A stretch of 64,000 nt of DNA from Thermoanaerobaculales bacterium (GTDB lineage Bacteria > Acidobacteriota > Thermoanaerobaculia > Thermoanaerobaculales > Sulfomarinibacteraceae), in assembly GCA_025456145.1 (NCBI GenBank), contig JALOLD010000018.1:1-64000 (forward strand). Reading direction: 5' to 3'. Under the pieces are notes generated by a model. The model saw only the letters and a program-made list of their open reading frames with translations, was not told where the DNA came from and did not search any database. Below are positions 1 to 64,000 of the stretch, piece by piece; the first letter of the stretch is position 1, and the number at the start of each line of letters is the position of its first letter. The translations under genes were made by a program, and so were the position numbers.

Positions 1-2
1 TT

Positions 3-452
3 GCCGGCGAGCGGGCGTCGCTGGCGGTCGTCGCCCTCGCGATCGGCTGGTCGGCGGTGCTCGTCCTGCCCGCGGCGTGCGAGCTCCGGGCGCGGCCGAG
101 CCCGCCGGTGCGCGCCCTCGACCGAGCCGACCGGGTCGCCGCCGAGCTCGGCGGCGTCGTGGTCGTCGACCGCACGCTCCACGCCTTCGTCGTCCTTCGT
201 GAGGCGACCGGCGGCCGGCTCACCCCGGCGCTCTTCGACCACGTCCTCGATCTCGGCGGGTCGCCGCCGCCGGTGCCGGCGGTGGTCGTCCGCGACACAA
301 CAGGTGGGCCGGGAGCGTCTGATGCGGCGCCCGCCGAGCTCTTCGCCTGCGACCATCCGCTGCTCCGCCGGCTCGGTCAGGGGCGATTCCTCGATGTGTC
401 GGTGACCGCGGTCGGGCGCGAGGCCGAGCGACTCCGGCCGACGACCCGGTGA
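3..452 (+). CDS. C-terminal fragment of a probable membrane protein (5' truncated by window edge)
   Basis: Frame 3 is open from the window edge (AGERASLAVVALAIGWSAVLVLPAACELRARP...) to the TGA at 450-452; hydrophobic segment at its start; overlaps the GTG of the next ORF. Confidence 0.6.
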   Translation, partial: AGERASLAVVALAIGWSAVLVLPAACELRARPSPPVRALDRADRVAAELGGVVVVDRTLHAFVVLREATGGRLTPALFDHVLDLGGSPPPVPAVVVRDTTGGPGASDAAPAELFACDHPLLRRLGQGRFLDVSVTAVGREAERLRPTTR

Positions 453-487
453 TACCATCGAGCGCAATGCTCGTCTCGGTCGAAGGA

Positions 488-3400
488 ATGGCGTCTCGCC
501 TCCGGCTCGGGTTGCTCCTGGGTCTGGCCCTCGCCGCGGTCCCACCTCTGCGGGGTGGCGAGCCGCTCGACCTCCCCGAGCTCCGCTTCGACCACTTCTC
601 GACCGCCGAGGGCCTGTCGCAGAGCTGCGTCACCGCCCTCGCCCAGGACCCGACCGGCTTCCTTTGGGTCGGTACCGAGCGCGGGCTCAACCGCTTCGAC
701 GGAGAGCGGTTCGTCCGCTACCGGCACCACCCCGAGGTACCCGGCTCGCTCGGCCACGACCAGGTCCACTGGCTCGAGGTCGACCGGGCGGGCCGGTTGT
801 GGATCGGTACCCACGGCGGGCTCGACCTCTACGATCCGACAAACGACGGCTTCGTCCACTTCCGCCACGACCCGGCCGACCCGGCGAGCCTCGCCGAGGA
901 CCACGTCAAGGCGATCGCCGAGGACCCGGCCGGCGGGCTGTGGATCGCGACCTGGGGCGGCGGTCTCGATCGTCTCGACCCGGAGACCGGCGTCTTCGTC
1001 CACCACCGGCCCCCGGCGGGCGATCCGCGAGGCCCCGGCGGCGACCGGCTGTGGAGCGTCGTCGTCGACCGGCGGGGTCGGGTGTGGGTCGGTACCGACG
1101 ACGCGGGCGTCGACGTTCTCGACCCCGCGACCGGCGAGATCCGGCACTTCCGTCATGACCCGGCGGACCCGGCCTCGATTGGCGACGACACGGTGCTCGC
1201 CCTGCTCGAGGACTCGCGGGGGACGATCTGGGCGGGCACCGGGGAGGGCGGGCTCAACCGCCACCGTTGGGGCGACGACGGCTGGGACCGCTTCACCTTC
1301 GACCCGGACGACCCGGGCTCGCTGTCCGACGACCGGGTGTGGGCGATCGCCGAGGACAGCACCGGGAACCTGTGGGTCGGGACGAGCTTTGGCGGGCTCA
1401 ACCTATTCGACCCGGCGACCGGCCGGGCGATCGCGTATCGCCACGACGTCCACATCCCGACGAGCCTGAGCGACGACCGGGTCTACGCGCTGCACGAGGA
1501 CCGCTCGGGCCAGCTCTGGGTCGGCAGCGCGAGCGGCGGGCTCAACCGCGCGGTGCAGGTCCCGTTCCGCCAGATCTACCAGCGAGGAAGCGGCGAGCGG
1601 GCGGTTTCTTCCCTCGCCGACGGCAATGTCCGGACCGTCCTCGAGGATCGGACGGGCGCGCTGTGGGTCGGCACCTACCGGGGCGGCCTCGAGCGGATCG
1701 ACCGGGAGAGTGGTCGGGTCACGAGCTTCCGCCACGATCCCGGAAACCCGTCGAGCCTCAGCCACGACCGGGTGTGGTCGATCGCCGAGGCCGCCGACGG
1801 CCGGCTGTGGGTCGGCACGCCGCGCGGGCTCGACCTCTTCGATCCGGCGACCGGACAAGTGCGCCGGTACGAACCGCAGCCCGGGCTCGACCACTCGGCC
1901 CACAACGACGTCAACGTCGTGCTGGCTCACTCGCGCGGCGATCTCTTCCTCGGCACCTGGGGATGGGGGCTCGTCCGCTTCGACCCGCGGACCGGGGCGA
2001 CCGATCTGGTCCAGGCGGCGCCGGGGCGCGACGACTCGCTCGCCGACGACCACATCTTCCAGATCGTCGAGGGGTCGGACGGGACGGTCTGGGTCGGCAC
2101 CCGCGACGGGCTGTCCGCGGTCGACCCGGTGACCCTCGCCGTGCGGAGCTGGCGGCACGATCCGGACGACCCGGCGAGCCTCGGCTACCCGCAGGTTTCG
2201 GCGGTGCTCGAGGCCGGAGACGGCACGCTGTGGCTCGGAACCTGGGGAGGGTGGATCTCGACCCTCGCGAGGGACCAGCGGTGGCCGGCCGGCTCGCGTT
2301 TCGAGCGGCTCGACGACAGCGACGGGCTGATGGACAACACGATCGCCGGTCTCGTCGAGGATGGACGCGGCGCGATCTGGGCGAGCACGAGCGACGGGCT
2401 GTACCGCTTCGACCCGGAGCGTCGTCGCTTCGAGACCTTCGGTCCGCGCGACGGTCTGACGGCCCGCCGCTTCAACCCCAAGGCCGCGATCCGGCGCCGC
2501 GACGGGACGCTCGTGTTCGGCGGCTTCTACGGGCTGGTGCTTCACCGGGCGCTGCCCGACCCGGTGCTTCCGCCGCCCGAGCTCGTCGTGACCTCGGTGC
2601 GGGCGGACGGCGTCGAGCTCATGCGGCCCACCGGTGCCGACGCCGATGCGGTGCTCGAGATCGAGCACGACGTCAGGGTCCTGACCGTCGAGTTCGCCGC
2701 CCTCGACCTGCGGCCCGCCGAGCTCCACCACTACCGGACGCGGCTCTCCGGGTACGACCGCGATTGGGTGGACGTCGGCGCCAGGCGAAGCGTCGTCTAC
2801 TCGGGCCTCCCCGCCGGGCGCTACCGCTTCTCGGTCCGAGCCTCGGTCGACCGCGGTGAGCCCGCCGAGCTAACGCCGCTCGAGCTGCGCGTCGCGGCGG
2901 CGCCGTGGCTGCGCTGGTGGGCGCTCGCCGGTTACGGGGTCCTCGCCGCCGGCGCGATGCTCGGCGCCCACCGCCTGCGCCTCGCCGCGCTGCGCCGGCG
3001 GGCACGACGGCTCGAGGAGACGGTCGAGCGGCGCACCGCCGAGCTGTCCCTGGCCAACCGCGAGCTCGCCGAGGCCAACCGTTTCAAGTCCGAGTTCTTC
3101 GCGATCGCGGCCCACGATCTCCGCGGACCGCTGCAGGGCATCGTCGGGTCGGCCGACCTGGTCCGCGCATCATCGCCGAGTGCCGATGCGGGCCGGCACG
3201 CCGGGAGAATCCTCGAGGCGGCGCAACGGATGACCGGGCTGCTCGACCAGCTCTTCGAGCTGTCGCGGATCGACAGCGGCGGCGTGACCCTCGACCCCCA
3301 GACCTTCGATCTCGGCGAGCTCGCCGAGATCGCCGCGCGGAACGCCCAGCATGCCGCCGGGCGCAAGGCGCAGCGGATCGAGGTCGGAGGGACCGACCCC

Positions 3401-3757
3401 TGCCCGGTCCGGGCCGACCGGGGCTCGGTCCAGCGGGTCGTCGACAACCTGGTCGACAACGCGGTCAAGTTCTCGCCGCCGGCGAGCGCGATCCGGCTCG
3501 AGACGACGTGCGGCAACGGCCGGTGCGAGCTTCGGGTGCGCGACTGGGGTCCGGGCTTCACCGACGACGATCTCGGCCGGGCGTTCGGACGCTTCCAACG
3601 GCTGTCGGCGAGGCCGACCGGCGGCGAGGCCTCGACCGGTCTCGGCCTCGCCATCTGCCGCGAGCTGATGACCCTCAACGGCGGCGCGGTGCGGATCGTC
3701 AACGGGCCGGGCCGGGGCGCGACGCTGATCGTCGAGCTGCCCGCGGTCCGACGCTGA
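488..3757 (+). CDS. Sensor histidine kinase with two-component-regulator (Reg_prop) beta-propeller, Y_Y_Y domain, TM, HisKA and HATPase
   Basis: Signal peptide MASRLRLGLLLGLALAAVPP; many LWVGT..GGL..FDP repeats; H-box AAHDLRGPL; N-box DNLVDNAVKFS; DWGPGF. ORF extends to a GTG at 449 that overlaps the upstream stop, so the start is uncertain. Confidence 0.93.
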   Translation: MASRLRLGLLLGLALAAVPPLRGGEPLDLPELRFDHFSTAEGLSQSCVTALAQDPTGFLWVGTERGLNRFDGERFVRYRHHPEVPGSLGHDQVHWLEVDRAGRLWIGTHGGLDLYDPTNDGFVHFRHDPADPASLAEDHVKAIAEDPAGGLWIATWGGGLDRLDPETGVFVHHRPPAGDPRGPGGDRLWSVVVDRRGRVWVGTDDAGVDVLDPATGEIRHFRHDPADPASIGDDTVLALLEDSRGTIWAGTGEGGLNRHRWGDDGWDRFTFDPDDPGSLSDDRVWAIAEDSTGNLWVGTSFGGLNLFDPATGRAIAYRHDVHIPTSLSDDRVYALHEDRSGQLWVGSASGGLNRAVQVPFRQIYQRGSGERAVSSLADGNVRTVLEDRTGALWVGTYRGGLERIDRESGRVTSFRHDPGNPSSLSHDRVWSIAEAADGRLWVGTPRGLDLFDPATGQVRRYEPQPGLDHSAHNDVNVVLAHSRGDLFLGTWGWGLVRFDPRTGATDLVQAAPGRDDSLADDHIFQIVEGSDGTVWVGTRDGLSAVDPVTLAVRSWRHDPDDPASLGYPQVSAVLEAGDGTLWLGTWGGWISTLARDQRWPAGSRFERLDDSDGLMDNTIAGLVEDGRGAIWASTSDGLYRFDPERRRFETFGPRDGLTARRFNPKAAIRRRDGTLVFGGFYGLVLHRALPDPVLPPPELVVTSVRADGVELMRPTGADADAVLEIEHDVRVLTVEFAALDLRPAELHHYRTRLSGYDRDWVDVGARRSVVYSGLPAGRYRFSVRASVDRGEPAELTPLELRVAAAPWLRWWALAGYGVLAAGAMLGAHRLRLAALRRRARRLEETVERRTAELSLANRELAEANRFKSEFFAIAAHDLRGPLQGIVGSADLVRASSPSADAGRHAGRILEAAQRMTGLLDQLFELSRIDSGGVTLDPQTFDLGELAEIAARNAQHAAGRKAQRIEVGGTDPCPVRADRGSVQRVVDNLVDNAVKFSPPASAIRLETTCGNGRCELRVRDWGPGFTDDDLGRAFGRFQRLSARPTGGEASTGLGLAICRELMTLNGGAVRIVNGPGRGATLIVELPAVRR

Positions 3758-3760
3758 CCC

Positions 3761-4444
3761 TCACCGATCGCGCCGGAAGGCCCGGGTCGCGACGAACACG
3801 GTGTGGTGCGGGCCACGGCGGTTGTCGCGGGCGCTGACCCGCTCGGCGCGGGCCTCGAAGCCGGCCCGGCGCAGCGCGCGCTCGAAGGCGGCGTCCGGGC
3901 CGGCCGACCAGACGGCGAGCACGCCTCCGGGGCGCAGGCAGCGGTGGGCCGCGGCGAGCCCGCCGGCGCGGTAGAGCCGCTCGTTGCCGCGGACGGTCAG
4001 AGCGGCCGGACCATTGTCGACATCGAGGAGCACCGCGTCGAAGCGGCCGGTCGAGCCCGCGATGACCGAGCCGACATCGTCCTCGACGAGGGCGACGCGC
4101 GGATCGTCGAGGGGCGAGCCGGCGAGGCCGGCGAGGTGCTGGCGGTTCCACCGGACGACCACCGGCAGCAGCTCGGCGACGGTCACCGACGCGGCGCCGG
4201 GGACCCGGTCGAGCACCGCCCGCAGGGTGTAGCCCATCCCGAGCCCGCCGATGAGGACCTCGGCCGCCGGGCGGAGCGCGCCGGCGAGGGCGAGCCGGGC
4301 CATCGCCTCCTCCGAGCCGTGCGCCCGGCTCGACATCAGCTCGAGACCGTCGACGCGGATGGTGTAGACGCCGTCACGCTGGTAGAGCACGAGCTCCTTG
4401 CCGTCCGGCGTCGTCGAGCGGTCGATCAGCTGCTGGGGTTTCAC
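3761..4444 (-). CDS. Spermidine synthase-like SAM-dependent methyltransferase fold protein
   Basis: GTG start giving VKPQQLIDRSTTPDGKELVLYQRDG...; EVLIGGLGMGYTLRAVL motif I; RFDAVLLDVDNGP. Confidence 0.85.
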   Translation of the reverse strand: MKPQQLIDRSTTPDGKELVLYQRDGVYTIRVDGLELMSSRAHGSEEAMARLALAGALRPAAEVLIGGLGMGYTLRAVLDRVPGAASVTVAELLPVVVRWNRQHLAGLAGSPLDDPRVALVEDDVGSVIAGSTGRFDAVLLDVDNGPAALTVRGNERLYRAGGLAAAHRCLRPGGVLAVWSAGPDAAFERALRRAGFEARAERVSARDNRRGPHHTVFVATRAFRRDR

Positions 4445-4514
4445 GGGCCGGAGACGTCCTCGTCGCGGGTGATCGACGCCACCAGGGGCTCGCTGGGTCC
4501 GACCGGTCCGACGG

Positions 4515-5084
4515 TCAGTGGATCTCGTCGACGCCGGCCTTGGCCCGCTCGACCTGCGCCGCCATCGACGGTCCGACCCAGGGCGCCGCCCCCCGCGCCT
4601 GGTAGGCGAGGAAGCCGGCCGGGTCGAAGACCAGGGTCTCGGGGATCCGGCGGACGCCGCACAGCGCGGCGGTCTTGCCGTCCTGGTCGAGGTAGAGCCG
4701 GTCCTCCGGGATCCCGGCGGCGGCGGCGTTGGCGCGGACCCCCTCCCAGCCCGGCGCCTGGGCGATGAAAAGGACGTCGACCTCCGGGTCGCCGGCATAC
4801 TTCGCGGCGAAGGCGACGGCCGCCCGCTGCTCGCTCGCATCCGCGGCGAGCGGGTCGAACCAGTGCATGACGAGGACCCGGTCCGGACGACCGACCAGGT
4901 TGCGGCGCTCGCCGCTCGCCCGCTCGACCCAGAGGAAGCCGCCCGCGTCGAGCTTGGCGATGGCGTGGTCGTGATCGGCGTGGCGCGGCGGCGTCAGGCT
5001 GTAGAACATGTTGTAGGCGACGACGCCCCCGGCGATCACGAGGGCGACGCCGAGGATCAACCGGTTGCGGCTCTTGGTGTCCAT
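4515..5084 (-). CDS. Membrane-anchored thioredoxin-like protein
   Basis: MDTKSRNRLILGVALVIAGGVVAYNMFYSL N-terminal anchor; VLVMHWFDPLAADASEQRA... TlpA/thioredoxin-like fold pattern without an obvious CxxC. Confidence 0.65.
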   Translation of the reverse strand: MDTKSRNRLILGVALVIAGGVVAYNMFYSLTPPRHADHDHAIAKLDAGGFLWVERASGERRNLVGRPDRVLVMHWFDPLAADASEQRAAVAFAAKYAGDPEVDVLFIAQAPGWEGVRANAAAAGIPEDRLYLDQDGKTAALCGVRRIPETLVFDPAGFLAYQARGAAPWVGPSMAAQVERAKAGVDEIH

Positions 5085-5180
5085 GGCGTCAGGATAGCAG
5101 GCCGGTTCCCGGGGGGCATCCGACGGCGGCTCGCGCCACGCGCTCATTGCCGACCGCCGCCGGCCGCGCTACCGTGACGC

Positions 5181-8100
5181 GTGATGGCGACGACCGAAAG
5201 CAGAGACCCGGCGGGCCCGGTTGCCGGGCCGCGGCCCGGGGGAATGCGCGCCTTCCTCGTCGGCCAGGCCCTCGGCCTGCGGCCCGGCGAGGGCGGGCTG
5301 GCGTGGCTCTTCTTCGTCTACTTCCTGGTCCTCACCACGGTGATGTTCGCGGCCAAGTCGGTCCGCCAGGCGTCGTTTATCGACGCCCTCGGCGCCGAGA
5401 ACCTGCCCTGGGTCTACCTCGCGGTGGCGCTGATCTCCTACCCGGTGCTGGTCGTCTACTCGAGGCTCGCGGCGCGGCGCGGGCAGGTCGCCGTAATCGT
5501 CCGCTCGAGCGTGTTCAACGCCGTCGCCTTCGTCCTCTTCTTCGGGCTGTTCGGTCTCGAAGGTCTCGGCCAGCGCAGCGCGGCGGTGCTCTACTACGTC
5601 TGGCTCGGGATGGCCTTCGCGATCGCGGTCTCCCAGGTCTGGTCCTACGCCAACCACGTCTTCGACCCGCGCCAGGCGCGGCGGCTGTTCTCCTTCATCG
5701 GGGCGGGCGGGCTGCTCGGTGCGATCCCCGGCGGGCTGCTCGCCTGGTCGGTGACCCAGGTCGCGGGCACCCGGTACACGCTGCTCGTCACCGCGGCGCT
5801 GATGCTCGCGGTGCCCCTCCTGGTGCTGCTCATCGAGCGCCGGCGGCACAACGCTCCACCGGCCCCGCGGGCCTCGGACAACGCCCCGATCGAAGAGGCC
5901 CGGGGCGGTTTCGCGACGATCCGCGGCTCGCGGATGCTCGGCTACATCACCGCCCTGATGGCCGCGACCGTGATCGTCGGCCAGCTCGTCGGATGGCAGT
6001 TCTACTGGTTCGTCCAGCAACGGACCAGCGAGCTCGACGAGCGGACCAGCGTGATCGGCGGGTTCTTCGTCCTGATGGGCGTCGCCGGCTTCATCTTCCA
6101 GATCGCCTTCACCCAGCGGATCCACCGCGCCCTCGGCGTCGGGGCCGGGATGCGCGTCCTGCCCGCCACCGTCGGCGTGCTCCAGCTCGCGGTGCTGGCG
6201 GCCGCCGCGGCGGAGGCGGCGGTTCTCTTCCCGCTCGTCGTCGCCCTCATGCTCGCCGAGGGAAGCCTGCGGCACTCGGTCGACCAGGCGACGCGCGAGC
6301 TGCTCTTCCTGCCCGTGCCCGAGGCGGCGAGGGTCCGGGCCAAGGCCTTCATCGACGTCTTCGTCCAGCGCTTCGCAAAGGGCATTTCGGCACTGCTCAT
6401 CCTGCCGGTCACCTTCGCCGTGCTGCCGGCGGTGTACGTCTCGTGGTTGACCGCGGTGCTGCTCGGGGGATGGCTGGTGCTCACCGGGCGGGTGCGCCGG
6501 CAGTACGTCCGCGAGTACCGTGCCGGGCTCAAGTCCGGCGTCATTAGCTCGTCGGCGCAGCTCGACCCGACCGATCTGACGACGATCACGACCCTGGTCC
6601 AGGCGCTCGGCAGCGCCGACCCACGTCAGGTCCTGCACAGCCTCGAGCTGCTCTCGGCGTACGGGCAGGGCCACCTTGTACCGCCGCTGCTGCTGCACCA
6701 TCGCGACGCCGCGGTCCGCCGCAAGACCCTCGATGTCCTGGCCGAGGCGGGGCGCGACGACGCCGTCGATCTGATCGAGATGGCGGTCGACGACGACGAC
6801 GCCAACGTCCGCAGCGGGGCGATGCAGACCCTCGCGCGGCTCGGCGGCGCGCGCTCGGCGGCCGTGATGCACGACCGGCTCGACGACCCGGACCCGGAGC
6901 TCCGCGCGACCGCCGTGGCGAGCCTGCTCGGGTCGTCGGACGCGACCGACACCGATCGCGCCGAGAGGGCGCTCACCGCGATGGTCGCCGACCCCGAGGC
7001 GCGGGTGCGCGCCGAAGCGGCGAGGGCCCTCGGCGAGGTGGCCGAGCCGATCGCCCGGGACGCGATGCTCCAGCTGCTCTACGATCCCGACCTGACGGTG
7101 GTGCGCGCCGCGATCCACTCGGTCACGCGGCGGATCGACCGCGACGGTCCGAACCCGTACTACGTCGCGACCCTGATCGCGCTGATGGGTAACCGTCGCC
7201 TCAAGCACGAGGCGCGGGAGGCGCTGGTCGCCATCGGCGAGGACGCGGTCCAGCCGCTCGGCCTGTTCATGGGATCGGACGACGAGCAGATCTGGGTGCG
7301 CCGCGCGGTGCCCAAGACCCTCGCCCTGCTCGGCGTCCAGTCGGCCGCCGAGGTGCTGGTCGACCACCTCGACTCGGGCGACACCCTGCTGCGCTCGAAG
7401 ATCGTCGAGGCGCTCGCCTTCATGCGGACCCGGAGGAGCGGCATCCGGTTTCCCGACGCCGCGGTCCGTGACCAGATCCAGGCCGAGGCGGCACGCTACC
7501 TGCGCTGCCTCGCCGATCTGTGGGCGATCTCGTCGCTCCACGAGGCGCAGCTCGAGGGCCCGGTCGCGATCTGGCGGAAGACCGACCGCGTGCCGACCCT
7601 CGCCCAACAGCTGCTCGCCCAGCGGATGCTGTGCCTGGTCCACAATATCTTCGGGCTGCTCGAGCTCGTCGTGATGCCCGACGACGTTCGCGCCGCCCGG
7701 CGCAGCCTGATGAGCCGCCGGCCGGAGATGCGGGCGCGCGCCCTCGAGTACCTCGACAACACCCTCTCCGGTACGTTGCGGCGGGACGTCTTCTCGGTGA
7801 TCGACGACGCTCCGCCCGAGGAGAAGCTGCGTCGCGCGAGGCTCCATCACGGCATCCTCGTGGAGTCGCCCGAGGCGACCTTCGGACGGCTGATCCGCAC
7901 CGACCCGGGGAGCGACCCCGCCGGCCGGGGGATCGTCCTCGCCGCGCTCCACGCGGTGTGGGCCGAGGAGGTCGAGCCGCTCTACGGGTTGGTGGGCCAG
8001 ACCGCGCAGACCGCGGAGGACCCGCTGGTGCGCCAGACCGCGGAGTGGGTCGCCGCCCGGGCGGGCAGGGTGGCCCCGGGCACGGGGTTGATCGGCAGGG

Positions 8101-8543
8101 GGGAGGCGATCCGGATGGCAGCGATGGCCCACATCGAGATGATGGTCTTTCTCCAGGGCGTCGACCTGTTCGCGCACTGCAACGCCGACCAGGTGCTGCG
8201 GCTCGCCGCGATCGCCGGCGAGCGCGCCCTCGACAAGGGGGCGTCGATCTACCGCCGCGGCGACCCTCCCGACGCGCTGTACTGCGTCGTCGAGGGAAGG
8301 GTCCGGCTCGGCGACGCCGCCGCGCCCGAGCCCGGCACGGTGATCGGTCCGAAGGGGCGCTTCGGCGTGCTCGACATCCTCAGCGGCCGGCCCCGGTCGG
8401 GCGACGCGGTCGCCGAGACCGAGGTGCGACTGCTGACCATCGAGGCCGAGGACTTCTTCGACCTGCTGTCGAACAACATCGACATCGTCAAGGCGCTGTT
8501 CCGCGCCGTCGCCTCCAACGAGGCCTGCGACTCGCTGCTCTGA
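5181..8543 (+). CDS. Npt1/Npt2 (NTT)-like nucleotide-transporter membrane domain fused to HEAT repeats and a cyclic-nucleotide-binding domain
   Basis: Polytopic N-terminus (GGLAWLFFVYFLVLTTVMFAAKSVRQASFIDALGAENLPWVYLAVALISYPVLVVYSRL...); central HEAT-like repeats; C-terminal cNMP-like fold (DKGASIYRRGDPPDALYCVVEGRVRL...GVLDILSGRPRSGDAVAET). Confidence 0.85.
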   Translation: MMATTESRDPAGPVAGPRPGGMRAFLVGQALGLRPGEGGLAWLFFVYFLVLTTVMFAAKSVRQASFIDALGAENLPWVYLAVALISYPVLVVYSRLAARRGQVAVIVRSSVFNAVAFVLFFGLFGLEGLGQRSAAVLYYVWLGMAFAIAVSQVWSYANHVFDPRQARRLFSFIGAGGLLGAIPGGLLAWSVTQVAGTRYTLLVTAALMLAVPLLVLLIERRRHNAPPAPRASDNAPIEEARGGFATIRGSRMLGYITALMAATVIVGQLVGWQFYWFVQQRTSELDERTSVIGGFFVLMGVAGFIFQIAFTQRIHRALGVGAGMRVLPATVGVLQLAVLAAAAAEAAVLFPLVVALMLAEGSLRHSVDQATRELLFLPVPEAARVRAKAFIDVFVQRFAKGISALLILPVTFAVLPAVYVSWLTAVLLGGWLVLTGRVRRQYVREYRAGLKSGVISSSAQLDPTDLTTITTLVQALGSADPRQVLHSLELLSAYGQGHLVPPLLLHHRDAAVRRKTLDVLAEAGRDDAVDLIEMAVDDDDANVRSGAMQTLARLGGARSAAVMHDRLDDPDPELRATAVASLLGSSDATDTDRAERALTAMVADPEARVRAEAARALGEVAEPIARDAMLQLLYDPDLTVVRAAIHSVTRRIDRDGPNPYYVATLIALMGNRRLKHEAREALVAIGEDAVQPLGLFMGSDDEQIWVRRAVPKTLALLGVQSAAEVLVDHLDSGDTLLRSKIVEALAFMRTRRSGIRFPDAAVRDQIQAEAARYLRCLADLWAISSLHEAQLEGPVAIWRKTDRVPTLAQQLLAQRMLCLVHNIFGLLELVVMPDDVRAARRSLMSRRPEMRARALEYLDNTLSGTLRRDVFSVIDDAPPEEKLRRARLHHGILVESPEATFGRLIRTDPGSDPAGRGIVLAALHAVWAEEVEPLYGLVGQTAQTAEDPLVRQTAEWVAARAGRVAPGTGLIGRGEAIRMAAMAHIEMMVFLQGVDLFAHCNADQVLRLAAIAGERALDKGASIYRRGDPPDALYCVVEGRVRLGDAAAPEPGTVIGPKGRFGVLDILSGRPRSGDAVAETEVRLLTIEAEDFFDLLSNNIDIVKALFRAVASNEACDSLL

Positions 8544-8602
8544 CGCGACCGCCGGATTGTCCGGGCCCCTGCTCCGGCGATCGATCGGTAACTCCAGCTC
8601 CA

Positions 8603-8620
8603 TGAATGAGTACTCATTCA
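8603..8620. promoter_or_regulatory. 18-bp perfect palindrome TGAATGAGTACTCATTCA, TetR/AcrR-type operator-like
   Basis: Exact self-reverse-complement in the intergenic region upstream of the 8712 gene; TGAATGA...TCATTCA resembles TetR-family operators. Confidence 0.7.
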
Positions 8621-8711
8621 CGGCGCGGTGCGTCACCGGGTGCCGCGGCGCGCCTTTCCATCCGGCGACCCCGTGCGCTAGCGTTCCCCTCGTACCCGTT
8701 GGAGGGACGCG

Positions 8712-8918
8712 ATGATCGAACGACCCGACCCGATCCGGTGCACCTACTGCGGCTCGATTTCCGACTGGTCGTCGGAGCGCACCGACGCCACCATGCTCGG
8801 TGAGGAGCACGCCTGCTCGAGCTGCGGCCGGCAGACCTCGTCCTGGGACGAGGAGATCGCCCAGCGCCTCGAGCCCGGTCAGAGCATGGGCTGGCTCGAG
8901 GTCGACCCGATCTACTGA
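8712..8918 (+). CDS. Small double-CxxC zinc-ribbon-like protein
   Basis: MIERPDPIRCTYCGSISDW...ACSSCGRQTSSWDEE; good RBS (ggaggg) upstream of ATG. Confidence 0.75.
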   Translation: MIERPDPIRCTYCGSISDWSSERTDATMLGEEHACSSCGRQTSSWDEEIAQRLEPGQSMGWLEVDPIY

Positions 8919-8968
8919 CCCGGCTCCGGCCGCCGGACCCCGAACGACCCGCCGCGTACACTCAAGAG

Positions 8969-11731
8969 GTGACCACTGCGGACGAGTTCCGGCGGCGCGC
9001 CGCCTTCGAGGCGGGGCGCTACGGCGGCGGCGAGTGGGTCTTTCTCCGCGAGCTGCTGCAGAACGCCCGCGACGCCGGCGCGTCGCGGGTCGACCTCACC
9101 GTCGAGCGGCGGGACGGCGTCGACCGGGTCGTCTGCGCCGACGACGGCTGCGGGATGAGCTTCGACCACGCCCGCCGCTACCTGTTCACGCTCTACGCGT
9201 CGTCCAAGACAGGCCGTCGAGACATGGCCGGACGGTTCGGCATCGGTTTCTGGTCGGTGCTGCGCTTCCAGCCCGACGAGCTGGTCGTCCGCTCGGCGCC
9301 GGCCGCCGGCGAGGGCTGGATGCTCCGGCTCGACGGCGAGCTCTCCCGGGCCGAGCGTGGCGGCTGCGACCGCCCCCGCGGCACCGAGGTCGAGCTGGTC
9401 CGGCGATCGCGCGGCGACGATCCGGTGGCGGCGGCCCGGCATGCCGTCGAGCGCGACGCCCGCCACCTGCGCCGGCTGCGGCCGGGCGACGAGATCCTCG
9501 AGGTGCGGCTCAACGGGCTCGCGGCGACCGCCGAGATCGCCCTCGACCCGCCGAGCCTCGAGCTCGCCCGACCCGGTAGGCGCGCGGCGGCGGCGCTCGC
9601 CGACCGGGCCCGCGTCGACCTGCTCGCCCACGGTCTGCGGATCCGCACCACCGCCACCCTCGACGAGCTCCTGACCGGCCCGGGCGACCGCCGCCGCCGG
9701 TTCGCCGGGGCCTCCCAGGGCCTGCTCCCGAGGGTCGTCCTCGACGGCCGCCGGCTGCGCGTGCTGATGGCCCGCGGCGACGCCCGGACCGACCGCGAGC
9801 TGCGCCGGCTGGTCGGCCTCGGCCACCGGGCGGTCCGCCGCCTGGTCCGTGGTCAGCTCGACCGCGAGGCCGGGCTCGGGCCGCTCGGCCGGGCCGCCGC
9901 CCGGCTTCGCGAGGTGACGCACACCCGCCGGGCCCGCTGGTGGGCGGCCGCCGCCGCGGGCGTCGTCGTCGTCGGTATCGGCCTCTGGCGGTGGGGAGCG
10001 GCGGCGCCGGGTGCCGTTCCGCGATCCGAGCCGTCCGGCGGTCTGCCGGCCGGGGCGCCCTCGGCGCCGATCGCCGTGCTCCGCGAGGCGGCTGCCGGCT
10101 CGTATCTCGGACCGGCCGTGGACGTCCTCGCACGCGACCCCGTCGCGCCGCCGCTGAGCTATCGTCCCGCCGAGGCACGCCCGATGCTGGCGCTGCTTCG
10201 GCTGACCGCGATCGACGACGGCGGCCGGGTCGTGCCGCCCCCGGCGACCGGCCCGCCCCACCCCTACGTCGGCGCCCGCTGCGCCGAGGCGTGCCTCGAG
10301 ATCGCCCTCGAGCTCGGGGGCGAGAAAGGTCCCCTCCGGCTGCCGGTGCCGACCGGGCACCTGCTCGACCCGGCGAGCCTGCGAATGAGCGGAGGCGCCG
10401 CGACCCTGCGCGCGGCGGATGACGGCGGGCCGGTGCTCGATCTCGACGGCGTTGTCCGTGGACGGCTCGAGTACCGCACCGGTCCGGTCGTCGAGACCGG
10501 TCCGCGGGTCGTCGGCCGGTGGCCCGAGCTCCCGCCGTCGGCGGTCCGGTTCGCCGAACGGCTCGTCGGGCTCGAGCCCGGTTCCGCGGCAACGGCGGCC
10601 CGCGACTGGGTGGCCCGACGGGTGGTGTACGACACCTCGGATGAGGTGGTCCGCCGTCACCGCGAGGCGGCGGTCGGGGGGGACGGCTTCGTCGCTCGCT
10701 GTCTGGCGGTCGGCGCCGGCGACTGCGACGTCCAGAGCGCCGTGCTCGCGGCCATCCTCCACCGGGCCGGCTTCGAGGTCCGGCTCGCGGTGGGCTTCGT
10801 GGGGGTCGGCGGCCGCGCCCTGCCCGGGCTCCACGCCTGGGTCGAGGTCCGGACCGGGGACGGCTGGCGGGAGGTCGACCCGAGCGGTGGCGGGCGCTCG
10901 ATCCCGGACGACGCGGGGAGCGGGACGGGTCCGGGCGACGAGGCGGCCCGCACCGACCCGCGGATCGCGGCGGCGTCCGGCTCGCGGCTCGTCTCGACGC
11001 CGGTCGTCCCGCTGCTCGCCGCCCTGGCCCTGGCGGCGACGACCGTGGTCGCCCTTCGCGCTCGCACCCGGCTGCGCGGCGCCGCCTGGGGCGAGTCGGC
11101 GGACCTCGCCGGGCTGCTGCGCGGCGCGCTGACCCGGCCGGAGGCCTTCGCCGAAGCGCCGGCGCTGTTCAGCCGGCGCGTCGTCCCGGTGCTCGGCGGC
11201 GCCGCCCTGAGCCTCGAGCGCGCCAACCGCCTCGCCCGCCGCGGCCGGCTGGTGGCCGGGAGCGGGAGCGGCCTCGCCCGGGCCGCGGCGGCGGCCGGCC
11301 GCGCGGTGGTCGACACCCGGCGTCCCGAGGGACGGGCGGTGGCGGCGGTGCTCGGCGCGGTCGATCTCGACCGCTGGGACGCGATCCGGGGTCGCGGCGC
11401 GACGCACCCGGTGTGCGCGGATCTGGTGAGGGCGGCGGCCGGCGTGGGGGAGTGTTGGGAGGTGCGGCTCGGCCCCGGACGAGGCGACGAGATCGAGGTT
11501 CTCGACGGCCGGGCGGCGGGTCTCGGTCGCTGCCGGATCGTCGCGGTGGACGGTGGGGGACGGCTCTGGCGGGGCGTCGCGTCCCTCGCCGAGCGGTCGC
11601 CCGCGGCGGCGGCGCTGCTGCTCGGCGAGTCGGTGTCGGAGCGGCTGCGGTGGCCCGCGGCCCGGTCGCGGCGGCTCGTGTCGAGGCTCGCGGCGGCGGC
11701 CCTCGCCGAGCGGCGGGAGCATCTCCGGTGA
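8969..11731 (+). CDS. Hsp90/HtpG-like GHKL ATPase domain - TM - transglutaminase-like domain - TM - C-terminal domain protein
   Basis: N-box ELLQNARDAGAS, G1 DDGCGM, G2 AGRFGIGFWS; TM WWAAAAAGVVVVGIGLW; TGase core GDCDVQSAVLAAILHRAGFEVRLAVG...LHAWVEV..GWREVDPSGG; second TM VPLLAALALAATTVVAL. Confidence 0.88.
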   Translation: MTTADEFRRRAAFEAGRYGGGEWVFLRELLQNARDAGASRVDLTVERRDGVDRVVCADDGCGMSFDHARRYLFTLYASSKTGRRDMAGRFGIGFWSVLRFQPDELVVRSAPAAGEGWMLRLDGELSRAERGGCDRPRGTEVELVRRSRGDDPVAAARHAVERDARHLRRLRPGDEILEVRLNGLAATAEIALDPPSLELARPGRRAAAALADRARVDLLAHGLRIRTTATLDELLTGPGDRRRRFAGASQGLLPRVVLDGRRLRVLMARGDARTDRELRRLVGLGHRAVRRLVRGQLDREAGLGPLGRAAARLREVTHTRRARWWAAAAAGVVVVGIGLWRWGAAAPGAVPRSEPSGGLPAGAPSAPIAVLREAAAGSYLGPAVDVLARDPVAPPLSYRPAEARPMLALLRLTAIDDGGRVVPPPATGPPHPYVGARCAEACLEIALELGGEKGPLRLPVPTGHLLDPASLRMSGGAATLRAADDGGPVLDLDGVVRGRLEYRTGPVVETGPRVVGRWPELPPSAVRFAERLVGLEPGSAATAARDWVARRVVYDTSDEVVRRHREAAVGGDGFVARCLAVGAGDCDVQSAVLAAILHRAGFEVRLAVGFVGVGGRALPGLHAWVEVRTGDGWREVDPSGGGRSIPDDAGSGTGPGDEAARTDPRIAAASGSRLVSTPVVPLLAALALAATTVVALRARTRLRGAAWGESADLAGLLRGALTRPEAFAEAPALFSRRVVPVLGGAALSLERANRLARRGRLVAGSGSGLARAAAAAGRAVVDTRRPEGRAVAAVLGAVDLDRWDAIRGRGATHPVCADLVRAAAGVGECWEVRLGPGRGDEIEVLDGRAAGLGRCRIVAVDGGGRLWRGVASLAERSPAAAALLLGESVSERLRWPAARSRRLVSRLAAAALAERREHLR

Positions 11732-13215
11732 GGTCCGACGAGCTGCTCGCGATCGACGTCGCCGCCGAGGTGGCGACGCTCTGCGCCACCCAGGTCCAGG
11801 GCCCGTGGCAGGTTCCGGCCGAGCTGGTGCGGCTCGCGGTCGCCCGGGGCGCCGCGCGGGTCGACGTCGACCGGGTCCGGGGTGGGCTGCGTCTGCGCTG
11901 CGCGGGTCGCCTCGCCGACCAGGGCGAGCTGCGCGACCTCGCCCTGGTGTTCGACCCGAAGGCCGAGCGCGGCGATCGCCAGGCCGCGATCTCGCGGTCC
12001 GAGGCGGCCGGTCTGCAGGCGCTGATGTGGGCGGCGGGCCAGCCCGGCGCCCGGCTCGTCATCGAGGTTTACTCGGGCGACGACTCGGCGGTCCTCGAGG
12101 TCCGGGACGCCGGGGTGCGGGTCGGGCGCGGCGCCGTGGCCGCTCCACCCGGGACCACGGTGGTCTGGCGGTGCCGGGGGATGCGGACGAGGCGGGCCCT
12201 CGCCTGGCTCGAGACCGCGTGCCGCTTCGTCCCGGTCCCGATCTCGGTCGCGGGGTGCGACCTGCCGCGCGGCTTCGAGGGCGGCCTCTACCGGATGCGG
12301 CTCGCCGGGCCGCTCGCGACCGAGCTCGCGATCACCGCCGCCGGCGACACCCCGTCGTTGTGGCTGCTCGAGCACGGCGTGCTGTCGGCGCGGGCGGTGG
12401 TGCCGGGCTACCCTGCGTTCTCGGCGGCGATCGAGCTGAGCGGCGTCGCACCACCCGCCTCGAGCGCGGATGCGCTGCGCGCGGCGGCCGACCCCTACCT
12501 CGCGGGTCTGCTCGACCAGGCGGCGAGGATGCTCGTGCTGCTCGTCGACCGGCTGCCGACCGTGGACGAGCCGGTGCGGACCCGTCTCACCTCGCTGCTG
12601 CTCGGCTTCGCGGTGCGCGACATCCTCCGGCACGAGATCGAGTCGCTCCCGGTCGTCGCGGTGCGCCGGGCCGGATCCCGGAGGTTCGTCACCCCGGCCC
12701 GTCTCGCCCGGTGGGCGCGCCGGCGGGGTGGGGTCGTGGTCGCGACCGAGCCCGGCCAGGCCGGCGGGGACCCGGCCGCGAGCCTGGTCGTCGAGGCGTC
12801 CACCGAGGAACGCGCGTTGCTGTCCGAGCTGCTCGACGTCCGGGTCGAGCGGGTCGGTCGCCGGACCGCCGCCGGCGAGCTCGCCGACCGGCTCCGCCGG
12901 GCCTGGTTCGCCGCGTCGTCGCGCCTCGGACCGGGCCCCATCGCGCCCGGTCGGCTGCGCGCCGACGAGCGCCGGTTGCTCGAGGCCGCGACGGCGGCCG
13001 GGGTCGGGCTCGCTCTCTGCCCGGGGCGCCGCCGGGCTCGGCGGCGCGGGGAGCACTGGCTGGTCGGGAGGGAGCGGCCGGAGGTTCGCGCGGCGGTCGC
13101 CGCGGTCGCCGAGGAGAGCTCGTGGCTCTACCCGGCGCTGCTCGCGATGATCGGCGAGGACGGCGGGGCGGGGGAGACCGTCCGCCGGGCGTGGGTCGGC
13201 GGTCTGGTCAGTTGA
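11728..13215 (+). CDS. Hypothetical protein, probable degenerate GHKL/Hsp90-like partner of the upstream gene
   Basis: GTG at 11728 overlaps upstream TGA (GTGA); ELVRLAVARGAARVDVDRVRGGLRLRCAG... aligns by eye with ELLQNARDAGASRVDLTVERRDGVDRVVCADDG but lacks N-box Asn and DxGxG. Confidence 0.75.
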   Translation: MRSDELLAIDVAAEVATLCATQVQGPWQVPAELVRLAVARGAARVDVDRVRGGLRLRCAGRLADQGELRDLALVFDPKAERGDRQAAISRSEAAGLQALMWAAGQPGARLVIEVYSGDDSAVLEVRDAGVRVGRGAVAAPPGTTVVWRCRGMRTRRALAWLETACRFVPVPISVAGCDLPRGFEGGLYRMRLAGPLATELAITAAGDTPSLWLLEHGVLSARAVVPGYPAFSAAIELSGVAPPASSADALRAAADPYLAGLLDQAARMLVLLVDRLPTVDEPVRTRLTSLLLGFAVRDILRHEIESLPVVAVRRAGSRRFVTPARLARWARRRGGVVVATEPGQAGGDPAASLVVEASTEERALLSELLDVRVERVGRRTAAGELADRLRRAWFAASSRLGPGPIAPGRLRADERRLLEAATAAGVGLALCPGRRRARRRGEHWLVGRERPEVRAAVAAVAEESSWLYPALLAMIGEDGGAGETVRRAWVGGLVS

Positions 13216-13588
13216 CGATCTCGCACTCGTCGGCGTTCATGAGCATGGCGCTGGCCTGGGCGTCGGCCGGGTCGGCGACGATCATCGCGTGCTCGAAGGT
13301 CGCCCGGAGCAGGTCGGGCTCGACCCCGTCGGCGAGCAGCGCCCAGACGACGGCGGTCAGCAGCTCCTCCTGCATCTGACTCTGGACCTCGTCCCGCGAG
13401 GTGACGACGCCGCCGAAGATCGCGTTGTCGGCGCTGCCGCCGCGCGGGATGAGCACCGTCAGGCAGGCCCCGAGATCCTGCTGCTGCGCCCCCGGAGCGG
13501 TGCGGATCAGATCGACGAGCTTGCGCTCGAAGTCCGCGAACCAGCCGGGCCGCTCGCCGCTGCCGCCGTCGTCGTACAGGTCGCTCAT
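13208..13588 (-). CDS. Hypothetical protein (126 aa)
   Basis: MSDLYDDGGSGERPGWFADFERKLVDLIRTAPG...; coding-like composition; convergent 8-bp overlap with preceding gene. Confidence 0.7.
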   Translation of the reverse strand: MSDLYDDGGSGERPGWFADFERKLVDLIRTAPGAQQQDLGACLTVLIPRGGSADNAIFGGVVTSRDEVQSQMQEELLTAVVWALLADGVEPDLLRATFEHAMIVADPADAQASAMLMNADECEIVN

Positions 13589-13766
13589 CGTCGGCTCCCT
13601 TCGCCGGACGAACGCCGGATCGGCGCCGTCGATCAAGGGAAAGCACGAATCGTGCCGGATCGGGGAGCGCCCGGCCGCCGACCGGGGGAAGCGGCGCCGT
13701 TCCACTTCGGTACGGCCCGGTCGCCCGGGCCCCAACCCGGTACGCCGCCGCCGGCCGGCCGTCGCC

Positions 13767-16418
13767 TCAGGGGCTGAGACGGCGGCCGGGGCTGCGCGGC
13801 GGGGTCGTCGGCCGGACCAGGGTCTCCGCCTCCGCGATCGCCGTGCTCTGCGAGACCGCGCCGCCGACGACGAGCAGCCGGCCGTCAGCGGCGATCGTCG
13901 CGGTGTGAAAGCCGCGGGCCGCGCCGAGCGACGAACCGACCGACCACGCCATGGCCGCCGGGTCGAAGGTCTCGGTCCCCGCGATCGGGGCGCCCGAGTA
14001 GTCGAGACCGCCCGTGACCAAAACCAGGCCGTTGGCGAGCTTGGTCGCGGTCGCGCCCTGGCGGATCGTCCCGGTCGGACCGGCGATCGTCCAGCGGCCG
14101 TTGGCCGGGTTCCAGAGCAGCGTCATCGGCGCGTTGGCGATCCCGGCGAGCAGTACCCGGCCGTCGTCGAGGGCGACGGTGACCGGCATCTGCCAGTCGG
14201 CCGGCAGCGGCGCAGCCCGGCGGAGGGTGTCGGTCGCCGGGTCGAAGAGGGTCAGCTCGCGGGCGCCGGCGATGACCGCCCGGCCGTCGGCGAGGCTCGC
14301 CATACCGGGGTAGAGGCGCCGGCCGGCCAGGCTCCCGGCCACCGTCCAGGTCTCCGAGGCGGGGTCGAAGACCTCGACCTCGCGGACTTCGCCGTCGTGG
14401 GGCGAGGCGCTCCAGACGCCGCCCGCGACGAGCACCCGGCCGTCGTCGAGGGCGAGCAGGGAGTGCCCGGTACGATCGTGGCTGAGCTGACCGGTGACGG
14501 TCCAGGCGTCGATGGCCGGGTCGTAGATCTCGCTGTCGACCTCCTGCCCGGGCGTGCTTCCGACGACCAGCACCCGGCCGTCGGCGAGGAGCGCGGCCTG
14601 AACCATGCCGGCGGCGCCGCTCGGCGCCGCGGCCGGTGTCCAGGCGCCGGTCGAGGGGTCCCAGAGCTCGGCCGTCTGCGATCCGCCGCCGACGACGAGG
14701 ATCCGACCGTCGGCGAGGGCGACCGCGGCGTGCTGGGCGCGGGCGGCGGCGAGGGGCGCGGCGGCGACCCACTGCCAGCATCGGAAGTCGGTGCAGATCA
14801 GCAGGGCGCCGTCGTGCGAGCAGGTCGCGTCCTCGAGCTCGGCGGTGACGCTCCAGTCGAAGCTGCCGGTCGAGACGTAGGCGTGGCTCGCGGTGGTGTC
14901 GAAGGAGCTCGCGCCATCGCCGAAGACCCACCCGTACGAGGCCTCGCCCTCGCAGTTCGCCGTCTCGAGGCTGCCCGAGAAGGCGACCGGCTGGCCCGGC
15001 CAGCCGGTGGCGCTGACCGAGGCGTCGCACCACAGGGCGCAGCCCGAGCCGAGATCGGCGGTGAAGACCATCATCTCCGAGGCCCATCCGGTTGCGAGGT
15101 CGTGGATCGCCAGGTTGGTCGGGACGCCGTCGTAGCGCTTGGAGTCGGGGGCCGTACCATCGTCGAAGAAATCCCCCAGGTAGTAGAAGTCTCCGGCGTC
15201 GGCCTGGCCGCCCTGCTCGATCTCCTCGAGCCCGTCCGCCTCCATCAGCCTGAGCAGCTTGTGCTCGGTGTAGGAGTTGTCGTAGAGGGGCTCGCCGTTG
15301 TCGTCGACGCGGGCGTCGACGTGCCAGATCAGGACACCGTGCCGCGGGAGCTCGAGGTCGTTGCCGGCCCGGTTGCGGACCTGCGCCATGAAGTACTCGC
15401 CGGCCGGGTCGGTCATCGGGTCGCCGTGCATGAGCACCACTGCCTCGCCGGCCTCGGCCGACGGCAGGAGCGCGATCTCGTGGCTGTCCTGGTTGTAGAC
15501 CTCGGGCTCGATCCAGCCCAGCACCCACTTCGAAAAGCAGTTGTGGTCGCCCCAGTTGCCGTCCATCTGGTCGAGCCCGCCGAGGCCGCCCCGGGGACCG
15601 ATGCCGTCGTCGTAGTCGTAGTAGTCGGGCAGGCCGAGGGCGTGACCGGTCTCGTGGATCAGCACCTCGGGGCTGAACTCGCCCGGCCAGTCGTAGTTCT
15701 CCCACTGCCACGAGTAGGTTCCGATCCTCACTCCGTCGACCGTGAAGTCGTCGTTCCAGAAGCTCGTCTGGTAGCCCCACCAGAACTCCGCCCACTCGCC
15801 GTGCGGTCCGGTCCAGACCACCGCGAGGTAGTCGATGACGCCGTCGCCGTCGTTGTCGTAGCGCGCGAAGTCGTGCCCCTCTCCGTCGAAGTGAGCGATC
15901 ACCTCCTTGATCAGGCTCTGGCGCCCGATGTAGGACTCGTTGACGCTCTCCCGCGGGTAGGGCGTCGTGTACCAGCCGAGCACGGATCCCGAGATCTCGA
16001 GCTGGCCGTAGGACGAGCGCCGGTAGAACTCGGTCAGGCTCTCGTAGGGGAAGCCCGTCGGCTCGCCGTCGCCGAAGATCCGGTCCTCGACCACCGCCGG
16101 GTCGGTGACCCCCGGCATGTCGGCGAAGGCGACCAACAGGGTGAGGACCTCCGGGGCGCCGCTCGCCGGCAGGACCCCCGGCGCGTCGGGCAACGCCTTG
16201 GCGGAGGCGGCGCCCGCGCGGAGGCGCGCCGCGAGCTGGGGCGCCATCCGGTGGTTGCCGAACCCGCGGGCGGCCGCCACCCGGTCGGGCAGCGTGCCGT
16301 CGCTGCGATAGCGGGCGAGCTGCTCCGGGGTCGGCGGCTCGAGGGCGGACACAGGCGACGGTCCGAACACGACGAGGCCCGTCGCGAGAACGAGGGTGGC
16401 GGAGAGTCGTGCGTACAT
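13767..16418 (-). CDS. M6-family metalloprotease (immune-inhibitor-A-like) with PKD-like domain and Kelch-like repeats
   Basis: Signal peptide; HETGHALGLPDYYD zinc-binding site; PKD-like YGWVFGDGASSFDTTASHAY; repeated LADGRVLVVGG.../ELWDPSTGAWT Kelch motifs. Confidence 0.93.
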   Translation of the reverse strand: MYARLSATLVLATGLVVFGPSPVSALEPPTPEQLARYRSDGTLPDRVAAARGFGNHRMAPQLAARLRAGAASAKALPDAPGVLPASGAPEVLTLLVAFADMPGVTDPAVVEDRIFGDGEPTGFPYESLTEFYRRSSYGQLEISGSVLGWYTTPYPRESVNESYIGRQSLIKEVIAHFDGEGHDFARYDNDGDGVIDYLAVVWTGPHGEWAEFWWGYQTSFWNDDFTVDGVRIGTYSWQWENYDWPGEFSPEVLIHETGHALGLPDYYDYDDGIGPRGGLGGLDQMDGNWGDHNCFSKWVLGWIEPEVYNQDSHEIALLPSAEAGEAVVLMHGDPMTDPAGEYFMAQVRNRAGNDLELPRHGVLIWHVDARVDDNGEPLYDNSYTEHKLLRLMEADGLEEIEQGGQADAGDFYYLGDFFDDGTAPDSKRYDGVPTNLAIHDLATGWASEMMVFTADLGSGCALWCDASVSATGWPGQPVAFSGSLETANCEGEASYGWVFGDGASSFDTTASHAYVSTGSFDWSVTAELEDATCSHDGALLICTDFRCWQWVAAAPLAAARAQHAAVALADGRILVVGGGSQTAELWDPSTGAWTPAAAPSGAAGMVQAALLADGRVLVVGSTPGQEVDSEIYDPAIDAWTVTGQLSHDRTGHSLLALDDGRVLVAGGVWSASPHDGEVREVEVFDPASETWTVAGSLAGRRLYPGMASLADGRAVIAGARELTLFDPATDTLRRAAPLPADWQMPVTVALDDGRVLLAGIANAPMTLLWNPANGRWTIAGPTGTIRQGATATKLANGLVLVTGGLDYSGAPIAGTETFDPAAMAWSVGSSLGAARGFHTATIAADGRLLVVGGAVSQSTAIAEAETLVRPTTPPRSPGRRLSP

Positions 16419-16512
16419 CGTTCCTCCTGCGGACGACTCTACACCGGATGGCCGGAAGAGGGCGCGGTGTCAGCGTGTCACACCGCGCCCGCGTCGGGCC
16501 TCGATCCGGGAT

Positions 16513-18357
16513 CTACTCGCCGATCTGACGGCGGAGCTCGTCGATCCGGCGGTTGACCTCGGCCAGCGAGAGGGTCCGGTAGCGGACCGGCAGGAACCGG
16601 GTGTCGGTGCACTCCTTGACCGCCACCAGGTCCATCAGCTCGAGGCGCTCGGTGTGGGCGGACGGACGGACCTCGGCCGCGGCGTCGGCGATGATCTCGA
16701 CGAGGCTCCGCCCGCCGCCGTCGGCGGCCTGGGTGGCGTGGACCCGGAGCGCCCGGACCAGGATGCCCTCCATCTCGTTGCCGCCGATGCCGGCGTCGTC
16801 GGGCAGCTCGGGGAGCTCGTCGGCCGCCACGGGCAGGCCGACCTTGCGGGCCATCGCGGCGAAGAGGGCGCGGCGACCGGCGGCGTCGCCGGGCGGGAAT
16901 AGGGGGATGTGGACATCGAGCCGGCCCTGGCGCTTGAGATCGACCTCGACGAGGTCCGGGCGGCTGGTGGCGAACACCCAGATGATCTTGCCCCGGTTCG
17001 AGGTGTCGCTCATCTCCTTGGCGAGCATGCCGTAGACGCGGCCGGAGAGACCGGAGTCGCCGGTCCCCGAGTCGCGCTTGCCGGTCATCTGGTCGGCCTC
17101 GTCGACGAACACCACCACTTGGCCGAGGGCGCGGAGGATGGTGAAGACCTTCTCGAGGTTGCCCTCGGTGGCGCCCACCCAGCGCTCGCGGAAGTTCCGT
17201 AGCGCCACCACCGGGATGCCGATCTCGCCGGCCCAGCACTCGACGAGATAGGTCTTGCCGGTGCCGATGCGGCCGCAGAGCAGATAGCCCATGGGGATCG
17301 CTCGGGTGACGCCGCGGCGCAGCAGCTCGGCATCCTGGCGGAGCCACTGCTTGGCCTCGTCGTGCCCGGCGACGTCGTCGAGGGTGCGCGCCGACTCGAC
17401 GAACGAGATGCGCCCCGCGGCCTCCTTCTCGATCAGCTCCTTCTTCATCCGGCTCAGGGTCTTCACGGTCAGCGGTCGTCCCGAGCCGAGGGCCTGGAGG
17501 ACCAGCGACCGTGCCGCCACCCGGGTGAGCCCGACCAGCCGCGCGGCGAGCTCATCGACGGTCATCTCGAAGGCCGAGGCGGCGTCGGCGCGGTCGGCGA
17601 CGAGGTGATGCAGGAAGGCGCCGAGCTCGCCGGACGAGGGCAGCGAGACGGCGATCTTGGCGTTGTACGAGCTCTCGACGAGGAGGGGGTGGAGGTCGGT
17701 GAGGTTTTCGGTGACCAGCACGGTGGCCACGAAGGCCTCGGCGAGGGAGGGGTCGGCGGCCCAGTCGAGGAGCTGGATCAGGGTCTGGCTGAGGTCGGAG
17801 GAGAAGTGGACCGGCTCGCCGCGGGGGGCGAGGAAGTGGGCGTAGTCGATGACCACCGCGACCCGCAGCGGGTCGGCGACGAGTTCGCCGTCGTCGCCGC
17901 GTCGGGTCCGGTGCTGGCTGCCGCGGAGGAACCGGTTGACGATCTCCAGGGCGCGGCGGGGATCGCGCGGCAGCAGCCCGCCGAGGTCGAGGACGCTGTC
18001 GCCCATCTCGGGCAGCGACGCCCAGCCGGTGCCGCGGAAGCTGTCGAAGGCCTTGAGAAAGCGGTGGAAGTGGTCGCCGCCCCGGGGCACCCGGAGGCCC
18101 CGGCCGCGGTCATAGAAGATCACCACCTCGAAGGGGGCCAGCATCACCTCGGCGAGGAAGTCCCCGAGGGGCAGGAACCGGGTGGCGCCGTCGGCGCCGG
18201 TGGCGGGCACCAGGTCGCGGACGTTGCCGTGGAGCACGAACTGGCCGGCCGAGCCCGAGCGGAAGAGGCCGCGCATCTCCTCGGCCCAGGAGGGCAGCGG
18301 CGCCGACCCGCCGGCGCCGGACCCGTCGCCGCGGGCCGGCTCGGTGATCTCAGGCAT
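16513..18357 (-). CDS. Ycf46-like AAA+ ATPase (degenerate N-terminal half plus classical AAA module)
   Basis: Walker A CGRIGTGKTYL, Walker B VVVFVDEADQM, sensor region VFATSRPDLVEVDLKRQGRLDVHI; preceding GLTRVAARSLVLQAL...RISFVESARTLDDVAGHDEAKQWLR resembles the Ycf46 linker. Confidence 0.85.
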   Translation of the reverse strand: MPEITEPARGDGSGAGGSAPLPSWAEEMRGLFRSGSAGQFVLHGNVRDLVPATGADGATRFLPLGDFLAEVMLAPFEVVIFYDRGRGLRVPRGGDHFHRFLKAFDSFRGTGWASLPEMGDSVLDLGGLLPRDPRRALEIVNRFLRGSQHRTRRGDDGELVADPLRVAVVIDYAHFLAPRGEPVHFSSDLSQTLIQLLDWAADPSLAEAFVATVLVTENLTDLHPLLVESSYNAKIAVSLPSSGELGAFLHHLVADRADAASAFEMTVDELAARLVGLTRVAARSLVLQALGSGRPLTVKTLSRMKKELIEKEAAGRISFVESARTLDDVAGHDEAKQWLRQDAELLRRGVTRAIPMGYLLCGRIGTGKTYLVECWAGEIGIPVVALRNFRERWVGATEGNLEKVFTILRALGQVVVFVDEADQMTGKRDSGTGDSGLSGRVYGMLAKEMSDTSNRGKIIWVFATSRPDLVEVDLKRQGRLDVHIPLFPPGDAAGRRALFAAMARKVGLPVAADELPELPDDAGIGGNEMEGILVRALRVHATQAADGGGRSLVEIIADAAAEVRPSAHTERLELMDLVAVKECTDTRFLPVRYRTLSLAEVNRRIDELRRQIGE

Positions 18358-19234
18358 TGGGCTCCTCCTCGATGGCGGTCATCGGCAGCTCGGGCAGGGC
18401 CGTGGCCGCGTCGTCGGCGCCGAGGGCGCCGAGAAGCTCGGCGTTCTCCTCCATCCACCGCGAGGTCTCGCGCATCGTGCTGGCGACCGAGTCGAGATGG
18501 TAGGAGAGGGCGTCCGGGCTCGCGCCGACCGCCGACTCCTCGCGGATCAGCTGAACCTGGCGTTCGATGCGCTCGAGCTCGGCGTTGATCACCGCGAGGC
18601 TGTCGAGGGCCCGCTGGTGGTTGTCGAGGCGCTTGCGCTGGATCGCCAGGGTCCCCTCCAGCGAGCGGGCCAGGGGGCTCGCCGGGTCGGCGGCAGCGAG
18701 CCGCCGCTCGAGCTCCCCGATCTCGTGCTCGAGCACCTTGCGCTCGAGCGAGCTGAGGTGCTCCCGGATGGTGTCCCGGGAGGAGAGCAGGCGGAGGAAG
18801 ATCCCGAGCAGCTGGTTGAGCGAGCGGGTCCGGAGGTCGCGGAAGTTGCCGAGGCTGTTGTCCTCGAGGGCCTCGGACATGCCGAGGATCCGGCGGCACT
18901 CCTGGAGGAGGGAGCGGTAGCGGTGCCGGCTCTCGCCCGACAGCCGCGCCACGACGGTCTCGACCCGCTCGCTCCAGGACCTCTGGGAGGCCAGCAGCTG
19001 CTCGGCCTGGATCAGCCGCTGGAAGCGCGGGCTGGAGGCCCTCAGGTAGAGGTAGAGGATCTCGCCGCCCAGGCCGAGCAGCCAGAACCCGGGGTTGAAC
19101 ATGCCGGCCACCACGAGCCCCGCCAGGGCCATCGAGTTGAGCGGCAGCTGGCCGAGGAAGGGGATCTTCGTGCGGCGCTGGAAGGCCTCCATCAGGTAGC
19201 GCCAGTAGGTGAGCTTGATATCAGGCTCGGCCAT
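18350..19234 (-). CDS. Membrane protein with long coiled-coil region, operon partner of the AAA+ ATPase
   Basis: Hydrophobic segment MALAGLVVAGMFNPGFWLLGLGGEILYLYL followed by heptad-rich helical sequence; 8-bp overlap with the AAA+ gene. Confidence 0.8.
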   Translation of the reverse strand: MAEPDIKLTYWRYLMEAFQRRTKIPFLGQLPLNSMALAGLVVAGMFNPGFWLLGLGGEILYLYLRASSPRFQRLIQAEQLLASQRSWSERVETVVARLSGESRHRYRSLLQECRRILGMSEALEDNSLGNFRDLRTRSLNQLLGIFLRLLSSRDTIREHLSSLERKVLEHEIGELERRLAAADPASPLARSLEGTLAIQRKRLDNHQRALDSLAVINAELERIERQVQLIREESAVGASPDALSYHLDSVASTMRETSRWMEENAELLGALGADDAATALPELPMTAIEEEPNA

Positions 19235-20084
19235 CCGGCTCCGCTCCGCGGTCGATCCGGGCGAAGGCGGCGCCGACCTCGGCGACCGCCGTCTTGAACG
19301 AGGGGCTCTCCTGGACCTCGAGGGGGTCGGAGTCCCGGGTCGGCGGGATGATGTCGTCGAAGGTGACGGCGATCCGGCCGGGGGCGCGGGTCATGACCCA
19401 CACCCGGTCGCCGAGGTAGACCGCCTCGGCGATCGAGTGGGTGACCAGGAAGACGGTCGCCTCGACATCGTGCCAGAGCTCGGTCACCAGCCGCTGCATG
19501 TCGTGCCGGGTCGGCTCGTCGAGGGCCGAGAAGGGCTCGTCCATGAGCAGGATCTGGGGCTTGAGGACCAACGACCGGGCGATCGCGACCCGCTGCTGCT
19601 GGCCCCCCGAGAGCTGGTGCGGGTACTTGTGCTCGTGGCCGGCGAGACCGACCTGGCGGATCCAGGTCATCGCCAGGTCGTCCATCGCCGAGCGGTCGAG
19701 GCCGAGCTGCGATCGGTTGAGCTCGAGCCCGAAGGTGACGTTGCCGAGCACCGTCCGGTTGGGGAACGAGCTGTAGCGCTGGAAGATCATCCCGCGGTCC
19801 CGGCCGGGGCCGGCGACCGGCACGCCCCGCACCAGCACCTCGCCGGTGGTCGCGGGGGCGACATCGGAGAAGCCCTGGATGAGGTTGAGGATCGTCGACT
19901 TGCCGCAGCCCGAGGGGCCGATGATCGCGATGAACTCGCCCCGCCCCGGGGTGTCGTCGATGCGGAAGCTGACATCGGTGATCGCCGTGAACTCGCGCGT
20001 CGTCCCGGGGTTGAAGGTCTTCGAGACGTTGCGGAACTCGACGATCGGGGTCCGCGCGGCCGCCGCCGGGAGGGTCTCGTTCAT
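19221..20084 (-). CDS. ABC transporter ATP-binding protein (SsuB/TauB-type)
   Basis: Walker A GPSGCGKST, signature LSGGQQQRVAIARSL, Walker B ILLMDEPFSALD; ATG at 20082-20084. Confidence 0.95.
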   Translation of the reverse strand: MNETLPAAAARTPIVEFRNVSKTFNPGTTREFTAITDVSFRIDDTPGRGEFIAIIGPSGCGKSTILNLIQGFSDVAPATTGEVLVRGVPVAGPGRDRGMIFQRYSSFPNRTVLGNVTFGLELNRSQLGLDRSAMDDLAMTWIRQVGLAGHEHKYPHQLSGGQQQRVAIARSLVLKPQILLMDEPFSALDEPTRHDMQRLVTELWHDVEATVFLVTHSIAEAVYLGDRVWVMTRAPGRIAVTFDDIIPPTRDSDPLEVQESPSFKTAVAEVGAAFARIDRGAEPDGRA

Positions 20085-20968
20085 GCCGCCTCCCGGTAGG
20101 GGAAGAGCAGCTTGCCGCCCCACTCCCAGATCTTGTCGACGACGAAGGCGACCGCGACGATCACCACCAGCACCAGGTAGATGTGCTCGCGCGGGCCCTG
20201 GCGCTGGGAGATGATGATGATGCCGCCGACGCCACGCCCGATGTCGACCATCTCGGCGAGAATGATGTAGCTCCAGCCGATCCCGAAGCCGAGCCGCATG
20301 GCCTGGTAGATCGACGGCCACGACACCGCGAGCAGGACCTTGGTGACCGCCTGGGAAGGCGTCGCGCCGAGGGTGTAGGCGGTCTTCAGGTAGACCTCGT
20401 CGACCCCATCCACCGCCGCCACGATGAGCGGCAGCAGATAGATCAGGAAGGCGAGCGCCAGGAACAGCACCTTCTGCCGCTCGCCGGTCCCGAACAGGCT
20501 GAGCGTCACCGGCACCAGGGCGGGGATCGGCAGATAGGCCCCGAAGACCGACAGCGGCGTGAAGGCGGCCTTGACCCGGGTGAAGGCGCCCATCAGCAGG
20601 CCGAGGGGGAAGGCGACGGCGAGACCGACCGCGAAGCCGGCGACCACCCGGGAGAACGACACGAAGGTGTTGCGGGTCAGCGCGCGTTCGAACCACAGCT
20701 TGGGGAAGGAACGCAGCACCTCCATCGGGCTCGGCAGGATGGCCGGCGAGATGATCCGCTCCTCGGCCGGGCCGTCGCCGGTGAGGAACCACCAGATGCC
20801 GACCAGGGCGAGCACCGGGACGACCCCGAGGACCCACCGCTGCCAGCCCGGGATCCGCGCCCTGATCCGCGGCCCGCCGCGGGCGACCGGCGCCCGAGCC
20901 GGAACGCCCGCCGGCGCCTTCGCCGCCGCGCCGGGGGGTGGGACCCGATCTGGGGCCGTGTCGGTCAC
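20081..20968 (-). CDS. ABC transporter permease (SsuC/TauC-type)
   Basis: Polytopic; EAA-like loop TAYTLGATPSQAVTKVLLAVSWPSIYQAMRLGFG. Confidence 0.93.
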   Translation of the reverse strand: MTDTAPDRVPPPGAAAKAPAGVPARAPVARGGPRIRARIPGWQRWVLGVVPVLALVGIWWFLTGDGPAEERIISPAILPSPMEVLRSFPKLWFERALTRNTFVSFSRVVAGFAVGLAVAFPLGLLMGAFTRVKAAFTPLSVFGAYLPIPALVPVTLSLFGTGERQKVLFLALAFLIYLLPLIVAAVDGVDEVYLKTAYTLGATPSQAVTKVLLAVSWPSIYQAMRLGFGIGWSYIILAEMVDIGRGVGGIIIISQRQGPREHIYLVLVVIVAVAFVVDKIWEWGGKLLFPYREAA

Positions 20969-22695
20969 TGGACCTCGGGCGGGTAGACCGAGATCTCGAC
21001 CCGGCGGTTGAGGGCGTGGTTGGCCGGGTCGTCGGGATCGGCGGGCTGGTTCCAGCCCATGCCTTCGACGACGAACTTGTCGGGGTCGAACTTGTACTTC
21101 TCGACCAGGGCCTGCTTGACCGCGTTGGCGCGGTCGAGCGACAGCTTCTCGACATCCTCGAAGCGGACGCCGCGCCCCTGCATCGAGCTGTCGGTGTGGC
21201 CGACCACGGCGATCACCGCCCGCTCGTACTGGCCGGCGAGGCGGGCAACCTTCTCCAGGGTCGCCTCGGCGGTCGGGTCGTACAGAGTGCCCTTGATGGC
21301 GTTGCCCGCGGCGTCATGCTCGGGCTCGAAGATGTTCGAGGAGTTCGGGAAGAAGTTGATGCGGATGGTCTGGGTGAGGATCGGCGCCTCGGCCTGGACC
21401 CGGCTGTAGGTGGTGGGGACGAACTGGGTGGTGTACTCGTCGCGCTGGTGGGAGAAGACACCCTCGCGGTCGAGCTGCTGGAGGACGCTGAAGTCCATCA
21501 CCTCGTCGAAGCGCACCGGCGTGGCGATGAGACCCAGCTCGCGGTAGACGAAGGTGATGTTCTTCCAGGTCCGCTCGAAGTTGGCCGGGTTGTTCTGGTT
21601 GAGGAAGAAGTCCTTGTTCTCGGCGAAGTTGGTCGAGTGGGCGTCGGCCGCCATCCCCTGCACCTCGTCGACGCCCATCCCGTAGCCCTCGGCCATCCAC
21701 TGGAAGGCCTGGCCCTTGAAGGTGTCGTCCTTGAGCAGGTCCATGGCCTTGAAGATGCCGGCGACCAGGCCCTTGACGATCTCGGGGTGGTCCTTGGCGA
21801 AGTCGGCGCGGGCCGCCCAGACGTCGGCGATCAGCTTCGAGGCCTCGGCGGTGGTGGTGAGGATGCGGGTGCCCTCGACCTTCTCCGGGATGTTGTAGAT
21901 GTCGGGCGCCCAGGACACGCAGGCGTCGATCGACCGGTCGGACACGAAGGCCGCGGCGGCCTCGAAGGCGGTCGCGGTGTAGCGGTGGGTGACCTCGCCC
22001 GGCTGGATGCCGGCGTTGAGCAGGAGGTTGTTGATGAAGTACTGGGAGGGGCTGTTCTGGGCGTAGACGATGGTCTTGCCCTTGAGGTCGCGGGCGCTGG
22101 CGATGTCGCCGCGGACGACGATGCCGTCCCCGCCGGCGGACCAGTCGACCTGCTGGAAGATGCGCGGCGCGGTGCGCGAGTCCTTCATCAGATCGGGGGC
22201 GAACAGGGCCATCATGTCGAGGGTGCCCCAGAGGATGTGGCTCGAGCCCGCGGCAAAGGCGTCACGCGCCACCACCGGGTCGTCGATGAGCTTGAGGTTG
22301 ACCTTGAAGCCGTACTCCTTGAAGAAGATGCTCTCCTCGTTGGGGCGGAAGCCGTGGTTGGCGGCAACGATCGGCAGCCAGCCGATCCAGACGTTGATCG
22401 GGAACTCGACGACCGGGCTCGCGGCGTCCCAGGAGTAGGCGGACACGCCCTTGACCGGCGGCAGCCGCTCGGCGGGCACATAGGTGTACTCGTTGACGGT
22501 CGTGATGCCGGCGGTGTCCGGCGCCTCGACCTTGCCCTGCTGCTGCCGGAAGGCGTCGAGGTCGACATCGCCCGGCCCGCTGCCGGAGGGCGCCAGCAGG
22601 TCCCGCAGGAAGTAGGCGGCGCCGGCGAGCAGCGCGAGCACGAAGAGGACGATGACGATCCTGCCGAGCTTGGTCGGTCCGACGTTGTCTGCCAT
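20965..22695 (-). CDS. Membrane-anchored NMT1/SsuA-type ABC substrate-binding protein fused to C-terminal OmpA peptidoglycan-binding domain
   Basis: N-terminal TM GRIVIVLFVLALLAGAAYFL; type-2 periplasmic binding fold region (INVWIGWLPIVAANHGF...); OmpA motif VVGHTDSS...LSLDRANAVKQAL...NRRVEISV. Confidence 0.9.
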   Translation of the reverse strand: MADNVGPTKLGRIVIVLFVLALLAGAAYFLRDLLAPSGSGPGDVDLDAFRQQQGKVEAPDTAGITTVNEYTYVPAERLPPVKGVSAYSWDAASPVVEFPINVWIGWLPIVAANHGFRPNEESIFFKEYGFKVNLKLIDDPVVARDAFAAGSSHILWGTLDMMALFAPDLMKDSRTAPRIFQQVDWSAGGDGIVVRGDIASARDLKGKTIVYAQNSPSQYFINNLLLNAGIQPGEVTHRYTATAFEAAAAFVSDRSIDACVSWAPDIYNIPEKVEGTRILTTTAEASKLIADVWAARADFAKDHPEIVKGLVAGIFKAMDLLKDDTFKGQAFQWMAEGYGMGVDEVQGMAADAHSTNFAENKDFFLNQNNPANFERTWKNITFVYRELGLIATPVRFDEVMDFSVLQQLDREGVFSHQRDEYTTQFVPTTYSRVQAEAPILTQTIRINFFPNSSNIFEPEHDAAGNAIKGTLYDPTAEATLEKVARLAGQYERAVIAVVGHTDSSMQGRGVRFEDVEKLSLDRANAVKQALVEKYKFDPDKFVVEGMGWNQPADPDDPANHALNRRVEISVYPPEVQ

Positions 22696-22749
22696 TTCTC
22701 GCCTCCAGGGTCCGGTTCAGTGATTGAGGATTCGTCGCGGTGGCGGGCT

Positions 22750-23508
22750 TCAGCCCTCGCTCACCTGCGGGCCCATGTCCTTGGTCGGGGCTGCCTTCTC
22801 GGGGGTCGCGGGGGCGTCCGCCGGGGCCTCCATCTCGAGGCCGTAAGCGGCGGCGAACTCGGCCAGCGCCTGGTCGGCCAGCGCCTCCTGCTCGGCCTGC
22901 CGGAGCTCGACCGCGGAGACGTCGAGGGTCGAGGAGGCGACCCGGGAGCGGCCCGCCGCCTTGTCCCGGCGCTCGGAAAGGTACTCCTCGACCCGCGAGA
23001 TGGTGTCGCCGGAGCCGCCGATCGAGGAGATCATGCCCTGGGCCATCTCCTGCAGCTCGGCCTGCGCCTCGAGCATCTCGGTCTCGGTCAGCATCCGCTT
23101 GAGCGACTCGATCTTGGTCTGAGCGTCGCGGATCGCGACATCGCGGGTAGTCACCAGCTTCTGGTAGGTCTGCTCGCTCGTCTCGAGCTGGCCGCGGTTC
23201 TCCTCGAGCTGGGCCTTCACCGTCTGGAGCTGGAGCGCGAGCTGGCCGGCGACGCCGCGATTGCCCGCCTTGAGGTTGGCGGCCGCCTTGGCCGCCAGCT
23301 CCTTCTCCTGGGCCTCGAGGTTGCGGACCTGGCGCATCAGCCGCTCGATGAAGGCGGCATGGTTGGCGAGGTTGTCGTTGAAGCGGGCGATCTGCTGGCG
23401 TAGGTTCTCCTTCTCGGCCTCGATCAGGGCCCGCGGGTTGGCCCGCTCGAGCCCGGAGATGAAGAGGCTCAGGAATCCGCGGACCAGGTTGCCGAGTCGC
23501 TGGAGCAT
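22750..23508 (-). CDS. PspA/IM30(Vipp1)-like protein
   Basis: MLQRLGNLVRGFLSLFISGLERANPRALIEAEKENLRQQIARFNDNLANHAAFIERLMRQVRNLEAQEKEL... coiled-coil PspA pattern. Confidence 0.82.
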   Translation of the reverse strand: MLQRLGNLVRGFLSLFISGLERANPRALIEAEKENLRQQIARFNDNLANHAAFIERLMRQVRNLEAQEKELAAKAAANLKAGNRGVAGQLALQLQTVKAQLEENRGQLETSEQTYQKLVTTRDVAIRDAQTKIESLKRMLTETEMLEAQAELQEMAQGMISSIGGSGDTISRVEEYLSERRDKAAGRSRVASSTLDVSAVELRQAEQEALADQALAEFAAAYGLEMEAPADAPATPEKAAPTKDMGPQVSEG

Positions 23509-23711
23509 GCTGTCCTCCTGACATCGGCCGTCTCGGCGCCTCGGGATCTCGGGGTGTCGGCGCGTTCGATCGGCTGGAACTGCGTGAGCATAACAACCGC
23601 CGCGCTCGAGCGTCAACGAACCGCCCCCCTCGCGGGCCCGCCCCCCGACCGAGAATCGCCTTCCGTCGCGGCCGGCGCCACCGGGACCCCCGGAGAGGCT
23701 ACACTGCGGTC

Positions 23712-24638
23712 ATGGCCCACCCGGTTCGCGACGGGCTGCTCTACCACGGCGTCATGGCGGTGCTCGGCGGGCTCGGCCGGGCGCCGCTCGGGCTCGGCCG
23801 GCGGGTCGGCCGGGTGGTCAGCCGGGCGTTGCTGCGAACCCTGCCGCGCGAGCGCCGGCGGGTCGAGCGACACCTCGCGATCGCCTTTCCGGAGCTCTCG
23901 GCCGTCGACCGGCGCCGGATCGTCCGGGGCTGCGCCGACCACTTCGGGTCGATGCTCGCCGAGGTCGCCTGGCTGCTGCGGGCCGCTCCGCATGAGGTGA
24001 CCCGGCTGGTCGACATCGAGGGGTTCGAGCACCTGATGGACCCGATCCGGCGAGGCCGCGGGGTGGTCCTCGGCACCGGCCACGCCGGCAACTGGGAGCT
24101 TTGCAACGCCGCGCTGTGCGCCTACGGGCTTCCCCTGACGATCGCGGTGCGCGAGCTCCACGAGGCACGGCTCGACCGGCTGATCACCACGCTGCGCGGG
24201 CGTTTCGGCACCGAGGTCATCTCGCGCGGCGCCGCGGCCGGCCGCCGGCTTCTCGAGGGTCTCCACCGGGGCCGATGCGTCGGCCTGCTCATCGACCAAG
24301 ACATCCCGAGCATCCCCGGCGTCTTCGTCCCTTTCTTCGGCCGGCCGGCCTGGACGCCGTCGGGGGCGGCGATGATCGCCCTGCGGACCGGCAGCCCGCT
24401 GGTCCCCGGCTTCATCCACCGTCGGCCCGACGGGACCCATCTGGTGAAGATCGGGGCGCCGTTGGCGGCCGCCACGGAGGGGTCGCTCGAGGACCGGGTC
24501 TGGGAGCTCACGGCCGCCGTCACGGCCGCCGTCGAGTGGCAGGTCCGGTCCTGGCCGGAGCAGTGGGTGTGGATGCACCGGCGGTGGCGGACCCGACCCG
24601 AGGACACCTCCTCCGAAACATTCGTTTCCAAAAGGTAA
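23712..24638 (+). CDS. Lysophospholipid acyltransferase family protein (LpxL/HtrB-like lipid A acyltransferase)
   Basis: VLGTGHAGNWELCNAAL (HX4E motif), IDQD, FFGRPAWTPSGAAMIALRTGSPLVPGF, terminal PEQWVWMHRRW. Confidence 0.93.
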   Translation: MAHPVRDGLLYHGVMAVLGGLGRAPLGLGRRVGRVVSRALLRTLPRERRRVERHLAIAFPELSAVDRRRIVRGCADHFGSMLAEVAWLLRAAPHEVTRLVDIEGFEHLMDPIRRGRGVVLGTGHAGNWELCNAALCAYGLPLTIAVRELHEARLDRLITTLRGRFGTEVISRGAAAGRRLLEGLHRGRCVGLLIDQDIPSIPGVFVPFFGRPAWTPSGAAMIALRTGSPLVPGFIHRRPDGTHLVKIGAPLAAATEGSLEDRVWELTAAVTAAVEWQVRSWPEQWVWMHRRWRTRPEDTSSETFVSKR

Positions 24639-24705
24639 AACCAAATCAGTTCCCGTGTTAAAGATGTAATCTCAAGATCATTTTGCATCCTGGACACAAC
24701 TTTCT

Positions 24706-24719
24706 CGGCCCTCGGGCCG
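24706..24719. other. Perfect stem-loop CGGCCC-TC-GGGCCG in the long leader of the TonB receptor gene
   Basis: Direct reading of inverted repeat about 145 nt upstream of the start codon. Confidence 0.45.
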
Positions 24720-24862
24720 TACGGTGGCGGTGACTCGGAAACCCGTCACGACCGCCGTCCGAGGCCCGGTGTCGCGTCCGGGCGCCGGAAGAGAGAGGAG
24801 AGGAGGACCGGCGGCGCGGTTGCGGCGGCGATCCAACCAGAGGCTCGAAAGGAGGAAGGGAA

Positions 24863-27800
24863 ATGAACCGTTTCGATGGAACCGTCAAGCAGGGTCCGCA
24901 CCGCGATGGGCGGACCTGGTCGCGGCTCGCGGTCGCGACCGTCGTCGTCTTCGCGCTGGCCGGGCCCCTCGCCGCCCAGGAATCGACCGAGCTGACCCCC
25001 GAGGAGGAGCAGCTCCTCATCGAGCAGGCGATGCAGCGCTCGTTCGAGGGCGAGGTCACCGTCACCGGCTCGCTGATTCCCCGCGCCGACCTCACCGCGC
25101 TCAGCCCGGTCAGCATCCTCGAGATCCCGACCGAGCTGACCTACTCCGGTACGGTCCGCATCGAGGACCTGGTGCGGACGATGCCGCAGGCCTTCGCGGG
25201 CCAGAACTCGACGATCGCCAACGGCACCACCGGTACCGCGACCGTCGACCTCCGGCAGCTCGGCCCCGCCCGGACCCTGGTGCTGATCAACGGACGCCGG
25301 TTGCCCCCCGGAAACGCGTGGTTCTCGCCGGCGCCCGACATCAACGTGGTCCCGGCCCCGCTGGTCAAGCGGGTCGACGTGCTGACCGGCGGTGCGTCGA
25401 CGACCTACGGCTCCGACGCGGTCTCGGGCGTCGTCAACTTCGTCATGGACACCGACTTCGAGGGCGTCCGCGGCGGCGTGCAGTACGGCGGCTTCTACCA
25501 CGACAACAACAACGAGACCGCCCAGCGGATCAACGCGGAGTCGGAGTTCGACTACCCGACCGGCTACGACTTCGACGGCGAGGCGGTCAACGCCAACATC
25601 GCGGTCGGCGGCAAGTTCGCCGACGGCAAGGGCCACGCCGCGGCCTACATCGACTACCGCAAGATCGAGGGTCTCTTCAAGGGCCAGCGCGACTATCTCA
25701 ACTGCTCGGTCGCGGCGGGCGACGACGGCCCGTTCTGCGGCGGCTCGGGGACCAACCCGGCCGGACGGTTCCGTCCGTTCCGCGCCGACGGCTCCACCTA
25801 CACCCCCCGCGACTACTCGGTCGAGGGCAATCAGTTCGTCGCCGGCTTCCCGCTCTTCAACTACGCGCCCTACGTCAACATCCAGCGACCGGACGAGAAG
25901 TGGAACGCGGGCGTCTTCGCCAACTACGAGATCAACAAGCACTTCGACGTGTACATGGAAGTCATGTACATGAACAACGACAGCACGGCGGACATCGCGC
26001 CGTCGGGCAACTTCAACAACGTCGCCCAGATCAACTGCGACAACCCGATGCTCTCCCCGCAGCAGCACGACCTGCTCTGCGGCCCGGACAGCGGCTATGG
26101 CCCGACCGACTACGCCCAGACGTGGATCTTCCGCCGCAACGTCGAAGGCGGCCCCCGGCAGTACAACGACGGTCACACCAACATCCGGATGCTCGCCGGC
26201 GTGCGCGGCGCGATCGGCGAAAACTGGAAGTACGACTTCTACTACATGAACGGCCAGAACAACCAGTCCCAGTCTTTCAACGAAGACCTCAACGTGACCC
26301 GCATCGCCAACGCCCTCGACGTCATCGAGGACCCGGACACCGGCGAGTGGGTGTGCCGCAACGACGCCGGCAACGGCTGCGTGCCCTGGAACATCTTCGT
26401 CAACAACGGCAACCAGCTCGTCGATGATCCCCGCCAGGGCGTGACCCAGGCAGCGATCGACTACATGACGACCATTTCTGTGGCGTACGGCGTGACCTCG
26501 GTCGAGGTCATCAACCTCACCCTGACGTCCGACTGGGAGAACTACGGCATCGCGATCCCCGGCGCCAGCGAGGGCGTGCAGGCCGCGATCGGCGCCGAGT
26601 ACCGCGAGGAGTCCATGGTGTTCACCCCGGACGAGATCTACCAGACCGGCGCTGCCGGCAGCGGCGGCGGGACCCTGCCGATCGATGGTGGCTATAACGT
26701 GACCGAGGGCTTCATCGAGCTCCTCGTCCCGATCGTCCAGGACGTCAAGGGTGCCCAGGACCTCTCCCTCGAGCTCGGCTACCGCTACTCCGACTACTCG
26801 ACCGCCGGCGGCGTCAGCACCTACAAGGGCCAGCTGAGCTACGCCCCGACCGGGAGCTGGCGGCTACGCGGCGGCTACAACCGCGCCATCCGCGCCGCCA
26901 ACCTGTTCGAGCTCTTCCGGCCCCAGGGCTACAACCTGAGCGGCTCGACCGACATCTGCGCGGGCCCCACCCCGACCGCGACCCTCGAGCAGTGCATCCG
27001 CACCGGCGTGCTCCCCGAGCAGTACGGTTTCATCGCGGAAAGCCCGGCCCAGCAGTACAACACCCTCGAGGGCGGGAACCCGCTCCTCGACCCCGAGGTC
27101 GCCGACACCCTCACCGCCGGTGTCGTCTGGACCCCGCAGGGTATCCGCGGGCTGTCGATCACGCTCGACTACTACCAAATCGACATCGAGGAGGCGATCG
27201 GCTCCCTCGGCGCCGACGACATCATCCAGCAGTGCGCCAACACCGGCGACCCGCTGCTGTGCTCGCTGATCCACCGCGACAACCAGGGCACCCTGTGGGC
27301 GACCCCGGCCGGCTACACCGAGACCACCAACCAGAACATCGGGCTGGTCGAGGCCGAGGGCATCGACCTCAACGCCAACTACCTGCTCGGGCTCGGCGGC
27401 GCCGGCTACCTGGCGGTGGACCTGATGGGCACCTACGTGCTCGACAACACCTTCACCAACCCGCTCGTCAGCTACAGCTGCGTCGGGTACTTCGGCCTCC
27501 AGTGCGGCGGCCCGGTGCCCGAGTGGCGGCACCGCTTCCGCGCCACCTGGGAGAGCAACTTCCGGCTCAACCTGTCGCTCGCCTGGCGCTACCTCGGGGG
27601 CACCGACAACGACGACGCGAGCTCGGACCCCGACCTCGGCGACCCGGAAGCCATGCCGATCTGGGAGGTCAACGACATCGCCGAGATCGAGCCGTACAAC
27701 TGGTTCGACCTCGCGGCGTCCTACACCCTCCGCAACGGGCTCAAGTTCACCCTCGGTATCAACAACGTTCTCGACGAGGAGCCGCCGCTCGCGCCGGACC

Positions 27801-27886
27801 ACGCCGATCAGAATATCGTCAACCTGTACGCCCAGTACGAGCCGGCCGGCCGGTACATCTTCGGCAGCGTTCAGTTCAACTTCTAG
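24863..27886 (+). CDS. TonB-dependent outer-membrane receptor
   Basis: Signal peptide; plug domain EVTVTGSLIPRADL...VLINGRRLPPG...VDVLTGGASTTYGSDAVSGVVNFV; C-terminal aromatic F (IFGSVQFNF); RBS aaggagg. Confidence 0.97.
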   Translation: MNRFDGTVKQGPHRDGRTWSRLAVATVVVFALAGPLAAQESTELTPEEEQLLIEQAMQRSFEGEVTVTGSLIPRADLTALSPVSILEIPTELTYSGTVRIEDLVRTMPQAFAGQNSTIANGTTGTATVDLRQLGPARTLVLINGRRLPPGNAWFSPAPDINVVPAPLVKRVDVLTGGASTTYGSDAVSGVVNFVMDTDFEGVRGGVQYGGFYHDNNNETAQRINAESEFDYPTGYDFDGEAVNANIAVGGKFADGKGHAAAYIDYRKIEGLFKGQRDYLNCSVAAGDDGPFCGGSGTNPAGRFRPFRADGSTYTPRDYSVEGNQFVAGFPLFNYAPYVNIQRPDEKWNAGVFANYEINKHFDVYMEVMYMNNDSTADIAPSGNFNNVAQINCDNPMLSPQQHDLLCGPDSGYGPTDYAQTWIFRRNVEGGPRQYNDGHTNIRMLAGVRGAIGENWKYDFYYMNGQNNQSQSFNEDLNVTRIANALDVIEDPDTGEWVCRNDAGNGCVPWNIFVNNGNQLVDDPRQGVTQAAIDYMTTISVAYGVTSVEVINLTLTSDWENYGIAIPGASEGVQAAIGAEYREESMVFTPDEIYQTGAAGSGGGTLPIDGGYNVTEGFIELLVPIVQDVKGAQDLSLELGYRYSDYSTAGGVSTYKGQLSYAPTGSWRLRGGYNRAIRAANLFELFRPQGYNLSGSTDICAGPTPTATLEQCIRTGVLPEQYGFIAESPAQQYNTLEGGNPLLDPEVADTLTAGVVWTPQGIRGLSITLDYYQIDIEEAIGSLGADDIIQQCANTGDPLLCSLIHRDNQGTLWATPAGYTETTNQNIGLVEAEGIDLNANYLLGLGGAGYLAVDLMGTYVLDNTFTNPLVSYSCVGYFGLQCGGPVPEWRHRFRATWESNFRLNLSLAWRYLGGTDNDDASSDPDLGDPEAMPIWEVNDIAEIEPYNWFDLAASYTLRNGLKFTLGINNVLDEEPPLAPDHADQNIVNLYAQYEPAGRYIFGSVQFNF

Positions 27887-27908
27887 ACCGGTCTTTCGAG
27901 GCTGATTC

Positions 27909-27932
27909 GGGCGGCCCCCCGCGGGGCCGCCC
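27909..27932. terminator. Rho-independent-type terminator after the TonB receptor gene (possibly bidirectional)
   Basis: GGGCGGCCCC-ccgc-GGGGCCGCCC stem-loop followed by gttt, 23 bp after the stop and between convergent genes. Confidence 0.75.
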
Positions 27933-27982
27933 GTTTCCCTGGCGGCCTGGTCCAGTGACGGCGGCTGCCGCCGGATCGTCTC

Positions 27983-28456
27983 CTACGGCATCAGCTCGAA
28001 CGACCAGCTCGCGCTCCGCGGCTCGCCGCCGTCGGTCCCGGCGATCTCGGCGTGGAGGGTCGAGCCCTCTCGCCGATAGACGATCGTCTGGGGAAAGTCG
28101 TGCTCCGGGTTGGCGAAGACCGCCCGCCGGTCGGCGAGCTCGGCGAGGGTGAACTCGGTGGCCGGGCAGCGTCCGTCCGGGCTCGCCAGGAGCACCAGGG
28201 CGCCATCGCGCTCCTCGATCCGGAGCAGCTCGAAGCCGGTGGTCCGGTCGCCCGAGACTGTCCGGTTGACCCCGAGCATGGTGCCGCCGGCCGGGCCGAG
28301 CCAACCCTCCTCGACGATCGTGGCGCCGCGCTCGAGCCGCCAGTGGCCGGCGATCCAGCCGAGATCGGCGATGGCGGCGGTGGGAGGCTCGGTCGACCCG
28401 GCCCATCCGGAGATCGTCGCCGCCAAGCTGAGAACGAGAAGAACGCGCAGCCGCAT
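27983..28456 (-). CDS. DUF6265-like secreted protein
   Basis: Signal peptide MRLRVLLVLSLAATISGWAG; IADLGWIAGHWRLERGATIVEEGWLGPAGGTMLGVNRTV. Confidence 0.85.
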   Translation of the reverse strand: MRLRVLLVLSLAATISGWAGSTEPPTAAIADLGWIAGHWRLERGATIVEEGWLGPAGGTMLGVNRTVSGDRTTGFELLRIEERDGALVLLASPDGRCPATEFTLAELADRRAVFANPEHDFPQTIVYRREGSTLHAEIAGTDGGEPRSASWSFELMP

Positions 28457-28511
28457 GGTCAACCTCCCTCGCCGCCTCGCCGGGCTCGCGCCGGATCTCG
28501 CGGACCGCATC

Positions 28512-30467
28512 TCACCCGTCGTCCGCGGTGAGCCCGCCGCCGAGCAGGCGCCGCACCCGGTCCTCGCACGCGGCGTCGGTCATGATGACGACCCGGTCGC
28601 CGGCACCGAGCACGGTGTCGGGCGACGGGTTGGCCTCGACCCCGGCGCTCCGCCGGACGGCGAGCACGGTCGCGCCGGTCGCCCGCCGCACCGCGAGCTC
28701 GCGCAGCGACCTCCCGACGGCGGCGGCGCCGTCGGCGATCTCGATCTCGGTCAGGTGGAGGTGGTCGCGGAGCTCCTCGAGGGCCGGATCGGACCGCTCG
28801 GCGCGGTGCGCGGCGCGCAGCGCCCCGTAGTGGCGGCGGCGCAGGGCCGACTTGTGCTCGAGGATCGCCGAGCTCGGTGCGCCGTACATCTCGAGCACCC
28901 GGCCGGTCAGCTCGAGCGAGGTCTCGAACTCCTCGGGGATCACCTGGTCGGCGCCGAGGGCCTCGAGCGCCTCGACCTCCTGGACGTAACGGGTCCGCGC
29001 GATCACCGTGGCGCCGGGCGCGAGGCGTCGCGCCGCCGCCACGACCTGGCGGGTGCTCGCGGCGTCGGGGATCGCGACGATCACGCCGCGCGCCCGGCCG
29101 ACCGCCGCGGCGCGCAGCACCGCCTCCTCCTCGGCGTTACCGAAGACCGCGTTCTCGCCGGCCTCGCGGAGCTCGGTGACGGTGTGCGGGTTGAGGTCGA
29201 CGATGGCGTGCGGCACGCCGATCGCGGACAGGGCCTGGTGGACGTTGCGTCCGTTGACCCCATAGCCGACGATCACCATGTGGTCGGCGAGACCGACGTC
29301 GGCGGCGATGCCGACCGCCCGGGCGGCGATCCGGTGGGCGAGGAAGGTGAGCCCCGGGGTGAGGAGCATCGTCGGCACGGCGATCGCCAGGAAGAGCTCG
29401 TACGCCGAGCCCGCGATCAGCCCCAGGCGGCCCGCCTCGGCGGCGACGACCAGCGAGAACTCGCCGATCTGCGCCAGGCCGAGACCGACGGCGGCCGCGA
29501 CCCTGAGGTCGCGGACCGAGGGCCAGGTCGAGACCGCGGCGAGGGCCGCCTTACCGAGGACGACGAGGGCGATCAGCCCGGCGCTGAGGGCCGGCCGGGC
29601 GAGCCACACCTGGGGATCGACGAGCATCCCCAGCGAGACGAAGAAGAGGCTGTTGAAGACGTCGCGCAGCGGGGTGATCTCGTCGACCATCCGGCTGACG
29701 TACCTCGACTCGGACACGACCATCCCGGCGAGGAACGCCCCGAGCGCGACCGAGAGCCCGAAGTGGCCGAAGACCATCGCGGTGCCGACCGCGACCAGAA
29801 CCGTGGTCAGGGTGAAGAGCTCGCGGCTGCCCGCGGCGACCACCCGCTCGGCGAGGGCCGGGAAGAGGACCCTCGCCCCGACCACGGTCAGGACGATGAC
29901 GCCGATCGCCCGTGCCAGGAACCAGACGATCTGCCGCGGGTCGCCGCCGTGGCCGGCGAGCAACGGCAGCGAGAGCATGATCGGCACGACCGCCAGGTCC
30001 TGGAGCAGCAGCACGCCGATCATCGCCCGGCCGTGGGCGCTCGAGGTCTTGCCCGAGCCCTCGAGCAGCCAGAGCACGAGGGCGGTGGAGGAGAGCGCGA
30101 CGACCATCCCCCAGGCCGCGGCCTCGGCGGCCGGCCGCCCGGCGGCGACCGCCACCGCGCCCGCCGCCGCCCCGGTCGACAGCACCTGGAGGGTCCCCGA
30201 CCCGAAGACCGTCCCCCGCATCCGCCACAGCTCGCCGATCTTGAGCTTGAGACCGACGGTGAAGAGCAGCAGCATGACGCCGATCTCGGCCACCCCCTCG
30301 ATGAGGCGCCGGTCGGTGACCAGCCCGATCCCGCCCGGACCGACCAGGATGCCGGCGACCAGGAAGCCGACCACCGGCGGGAGCCTGAGGCGGCGGAGGA
30401 CGAGCGCCGCGCCGACCGAGGCGGCCATCACGACGACGAGGTCGGCGAGGACTCCGTGCATCGGCAT
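28512..30467 (-). CDS. Monovalent cation:proton antiporter-2 (KefB-like) with TrkA-N and TrkA-C domains
   Basis: Polytopic Na+/H+ exchanger domain, RCK motif VIVGYGVNGRNVHQAL, TrkA-C at terminus (VLGAGDRVVIMTD). Confidence 0.95.
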   Translation of the reverse strand: MPMHGVLADLVVVMAASVGAALVLRRLRLPPVVGFLVAGILVGPGGIGLVTDRRLIEGVAEIGVMLLLFTVGLKLKIGELWRMRGTVFGSGTLQVLSTGAAAGAVAVAAGRPAAEAAAWGMVVALSSTALVLWLLEGSGKTSSAHGRAMIGVLLLQDLAVVPIMLSLPLLAGHGGDPRQIVWFLARAIGVIVLTVVGARVLFPALAERVVAAGSRELFTLTTVLVAVGTAMVFGHFGLSVALGAFLAGMVVSESRYVSRMVDEITPLRDVFNSLFFVSLGMLVDPQVWLARPALSAGLIALVVLGKAALAAVSTWPSVRDLRVAAAVGLGLAQIGEFSLVVAAEAGRLGLIAGSAYELFLAIAVPTMLLTPGLTFLAHRIAARAVGIAADVGLADHMVIVGYGVNGRNVHQALSAIGVPHAIVDLNPHTVTELREAGENAVFGNAEEEAVLRAAAVGRARGVIVAIPDAASTRQVVAAARRLAPGATVIARTRYVQEVEALEALGADQVIPEEFETSLELTGRVLEMYGAPSSAILEHKSALRRRHYGALRAAHRAERSDPALEELRDHLHLTEIEIADGAAAVGRSLRELAVRRATGATVLAVRRSAGVEANPSPDTVLGAGDRVVIMTDAACEDRVRRLLGGGLTADDG

Positions 30468-30472
30468 GATGG

Positions 30473-30871
30473 TCAGCCGCGGGTGTCGCCTTCCCGATTG
30501 CTGAGCAGCCAGCCGATCGCCCGGGCCTCGTTTGCGAACACCCGCAGGTTGAGACCCCGGTTGACCGCGACGGTCTCGAAAAAGCCGATCCGTGCCAGGT
30601 TGTCCGGACGGTCGAGGACGGCGGCTCGGACAATGCTGCGAACCCCCGCCTGCGCCGGGATCTGCCGGCCGGCGACGTCGAAGGTCTCGAGGGTGTCGAG
30701 ACCGCCCCGCATGGCCCGGATGTCGATGAGCACGCGGTCACGGCCCGATGAGGCGCACCGGGCGACGGTCTCGGCGGCCGCCGCCAGCAGTGTCTCCGGG
30801 GAACGGGTCCCACCGAGCACCGCGACGGCATAGCCGTCCCGCTCGACGATCTCGAGGCTCAGGTCACTCAT
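30473..30871 (-). CDS. STAS-like/SpoIIAA-like small protein
   Basis: MSDLSLEIVERDGYAVAVLGGTRSPETLLAAAAETVARCASSGRDRVLIDIRAM...; alternative ATG 9 nt upstream. Confidence 0.7.
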   Translation of the reverse strand: MSDLSLEIVERDGYAVAVLGGTRSPETLLAAAAETVARCASSGRDRVLIDIRAMRGGLDTLETFDVAGRQIPAQAGVRSIVRAAVLDRPDNLARIGFFETVAVNRGLNLRVFANEARAIGWLLSNREGDTRG

Positions 30872-31000
30872 CGTGCTCATCTTCAGTGTACCGTACCGGT
30901 CTCGCCGGTCGGCGCGGCCGCGCTCCGGCCCGGCTCGAGACCGCCGCCGCGTCCGCCCGCCGTCGATCGGAGGGCCCGGGCCCGGGGGTAGACTGGGGCC

Positions 31001-31705
31001 GTGGCGGGGTCGAGGCGACGCCGGCGGTGGAGGAGGCGGCTGCTCGCCGTCGCGGTGCTCGCGGCGGTCGCGGGCGCGGTGTGGATCGTCGTCCGCTGGC
31101 CCGATGTGGCGGCCCTCGCCGAGCACGACCCGACGACCAGCGCTTTCATGGACGCCGCCCGGCGCCGGGGCGACCGGGTCGCGTGGCGCTGGGTGCCCTA
31201 CGACCGGATCTCGCCCGAGGTCAAGCGGGCGGTGGTCGCGGCCGAGGACATGAGCTTCTTCTCGCACCGCGGCTTCGACACCCACGAGCTGCGGCTCGCG
31301 GCGCGCGAGGCGGCCGAGGGCAAGCGGGTCCGGGGCGCCTCGACGATCACCCAGCAGCTCGCCAAGAACCTCTGGCTGTCGCCGTCGCGCTCGCCGCTGC
31401 GCAAGCTCGAGGAGGCGGTCCTGACCTGGCAGCTCGAGCGCTCGCTGTCGAAGCGGCGGATCCTCGAGCTCTACCTCAACGTCGCCCAGCTCGGCCCCGA
31501 GGTCTGGGGCGTCGGCGCCGCCGCCGAGCGCTACTACGGGGTGCCGTCCGCCTCGCTCGACGCCCAGCAGGCGGCCGAGCTCGCCGCCTCGCTGCCGCGG
31601 CCGAGCTCCTGGCACCCCGGGGTGACGAGCCGCGGTTACACGGCGGCGGTGGCGCGGGTGCGTGAGCGGGCGGCGCGTGCCGGCTGGCTCGACGAGCTGC
31701 TCTGA
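31001..31705 (+). CDS. mtgA: Monofunctional biosynthetic peptidoglycan transglycosylase
   Basis: VAAEDMSFFSHRGFD...RGASTITQQLAKNLWLSPSRSPLRKLEEA..LERSLSKRRILELYLNVAQLG GT51 motifs. Confidence 0.95.
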   Translation: MAGSRRRRRWRRRLLAVAVLAAVAGAVWIVVRWPDVAALAEHDPTTSAFMDAARRRGDRVAWRWVPYDRISPEVKRAVVAAEDMSFFSHRGFDTHELRLAAREAAEGKRVRGASTITQQLAKNLWLSPSRSPLRKLEEAVLTWQLERSLSKRRILELYLNVAQLGPEVWGVGAAAERYYGVPSASLDAQQAAELAASLPRPSSWHPGVTSRGYTAAVARVRERAARAGWLDELL

Positions 31706-31886
31706 GCGGTCGCGGCCCGGACGCCGGCGCCCCGGCGGGGTCGGCTCAGACCAGCAGCCGGCGGTCGCCCTGAGGGCGCACACCCCTCCGCGCCGACCCC
31801 GCGTTTGGTTCGTGCTATGTTCTCCGCGCTGGATACGGATCGAACCCGCCCCCGAGGGGTGCGCGGGTCAACCAAAGGAGGAGAGG

Positions 31887-32306
31887 ATGAAACGAGCTCT
31901 GTTGGTGACGGTGGCGGCGATGCTGGCGATGGGTGCGACCGGCGCCTGGGCCCAGGAGTCGATCATCGACGAGGTGATGACCTCGTGCGAGCCCGAGATC
32001 AAGGCCTACTGCAGCCAGGTGACGCCGGGCGAAGGCAGGTTGCTCGCGTGCTTCTATGCCCACGAGGACAAGATCTCGGGGCGGTGCCAGTACGCGCTGT
32101 ACGAGGCCGCCGCCCAGCTCGAGGCGTTCGCCTCCGCGGTGACTCACCTCGCGGTCGAGTGTCAGGACGACCTCCTGAAGCTCTGCGCCGAGGTCGAGCT
32201 CGGCGAGGGTCGGGTTGGCACCTGCCTGCTCGAGCACAAGACCGAGGTCAGCGAGGCCTGCCGCCAGGCGATCGACGACGTCGGGCTCGAGAAGGTCGAG
32301 GAGTAG
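31887..32306 (+). CDS. Secreted cysteine-rich-repeat (GLG1-type) protein
   Basis: Strong RBS aaaggaggagagg; signal peptide; spaced Cys pattern CEPEIKAYCSQVTPGEGRLLACFYAHEDKISGRCQ / CQDDLLKLCAEVELGEGRVGTCLLEHKTEVSEACR. Confidence 0.88.
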   Translation: MKRALLVTVAAMLAMGATGAWAQESIIDEVMTSCEPEIKAYCSQVTPGEGRLLACFYAHEDKISGRCQYALYEAAAQLEAFASAVTHLAVECQDDLLKLCAEVELGEGRVGTCLLEHKTEVSEACRQAIDDVGLEKVEE

Positions 32307-32456
32307 CCAGAACCTCCGCGCCCCTGCCCGGCTCGAACGCCAGGTCGGGGGTTTCGGGCGAGGATGACGCGTCCGGCGGTCGCCCGGAGGGTGCTCGGCC
32401 CGGGCGGCGCCGGGCGCGGTCGTGTCTCCCGCCGGTCCGGTTCGGGAACCGGCGGA

Positions 32457-32954
32457 TCAGCCGGGCTGCGGCGCCGGCTCGAGAACGAGGCAGGTCGAGG
32501 TCGCAAAGGCGTAGAGCCGGCCGGCGAGGTCCTCCATCCGCGCCTCGGTCAGCGCGGTCCGACGGCCGCGGTGGACGACCCTGCCGGTCGCGCGGAGCCG
32601 GCCGGTCTCGGGGCCGACGCCGCGCACCAGGTTCACCTTGAGCTCGAGGGTCGTGTAGCCGACGCCTGCGGGCAGCGTCGTGTGAAGGGCGCAGCCGAGC
32701 GGCGCGTCGAGCACCGCCGCGTACCAGCCGCCGTGCACCGAGCCGATCGGGTTGAAGGCCCACGGCCCGGCCTCGGCCTCGAAGACCGCGAGGCCGTCGC
32801 CGACCTCGACCAGCTCGAAGCCGAGGGTCGCACCGATCGGCACGGCGCGCCGCTCGGCGATCAGGCGGCGCAGGAAGTCGATGCCGGGCAGCTCGCGGGC
32901 CCGCCGGGCAAGGTCCATCGGGTCGTCCCAGGTGGTGGTGCGGGTGTTGTCCAT
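32457..32954 (-). CDS. PaaI-family hotdog thioesterase
   Basis: NPIGSVHGGWYAAVLDAPLGCALHTTLPAG..YTTLELKVNLVRGV. Confidence 0.9.
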   Translation of the reverse strand: MDNTRTTTWDDPMDLARRARELPGIDFLRRLIAERRAVPIGATLGFELVEVGDGLAVFEAEAGPWAFNPIGSVHGGWYAAVLDAPLGCALHTTLPAGVGYTTLELKVNLVRGVGPETGRLRATGRVVHRGRRTALTEARMEDLAGRLYAFATSTCLVLEPAPQPG

Positions 32955-33053
32955 GTGCTCTCCTCTGCGACAGGGTCGCACAGCCGACCGGGTCGGGCGG
33001 CGCCGGCGTATGATCGTCGGTGACGGCCCGGTCGTCGGGCCGGGGAGCGCACG

Positions 33054-33428
33054 ATGAGCGAGGTTGGTCAGCGGGTCGTGGTGCTCGGCGCCAGCGACAA
33101 CCCCGAGCGGTACGCCAACATGGCGGTGCGTCGCCTGCTCGAGAGCGGCCACGAGGTGGTTCCGGTCAACCCCAAGCTCGAGCGGATCGGCGATCTCGCG
33201 GTGACGCCGAGCCTCGACCGAGTCTCCGGCCCGGTCGACACGCTGACCGTCTACGTCTCGCCCGCGGTCTCGGCGTCGCTCGAGGGCGCGATCGTCGATC
33301 TCGCGCCCGGTCGGGTGATCTTCAACCCGGGCGCCGAGAGCCCGGAGCTCGAGGCGGCCCTCGCCCGGCGAGGCATCCCGACGCTGCGGGCCTGCACTCT
33401 GGTGCTCCTCTCCACCGGTCAGTTTTGA
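33054..33428 (+). CDS. CoA-binding domain protein
   Basis: VVVLGASDNPERYANMAVRRLLESGHEVVPVNPKLERIGDL. Confidence 0.9.
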   Translation: MSEVGQRVVVLGASDNPERYANMAVRRLLESGHEVVPVNPKLERIGDLAVTPSLDRVSGPVDTLTVYVSPAVSASLEGAIVDLAPGRVIFNPGAESPELEAALARRGIPTLRACTLVLLSTGQF

Positions 33429-34192
33429 CCGTGCTCGCCGAGGTGGCCGGCGGGGCCGCGCAGCCGGTCGATCTCGCGCCGCGTCCGCGCCATCAGCTCG
33501 TTCCGGCGGGAGACTCCGAGACCGGCGGTGGCGATCGGCTCGCCGATCCGTACGACGATGGTCCGAGGCCGTAGCACCCCCCGGTTCGGCGGGAGCACCA
33601 GCCGCGTCCCCTCGAGACCGACCGGGAGGATCGGCAGACCGGTCTTCAAGGCGACGAGAAAACCGCCGCGGGCGAAGGGCAGCAGCCCGCCGTCGGTGGT
33701 CCAGGTCTGCTCGGGGAAGACCAGCGGTGAGCCGCCGCGGCGGATCTCCTCGAGGGTCCGAGCGAGGGTCGCCGGCGCGGTGCTGCGGTCCTCGCGGTCG
33801 ACCGGGATGAAGCCGGCGCTCGCCATCGCCCAGCCGAGGAAGGGGATCCCGAAGAGGTCCTTCTTGGCCAGGAAGCGCGGCTCGAGGGAGGCCGGCAGGG
33901 CGCTCAGCAGCACCGGGATGTCGAGGCTCGACTCGTGGTTGGCCATGATGACGTAGCGGGCGTCGGTCGCCAGGTGCTCGCGACCCTCCACCGAGACCGG
34001 CACGCCGATCAACCGCAGGCAGAGCCGTCCCCAGGCGTGCGCGACCCGGGCCGCCCCACGCTGCGACACCAGGCCGACCGCCACCGCCGTGGCGCCGAGG
34101 GCCACGGTCGCCAGACCGAAGGCCACCCTGGTAAGCAGCAGCCTCATCGGCCCGGGCTCGCGACCCAGACCGTGGCCTTTTTCGTCGTTCAT
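33419..34192 (-). CDS. 1-acyl-sn-glycerol-3-phosphate acyltransferase (PlsC-like)
   Basis: IMANHESSLDIPVLLSAL (NHX4D), FPEQTWTTDGGLLPFARGGF. Confidence 0.93.
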   Translation of the reverse strand: MNDEKGHGLGREPGPMRLLLTRVAFGLATVALGATAVAVGLVSQRGAARVAHAWGRLCLRLIGVPVSVEGREHLATDARYVIMANHESSLDIPVLLSALPASLEPRFLAKKDLFGIPFLGWAMASAGFIPVDREDRSTAPATLARTLEEIRRGGSPLVFPEQTWTTDGGLLPFARGGFLVALKTGLPILPVGLEGTRLVLPPNRGVLRPRTIVVRIGEPIATAGLGVSRRNELMARTRREIDRLRGPAGHLGEHGQN

Positions 34193-34271
34193 CGGTGATG
34201 GATTGTACAGCCCCGGCGCCCGTCGGGGTCACGACGGCCGACTCGATGCCGGCCCCGGCATCGCGCAAGGC

Positions 34272-36212
34272 TCAATCAGCGGCGCCGGGCGCAGCGGTCA
34301 GCTTCGCGGTGACCCGCTCGATCCGCTCACGGGCGGTGAATCCGACCCGCCGCTCGTCCAGCTCGAGAGCTCGGGTGTACTCGGCGATCGCCTCGTCCGG
34401 GCGACCCCTTCGATCATTGACGTCGCCGCGCAGGAGGTGAACACGGCCGTCGGTCGGATCGGTCCTGGCGTAAAGCTCGAGCACGTCGGCGACCTCATCG
34501 AGCTGACCGTCCAGGATCATCGCCTGGGCCAACGAGCGGATCAGGAAGGTACCTCGCGCGTCGGCAACCGCGTCGCGGAGAATCTGGATCGCCTCGTCCG
34601 CCCGTCCGAGCCGCATCAGGCTGAAGGCCAGGACCCGTACCGCCTGGGCGCAGGTCGGGCACTCGTCGACGACCTCCCGCGCCAGGTCGGCGGCCTCCGC
34701 GTCCTTGCCACGAAAGTACAGGGCCTCCGCCCGTGTCGATGCCTCGACCAGGTGCACCATCGCCTTGGGATCCGGCAGGAAGCGGTGGGAACGGCCGGGG
34801 TCAGAGCGCAGATAACCGAGCGCGCCGAGCCGGGCCATTTCCTCGTCGCTGATCGCTCGAGCGGTCGGATCGCCGCCGCTCCACGACCTTGTCAGAACGG
34901 CAAGCTCGCCCTGCAGCCGGAGCGCCTCCGCGGTGGCGTCGCCGTGGCGATTGTCCAGCTCCGCCGGATCGAGCCGCAGATCGTAGAACTCCGGGACCGG
35001 CGCGATAACGAGCTTCCCGGTGTGCGTACGCAGCCCGTGCAAGGGGCTCCAACCCCATTGGTTCTCCGGTGCTCTGGTTTCAAGGTAGATCGCCCGGCCG
35101 GGCGCCGGGTCGTTCCGGAGCAGGCTCACCCCGTCGATATCGCCGGTTGGCGGCAGGCCGAGCACCTCCTCGATGGTCGGCCGCACATCGACCAGGCCGA
35201 CGACGCGGTCACTGACGACGAGAGGCCCGCCGAACAACGACGGCGAAGAGAGAATCAGCGGCACCCTCACGGTCGCGTCGTAGACGAACATGCCGTGGGT
35301 CGCCTCGCCGTGCTCGCCGAGGCTCTCGCCGTGATCCGCGACCAGGACGACGAGGGTCTCATCAGTCAGCTGTAACCGGGACAGCTCGTCGAGCAGACGG
35401 CCGAGCTGCCGGTCGACCCAGGCGATCTCGGCATCGTACGGTCTGCCGGCGAACGCCGGCTGCGACTCGAGCGGTGACTGGTATGGCAGGTGGGGGTCGA
35501 AGTAGTGGACCCAGGCGAAGAACGGTCCGGTCGGCCGTCGCCGGTTCCGTTCACCCAACCAGCGGATGGCAGCGTCGGTGACCGCCTCGGCGGGTCGTTC
35601 GTTGAAATCCGGCTGGGACCTGCGATAGCCCGCCTCGCTGACCTCGAAATCGTAGAGGTCGAACCCTTGATCGAGGCCGAAGCGCTCGTCGAGTACGAAG
35701 CAGCCGACAAACGCAGCGGTGTCGTAGCCGTGGTCCGCCAGCCGTTCGGCCAGCGTTTCGTGCTCGTCCGCGAGGCGATAGAGACCGTTGTCGAGGACGC
35801 CGCTCCGGGGCGGATAGAGCCCGGTCATGATTGTCGCGTGCGACGGCAGCGTCAGCGGGGTGGTCGCCACCGCGTCGGCAAAGCGGACGCCCCGCGCAGC
35901 CAGCCGGTCGATGACCGGGGTCCGGGCCTCGTCGTCCCCGTAGCAGCCCAGGCGATCCTGGCGGACCGTGTCGAGTGAGACCAGAAGCACGTTGAATCCG
36001 GACGCGGCGCCGGGCGCCGGAATCGACCCCGGGGGGGCGGCAGGCGGAGGACCGCCGCGCAGGGCGCGCCATGCCCCCACCCCTCCGACAACCACCGCGG
36101 CCGTGACGATCGGCACCAGCCACCGGGCTCGGCCCCCGGCGGTCCCGGAGCGGCGGCGATGGGGTTCTCTGGTGCGATCGGTCTCGACCATTCGGCGATG
36201 TCCCTTCTTCAC
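34272..36212 (-). CDS. Sulfatase-fold (alkaline phosphatase superfamily) protein with C-terminal TPR repeats
   Basis: NVLLVSLDTVRQDRLGCYG, TTPLTLPSHATIMTGLYPPRSGV, VVLVADHGESLGEHGEATHG; TPR-like repeats at C-terminus. Confidence 0.92.
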   Translation of the reverse strand: MKKGHRRMVETDRTREPHRRRSGTAGGRARWLVPIVTAAVVVGGVGAWRALRGGPPPAAPPGSIPAPGAASGFNVLLVSLDTVRQDRLGCYGDDEARTPVIDRLAARGVRFADAVATTPLTLPSHATIMTGLYPPRSGVLDNGLYRLADEHETLAERLADHGYDTAAFVGCFVLDERFGLDQGFDLYDFEVSEAGYRRSQPDFNERPAEAVTDAAIRWLGERNRRRPTGPFFAWVHYFDPHLPYQSPLESQPAFAGRPYDAEIAWVDRQLGRLLDELSRLQLTDETLVVLVADHGESLGEHGEATHGMFVYDATVRVPLILSSPSLFGGPLVVSDRVVGLVDVRPTIEEVLGLPPTGDIDGVSLLRNDPAPGRAIYLETRAPENQWGWSPLHGLRTHTGKLVIAPVPEFYDLRLDPAELDNRHGDATAEALRLQGELAVLTRSWSGGDPTARAISDEEMARLGALGYLRSDPGRSHRFLPDPKAMVHLVEASTRAEALYFRGKDAEAADLAREVVDECPTCAQAVRVLAFSLMRLGRADEAIQILRDAVADARGTFLIRSLAQAMILDGQLDEVADVLELYARTDPTDGRVHLLRGDVNDRRGRPDEAIAEYTRALELDERRVGFTARERIERVTAKLTAAPGAAD

Positions 36213-36287
36213 CGGCGGCGGCGACAGTGTACTCGTGCGGGCCCACCGACCTGGCGGCCGGCGAGGTGAGTCGCCCGAGATGCGCGA

Positions 36288-37346
36288 TCACCGGTTCTTG
36301 ACCTCAAGCGTGCGGCGGATCAGCCGGCTGAAGGACCGCTCGCGCGATCTGAGCTCGTGGCGGCGGGAAGGGTCGAGCCGTTCCTCGAGACGCTCGGCCT
36401 CACGCTGGAGCCGGTGGTAGCTGGCGAGGCGCGCGGCGTCGATCCGCCCCGCCTCGACCTCCGCAGCCACCGCGCAGCCGGGCTCGGAGAGGTGGCGGCA
36501 GTCGCGGAAGCGGCACCGCCGACCGGCGGCCTCGATCTCCGGGAACGCCGTGCCCACCGCCTCCGCGCCGAGCCACAGACCGAGCTCGCGCACCCCCGGG
36601 GTGTCGACGAGGCAGCCCCCGCAGGGCAGGGCCACCAGCTCGCGGCGGGTCGTCGTGTGGCGGCCCCGGCCGTCGATCGCTCGGACCTCGGCGACCGCGA
36701 AGCGGTCCTCGCCGAGCAGCCGGTTGGCGAGGGTCGACTTTCCGACCCCCGAGGGACCCAGCATCACCGCCGTGGTCCCGGGTCCGAGCCGCTTTCGAAG
36801 CTCGTCCACACCGTCGTCGGTCGCGGCCGACAGCGCCACGACGTCGATGAACGGGGCGCCCTCGTTCGCCCGATCGATGGCGCCGGCGAGGTCGTCAGCG
36901 AGATCGGTCTTGGTGAGCACAACCACCGGTGTGGCCCCGCCGTCCCAGGCCAGGGCGACGGCGCGCTCGATGCGGCGCGGGTTGGGCCCGCGCTCGACCG
37001 ACTCGATGACAAGCACCAGGTCGAGGTTCGCGGCCACGGCCTGCGCTGCGTCCGGGGCCCCGGGGCGACGGCGCGCCAAGGCCGACCGCCGGGGGAGAAT
37101 CGCGCGCACCACGATGGTGTCCGCCGCGTGGTCCAGGACCACCCAGTCGCCGACCGCGGGCGGCCCGGTCTCTCCATCGGGGTCGAGGCGACCCGGCACC
37201 ACAGCGGTCGTCGGCCCCTGTCGGGTTTCCGTGGTCACGAGGCCTCGGTCGACGCGGACGACGCGCCCGGGCTCGTGGTGCTCACGGTCGAACGGGATGT
37301 AGAGCGATTGAAACCGGCGGCTCCAGCCGAGTCCTTCGAGATTCAC
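36288..37346 (-). CDS. rsgA: Small ribosomal subunit biogenesis GTPase RsgA
   Basis: Circularly permuted GTPase: TKTDL (G4), GPSGVGKSTLANRLLG (G1), DTPGVRELGLW (G3), Cys-rich CRFRDCRHLSEPGCAV. Confidence 0.95.
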   Translation of the reverse strand: MNLEGLGWSRRFQSLYIPFDREHHEPGRVVRVDRGLVTTETRQGPTTAVVPGRLDPDGETGPPAVGDWVVLDHAADTIVVRAILPRRSALARRRPGAPDAAQAVAANLDLVLVIESVERGPNPRRIERAVALAWDGGATPVVVLTKTDLADDLAGAIDRANEGAPFIDVVALSAATDDGVDELRKRLGPGTTAVMLGPSGVGKSTLANRLLGEDRFAVAEVRAIDGRGRHTTTRRELVALPCGGCLVDTPGVRELGLWLGAEAVGTAFPEIEAAGRRCRFRDCRHLSEPGCAVAAEVEAGRIDAARLASYHRLQREAERLEERLDPSRRHELRSRERSFSRLIRRTLEVKNR

Positions 37347-37524
37347 TGTGCGTCTCCTGTGTTCCGGGGCGCGCGAACGCACCCTCATCCGTCATCGAAT
37401 ATCGACAGGGAACGATCGGGGCTGTTCGGCGAGCCGGTCGGCTCGTCTCGGAACGCCCCTCAGGCGACAGACACGGCGGTCGAGGTCTTCATCCGGGCGG
37501 GATTGTAGCACGGACCTTCGTCCT

Positions 37525-37667
37525 TTCCCGCGTCCGCGTCCGAGTCCGCGTTCGAGTCCGCGTCCGCCCCCGGATCCGGCAGACAGGATTGACGCGGAAA
37601 GGGTTCGTGCAAGAATCTCGGGCACGGACGCGGACGCGGACTCGGACGCGGGAACGGAAGAGGAAAC
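37525..37667. repeat. Inverted pair of degenerate hexamer (CGCGTC/CGAGTC) arrays between rsgA and ettA
   Basis: Left arm tcccgcgtccgcgtccgagtccgcgttcgagtccgcgtccg; right arm ggacgcggacgcggactcggacgcggga is its imperfect reverse complement, about 50 bp spacer. Confidence 0.8.
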
Positions 37668-37676
37668 GGGTAAGCC

Positions 37677-39362
<1,686 letters not shown>

Positions 39363-39398
39363 GGCAGCGCGCCGAGGGCAACCGCGGCGCTCCCGGGC

Positions 39399-39578
39399 TC
39401 ACACTTTGCCCTTGCGTCGACGGTCGTGCCCCGATCGGCGCTCGATCTTGCGCCGGTCCTCGCCGGTTCGGCGATCGTTGTCGGCGGGCCAGGGTGGAAG
39501 GTCGTCGGTCCGCCGGTCGGCGCCGGCGCGGCGGTCCTCGCCGCTGCGACGGTCTTTCCCGGTACGTCTGTCGTCCAT
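39399..39578 (-). CDS. Small highly basic DRRxGxDRR-repeat protein (59 aa)
   Basis: MDDRRTGKDRRSGEDRRAGADRRTDDLPPWPADNDRRTGEDRRKIERRSGHDRRRKGKV; purine-rich RBS upstream of ATG. Confidence 0.65.
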   Translation of the reverse strand: MDDRRTGKDRRSGEDRRAGADRRTDDLPPWPADNDRRTGEDRRKIERRSGHDRRRKGKV

Positions 39579-39707
39579 CGCCGCCTCCCTCGGTTGCTCC
39601 TCCCACGGTAGCGCGCCCGGCGCCGACCGACAAGCCATCCGGTCGGTGAGACGGTCGGGTGCCGGCCGCGATGATCCGCCGACGGCGGGGCGGCTCGGTG
39701 ACCCGGC

Positions 39708-40190
39708 TCAGTGCAGCACGGCCTCGAGGAATCGCGCGTCGTCCCTCGCCACGCCGGCCATCGAGTCGCCGACCACTCCGCCCATCATCTTCGCCATCAT
39801 CCCGATGTTCATGTGCGACACCCAGACCGAGCCGTCGGCCAGCTCGACCACCGACCACGAGCACGGCATGATCGCCGACAGCTGCGGGCGCACCGAGAGC
39901 ACGGTCTTGGCGACGCTGGGCTTGCACATGAAGTAGAGCCGGATGCGGGAGACGTTGGCCGGCAGGGCGTCCTTGGCCGCGAGCTTCGCGCCCATGTCGA
40001 AGCTCTCGATGGGGAAGCTCCAGCCGTCGTTGCCGGGGACGACCCTCTCGATGGCGGCGCAGGTAGCCTCGAAGCTCTTGTCGCTGCGCTCCGGTACGAC
40101 CATCGACGAGCGCATGGTGGCGACGACCGCGACCACGGTGGCGATGATCCCGACGACGAGCCCGGCGACGGCGGCGATGACGATGTTCAC
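39708..40190 (-). CDS. DUF302 domain protein with N-terminal membrane anchor
   Basis: MNIVIAAVAGLVVGIIATVVAVVATM anchor; SFEATCAAIERVV...; IMPCSWSVVELADGSVWVSHMNIGMMAKMMGG; GTG start with gggagg RBS. Confidence 0.87.
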   Translation of the reverse strand: MNIVIAAVAGLVVGIIATVVAVVATMRSSMVVPERSDKSFEATCAAIERVVPGNDGWSFPIESFDMGAKLAAKDALPANVSRIRLYFMCKPSVAKTVLSVRPQLSAIMPCSWSVVELADGSVWVSHMNIGMMAKMMGGVVGDSMAGVARDDARFLEAVLH

Positions 40191-40230
40191 GACGATCCTC
40201 CCGACGGCGCCCGTGCCGGGCGCAGAATCT

Positions 40231-40246
40231 TTATATAATTATATAA
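40231..40246. promoter_or_regulatory. 16-bp perfect AT palindrome TTATATAATTATATAA upstream of the DUF302 gene
   Basis: Exact self-reverse-complement about 41 bp upstream of the start codon in otherwise GC-rich sequence; contains TATAAT on the minus strand. Confidence 0.6.
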
Positions 40247-40361
40247 GAATTTTCTTACGATGCAAGCCCCGATCCGACCTCCCCGCGGGAGTGTGACCGG
40301 GCCTACAGCGGCTCGCGCCGGGCCCGGTCTACCGTGGGCGTGACCGTACGAGGGGTGACCC

Positions 40362-42515
40362 ATGCCCGGAGCCCGAGCCCACGTCGTCGTGTTGCTGACC
40401 GCTGCGGTCCTCGGTTCGGCCGCGACGGCCCAGGCGCGCGACTGGTACGTCGCTCCGGATGGCGTCGACGGTGGGCCGGGGACCATCATCGAGCCCCTCG
40501 CGACCCTCGCGCACGCGGTCGGCCGGACGAGCTCGGGCGACTCGATCCTGCTCGAGCGCGGCGGCACCTACCGGGCCTTCGACCTGGGCGTCGGCGCCGG
40601 ACGGACGATCACCGCCTACGGCAGCGGCGCCCGACCGGTGCTGACCGGCAGCGCTCGCGTCGAGCTCTTCGGGGTGTGGGGCGGCAACCCGGCGGTCCGC
40701 ACCGGAGCCGTCGCCGAGCGAGTGGTCGAGTGCTATGTCGACGGCCGCTTTGTCCGCCTCGCCCGCTGGCCGAACGCCGACGCCGGCTTCCTGCGCAACG
40801 ACGCCGACGACCAGCCGGACCAGATCGTCGACGCCGAGCTCGCGACCCGGCCCGGGGTCGCGCCCGGGCGGTGGACCGGCGCGCGGGTCCGCTGGCGGCG
40901 CTGGAGCTGGTGGTGGGAGACCCGGCCGGTCACCAGCCACGCTCCGGTGAACACCCTGACCCTCGGCCCCGAGGGGCGGTTCTCCGACCCCTTCTCCGAC
41001 CCCGGCTCGGGCTACTTCATCGACAACGACCTCGACGAGCTCGACGCCCCCGGCGAGTGGTTCTGGCAGGCGGGAACGCTCTACCTCTACCCGCCGACCT
41101 GGGCCGACCCGGCGACCATGACGGTCGACGTGGTGACGACCACCTCGACCGCGGTGCTCCCCGACCACGACGACGAGCCGGAGGGGATCCGCAGCGCCGG
41201 CGCGACCTTCACCCACCTCCACTTCTCGCGCTACTACGGCACCGCCCTCCAGCTCAACGGTCCTTCGACGGTCGCCGACTGCACCTTCTCCGAGCTCGGC
41301 AGCAACGCCGTCCACTACACCTGGAACGCGCAGCCCTTCGCCGTCCGGCGATCGGTCTTCCGAGATGTCCGCAACATCGCGATCCGCGGCTGGGCCGACG
41401 CCGGCGGCCCGGCCGGGTCGGTCATCGAGCGCAACCTCTTTCTCAGGATCGGGGTCGAGCCGGGCTACGGCGGCTGGGGGTCGTGGCACGCCGCCGGGAT
41501 CATCGTCGGCCAGGCCAACGCCGCCGTCGTGCGGCTCAACCGCTTTGTCGACACCGGCTACGCCGGGATCATCCTCGGCTCGGATGGCCAGACCGTCGAG
41601 CGCAACGTGTTCGTGCGGACGATGCGCACCCTCAACGACGGCGCCGCCGTCTACACCAGCTGCAACGCCTCGCAGATCCGCGACAACATCATCCTCGACA
41701 CCATCGGCGACCTCGAGTACTCGCACCCGTGGTGGCCGATGGGCCACGGCATCTGGCCCGAGTTCCTGGCGGACTTCCACGACACCGTGATCACCGGCAA
41801 CACCCTGTACGGCAACAACGGCCACGGCATCTTCCTGCCCAACAACTTCGACTGCACGATCGCCGACAACGTCGTCGTCGACAGCCGGCGCGCCGCCCTC
41901 GGGCTCTACGTCGACGCCATCCCGGACCAGGGCCATTCGATCACCGGCAACACCCTGGCCTCGAACCGGCCGTCGCGCCGCATCGTCCGCCCCGAGAACC
42001 TCTCCCACTGGTGGCTTCCGCCCTACACCGAGCCGGACCCGGTGGCCCTCGAGTACGACGCCGCCGGCGACTACGGTCTGATGAGCCACACCACCTTCGT
42101 CGCGCCGACCTCGGTCGCCGGGGTGATCCGCAGCGAGCCATCGGGGACCCTGTACTCGACCCTCGCCGCGTGGACCGCCGCGGCGCCCTGGGCGTCGGCG
42201 ACCGGCAGCCTGATCAGCCGGACGAACGCGATCCTGCTCTTCAACGACACCGAGGCCCAGGCGACGATGACGGTGCCTGCGGGATCCTGGACCTTCCCGA
42301 ACGGCGCCGCGCCCGGCGCCTCGGTGAGCCTCGCGCCCTTCGCCAGCGTCGTCCTGGTGACCACTGGAACCGCGCCGACCTCGCCGCCCTACCACGCCGC
42401 GTCCGGGATCTACTGGCGGGCGGCGACCCCGGTCCCGACCTACCTCGGCGACGCCGGCTTCATTTTCGCCGATGGCTTCGAGCCCAGTCACACCGGGGCC
42501 TGGGTCGTCCCGTAG
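40362..42515 (+). CDS. Secreted right-handed parallel beta-helix protein with C-terminal FADGFE..W motif
   Basis: Signal peptide; VAPDGVDGGPGTIIEPLATLAHAV; repeated VERNVF/ITGNTLYGNNGHGIFL beta-helix rungs; C-terminus IFADGFEPSHTGAWVVP. Confidence 0.92.
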   Translation: MPGARAHVVVLLTAAVLGSAATAQARDWYVAPDGVDGGPGTIIEPLATLAHAVGRTSSGDSILLERGGTYRAFDLGVGAGRTITAYGSGARPVLTGSARVELFGVWGGNPAVRTGAVAERVVECYVDGRFVRLARWPNADAGFLRNDADDQPDQIVDAELATRPGVAPGRWTGARVRWRRWSWWWETRPVTSHAPVNTLTLGPEGRFSDPFSDPGSGYFIDNDLDELDAPGEWFWQAGTLYLYPPTWADPATMTVDVVTTTSTAVLPDHDDEPEGIRSAGATFTHLHFSRYYGTALQLNGPSTVADCTFSELGSNAVHYTWNAQPFAVRRSVFRDVRNIAIRGWADAGGPAGSVIERNLFLRIGVEPGYGGWGSWHAAGIIVGQANAAVVRLNRFVDTGYAGIILGSDGQTVERNVFVRTMRTLNDGAAVYTSCNASQIRDNIILDTIGDLEYSHPWWPMGHGIWPEFLADFHDTVITGNTLYGNNGHGIFLPNNFDCTIADNVVVDSRRAALGLYVDAIPDQGHSITGNTLASNRPSRRIVRPENLSHWWLPPYTEPDPVALEYDAAGDYGLMSHTTFVAPTSVAGVIRSEPSGTLYSTLAAWTAAAPWASATGSLISRTNAILLFNDTEAQATMTVPAGSWTFPNGAAPGASVSLAPFASVVLVTTGTAPTSPPYHAASGIYWRAATPVPTYLGDAGFIFADGFEPSHTGAWVVP

Positions 42516-42587
42516 CCCCTCCCGGCGGACCGCGGATCGGCGGTCCACTGCGGGTCGAGGGGGTTGCGCGAGGTGTCGGTAAGGTCA

Positions 42588-42596
42588 TTGGTCAAA
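42588..42596 (+). repeat. Left copy of 9-bp direct repeat TTGGTCAAA (candidate target-site duplication)
   Basis: Identical 9-mer at 42866-42874 exactly flanking the inverted-repeat element. Confidence 0.75.
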
Positions 42597-42865
42597 CATG
42601 CCCATCCCCTTGAGTCAGGGTGGGGTGCTCTCGTTCCCGATCCCGATCCCGTTCCCGATCCCGACTCACGCGCGCCCCGGCCGTCGGCATCTTATCCAGT
42701 CGATGGCCGAGCTGCGGGCGGGAGGCCCGCGGCACAAGGTCCTTCGTGCTCGCCTTCGTGTCTTGGTGTCTTCGTGGTTGCGACGGATTACCGGACGTCT
42801 CATCGGGATCGGGATCGGGCACGGGATCGGGATCGGTCAGAACCTGAGCGATCCGGATAGGCATG
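42597..42865. mobile_element. MITE-like non-autonomous element (269 bp)
   Basis: TIRs CATGCCCATCC (42597-42607) / GGATAGGCATG (42855-42865), 10 of 11 matching; inverted GATCCC hexamer arrays inside; perfect 9-bp flanking direct repeats; no ORF of its own. Confidence 0.72.
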
Positions 42866-42874
42866 TTGGTCAAA
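42866..42874 (+). repeat. Right copy of 9-bp direct repeat TTGGTCAAA (candidate target-site duplication)
   Basis: See left copy at 42588-42596. Confidence 0.75.
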
Positions 42875-42900
42875 TGATGTAATTCTCCACCCTCGCCTGA

Positions 42901-42916
42901 AACGACCGTGGTCGTT
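42901..42916. promoter_or_regulatory. Operator-like inverted repeat AACGACC-gt-GGTCGTT upstream of the 42962 gene
   Basis: 7-bp perfect arms, 2-bp centre, about 45 bp upstream of the ATG. Confidence 0.45.
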
Positions 42917-42961
42917 CTGCGGTAGATTGTGTCGTCGGGAACCACCCTGGGGAGGTCGCTG

Positions 42962-43921
42962 ATGCGTCTCATCGCTGGACAGCGGATCGTTCCACGGACG
43001 GTGCTCGCCCTGCTGGCCTGGGCCGTGGTCGCGGCCCCGGGCGGAGCGGTCACGCCGATCGAGCCGGGTCAGCCGGCGACCCTCGTGCTTCCGGCGCCGG
43101 CCTGTGCTGGATCGGGGCTCGAGCGGTGCGAGGTCGACGTGACCTTCGACGCGACCGGCGGGCTCGTCGTCGCCGGCGATCCTGGGTGGCGCGGCGCCGG
43201 TCTGCCGCTGGTCATCGCCGGGCAGCTGACCTCGGTCAAGCCGGCGAAGAAGAGCAAGCCCGCCATCGTGACCTTCGAGGGTGACGGGGCGAAGGTCGAG
43301 CTCCGGGTCCAGCCCGCCGACGGTTGGCAGGATCGGTTGGGCGAGATTCTGGTTCCCGGCCACTCGACGATCACCGAGCCGTCGCCCGAGCTCACCTCCA
43401 GCCTCGACCGGCTGCTCGAGGCCTACAGCGCGAGCCGCTTCTCGCCGCCGCTCGACGTCCTCGAGCCGAGGATCCGCCGCCGGGTCGCCGAGCTCCAGCT
43501 CGCGGTCGGTGATCTCGAGGCGCCGTCGACGAGCTCCCGCGGCGGCGTGACCTACTTCGATGCGCGGCTCGGCGAGGGCGCCGTGATATACAACCGGGCG
43601 AGCGGCAGCGAGGGCCAGTGGGTGGCGAACAGCCTCGCCTACCGGGTGCTGCCGGCGGTCGAGGCGTGGGCCCGGGTGTTCTTCGGCGAGCTGCCCTTCG
43701 AGGGCTTCGCCTTCACCGCGACCGTCACCGCCAAGGACTACACCAAGTACCCGCCCGAGCCGGAGAGCGACCAGCTCGAGCTCCTGGTGTCGTTGGCAGA
43801 CGCCGAGGCCTTTGCCGCCGAGGACCTCACCGCCCAGGCCCTGGTCGACGCCGCGGCGGTGTCGCTCAACGGCCGGCCGGTCAGGATCGACCTCGCTTCC
43901 GCGACCATCAGCCCCCGCTGA
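42962..43921 (+). CDS. Hypothetical secreted protein
   Basis: ggggagg RBS; signal peptide MRLIAGQRIVPRTVLALLAWAVVAAPGGA; continuous coding ORF. Confidence 0.8.
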   Translation: MRLIAGQRIVPRTVLALLAWAVVAAPGGAVTPIEPGQPATLVLPAPACAGSGLERCEVDVTFDATGGLVVAGDPGWRGAGLPLVIAGQLTSVKPAKKSKPAIVTFEGDGAKVELRVQPADGWQDRLGEILVPGHSTITEPSPELTSSLDRLLEAYSASRFSPPLDVLEPRIRRRVAELQLAVGDLEAPSTSSRGGVTYFDARLGEGAVIYNRASGSEGQWVANSLAYRVLPAVEAWARVFFGELPFEGFAFTATVTAKDYTKYPPEPESDQLELLVSLADAEAFAAEDLTAQALVDAAAVSLNGRPVRIDLASATISPR

Positions 43922-43978
43922 ACGCCCCCGCGGCGCCACCCGAGAGGCGGGTGCGCATCCCGGCGAGGTCCTCCGAGC

Positions 43979-44677
43979 TCAGCTTTCCCTGGAGCGCTGG
44001 CTGACCCGCCGGTAGTGAGCGCTCCAGTTCTCGATCTGCTCGGCGGAGGGGCAGGTCCACGACAGCACGATGGCGGTCGCGATGAACGAGATCGACGAGC
44101 CTGCGACGAACCACGGGGGGATGAGGTCGCCGATGGCGAGCCGCGAGTAGAGGGCGGCCAGGGAGTCGGGCCGGGCCGGGTGGATGACCAGCTTGACGAT
44201 CCACACCCCGGTGAGGAAAAGGAGAAGCATGATGTAGTTCCGCCGCAGCCGCACCCGCACGGCGGTGAACACGCTGATCAGGAAGCGGGTGTGGCGGAGA
44301 TCGGCGGCGAGGATGCGCCGCCAGTCGGGGACGGCGCGATGGCCGGGCGAGGGGTGGAGCTGCTCGGCGAAGAAGCCGAGCTGGAGGAGGTAGACCCGCC
44401 ACTTGCTGTGGTGCAGGTGGCGATAGCGGCGGCCTTCGATGAAGAGCGAGAACGAGAACAGCGCGAGGCCGAGCAGCAGCGTGTAGTGCGGCACGTCCGG
44501 GTGGCCGAGGGTGAAGGTCGCGAGACCGGTCGCGAGCACGATCGCCCAGTTCGAGGTCACGTCGAGGCGCTGGCGCCAGACGGTGAGCCGGTTCATCTCG
44601 CCGCGGTAGAGGTGGGCGATCGACGACGCGAAGGCCGGCGAGTCGAGATCGGGGACATCGGTTTCGATCGGTTCCAT
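43979..44677 (-). CDS. DUF2270 family integral membrane protein
   Basis: AHLYRGEMNRLTVWRQRLDVTSNWAIVLATGLATFTLG...HYTLLLGLALFSFSLFIEGRRYR. Confidence 0.88.
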   Translation of the reverse strand: MEPIETDVPDLDSPAFASSIAHLYRGEMNRLTVWRQRLDVTSNWAIVLATGLATFTLGHPDVPHYTLLLGLALFSFSLFIEGRRYRHLHHSKWRVYLLQLGFFAEQLHPSPGHRAVPDWRRILAADLRHTRFLISVFTAVRVRLRRNYIMLLLFLTGVWIVKLVIHPARPDSLAALYSRLAIGDLIPPWFVAGSSISFIATAIVLSWTCPSAEQIENWSAHYRRVSQRSRES

Positions 44678-44783
44678 GAGCAGAGATTCTACTCGTCTTG
44701 GCGGATCGCGGTGCGGTTCCCCGCAAGGAGTCGTTCGGGCTCGTCGTTGCCGCCCACCCGCGAAACGGCGGGCGGGCTGGGCC

Positions 44784-46781
44784 TCAGGGCACGGTGCTGC
44801 TCCACGCACCTGCCGTCCCCGACTCGAAGCCGTCGGCGAAGAGGGGAGTGCCGTGCTCGACCGCCCCGATGTCGGGGGCCGATCCCTCGAACCCGTCGTT
44901 GATGCCCGGGATGACGAGACCGCGGTCGACCAGCGGGCTGCCCGCCTGGGGTGTGAAGTCGCCGCCCGCCGGGTCGGCGAGCAGAGGAGGCGCCGAGAGC
45001 CCGGAGAGCTCCTGGCCGGCGAACGCCTGAAGGGCGCCGAGGTCGGCCAGCACGGTTCCCTCCCAGCGGACGAAGCGGACCGGGTCGGTGGTGGTGAGGT
45101 CGTCCCAGTCGAGGTCGAGCTCGACCGGGTTGACCTTGTAGATCGCGTACTGAGTTCCCGCGATGAGGTTGTTGCGGGCCCTGACGAAGGTGCTCGCGCC
45201 GGGGTTGAGCAGCGCCAGGGCGTCGGTGCCCGGCGCCTCGCTGAGCAGGGTGTTGTGGTAGAGGAAGAGCGGTCCGATCGGCGTCGCGTAGCCGCTGTTG
45301 ATCTTGAGCGCGCTCGCCGTGTAGCCGTCGATCTGGCTGGTCCGCGTGTTGCCGAAGCCGTAGGCGATGTTGCGGACGATCCAGGTCGGACCGGGCGCGG
45401 CCGGCGCCACCGCGAAGGCCATGTGGACGTCCTCGATGAGGTTACCCCACATCCGCACATTCGAGCACCAGCCCTCGGGCTCGAGGGCGTCGTCGGTGTG
45501 CCGGCGGAAGACGTTGTCGTGGACGTCGGTCTCGCTTGTGAAGCCGGTCGGCGGGGGCGACGACCCGCAGGGACCGATACCGTTGAAGGTCCCCTCGATG
45601 GTGTTGCCGCGGATCACGGTGCCGCGGCCCGGGTCGTCGGTCAGCACCACCGCGTTGTTCTCGGCGCTCGAGCCCTTGGTGAGGATCCACGGCCAGCCGA
45701 AGATCGAGGTGTCCCAGAGCTCGTTGCCCTCGACGAGGTGGCGCTCGCCGCCCTTGATCCAGACCCCGGCGGCTCCGACCTCGTGGATCCGCGACCCCCG
45801 AACCGCGCAGTCGCTCGAGTAGCGGAGGTAGACGCCCTTGCCATAGCTGCCGGCGCCGTAGTGGCGGATCTCCAGGCCCTCGATCCGGACGTGGCTGCGG
45901 CCGTCGAGGGTGAAGCCGTTCTCGAGCCGCGCCACGTGCATCTGTCGCGCCGCGGGAGAGCTGCCGTCGGCGTTCTTGACGTGGAGGGTCGTTCCGTCGA
46001 CGAAGAAGCCGCCCGGCGCGCCGGCGCCGAGGGCCGCGAGATCGGCCAGCGAGGTGTAGCGGAAGAGCCGCCCCTGGTCGGTGACGATGTGGCCGGTGGG
46101 AAAGCCGATCGCCGATGAGTAGACGCCGCTCGCGCCCGCCGTCCAGGGGATGCCGGCGAGCACGCCGGCGTCGGCGCCGTCGAGGACCGCGCCGGCCGCG
46201 GTGCCGCGGAAGACGATGGGCTCAGCCGCGGTGCCCGAGGCCGTGACCGTCACCGCCTCGCGGTAGACGCCGGGCTGGATCAGGATCAGGTCCCCGGGCT
46301 GCGAGATGTCGGCGGCGCGCTGGATGGTCAGGAGCGGGTGGCCGGGATCGGTGCCCGGGTTGGAGTTCGAGCCGGTCGGCGAGACATAGAGGGTACGCAG
46401 GGACGGCTCGGGGAGCGGGGCGGAGCGGGTGGAGACGGCGAGGGTCGCGGTCGCCGGCCCGTTCACCCCGTCGGGGTCGTCGAGCGTCGTGCGGAGCTCG
46501 TAGGCGGCGCCCGGGGCGAGCTCGAAGAGGCTGCCGACGAAGCGGGTCGCGTCGACCCGGACCGCCGGGTGCGCCGATCGGAACGCCGGGTCGCCGGCCC
46601 TCCGCCACTCGAGCGCCGCGGTGGCGTCGAGGTCGTCGTCGCCCGAGACCGTGACGACGATCCCCGCCGTCTCGAAGTTGGCGTGGGTCTCGGCGCCGAC
46701 CAGGGTCACCGCCAGCTGCGCCGAGCACGGCGCCGCGATTCCGGCCGCTGCGACGACGACCCCGAGGAGCTCGATCTTCAT
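44784..46781 (-). CDS. Secreted right-handed parallel beta-helix protein with C-terminal FADGFESG..W motif
   Basis: Signal peptide; LYVSPTGSNSNPGTDPGHPLLTIQRAADISQPGDLILIQPGVYRE; C-terminus LFADGFESGTAGAWSSTVP. Confidence 0.93.
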   Translation of the reverse strand: MKIELLGVVVAAAGIAAPCSAQLAVTLVGAETHANFETAGIVVTVSGDDDLDATAALEWRRAGDPAFRSAHPAVRVDATRFVGSLFELAPGAAYELRTTLDDPDGVNGPATATLAVSTRSAPLPEPSLRTLYVSPTGSNSNPGTDPGHPLLTIQRAADISQPGDLILIQPGVYREAVTVTASGTAAEPIVFRGTAAGAVLDGADAGVLAGIPWTAGASGVYSSAIGFPTGHIVTDQGRLFRYTSLADLAALGAGAPGGFFVDGTTLHVKNADGSSPAARQMHVARLENGFTLDGRSHVRIEGLEIRHYGAGSYGKGVYLRYSSDCAVRGSRIHEVGAAGVWIKGGERHLVEGNELWDTSIFGWPWILTKGSSAENNAVVLTDDPGRGTVIRGNTIEGTFNGIGPCGSSPPPTGFTSETDVHDNVFRRHTDDALEPEGWCSNVRMWGNLIEDVHMAFAVAPAAPGPTWIVRNIAYGFGNTRTSQIDGYTASALKINSGYATPIGPLFLYHNTLLSEAPGTDALALLNPGASTFVRARNNLIAGTQYAIYKVNPVELDLDWDDLTTTDPVRFVRWEGTVLADLGALQAFAGQELSGLSAPPLLADPAGGDFTPQAGSPLVDRGLVIPGINDGFEGSAPDIGAVEHGTPLFADGFESGTAGAWSSTVP

Positions 46782-46883
46782 GACGCCTCCCCGACCATCG
46801 TGAGTCCGGCCGCCCGCGCGCGGCGTGACCGCAGTCACGCCGCCTCCGGCGGGGCCGTCATCCCACCGGGGCCGGCCCGCCGG

Positions 46884-48980
46884 TCACTCTCCGGGGCCGA
46901 ATCGATCGGCGAGCTGACGCACCCCTCGCGGCGAGCCGATGACGGTGATCCGGTCCCCGGCCAGGAGCACCGTGCTCCCGTCCGGAACGAGGCTCTCCCC
47001 CTCGCGGTGGATGACCGCGATCAGGCAGCCGCGGGGCAGCCGGAGATCGCGCAAGCGGCGATCGACGAGCTCCGCGGTTGGCGTGCCGGCCGCGAGGCTC
47101 AGCGACAGGAACCGGTCGTGGCGCAGCAGGATCTCCTTGAGCCCGCACTCGCCCCGGGCCGCCATCCACTCGTGGGTGAACCCGGCGTCGTCGACCCGCC
47201 CCGCGATCTCGGCGAGCATCCGCAGGTGCTGCGCCGGCTCGTCCTCGGGGCTGACGAGGAAGAAAAGGGCCCGGATCGCATCGTGGGGCGGGTGCTCGCC
47301 CCAAGGGCCGCCGGCAGTTGCGTCCTCGGCGACGCCGTTGGCCACCCGGACGAGCGCCAGGGCCGGTCGCGGGAGGCCGTCGATCCGCAGGTGGGGCAGT
47401 GCGGCGCCCCCGGCGACCGGCGTCGCCCCGACCCGGGTGCCTTCGCGGAAGCCCTCGGACAGCTCGCCCGGATCGACCCCGAGCCGAGCGGCGAGCCGCT
47501 CCGACGCCCGGTCGACCACCTCGTCGAAGGCGACCGGCCCGGCGAGGTCGAGCACCTCCGCGGCGGCGACGACTTGGTCGAACGGGTCGCCCTCCCTCAG
47601 GCCCTTCTCCTTCATGATGGTCCGCAGCTCGGGGTCGAGGCTCTCGTCCACGGTCTGTCCCCAGCGCTCGAAGACGTGGTAGACCGCGCCGCTGCGCGCC
47701 ACCCGGTGGCGGGCGTAGTGGAAGTACCAGAGGGCGCCGACGCCGATCAGCCCGAAGCTGAAGAGCAGCGCGAACTCACCCATCTCGACGATCAGCCAGA
47801 GCGGGGCGAGGATGCCGACGACCTGGACCCACGGGTAGAGCGGGGTGCGGTAGTCCGGGTCGTATGAAAGGATCCGGCTCTCCCGCATCACGATCACCGC
47901 GACGCAGTTCGAGGCGAAGAGCAGGAGCTGGAAGCTGCTCGCCAGCTTGGCGATCCGGGTCGGGTCGAGGAGGGTGACGCAGCCGACGACCGCGGCGGTG
48001 GTCGCGATGATCGCCACGGTCGGTGTGCGCCGTCGGCCGATCCGCTGGAAGGTCGGCGGCAGCAGCTGGTCGCGGCTCATCGCCAACGGGTAGCGCGAGG
48101 CGGAGAGGATGCCGCCGTTGGCGACCGAGGCGAAGGCGAGCAGCGCTCCCACCGACAGCGCCGCCGTCGCCCAGGGCCCGCCCAACGCCCCGGCCGCGGC
48201 GGCGACCGGTGTCAGGTTGCCCCGCAGCTCCTCCGGCGGCACCACACCGACCATCACCGCGGTGCCCGAGACGAACACCATCGCCGCCGTCCCGAGCGCC
48301 AGGAACATCCCGAGCGGGATGGTCCGTCCGGGTCGCGCGATCTCCTCCGAGACCCCCGTGACCTGGCTCACGCCGACATAGCTGACGCAGACCATCCCGA
48401 CGGTCGCCGCCACCGCCTCCCAGCCGCCGACGAAGAACGGCGTGAACCGCTGCGGCTCGACCTCGCGCAGACCGACCGCGGCGAAGACCGCGAGCAGGCC
48501 GAGCAGCACCGCGACCAGCACCAGCTGCACGGCGCCGGTCTTGCGCACGCCGAGCCAGTTCACCACCCCGCACGCGACGGCGGCGGCGACCGCCATGGTC
48601 AGCACCGGCGCTCCCGGCACGAGCAGCCGCAGGTACGCCCCCATCCCGACCAGGGCAAAGGCCGCCTTGAGCACCAGCGCCGCCCACGTCCCGAGCCCGG
48701 CGACGGTGCCGACCAGCGGCCCCAGCGCCCGGTCCATGTAGAAGTACTCGCTGCCGGCCCGCGGCATCGCGGTGGCGAGCTCGGCCTTGCTCAGCACCCC
48801 GGGCAGCAGCGGCAGCATCGCCAGGAAGTAGCAGAGCACCATCGCCGGGCCGACCTGGGCGAAGGCGATCCCGGGCAGCAGGAAGAAGCCCGAGCTCAGG
48901 GTCGAGCCGGTGGCGATCGCGAACACCGCCCCGAGCCCGAGACCCCGATCCAGCCGCTGCTTTGCGTCACTCGCCGCCAC
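46884..48980 (-). CDS. APC-family amino acid permease fused to PTS EIIA-like and RCK_C/TrkA-C domains
   Basis: N-terminal APC (IATGSTLSSGFFLLPGIAFAQVGPAMVLCYFLAMLPLLPGVLSKAELATAMPRAGSEYFY); EIIA-like FREGTRVGATPVAGGAALPHLRIDGLPRPALALVRV; terminal RLPRGCLIAVIHREGESLVPDGSTVLLAGDRITVIG. Confidence 0.88.
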   Translation of the reverse strand: MAASDAKQRLDRGLGLGAVFAIATGSTLSSGFFLLPGIAFAQVGPAMVLCYFLAMLPLLPGVLSKAELATAMPRAGSEYFYMDRALGPLVGTVAGLGTWAALVLKAAFALVGMGAYLRLLVPGAPVLTMAVAAAVACGVVNWLGVRKTGAVQLVLVAVLLGLLAVFAAVGLREVEPQRFTPFFVGGWEAVAATVGMVCVSYVGVSQVTGVSEEIARPGRTIPLGMFLALGTAAMVFVSGTAVMVGVVPPEELRGNLTPVAAAAGALGGPWATAALSVGALLAFASVANGGILSASRYPLAMSRDQLLPPTFQRIGRRRTPTVAIIATTAAVVGCVTLLDPTRIAKLASSFQLLLFASNCVAVIVMRESRILSYDPDYRTPLYPWVQVVGILAPLWLIVEMGEFALLFSFGLIGVGALWYFHYARHRVARSGAVYHVFERWGQTVDESLDPELRTIMKEKGLREGDPFDQVVAAAEVLDLAGPVAFDEVVDRASERLAARLGVDPGELSEGFREGTRVGATPVAGGAALPHLRIDGLPRPALALVRVANGVAEDATAGGPWGEHPPHDAIRALFFLVSPEDEPAQHLRMLAEIAGRVDDAGFTHEWMAARGECGLKEILLRHDRFLSLSLAAGTPTAELVDRRLRDLRLPRGCLIAVIHREGESLVPDGSTVLLAGDRITVIGSPRGVRQLADRFGPGE

Positions 48981-49241
48981 GCTGCCCTCCGTGCCCGGCG
49001 CCGCCGGCGCCCGATGTGTCGTCCTTCGATTGTACCGACCGGCGGCGCCGCAGCCGACCCGCCGATGTCCGCGGCTCGACGGTCCCCGCGATGATCACCG
49101 TCCGCATCGAACCCCGTCGGTCGGTCGTCGATGCCCTCCCCGAGGAACCGGGGCGGTCTCGGCGTCCGTGTCCCGGACGCCACCTCTCCCCGGGGTCGGA
49201 CCGTGGACATCCGGGACCCCCCGGACGACCCCGGGTCGAGC

Positions 49242-50192
49242 TCAGATCCACCCGAGGGCGGCGAGATCGTCGCGCGGCTCGGCGAAGGAGCAGCTGCCGA
49301 AGCCCGTAAAGGCGACCGTCCGGCCGTCGGCGATCGACCGCGGGTCGACCGCCAGGTCGCGCCAGGCGAGACCGGCCCGGTCGAGGCGGAAGGCGCCCGG
49401 CTCCTCCTCGGCGAGGATCGCCCGTACCGTCGTCTCGTCGAGGCCGTGCCGCCGGGCGAGGAGCGCCGCCGCGGCGAGGTTGACAAAGCCGTGGACCGTG
49501 GCGCCGAGCTCGGCGTCGGGGCGCCGGAAGGGGTGGTGGAGACCCTGGGTGGCCTTGAGCGGCAGCCCGGCCCCGCGGGCCGCGATCACCGCCGCGGCGA
49601 CGGCCTCGACGTCCGGCACGGCGGCCGCGGCCAGACCGCCGCAGCGGATCTTGAGGCCGGCGCGTCGCACCGGGTCGATCTCGTGGCCGGCCGCGGCGAT
49701 CGCGAGGGCGACCGGGCCGGGGTCGGGGAAGGCCCCGACCAGCGGGGTCTCGAAGAACGCGGCCGGCGTCTCGGCGGCGAGGTCGGCGAGGTGGTGGAAG
49801 CACAGGTCGACGACCTCCGACGGGTGGCCTTCGGCCGGCAGCTTGACCTCGAAGGCGTCGACGACCGCGGCGCCGGCGGACCGCCCGGTGAAGGCCCGTA
49901 CGAGCTCGGCATCGCTCTCGATCGACGCGGCGAAGGCCGGTGGGTCGTCGCCTCCGGTGCCGAGGACGGCGATCGGGACCGGTTGCGCGCCCCGGTCCAC
50001 ATCCTCGATCAGAGGCGCCAGCTCGGGAAGCCGGACGGCGGGGCAGACGAAGCGGGCGATCAGCCGCCCGTCGGCCCCGGAGCGGTGGGCGAGGAAGCGG
50101 CGGAACGCCTCGTCCATCGGCAGTCGCGCCGGCGGGAACAGCCCGGCGTAGTCGATGATCCCGGCGAGCAGCGGGTGAGGAGCGTCGGTCAT
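49242..50192 (-). CDS. Conserved hypothetical protein
   Basis: MTDAPHPLLAGIIDYAGLFPPARLPMDEAFRRFLAHRSGADGRLIARFVCPA...; long coding-like ORF with divergent neighbour. Confidence 0.78.
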   Translation of the reverse strand: MTDAPHPLLAGIIDYAGLFPPARLPMDEAFRRFLAHRSGADGRLIARFVCPAVRLPELAPLIEDVDRGAQPVPIAVLGTGGDDPPAFAASIESDAELVRAFTGRSAGAAVVDAFEVKLPAEGHPSEVVDLCFHHLADLAAETPAAFFETPLVGAFPDPGPVALAIAAAGHEIDPVRRAGLKIRCGGLAAAAVPDVEAVAAAVIAARGAGLPLKATQGLHHPFRRPDAELGATVHGFVNLAAAALLARRHGLDETTVRAILAEEEPGAFRLDRAGLAWRDLAVDPRSIADGRTVAFTGFGSCSFAEPRDDLAALGWI

Positions 50193-50345
50193 GGAGTCCT
50201 TCTCACGATGATTCTGCGACTGGGTCGCTGAAGAAGGGTAGCACCTCCGATGGCGAACGCCCAGCCTCGACGACCCATGACACTGCGACTGAGTCTTGAT
50301 ACCATCAACTGATCATCAACCGCTGTCCGGACGAAGGGAGAAGAC

Positions 50346-51515
50346 ATGACCAGGTCTTTGCCGTGCTTCGTGGTCGCCATGGCCGCCGCCGCGGCCGCTT
50401 CAGCCATCACCCCGAGCTACGAGGTCGTCGTCCCGGCCGCGGTGCGCGGCGCCGGAGGCGGCGGGTCGGTCTGGCAGCTCGACCTGTTCCTCAGCAACCT
50501 GGGCGACGCCACGGCCTCCGTGTCGGTGTACTGGCTCGAGCGGAACCACGACAACACCCAGGCCGATCCGGTCGCCCTGACCATCGATGCGGGTCGATCG
50601 GTGGTCCTCGAGGACGCGCTGATGGGGCTCTTCTCGATGACCTCGGCGGCGGGAGCGATCCGCCTCGTCTCGACCGAACCCCTCGGGGTCAACTCGTATA
50701 TCTACAACCTCGACGGCGGCGTGCGGTTCGGGCAGGGGTTCGAGGGGCTTCCCGTGTCGCACGCCGCCAACGCCCTGACCGAGGTGGTGATCCCGGGTCT
50801 CCGCGAGGACGGGGCGAACCGGTCGAACCTCTTCGGTGTCGCGGGACCGGCGGGCGCGTCGATCCGGGTCGTCGTCATGCGGCTCGGCGGTGCGGTGGTC
50901 GGCCAGCGAACCGTCGATCTGATGCCGTTCTCGGCCTGGTATCAGAGCATCGCCGGGCTGGTGAGTGGCGCGCCCGGCAACGTCGTTGCATCGATCGAGG
51001 TGCTGTCCGGCTCGGCATGGCTGGTCGGCTCGCGGGTCGACAACCAGACCGGCGACCCGTTCACCGCGGGGGCGGTCACCGGGTCGTCGGGCGACTTCAC
51101 CATTGCCGACATGGCGGGGAGCTACACCGGGTCTTGGCTCAACCTCAGCTTCGGCAGCAGCGGTCCGGCGTCGGCCACGGTTGTCGTCGACCAGGTGAGC
51201 CGGACCGTGGATCTGACCCTCGATCTCGACGGCAACGTGCTCGGCGGCGCGAACCCGCCGCCCGAGACCTTCACCGGGCCCTACGACAGCACCGGGTTCT
51301 CGGTCAGCGGGTCATCCTCGGTCTTCGGCGATGTCAGCTTCCGGGTCGACGTCCTGGGACGGCTCGAGGGCAGGGGGGCCGACATCCCGAATCCAGCCAT
51401 CGACGACGTCGTGTTCTCCGGCTCCGCCTCTCCCGACACCATCGCGATGGACTACGTGGTGCTCTTCGCGGGAGGGGGGGGCACCGCCCAGGGGATTCTC
51501 ACGATGACCCGGTGA
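50346..51515 (+). CDS. Secreted hypothetical protein
   Basis: RBS aagggag, signal peptide MTRSLPCFVVAMAAAAAASA; Ser/Thr/Gly-rich beta-type sequence. Confidence 0.82.
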   Translation: MTRSLPCFVVAMAAAAAASAITPSYEVVVPAAVRGAGGGGSVWQLDLFLSNLGDATASVSVYWLERNHDNTQADPVALTIDAGRSVVLEDALMGLFSMTSAAGAIRLVSTEPLGVNSYIYNLDGGVRFGQGFEGLPVSHAANALTEVVIPGLREDGANRSNLFGVAGPAGASIRVVVMRLGGAVVGQRTVDLMPFSAWYQSIAGLVSGAPGNVVASIEVLSGSAWLVGSRVDNQTGDPFTAGAVTGSSGDFTIADMAGSYTGSWLNLSFGSSGPASATVVVDQVSRTVDLTLDLDGNVLGGANPPPETFTGPYDSTGFSVSGSSSVFGDVSFRVDVLGRLEGRGADIPNPAIDDVVFSGSASPDTIAMDYVVLFAGGGGTAQGILTMTR

Positions 51516-52259
51516 GTCGGTCGGCAGCTCCGAGGGCGAGCCCGCACCCGAACCGGGGGGAGCCGGCCGGCCCGGCGCCGGCAGGCCGCGCGCCTCCCGC
51601 GACCGCCGCTGCCACCCGGTCACGGTCCGCACCGTCTTGATCGCGAGCACGCCGGTCGCGACCAGGCCGAGGGTGCCGACGGCGTCGATCGTGGCGGCGG
51701 CGAGCCAGACCGGGACCTCGGTCCCGAACGAGAAGGCCGCCGACGCCGCCGACACCGTCAGGCTCGCGGCGACCCAACCGCCCCACCACCAGCCGAGGAG
51801 GGCCCCGGCGGACCGGGCGTCGGGCGGTCGGCTCCAGCGCGCGATCTCGCGCAGGCTGAGCAGCGGCACGACGAGGCTGGCGATCGGGATGAACCAGCCG
51901 GCGGTCGCGAACCCGGGGCCGATCTCGGGCCGCTCGCAGCCGAGAAAGGCGAGGTTTCGGATCGCCGCCCGCTGCCAGCGGATGAAGGTCGCGGCGGAGA
52001 CCGCCAGCGCCGCCAGGTAGAGCCAGGCGATGACCATCGTGATGGTGTCGTAGGCGCCGAACCAGGCGTCGGAGGGCGCCGCGACGAGACCGCCGACGGT
52101 GGCGATCCCGACCACGGTCCACAGCACGTCGACCACCAGCCAGTAGACGACGATCATCAGGCAGCCGACGGCGACCCTGGCGCGCCGACCGGGGTCGGCC
52201 CAGGGACCGTAGGCCGGGCCGTCGAGCCGGCGCCGGTCGTCGATGGCGACCGGGCTCAC
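51312..52259 (-). CDS. DUF4328-like membrane protein (3' end uncertain)
   Basis: GTG start overlapping the upstream TGA; YDTITMVIAWLYLAALAVSAATFIRWQRAAIRNLAFLG...GPGFATAGWFIPIASLVVPLLSLREIARWS; C-terminal part overlaps the + strand gene by about 200 bp. Confidence 0.72.
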   Translation of the reverse strand: MSPVAIDDRRRLDGPAYGPWADPGRRARVAVGCLMIVVYWLVVDVLWTVVGIATVGGLVAAPSDAWFGAYDTITMVIAWLYLAALAVSAATFIRWQRAAIRNLAFLGCERPEIGPGFATAGWFIPIASLVVPLLSLREIARWSRPPDARSAGALLGWWWGGWVAASLTVSAASAAFSFGTEVPVWLAAATIDAVGTLGLVATGVLAIKTVRTVTGWQRRSREARGLPAPGRPAPPGSGAGSPSELPTDSPGHRENPLGGAPPSREEHHVVHRDGVGRGGAGEHDVVDGWIRDVGPPALEPSQDVDPEADIAEDRG

Positions 52260-54337
52260 AGCAGCCGCCAGCGGACCAGCAGCCAGCCGACGAGGAGGAA
52301 GAGCCCCGCCGCCGCGGCCGCGACGACCGAGACCGCGACGATCGCCGGAAGGGGGTCGCCCGGGTCCTCCTCGGGACCGTCGGTGATCGAGTACGACATG
52401 GCCTCCTGGAGCGCCCGGACCGCCCGGTTGAACTCGGCGATCTCGTCCGCCTCGACCGGCCGGTCGGCGACCGCGATCCGATGCTCGATCCGGAGCGCGC
52501 CCGGGGTGCGCTCCGAGGTCGCCTGGTAGTCGAACCAGGGATCGCCGAGCTCGGCCTCGACGCCCTCGAGCTCCCAGCCCGCGGGGCTGCGGATGGTCAC
52601 GGTCTCGAAGCGGCGGACCCGCCGCGGCAGGTCGAGGGGGGCCCGGCGGTCGGCGAGGTCCTCGGTCTGGAGCAGGCTGCTCATCAGGAGGGGCAGCAGC
52701 TCGAAGGTCGGCGAGCCGTCGACCGGCTCCCACCAGTCCTCGAGGCGGTAGTGCTCGCGGGTGACGACCCGGTTGGTCATCCGGTCGTCGCTGACCTCGA
52801 GCGGCTCGAGGGGGACGACCCTGCCGGAGGAGGTCGAGTAGAAGCTCTGATAGCCGCTCTGGAGCTCCTCGAGGGTCGTGTCGGCGAGGTCGTAGCGTTG
52901 GGAATCGGCCTCGAAGCCGGTGAACTCGGTGACGATCTCGACCATCGGGTCCTCGTCCTCGGAGATCCGGTAGTCATAGCTCGCCCGCACCTCGCCGGGG
53001 TCGGTCTGGTCCGCGGGGATCGCCGCCGGCGCGTTCTCGCCAGCCCGGACGATCAGCCCGAAGCCGTAGTCGGGGATCGCGATGCTCTCCAGGTCTCCCC
53101 CCTGCAGCGAGATGGTCGGGTCGATCCAACGCTGGCGGCCGGCGAGCTCGGCGACCACGACGACGTGGTCGAAGGCGTCGGGCGACGGCTGCCGCGCGGG
53201 CACGAGCGGACCGTTCGTGGAGTCGACCAGGGCCGGCCAGGCGGCGACGCCGAGCTCCTCGAGCAGCGCGACGAGCAGCAGCGCCTTGTCCTTGCAGTCG
53301 CCGAACCGCCTCTCGAGAGTGAGCTCGGGCGGGTGGGGCGCGTGGGAGTTCGGACCGAGGACGATGGCGAAGTAACGCAGCTCGTCCTGGACCCAGCGGA
53401 TCGCGGCGAGCACGGCGCCGGCGGGGTCGTCCGTCTCGGCGGCGAGCTCGGCGGCGCGGCGCCGCACCGCCGCGGTGCTCGACGGCGGCAGCCGGTACAA
53501 CGGCAGCGCCCAGTCGACGACCTCGGACCAGGTGGCGAACTGCGAGACCTGGAGCCACGGGTAGGTCTCCCAGTCGGCCGGGGTGGCGGCCTCCCAGGGA
53601 ACCGCCTCGACGTCGGAGAGCAGCCACTCGTGCTCGACCAGATCGCCGGCCCGGCCGACCCGCGCCTCGGCGTCGGCGCCTCCGAAGGGCCGAACGAAGA
53701 GCGGGGCCTCGGGCCGGCGCAGGATCCGCACCCGGCGAGTCGCCACCGGTGAGGGCCAGGCCATCAGGACGCCGCCGAAGTAGCGGCCGCCGAAGACCGG
53801 GTTGAAGCCCGACAGGCTGTAGGCGACCTCGACCGTGTCGCCGACCCGGACATCTCCGAGCACGACCAGCACCGACAGCGAGCCGTCGTAGATCTGGCGC
53901 GAGAAGTCGCTCTCGCGCTGGGCGATGGTGACCTGGGCGCTGTCGAGCCGGTCGGTCCAGGCGCCCTCGCGGAAGAGCCGGACCCGGTGCAGCTCGAGGG
54001 TCTGGAACCCGGGGTCGAAGGCGATCTCGTGCTCGGCGGCGGTGCCGAGCCCGGCGTGGGTCAGGACCCGGGTGACGATCGACGAGTACTCGGTCGAGCG
54101 GTCGCCGTCGACCAGGATCTGGAAGTCGGCCAGAGGGTAGGCGACCGACGAGCTCGCCGCGCTCGCGGTGTCGACGCGCTCCGCCGGGTCGAAGACCGTG
54201 GCGTCGACCCAGGCCGGCGCCGGCGCCACCCGGACCGCCGGGTGGTCGGGCACGGCGGCCGCCGCCATAGGAACCAGGACGATCGACCCGGCAGCGACGA
54301 GACCGGCGACCACCGTGGCGATGACCCGGCCGGCCAT
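52256..54337 (-). CDS. DUF3857 and transglutaminase-like domain protein with C-terminal TM
   Basis: Signal peptide; FAIVLGPNSHAPHPPELTLERRFGDCKDKALLLVALLEELGVAAWPALV...FDHVVVVAEL..RQRWIDPTI; C-terminal TM. Confidence 0.93.
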   Translation of the reverse strand: MAGRVIATVVAGLVAAGSIVLVPMAAAAVPDHPAVRVAPAPAWVDATVFDPAERVDTASAASSSVAYPLADFQILVDGDRSTEYSSIVTRVLTHAGLGTAAEHEIAFDPGFQTLELHRVRLFREGAWTDRLDSAQVTIAQRESDFSRQIYDGSLSVLVVLGDVRVGDTVEVAYSLSGFNPVFGGRYFGGVLMAWPSPVATRRVRILRRPEAPLFVRPFGGADAEARVGRAGDLVEHEWLLSDVEAVPWEAATPADWETYPWLQVSQFATWSEVVDWALPLYRLPPSSTAAVRRRAAELAAETDDPAGAVLAAIRWVQDELRYFAIVLGPNSHAPHPPELTLERRFGDCKDKALLLVALLEELGVAAWPALVDSTNGPLVPARQPSPDAFDHVVVVAELAGRQRWIDPTISLQGGDLESIAIPDYGFGLIVRAGENAPAAIPADQTDPGEVRASYDYRISEDEDPMVEIVTEFTGFEADSQRYDLADTTLEELQSGYQSFYSTSSGRVVPLEPLEVSDDRMTNRVVTREHYRLEDWWEPVDGSPTFELLPLLMSSLLQTEDLADRRAPLDLPRRVRRFETVTIRSPAGWELEGVEAELGDPWFDYQATSERTPGALRIEHRIAVADRPVEADEIAEFNRAVRALQEAMSYSITDGPEEDPGDPLPAIVAVSVVAAAAAGLFLLVGWLLVRWRLL

Positions 54338-55401
54338 CAGTCGACCTGGAGGCCTTCCGGCCACTGGACGAAGACCCCGTTGCGCCAGACCACGTCGCAG
54401 TCGAAGTCGGTGGTCAGGCCGCCGCTCCGGTCACCCGGCAGACCGTCGCGGCCGAGCGAGGCGATCTCGTACCACGAGCCGTCGTCGCCGGTGCGGACCT
54501 CGAAGGGAACCCGCCAGCCGTCGGCGGCGGGAAGCGCGGCGGCGTAGGTCGGGGTCAGAACGGCCTCGAGCTCGGCGAGCGAGGTTGCGGCGACCGGGTA
54601 GTGGCGGTGATCGACCGCATAAGCCTCGGTGGCCAGGGCGATGGTCCGGATGTCGGCGAGGGTCCGCTTCTGGCGGCCTCGGTTGATCGCGTTGACCAGG
54701 TTCGGGATGGCGATGGCGGAGACGATGCCGCACAGGAAAAGCGCGACGAGGAGGCCGACGATGATCGCGACGATCGAAGGCCCCGAGCCCGAGGCGCGGG
54801 CGAGCAGGGCGAGCTCGTGCGGCGCGAGCTCTTCGGGCGAGCGGCCGGAGAACAGCAGCTTGACCTCGGGCCGGAAGAGGTAGACGAGGATCAGGATCGA
54901 GATGATCGTGCCGACCGGGATCCCGAGCAGCCCGACGATCGCCAGCCCGATGGCGAGGGTCCGCCCCCACGGCCTGAGCCGCCACAGCCCGATGGCGCAG
55001 GCCAGGCTGACGCCGCCGAGGACGAGGTAGATCAGCGCCAGCGCCGCTGACATGGTGTCGCCGGACGAAAGGCCGAGGAGCAGCACCGCGATCCCGGCGA
55101 GCAGCGCGAAGGCGCCGCCGATCGCGTCGAGCACCGCGAGGAGGGTGACCAGGGCCGGCCGCCTGACGAGCTCTCCAGGGCTCAAGCCCGCGCCGGTGAA
55201 GGCGCCGCAGCCGGCGCAGAAGCGGGCGTCGGCGGCGACCTCGGCGCCGCACGAGGGGCAGATAGCGACCGCGCCGCCGGGCGCCAGGTCGGGGGCGTCG
55301 AAGGGCTGGTTGCAGGCGGTGCAGAAAAGCCGCGTCCCGGCCCGGTGATCGGGAATCGTCATGACCTGGCCGCAGTGCGGGCAGCCGAGCGAGTGGCTCA
55401 T
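54337..55401 (-). CDS. Zinc-ribbon, polytopic membrane, and GspG/pseudopilin-like C-terminal domain protein
   Basis: MSHSLGCPHCGQVMTIPDHRAGTRLFCTACNQPF...CPSCGAEVAADARFCAGCG; several TMs; AIAIPNLVNAINRGRQKRTLADIRTIALATEAYAVDHRHYPVAATSLAELEAVLTPTY. Confidence 0.87.
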   Translation of the reverse strand: MSHSLGCPHCGQVMTIPDHRAGTRLFCTACNQPFDAPDLAPGGAVAICPSCGAEVAADARFCAGCGAFTGAGLSPGELVRRPALVTLLAVLDAIGGAFALLAGIAVLLLGLSSGDTMSAALALIYLVLGGVSLACAIGLWRLRPWGRTLAIGLAIVGLLGIPVGTIISILILVYLFRPEVKLLFSGRSPEELAPHELALLARASGSGPSIVAIIVGLLVALFLCGIVSAIAIPNLVNAINRGRQKRTLADIRTIALATEAYAVDHRHYPVAATSLAELEAVLTPTYAAALPAADGWRVPFEVRTGDDGSWYEIASLGRDGLPGDRSGGLTTDFDCDVVWRNGVFVQWPEGLQVD

Positions 55402-55532
55402 GGTTCCCCCTCCTGTCCCGTTCGGTCGTCTCAACTATCGCCTGGTTCCCAGGCTAGCACGTACCGCCGACCGGCCGATCCCGCTAGGGTCGTGCCGTCG
55501 TCCGCTACAATGCCGCCTCCCGAGGAGGCGCC

Positions 55533-58500
55533 ATGCGTCCGTTCCTTTGTCTCGCCACCCTGTCGGTCGCCCTCGCCGCGGTCCCGGCCGCCGCCGATAT
55601 CGCGATCCCGCTGGTCAACCCGGGCTTCGAGAGGGTCGAGCCCGACGGCTCGGTGGTCGGCTGGACCCGGCTCGACCGGTCGACCGGCGGGGCGGCGGTG
55701 GCGCCGACCACCGAGCACGCCCGCGAGGGCGTCGGCAGCCTCAGGCTCGCGGTCGCCGGCCACGGCTCGGTGGCCGCCGAGTCGGCGCCGATCCGGCTCG
55801 AGGTCGGCAGGCTCTACCGTCTGAGCGGCTGGATCCGCACCGAGGGGGCGGTCTCGGACCCGACGACCAGGTACCCGACCGCGGTCCCGGCGGTGCTCCG
55901 GATGGCGTCCTTTCCGTTCACCAACCACTCGCCGGCGGTCGGCGGCGACTCGGACTGGCTCCGGGTCGAGACCCTGTTCTTCGCCACCCGGAAGGAGGAC
56001 CGGGTCCGGCTCCACCTCGGCCACAACGGGTCGGCGCGGGGCAGCGCCTGGTTTGACGACATCCTCCTCGAGGCGGTCGACGACATCACCGAGGCGATCC
56101 CCCTCGAGACCGTGCGCTGGTCGGGCAAGGGCTTCCGCTATCACGACCGCGGCTGGATCGTCGTCCACATCGAGGGCTCACCCTACGAGCGCGGCTTCCA
56201 GCTCGGCGAGCTGGTCGCCGACGAGATCGCCGAGTACATCCGCAAGCTCGGCGTCCTGTCCGACGAGGACGACCCCGAGGCCGGGTGGAAGAGGCTGCGC
56301 TTCGAGTGCGACGCGCTCTTTTTGCGCAGCTACGACGAGGAGTACCTGCGCGAGATGAAGGGCATCGCCGACGGCGCCGCGGCGGCGGGCGCCGAGGCCT
56401 GGGGCCGTGAGATCGACCTGGTCGACATCGTCACCGTCAACTCGGTGGTCGACCTCGGCCAGCTCGAGGACGCGATCGAGATCACCCCGCACGCGCTGAC
56501 CGGCGAGGCCTTCGCCGCCCCCGCCGAGGAGCTCGAGATCGCCCCGGAGAAGCACAGCTGCTCGGCCTTCGCGGCGACCGGGCCGGCGACCCGCGACGGC
56601 GGCGTGGTCTTCGGTCAGATCTTCATGTGGGGCGGCTACACCGGCGTTCACTGGAACGTCATCGTCGACGTCCTCCCGACCGACGGTCACCGGCTCGTCT
56701 ACCAGACGTTTCCCGGCGGCATTCACTCGGGGGCCGACTTCTACATCAACTCGGCGGGGATCGTCATCGGCGAGACCACGGTGGCCCAGACCCCGTGGGC
56801 GCCCGACTCGACGCCCCAGTCCAACCGGATCCGCAAGGCCGCCCAGTACGCCTCGTCGATCGACGATGTCGAGCGCATCCTGTGGGAGGGCAACAACGGG
56901 ATGTACACCAACGACTGGCCGATCGCCGACGTCAAGACCGGCGAGGTCGCGATCCTGCTGCTCGGCACCCACGCCAAGAAGCTGTGGCGGACCGGCGAGG
57001 ACATGGCGCCCTTCGGCACGCCGGGCTTCCTGTGGGCCAACAACAACAACCGCGACGACGAGGTCCGCAAGGAGTACCTGGCCCAGCCCGACGACCGGCC
57101 CTTCGACCTGATGTTCTCGCCCTGGAACCGCGACATCGCCTTCAACGAGTTCTACCGCGAGCACGCGGGCGCCATCGACGTGACCGCCGCGGTCGAGCTC
57201 TGGGCGAGCTCGCCGGTCAACCGGGCGCACGCCTGCGACGGCAAGATCACGACCGGCGAGATGGCCGAGCAATTGGTCTTTCTCGCCCACCACGGCAAGG
57301 TGACCCTGCGCGAGAAGTTCCCGACCAAGGGCTGGCGCTATCTCCCCGACCTGCCCGGCGCCGAGCCCCACCTGTCGCTCGGCTACGCGACGATCAGCCC
57401 GGTCTTCGTCAACGAGCGGCTGCAGGCCCTGCGGCCCTCCGCCGCCGCCGAGCCGGGCGCCGAGCCGGCGGCCGAACCGGCCGACGAGCCGGAGCTCGTC
57501 CTCGGCGGGCTCGAGGCCGAGCTCTCGATCGACCGCGACCGGCTCTGGCGGCGCACCGTGCTCCCGGCCTCGCCGGCCGAGAGCTGGTTCGTCAGCGCCT
57601 CGGCCGCCTACTGGCAGCTCCTCGACGGCCTCGACCACGACGACCCCGTGGCGGCCGCCGAGGAGCTCGGCGACGCCCTGGCCGGGCTGTCGCTGCGCTA
57701 CCTCTACACCGTGTCGCGCGAGGAGGACCTGCCGGCCTCGGCGGCCCACCGGGCCTACGACCGTTATGCGCCCTACCTGGTGCCTCGGATCAAGGGGACC
57801 TTCGCCCTCCACCAGCTCCGGCTGCGCCTCGGCAACGAGCGCTTCCTCGAGGTGATGCGGACGGTCCACGAGCGCTATGCCGAGCGCCCGATGTCGAGCG
57901 CCGACTTCATCGCGGTGGCCGAGGAGGTGGCCGGAGAGGACCTCGCGGGGGCGATCCGGCCGTGGCTCGACCGGGAGGGGCTGCCGGTGCTCCGACCGTC
58001 GTTCGAGGTCCGACCGAAGAAGGACCGCTTCCAGCTCGTCGTGACCGTAGACCAGGACGACCCGCCCTACGAGCTGGTCACCCACCTCGAGGTCACGGTC
58101 GGCGGCGAGCGGCGGCTCGAGCGGCTCGAGCTCGCGGGCGACACCGAGGTCGCCCTGGTCTACGACGAGCGGCCGACCCGGGTGGTCTTCAACGTCCTCG
58201 ACGACATCCCGGTCCCCCGCGAGAGCTTCTACACCTGGTCGAACTTCATCGACGACTTCCACTCGACCCTCATCGTCTACGGCACCGCGCGCCAGATCGA
58301 GGCCAACCACACCATGGCGCGGCGCTGGCAGGAGCTGGTCGCCGACACCTATGTCGAGATCCTGCCGCCGCTCGTCAAGGACGCCGAGATCGACGGGCCG
58401 GCGGCCGCCAGCCACGACCTGATGGTTCTCGGTACGACCGGCGACAACTATCTCTTCGGCCACCTCGGTGCGGCGGGGATCGAGATCGGGCCCGGCTGGT

Positions 58501-58736
58501 TCCGCTTCCGGGACAGGACCCGGGCCGACCCGGAGGACGGGCTGTTCGCGGTCGTCCCCAACCCGTTCAACCCGTCCAGGGTGCTCTACCTGATCGCCGC
58601 CAACTCGGCGATGCAGCTCCACCGGATGACCTCGACCTACCACCGCGAGATCCCGTCGTGGGCGGTGTTCGAAGGGGCCGCGATCGTCGAGCAGGGGAGC
58701 TTCGAGCCGGCGGGCTTCGTCGTCGAGCTCGACTGA
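55533..58736 (+). CDS. Large secreted C45/phospholipase-B-like acylhydrolase with N-terminal CBM-like and C-terminal M1-peptidase-like domains
   Basis: Signal peptide; IPLVNPGFERVEPDGSVVGWTRL CBM-like start; CSAFAATGPATRDGGVVFGQIFMWGG nucleophile region; GTFALHQLRLRLGNERFLEVMRTVHERYAERPMSSADFIAVAEEVAGEDLAGAIRPWLDREG M1-like. Confidence 0.82.
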   Translation: MRPFLCLATLSVALAAVPAAADIAIPLVNPGFERVEPDGSVVGWTRLDRSTGGAAVAPTTEHAREGVGSLRLAVAGHGSVAAESAPIRLEVGRLYRLSGWIRTEGAVSDPTTRYPTAVPAVLRMASFPFTNHSPAVGGDSDWLRVETLFFATRKEDRVRLHLGHNGSARGSAWFDDILLEAVDDITEAIPLETVRWSGKGFRYHDRGWIVVHIEGSPYERGFQLGELVADEIAEYIRKLGVLSDEDDPEAGWKRLRFECDALFLRSYDEEYLREMKGIADGAAAAGAEAWGREIDLVDIVTVNSVVDLGQLEDAIEITPHALTGEAFAAPAEELEIAPEKHSCSAFAATGPATRDGGVVFGQIFMWGGYTGVHWNVIVDVLPTDGHRLVYQTFPGGIHSGADFYINSAGIVIGETTVAQTPWAPDSTPQSNRIRKAAQYASSIDDVERILWEGNNGMYTNDWPIADVKTGEVAILLLGTHAKKLWRTGEDMAPFGTPGFLWANNNNRDDEVRKEYLAQPDDRPFDLMFSPWNRDIAFNEFYREHAGAIDVTAAVELWASSPVNRAHACDGKITTGEMAEQLVFLAHHGKVTLREKFPTKGWRYLPDLPGAEPHLSLGYATISPVFVNERLQALRPSAAAEPGAEPAAEPADEPELVLGGLEAELSIDRDRLWRRTVLPASPAESWFVSASAAYWQLLDGLDHDDPVAAAEELGDALAGLSLRYLYTVSREEDLPASAAHRAYDRYAPYLVPRIKGTFALHQLRLRLGNERFLEVMRTVHERYAERPMSSADFIAVAEEVAGEDLAGAIRPWLDREGLPVLRPSFEVRPKKDRFQLVVTVDQDDPPYELVTHLEVTVGGERRLERLELAGDTEVALVYDERPTRVVFNVLDDIPVPRESFYTWSNFIDDFHSTLIVYGTARQIEANHTMARRWQELVADTYVEILPPLVKDAEIDGPAAASHDLMVLGTTGDNYLFGHLGAAGIEIGPGWFRFRDRTRADPEDGLFAVVPNPFNPSRVLYLIAANSAMQLHRMTSTYHREIPSWAVFEGAAIVEQGSFEPAGFVVELD

Positions 58737-58761
58737 GCGGCCGGCCCCGGCCGGGGTGCGG

Positions 58762-59433
58762 TCAGGACACGAGGCGGATCCGCACGACGTGGGTGCGGTC
58801 GACCCAGAACGACGCCTCGCCGCCCCCGAGGCCGTGGAGCACCCGGGCGCGGTCGCCGTCGACCCCCTCGAGGGCAGCGGTGATCACGGTGCCGTTGTCG
58901 AGCTCGAGGACGACCGTCCGGCCGACATGCGCCGCAAGCTCGTCCCAGCTCAGGTCGTTGCGGCCGGGTCGACCGTCGATCGGGGTCGGCGAGGGGACCA
59001 GGCTCTCCCAGCTTGAGTGGGCGTCGCGCTCGATCTCCCGCACCACCGCCTCCCACGACGGGTGGGTCGGCTCGGCGGTCGGGCGCGGGGGCGGGAGCAG
59101 CGGCTCGGACCTCTCGATCTCGGCATCCGGCCGGGCGACGAGCCCGCCACCCCGGTCGGCAAGGCCGGGGAGCCGTACCCCGGTCCCGACCGCGGCCACC
59201 GCCGCGCCGCACGCCGAAAGGACGACGCCCACGCCCCAGAGGATGAACGGTCGCTTGACCCGAGGCCAGTGGAGGACGGCGAGGGCGACGATCGGGATCC
59301 AGGTCCAGCCGAGGAGCAGGACCGCGAGCCCCCAGCCGAGACCGACGCGAAAGGCGAGGACGAGCAGCCAGACCCAGGCGACGAGCCCGACGAGGCCACC
59401 GGCGACCAGCAGCAGGAGGGCCACCAGCTCCAT
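58762..59433 (-). CDS. Membrane protein with C-terminal small beta-barrel (Sm/SH3-like) region
   Basis: Two to three N-terminal TMs; GRTVVLELDNGTVITAALEGVDGDRARVLHGLGGGEASFWVDRTHVVRIRLVS. Confidence 0.7.
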   Translation of the reverse strand: MELVALLLLVAGGLVGLVAWVWLLVLAFRVGLGWGLAVLLLGWTWIPIVALAVLHWPRVKRPFILWGVGVVLSACGAAVAAVGTGVRLPGLADRGGGLVARPDAEIERSEPLLPPPRPTAEPTHPSWEAVVREIERDAHSSWESLVPSPTPIDGRPGRNDLSWDELAAHVGRTVVLELDNGTVITAALEGVDGDRARVLHGLGGGEASFWVDRTHVVRIRLVS

Positions 59434-59539
59434 CCTCGCCTCAGCCGGGGCCCGGGGTGGGGATCTGTCGGCGCATCACTTCCCCTCGAGAGTACACCAC
59501 GCCGAAACCTTTTCGGGTCGGGGCCGGTATGCTCTGATC

Positions 59540-61150
59540 ATGAAGACCCAGCCACCGCTCCGTCTCGTGGCCGCGCTGTCGGCGACCGCCTTCCTCATCG
59601 TGCCGGGATCCGGCGGACTGCTCGCCGAGGAGCCGGGGACCGCCGAGGAGGGGACCCGTCCTTCCGCCCTCGAGTACCTCGACGACCCGCCGGCGACCGT
59701 GCCGCCGCGGCTCGCCCCACCCAAGACCGGCGGTCCGGCCGAGGTCGAGCACCAGGGCTTCGTCAGCATCCAGGTCAACGTCGGCCCGGACGGGCTCAAC
59801 ATCCCCGGCGACGCCGCCAACGAGCCGTCGATCGCGGTCGACCCGCTCGACGCTCGGCGGATGGCGATCGGCTGGCGCCAGTTCGACACCGTCCTGTCGA
59901 ACTTCCGCCAGGCGGGGCGCGCCTGGACCACCGACCGCGGCCACAGCTGGACCTTTCCGGGTGTCTTCACCCCCGGCGTCTTCCGCTCGGACCCGGTGCT
60001 CGAGGCCGACGGCGACGGGCGGTTCTACTACTACAGCCTACGCGAGAACCTGCTCTGCGACTTCTTCTTCTCGCCGGACGGCGGCCAGAGCTGGGCCGGC
60101 CCGCACTACGCCTATGGCGGAGACAAGCAGTGGTTCGCCATCGACCGCACCGACGGCCCCGGGCGCGGCAACATCTACGTCAGCTGGAGCCTCGCCTCCA
60201 ACCCCTGGGGGGAGCGGGTCTTCATCCGCTCGACCGACGGCGGCCAGACCTTCTCCTACCCGGAGGTGCTCAGGCCGGCGCCGATCTGGGGGACGCTCAC
60301 GGTCGACGAGGACGGCGTCCTCTACCTCGCCGGCAACGCCTCGTTCAACTACAACATTTTCGTCGTCTACCGGTCGCTCGACGCCTGGGATGCGGGGGTC
60401 GAGCCGACCTTCGACTCGTTCTCGCTCAGCCTGGGCGGGCGCCACTCGGTGGGCACCGGCCCCAACCCGGTCGGTCTTCTCGGCCAGGTCTGGCTCGACG
60501 TCAACCGGACCGACGGCCCCGACCGCGGCCACCTCTACCTCGTCTCGTCGGTCGACCCGCCCGGGGGCGACCCGCAGGACGTCCACTTCCTCCGCTCGAC
60601 CGACATGGGCGAGACCTGGAGCACGCCGGTCCGCGTCAACACCGACGACCGCGACGCCTGGCAGTGGTTCGCGACGATGTCGACCTCGCCCGACGGCCGG
60701 ATCGACGTCGTCTGGGTCGAGTCGGTGACCGGGGACGAGCCGAACATCGGCGCCCTGACCTACGCCTTCTCGACCGACGGCGGCGACACCTGGTCGGTGC
60801 CGGTGACGGTCAGCCCGACCTTCAACAGCTGGCGGGGCTTCCCCGGGCAGAACAAGCTCGGCGACTACTACGACATGACCTCGGACGCCACCGGCGCCGA
60901 CGTCGCCTGGGCGGCCACCTTCAACGACGAGCAGGACGTCTACTACCTCCGGCTGTGGGCCGACTGCGACGGCAACGGTGCGAGCGACGCCTACGACATG
61001 TGGCTCGGCCGGGTGCGAGACCTCGACGGCAACCGGACGCCCGACACCTGCCAGATCGCCGAGGACCCGTCGATCGACAGTGACGGCGACGGCATCATCG
61101 ACGCGTTCCGGACGCCTCCGCGGTCCGGCGGCGGCCGGGTCGCACCGTGA
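59540..61150 (+). CDS. Secreted sialidase/BNR-repeat protein
   Basis: Signal peptide MKTQPPLRLVAALSATAFLIVPGSGGLLAEE; BNR motifs TTDRGHSWTFPG, FSPDGGQSWAGP, RSTDGGQTFSYPE, RSTDMGETWSTP, STDGGDTWSVP. Confidence 0.92.
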   Translation: MKTQPPLRLVAALSATAFLIVPGSGGLLAEEPGTAEEGTRPSALEYLDDPPATVPPRLAPPKTGGPAEVEHQGFVSIQVNVGPDGLNIPGDAANEPSIAVDPLDARRMAIGWRQFDTVLSNFRQAGRAWTTDRGHSWTFPGVFTPGVFRSDPVLEADGDGRFYYYSLRENLLCDFFFSPDGGQSWAGPHYAYGGDKQWFAIDRTDGPGRGNIYVSWSLASNPWGERVFIRSTDGGQTFSYPEVLRPAPIWGTLTVDEDGVLYLAGNASFNYNIFVVYRSLDAWDAGVEPTFDSFSLSLGGRHSVGTGPNPVGLLGQVWLDVNRTDGPDRGHLYLVSSVDPPGGDPQDVHFLRSTDMGETWSTPVRVNTDDRDAWQWFATMSTSPDGRIDVVWVESVTGDEPNIGALTYAFSTDGGDTWSVPVTVSPTFNSWRGFPGQNKLGDYYDMTSDATGADVAWAATFNDEQDVYYLRLWADCDGNGASDAYDMWLGRVRDLDGNRTPDTCQIAEDPSIDSDGDGIIDAFRTPPRSGGGRVAP

Positions 61151-61154
61151 CCGG

Positions 61155-62048
61155 TCAGCCGATGATCGTGTGGAAGGCGTCGGCGAGGGCCGGCGCGCGG
61201 AAGCGGTAGCCGGACGTCTCGAGGACCGCCGGCCGCACCCGGCTCGAGGCGAGGAGCAGGGCGTCGGCCATCTCGCCGAGCCCCAGCCTGACCGCGAAGG
61301 CCGGCGCCGGCATCACCGCCGGGCGGTCGAGGTGCTCGCCGAGGGCGCGGGCGAAGCCGCGGCTGGTCGCCTCGCCCGGGGCGACGAGGTTGACCGGGCC
61401 TTCGACGTCGCCGCGCCCGAGCAGGTGCTCGACCGCGCCGACAACGTCGTCGATGGCGATCCACGGCCAGAACTGGCGCCCCGACCCGATCGGCCCGCCA
61501 ACCCCGAGCTTGAAGGGGGTGAGCATCCGCTCGAGGGCGCCGCCGCCCGATCCGAGGACCATCCCGAGCCGCAGCAGCACCACGCGAGCGCCGCCGGTGG
61601 TCGCCTCGAGCGCCGCCGCCTCCCACTCGCGGCACAGCTCGGCGAGAAAGCCCCGGCCGGGCGGGGAGCTCTCGTCCAGCGGCTCGTCGCCGCGGTCGCC
61701 GTAGAAACCGGTCGCCGAGGCGTTGACCAGCAGGGGCGGGGCGGGGTCGGCGCCGGCCATCGCGCGGACCAGGGTGCGGGTCGAGTCGAGCCGGCTCGAC
61801 CGCAGCTCGTCCTTGATATTCGGCGTCCAGCGGCCCGAGCTGATCGAGCGGCCGTTGAGGTTGACGACGGCGTCGGCGCCCGCCAACGCCGCCGGGTCGA
61901 GCTCGCCGGCCGCCGGGTCCCAGCGCAGCTCGGTGGGGTCGGCCGGCGCTCTCCTGACCAGGGTGGCAACCTCGTGGCCGTGCCGGCGCAGACCGGCGAC
62001 GAGGGTCGATCCGACGAAGCCGCTAGCTCCCGAGACGATGATCTTCAT
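61155..62048 (-). CDS. TIGR01777-type NAD(P)-dependent epimerase/oxidoreductase
   Basis: MKIIVSGASGFVGSTLVAGLRRHGHEV; VVNLNGRSISSGRWTPNIKDELRSSRLDSTRTLV; NASATGFYGDRGDEPLDE. Confidence 0.95.
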   Translation of the reverse strand: MKIIVSGASGFVGSTLVAGLRRHGHEVATLVRRAPADPTELRWDPAAGELDPAALAGADAVVNLNGRSISSGRWTPNIKDELRSSRLDSTRTLVRAMAGADPAPPLLVNASATGFYGDRGDEPLDESSPPGRGFLAELCREWEAAALEATTGGARVVLLRLGMVLGSGGGALERMLTPFKLGVGGPIGSGRQFWPWIAIDDVVGAVEHLLGRGDVEGPVNLVAPGEATSRGFARALGEHLDRPAVMPAPAFAVRLGLGEMADALLLASSRVRPAVLETSGYRFRAPALADAFHTIIG

Positions 62049-62077
62049 GACCCGGTGAGCGTTCGGACGGCCACGGA

Positions 62078-63094
62078 TTATTCCGCGGCGCCGGCGGGAG
62101 GGGAGCGCCAGTCGCGGGTGTGGTCGGAGATCACCGCCGCGAGCGCCGCGACGTGGTCCGGTCGGTCGTTGAGCGCCGCGATGTAACGAAAGCCGCTCCC
62201 GCCGGCCGACTCGAACAACCGGCGACCGCCGATCGCCACCTCCTCGAGGGTCTCCAGACAGTCGGCGGCGAAGCCCGGACAGACCACGTCGACGCCGTGC
62301 ACGCCGCGTCGTCCCCAGGACGAGAGCCGGTCGGCGAGGGCCGGGCGGAGCCAGGGCTCGCGGCCGAAGCGGGACTGGTAGGCCATGTGCCAGCGACCGG
62401 GGGCGAGGCCGAGGGAGCGGACCAGGGCGCGTGTCGTCGCCGCGCACTGGTCGGGGTAGGGGTCGCCGGCATCGGCGATCCGCTGCGGGAGGCCGTGGAA
62501 CGAGGCGACCAGCCGACCCGCGGGGACGCCCTCGTCCCACCGCTCGGCGACGCTGGCCGCCAGCGCGCCGATGTAGGCGGGGTGGTCGTGGTAGCTCTCG
62601 ACGGTCCGCGTCTCGACCGCCCGGCCGAGGCGCCCGGAGGCGGCGTCGACGGCGTCGACCGTCGAGGCGGTGGTGGTGGTGCTGTACTGCGGGTAGAGCG
62701 GCAGCACGAGGACCCGGTGACAGCCCGCCGCGACCAGCCTGCGGAGCTCGACGGCGATCGACGGCGAGCCGTATCGCATCGCGACGCGAACCGGCGCCTC
62801 GATCCCGGCGCCGGCGAGGGTGGGGCCGAGGGCGGCGCCGATCCTCGCGGTAGTCACCGTGAGGGGCGACCCCTCGGAGGTCCAGATCGCGCGGTACAGC
62901 CGGGCCGAGCGGCGCGGGCGCAGGGGAAGGACGACGAGGTTGCGGATGAGCCACCAGCGCAGCCGCGGCAGGTCGACCACGCGGCGGTCGGCGAGGAACT
63001 CGCGCAGGTAGGCGCGCACCGCCCGGGCGGTCGGTGCGGTCGGCGATCCGAGGTTGGTCAGCAGGACGCCGAAGGACGGCGGCCCGCCGCTCAC
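62078..63094 (-). CDS. hemH: Ferrochelatase
   Basis: GVLLTNLGSPTAPTARAVRAYLREFLADRRVVDLP; LPLYPQYSTTTTAS; SFHGLPQRIADAGDPYPDQC; WHMAYQSRFGREPWLRP. Confidence 0.97.
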   Translation of the reverse strand: MSGGPPSFGVLLTNLGSPTAPTARAVRAYLREFLADRRVVDLPRLRWWLIRNLVVLPLRPRRSARLYRAIWTSEGSPLTVTTARIGAALGPTLAGAGIEAPVRVAMRYGSPSIAVELRRLVAAGCHRVLVLPLYPQYSTTTTASTVDAVDAASGRLGRAVETRTVESYHDHPAYIGALAASVAERWDEGVPAGRLVASFHGLPQRIADAGDPYPDQCAATTRALVRSLGLAPGRWHMAYQSRFGREPWLRPALADRLSSWGRRGVHGVDVVCPGFAADCLETLEEVAIGGRRLFESAGGSGFRYIAALNDRPDHVAALAAVISDHTRDWRSPPAGAAE

Positions 63095-63534
63095 TGGGCG
63101 GTCGGCGCGTCCGCGAAGTCGTTCGGGTCGAAGGCGTCGAGATCGGGGACCTTGGCCATGATCTGCTTGATCATCTCCTGGTGCCGGACCTCCTCGTCGC
63201 GCAGCCTGGTGAACAGCGCCTTGACCTCGTCGTCGCCGACCGACGGCAGCGCCTGGTGGTAGAAGTCGTAGGCCTTGACCTCGGCGGCCAGCGCGACCTC
63301 GAGGGCCTCGTTGATCGACATGAAGGCGCGGGCGCCGTCATAGCCGGGGGCCTCGACCTCGATGATCGCCGAGGCGTCGGCGGTCGACGGGTCGTTGCCA
63401 AAGAGCTCGGTGCGCTGAGCGACCAGGACCTCGGCGTGCTTGACCTCGTTGTCGGACATGAAGCGGAAGAACTTCGCCACCTCGGGGGTGCGGTGGGCCT
63501 CGAGCTGCTCGGCGAACTCGTCGTGATGGCTCAT
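63091..63534 (-). CDS. Ferritin-like/rubrerythrin-domain protein
   Basis: FFRFMSDNEVKHAEVLVAQ ... ALEVALAAEVKAYDFYHQAL...LFTRLRDEEVRHQEMI diiron ExxH motifs. Confidence 0.9.
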   Translation of the reverse strand: MSHHDEFAEQLEAHRTPEVAKFFRFMSDNEVKHAEVLVAQRTELFGNDPSTADASAIIEVEAPGYDGARAFMSINEALEVALAAEVKAYDFYHQALPSVGDDEVKALFTRLRDEEVRHQEMIKQIMAKVPDLDAFDPNDFADAPTAQ

Positions 63535-63613
63535 GGCCTGCCTCCAGCGCGTCGTCGCCGCAGGCGGTGCGGCGGTCGTTCGGGGGGAACTGTGAACCGG
63601 CCGCCGGACCTTG

Positions 63614-64000
63614 TCAAGAAAGCCGCGACCAGCGCAGCCGCTCCCAGGCCGCGCCGGCGGTCCAGCCGGCGACCATGAACAGGAGGACCGCGCCGGTGTG
63701 CCAGACGATGACGTGGGGGAGGTTCGACATCGGGCACATCAGGTGGATCGCCGCGTCGGCGGCGACCGCGGCGCCGCCACCGCCGAGCAGGCCGGCGGTC
63801 GGGGCGCGCAGCGGCAGGGCGCGGAAGACGAGCCCCAGGGTAACGACGAAGGCGGGGAGGGCGAGCAGGCTCTCGTGCTTGAGGCAGCCGACCCCCGGGC
63901 CGAGGCCGCCGCCGGACAGGGCGATCGCCGGCGACATGACCGCGGTCGCGACGCCGACTAGGAGCTGGACGCCGACCGCGAGCAGGGCGGCCAGGCGGAC
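63614..64000 (-). CDS. NrsF/DUF1109-like membrane protein (5' truncated by window edge)
   Basis: Minus-frame ORF stays open to the window end; GCLKHESLLALPAFVVTLGLVFRALPLRAPTAGLLGGGGAAVAADAAIHLMCPMSNLPHVIVWHTGAV. Confidence 0.75.
   Translation of the reverse strand, partial: VRLAALLAVGVQLLVGVATAVMSPAIALSGGGLGPGVGCLKHESLLALPAFVVTLGLVFRALPLRAPTAGLLGGGGAAVAADAAIHLMCPMSNLPHVIVWHTGAVLLFMVAGWTAGAAWERLRWSRLS

Follow-up and report, generated by a model that had tools for sequence, protein, structure and literature searches.

TgpA (PA2873) of Pseudomonas aeruginosa has a periplasmic transglutaminase domain, an inner-membrane anchor and a conserved Cys-His-Asp triad (PMC3507681), and its gene lies beside that of a MoxR AAA+ ATPase, a separate protein of a different ATPase class. 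The Hsp90 family (HtpG, TRAP1 and Hsp90) follows an N-terminal to middle domain order, with a catalytic Glu, an Asn, a DxGxG motif and a middle-domain Arg. The periplasm has no ATP, and how enzymes outside the inner membrane are powered and timed is a standing question. In the window, the whole 64,000-nucleotide stretch of Thermoanaerobaculales DNA that was analysed, we identified two overlapping genes, referred to here as A and B, the first of which resembles both. A shares with the Hsp90 family the domain order and all the residues named above, but in A a pair of TM helices and a predicted periplasmic transglutaminase divide the scaffold; furthermore, A is encoded with a putative ATP-dead paralogue, its C-terminal domain similarity is weak and PF00183 fails to recognise it. 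With TgpA, A shares a predicted membrane-anchored periplasmic transglutaminase with a Cys-His-Asp triad; however, TgpA spans the membrane with six TM helices (PMC3507681) and lacks an Hsp90 domain, whereas A spans it with two and carries an ATPase of its own. PRK14083/HSP90 family proteins and sacsin-type GHKL domains are similar to A, by sub-cut-off scores, and neither family is known to have a membrane transglutaminase module. No published description of a GHKL/Hsp90-transglutaminase fusion was found in the open-access literature, the only literature searched, and within that limit the pair fits no described system and the statement of an earlier note, made without database searches, that it knew of no named system with such an architecture held.

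Gene A (8969..11731, 920 aa, GTG start) encodes an Hsp90-like ATPase that carries a TM-transglutaminase-TM module as an insert, and gene B (11728..13215, 495 aa, no TM) its pseudo-Hsp90 partner; both, like all features given below, are on the forward strand. The GTG start of B lies within the TGA stop of A, giving the overlap GTGA. Both ORFs were confirmed at the positions given in the earlier note, and the overlap it described also held.

Residues 1-165 of A (8969..9463) were identified as a GHKL/Hsp90 N-terminal ATPase domain by Pfam (HATPase_c_3, residues 26-122, E 7e-11), by a PDB profile match to E. coli HtpG (2ior, E 8e-10) and by conservation. Glu28 (codon 9050-9052), Asn32 (codon 9062-9064), D58/G60/G62 of the DxGxG motif and G91/G93 of the glycine-rich second motif are invariant in 23/23 proteins, and A meets all criteria of the GHKL ATPase superfamily (N-box Glu...Asn, DxGxG and glycine-rich second motif). 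The intact Hsp90/HtpG-like nucleotide-binding set claimed for A is thus confirmed. Residues 166-318 (9464..9922) correspond to part 1 of the Hsp90 middle domain, as shown by hhalign against a profile of 16 HtpG/HSP90-family sequences, in which residues 20-294 of A aligned with HtpG 27-380 (prob 99.3, E 1.6e-20). Arg269 (9773-9775), also invariant (23/23), aligns with the catalytic-loop arginine of Hsp90 (loop motif 'SRE/SRQ', SRQ in HtpG), and with this arginine after its GHKL domain A meets the middle-domain criterion of the Hsp90 family. Hsp90 structures were the first matches of the predicted fold of A (AF2 model mec29c20881ff, pLDDT 80). The relative placement of domains in this model is uncertain (pTM 0.56). 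By sequence, A has a complete Hsp90-type active site, including the middle-domain Arg; its ATPase activity is inferred. On the other hand, Pfam HSP90 (PF00183) was not among the matches of A, and A scored only 39.7 bits against NF010683 (PRK14083/HSP90 family protein; E 2e-10, cut-off 455) and 48.7 bits against the sacsin N-terminal model (E 8e-13), just under the cut-off of 50. Being below the curated cut-offs of PF00183 and NF010683, A is Hsp90-like and not a canonical Hsp90 member.

The first TM helix, TM1, covers residues ~321-342 (9929..9994) as judged from hydropathy and the positive-inside pattern, with an AF2 helix at 320-342. It is followed by a predicted periplasmic region (residues 343-677, 9995..10999) consisting of a beta-rich domain and then the transglutaminase domain; Cys438 and Cys442 within this region are conserved in the 16 closest members. 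The transglutaminase core (residues 536-638, 10574..10882) was detected by Pfam Transglut_core (PF01841, E 2e-10) with 41.2 bits against a cut-off of 23, and its match among solved structures was 6g49, the protein-glutamine gamma-glutamyltransferase TgpA (PDB profile search, E 2e-6). The codons of the triad are at 10724-10726 (Cys586), 10832-10834 (His622) and 10877-10879 (Asp637), and all three residues are invariant in 23/23 proteins. A belongs to the transglutaminase-like superfamily PF01841; transglutaminase and protease activities could not be distinguished, and that it is an active enzyme is inferred. TM2 (residues ~678-699, 11000..11065), supported by TM prediction and the AF2 model, completes the pair of helices that bracket the transglutaminase domain. 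Around these helices the positive-inside bias favoured an orientation with the transglutaminase outside in 21/23 proteins, with 2 ties and 0 against, the Lys/Arg counts in the family being 163 vs 70. The transglutaminase domain is therefore predicted, with high confidence, to be extracytoplasmic; as the TM1-transglutaminase-TM2 hairpin interrupts the Hsp90-like scaffold, the N- and C-terminal parts would both be cytosolic. The earlier reading of A (a TM, a transglutaminase core with a plausible Cys-His-Asp triad, a second TM and a C-terminal domain, in that order) held, as did, at the level of prediction, its cytosolic ATPase and periplasmic transglutaminase.

The C-terminal cytosolic part of A (residues 700-920, 11066..11728) looks like the last portion of the middle domain of Hsp90 followed by its C-terminal dimerisation domain. 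Against the Hsp90 C-terminal profile its hhalign score was 20.5, which 0/100 column shuffles reached, while a reversed-profile control scored 9.7. The match is individually weak (hhalign probability ~1% or less), but its register against Hsp90 is transitively consistent with that of B and the order of secondary structures is the same as in B, and these ~220 residues thus likely resemble the end of Hsp90, weakly but consistently. The view of A as three unrelated parts simply fused in tandem was set aside, both on the N-M order of Hsp90 and the catalytic arginine in the first ~300 residues and on this C-terminal likeness. The module is better read as inserted within an Hsp90-like scaffold, which refines the 'fusion' wording of the earlier note.

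No domain was found in B by Pfam search. Its residues 1-165 (11728..12222) nevertheless form a degenerate GHKL domain with profile homology to A and HtpG: hhalign gave 98.6% (E 8e-16) for the N-terminal half of B against A and 96.4% (E 1e-9) for B against HtpG/Hsp90, and a profile search of the PDB returned MutL structures (E 8e-4). The AF2 model of B (pLDDT 85) had Hsp90-family structures only (Hsp90/TRAP1/HtpG) as its top 50 PDB matches (E 1e-12), so that B meets the criterion of a GHKL plus Hsp90 middle-domain fold, and the GHKL fold suspected earlier held on both grounds. B keeps Glu32, while the N-box Asn is replaced by Leu36 (11833-11835) and the region of the glycine-rich ATP loop is replaced, the loop being missing; B thus fails the criteria of an active GHKL (N-box Asn and glycine-rich ATP loop). 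The Mg-binding N-box Asn is missing in 26/26 B relatives, as had been claimed for B. The claimed loss of DxGxG is true for the B of the window and only partial across the family, with DxG persisting in several relatives (e.g., DDGHGM in L039, DNGDGI in L047 and DNGSGI in L055). We consider it very likely, from the sequence and the predicted model, that B is a pseudo-Hsp90 that has lost its ATP site.

Residues 281-495 of B (12568..13212) were assigned as the counterpart of A 700-920 on secondary-structure order and register only. The score of this part against the Hsp90 C-terminal profile was reached by 3/100 shuffles, and direct local profile comparison of the A and B C-terminal parts (E 0.006, probability 17%) was not significant alone and suggestive at most. 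B probably represents a paralogue of the A scaffold minus the insertion. Among the deepest B proteins, several have only ~380-400 aa, with much of the C-terminal part missing, and the deepest branch has Gln instead of Glu.

Full-length relatives of A were found in Acidobacteriota and Myxococcota at 23-56% identity. As they are full-length in two phyla, with invariant catalytic residues, the architecture of A is not due to chance. B directly follows A in 26/26 loci of the two phyla, counting only loci with downstream DNA in view, and the overlap is short (4-10 nt) in 25/26 of them; pairing is thus obligate in this set. The architecture of A, its pairing with B and the topology are all very likely, although inferred from sequence alone. 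The neighbourhood is therefore conserved in other genomes, and none of the three observations that the earlier note had set as refuting it (B without a GHKL fold, an unconserved neighbourhood or a cytosolic transglutaminase) was made. Pairwise distances of A and B were correlated (r = 0.96, 23 pairs). Such a correlation is also expected from shared descent.

The best explanation, for which we see as much reason to doubt as to believe, is that a membrane-embedded Hsp90-like clamp, probably acting together with B, exerts control over a transglutaminase-type enzyme outside the cytoplasm. In this view, A and B would make up a two-gene membrane-embedded Hsp90-type machine, in which A is the active Hsp90-like ATPase, with its ATPase and C-terminal part together in the cytosol and its enzyme outside, and B is a soluble ATP-dead paralogue co-produced by translational coupling, which most likely pairs with A to give an asymmetric clamp with B as its inactive arm. 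As the clamp opens and closes, driven by ATP, it would exert a pull on both TM helices, each of which leaves a different clamp half, and so switch or position an extracytoplasmic cysteine enzyme that may cross-link or cut envelope proteins. The invariant Hsp90-type active site and transglutaminase triad, the TgpA match, the positive-inside bias, the Hsp90-specific fold matches in A and B, the N-terminal homology, the obligate pairing, the correlated A and B distances and the mutually consistent C-terminal register support this explanation. Against it, A:B binding has no complex prediction or experiment behind it, movement of the clamp may not pass through single TM helices, the Hsp90 likeness of the C-terminal part is weak, the domain placement of A is uncertain, and there are the short deepest B proteins and their Gln for Glu. 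A:B binding, coupling and its direction, ATPase activity, enzyme activity and substrate are all inferred, and the earlier suggestions of an ATP state coupled across the membrane and of B as an inactive regulator or partner remain inference. A bolder reading, which we lean slightly against, is an undescribed class of transmembrane machine, in which an active and an ATP-dead Hsp90-like protein would form an asymmetric pair, with the clamp threaded through the membrane, and ATP binding and hydrolysis in the cytosol would directly gate the extracytoplasmic enzyme. If true, A is an Hsp90-like protein built into the membrane, and an Hsp90-type scaffold interrupted by a membrane-crossing enzyme is a direct, testable answer to the question of periplasmic power. 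The pair suggests a way for intracellular ATP to drive chemistry outside the membrane, and a scaffold with a dedicated pseudo-Hsp90 partner bears on the reason for the two-armed clamp of Hsp90.

The same anatomy could possibly serve an outside-in sensor, in which a signal in the envelope is recognised or processed by the transglutaminase-like domain, whose state is relayed inward to alter the Hsp90 clamp; the clamp, together with B, would then let go of or retain clients in the cytosol. Hsp90s classically hold clients, and soluble B could act as messenger; however, the invariant triad and ATPase set suggest enzymatic function at both ends, and no conserved downstream signalling gene was found beside the pair in the neighbourhoods examined. 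It is unlikely that A is a membrane-anchored chaperone whose clamp serves the folding or assembly of clients in the cytosol or inner membrane while the transglutaminase works independently outside, without mechanical coupling. The Hsp90 fold of both proteins and the lack of any match to PF00183 or canonical HtpG in the genome of the window are in its favour, but transglutaminase and ATPase are never separated in the full-length relatives examined across two phyla, and genomes G016 and G034 carry both HtpG and A, so that A is no simple HtpG substitute and its reading as an HtpG replacement is not supported.

GHKL ATPases and transglutaminase-like peptidases are both present in published conflict systems (PMC3710099, PMC8195603), and the A-B pair is rare, with a patchy distribution; both points would suit a defence system with ATP-thresholded release of a transglutaminase-fold peptidase. 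We hold this to be very improbable, since the PADLOC matches for A were to generic GHKL only (TmtA, MzaB) with none for B, no defence genes were recognised in the neighbourhoods examined, no copies of the pair were found in the phage and plasmid records searched, the catalytic domain is not variable and the predicted location of the triad is extracytoplasmic.

As for the surroundings of the proposed clamp pair, no extra operon member common to all the neighbourhoods examined was found. SDR, IgGFc-binding, sigma-70, protein kinase-TPR, C69 and zinc peptidase genes each lie near the pair in few relatives only. A gene encoding a 1120 aa protein with an NTT-like transporter, HEAT repeats and a cyclic-nucleotide-binding domain (5181..8543) recurs near the pair in both phyla; its membership of the system is not shown, and as an obligatory third gene it was rejected, several genomes having it on another contig or not at all.

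The gene at 8969-11731 (protein A, 920 aa, an Hsp90-like ATPase carrying a transglutaminase) and the gene at 11728-13215 (protein B, 495 aa), both on the forward strand, form an obligate pair. The end of A and the start of B share the bases GTGA, and the genome of the window holds one copy of A. A B-like gene was found directly after A in all 26 loci with DNA beyond A in view (the window, 15 loci from genome contigs and 10 from a deeper acidobacterial branch). The two genes overlap by 4-10 nt in 25 of these, the exception being L034, a myxobacterial locus with an 87-base gap between the genes. Pairwise distances within A and within B were correlated (r = 0.96, 23 pairs; 0 of 2000 permutations as high), which is expected from joint inheritance and alone is no proof of binding.

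HATPase_c_3 and Transglut_core were the only Pfam matches above cut-off in A. Across 23 aligned members, no variation occurs at the ATPase Glu, Asn, DxGxG and glycine-rich positions, nor at Cys586, His622 and Asp637 of the transglutaminase. Residues 20-294 matched 16 HtpG/HSP90-family sequences in a profile comparison (99.3%, E 1.6e-20), and the alignment sets the invariant Arg269 against the catalytic-loop arginine of HtpG (ISRQ...). A structure search with the model of A (pLDDT 80, pTM 0.56) ranked TRAP1/Hsp90 first (E 6e-13), with MutL lower down the list. Residues 700-920 scored 20.5 against the Hsp90 C-terminal profile, with an hhalign probability of only ~1%; none of 100 column shuffles reached this score (maximum 17.7) and the reversed profile gave 9.7. 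The A-B, A-Hsp90 and B-Hsp90 registers, from separate comparisons, coincide exactly at the Hsp90 'LELNPKHP' segment. Together these results give good, though inconclusive, support for a transglutaminase hairpin inserted into an Hsp90-like N-M-C scaffold. Canonical HtpG (PF00183) was not found in the genome of the window (92%-complete), though it carries this Hsp90-like pair.

The transmembrane helices of A lie at about 321-342 and 678-699. Summed over 23 proteins, 163 Lys/Arg were counted on the ATPase/C-terminal side of the helices versus 70 on the transglutaminase side, and this bias favoured an outside transglutaminase in 21 of the 23 and the opposite in none. Among solved structures, the transglutaminase region matched TgpA (6g49), a membrane protein whose periplasmic transglutaminase domain is active (PMC3507681). 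The transglutaminase is thus predicted to be extracytoplasmic, as the earlier note had proposed.

B had no match in the Pfam search, and no transmembrane helix was found in the window's copy. Its residues 23-220 are homologous to the N-terminal half of A (98.6%, E 8e-16) and to HtpG (96.4%, E 1e-9); MutL structures were also reached by its profile (E 8e-4). The B model (pLDDT 85, pTM 0.67) gave long alignments (~600 columns, E 1e-12) to Hsp90, TRAP1 and HtpG at TM-scores of 0.4-0.5, and therefore its domain arrangement differs from theirs. None of the 26 members has the N-box Asn, its position being occupied by Leu, Arg, Ala, His, Asp or Thr; the N-box Glu is retained in most (Gln in the deepest branch) and DxG in part of the family. 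The sequences establish B as a pseudo-ATPase, with a predicted Hsp90-like fold. The earlier suggestion of a GHKL-transglutaminase fusion with a pseudo-GHKL partner held. B is shortened to ~380 aa in the deep-branch loci L050, L052 and L056.

While the A-B architecture itself is evident from the sequences, its mechanism is inferred. A and B would together make up an asymmetric clamp of the Hsp90 type, and the ATP cycle of this clamp would control the extracytoplasmic cysteine enzyme via the two transmembrane helices. We consider this the most likely reading, with no more than evenly balanced confidence; heterodimer, coupling and substrate are all inferred. No description of the architecture was found in the open-access literature searched, which excludes bioRxiv preprints and the majority of subscription papers.

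Near-full-length relatives of A were found in Acidobacteriota and Myxococcota by scanning genome contigs and phylum members. Long matches occurred in 11 of 297 sampled Acidobacteriota. Within the order, A was present in 10 of 37 genomes, which all belong to one family, and a shallow scan gave 3 of 189 sampled Myxococcota; among sampled genomes the protein family is rare and patchy. No copy was detected in the phage and plasmid records searched.

No third gene was common to all A-B loci in the neighbourhoods examined. The gene at 5181-8543 (forward strand, 1120 aa) encodes an NTT-like transporter with HEAT repeats and a cyclic-nucleotide-binding domain, a fusion type already described (PMC5381601). 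It adjoins A-B or lies within ~12 kb in the window's genus, a second acidobacterial genus (G311) and four myxobacterial genomes, its relative orientation varying between genomes of the two phyla. It is single-copy at full length in the seven genomes of one survey that carry it, and was present in 9 of the 10 order genomes that have A and in 5 of the 27 that lack it (Fisher p 1.4e-4, phylogeny not corrected). We rejected it as a component of the system and regard it as an association only, because several genomes place it on a different contig from A-B.

Other flanking genes were also observed. On the reverse strand, an AAA ATPase with weak similarity to IetA defence profiles and a hydrophobic/coiled protein are encoded by overlapping ORFs (16516-19234) that are missing from the relatives' loci. 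Just downstream of A-B, also on the reverse strand, a 133-aa protein without Pfam match (13211-13609) and an M6-peptidase/PKD/Kelch protein with a signal-peptide-like N-terminus (13770-16418) hold the same position in two related loci, L031 and L032. In three myxobacterial loci a conserved gene lies immediately upstream of A (L034:6287-7888, L037:6177-7934 and L044:6285-7922), with an IgGFc_binding domain (PF17517) in L034 and L037, the L044 gene being related by sequence. In the deep branch, a C69-family peptidase gene follows B in L050, with related genes close to A-B in L052, L053 and L056.
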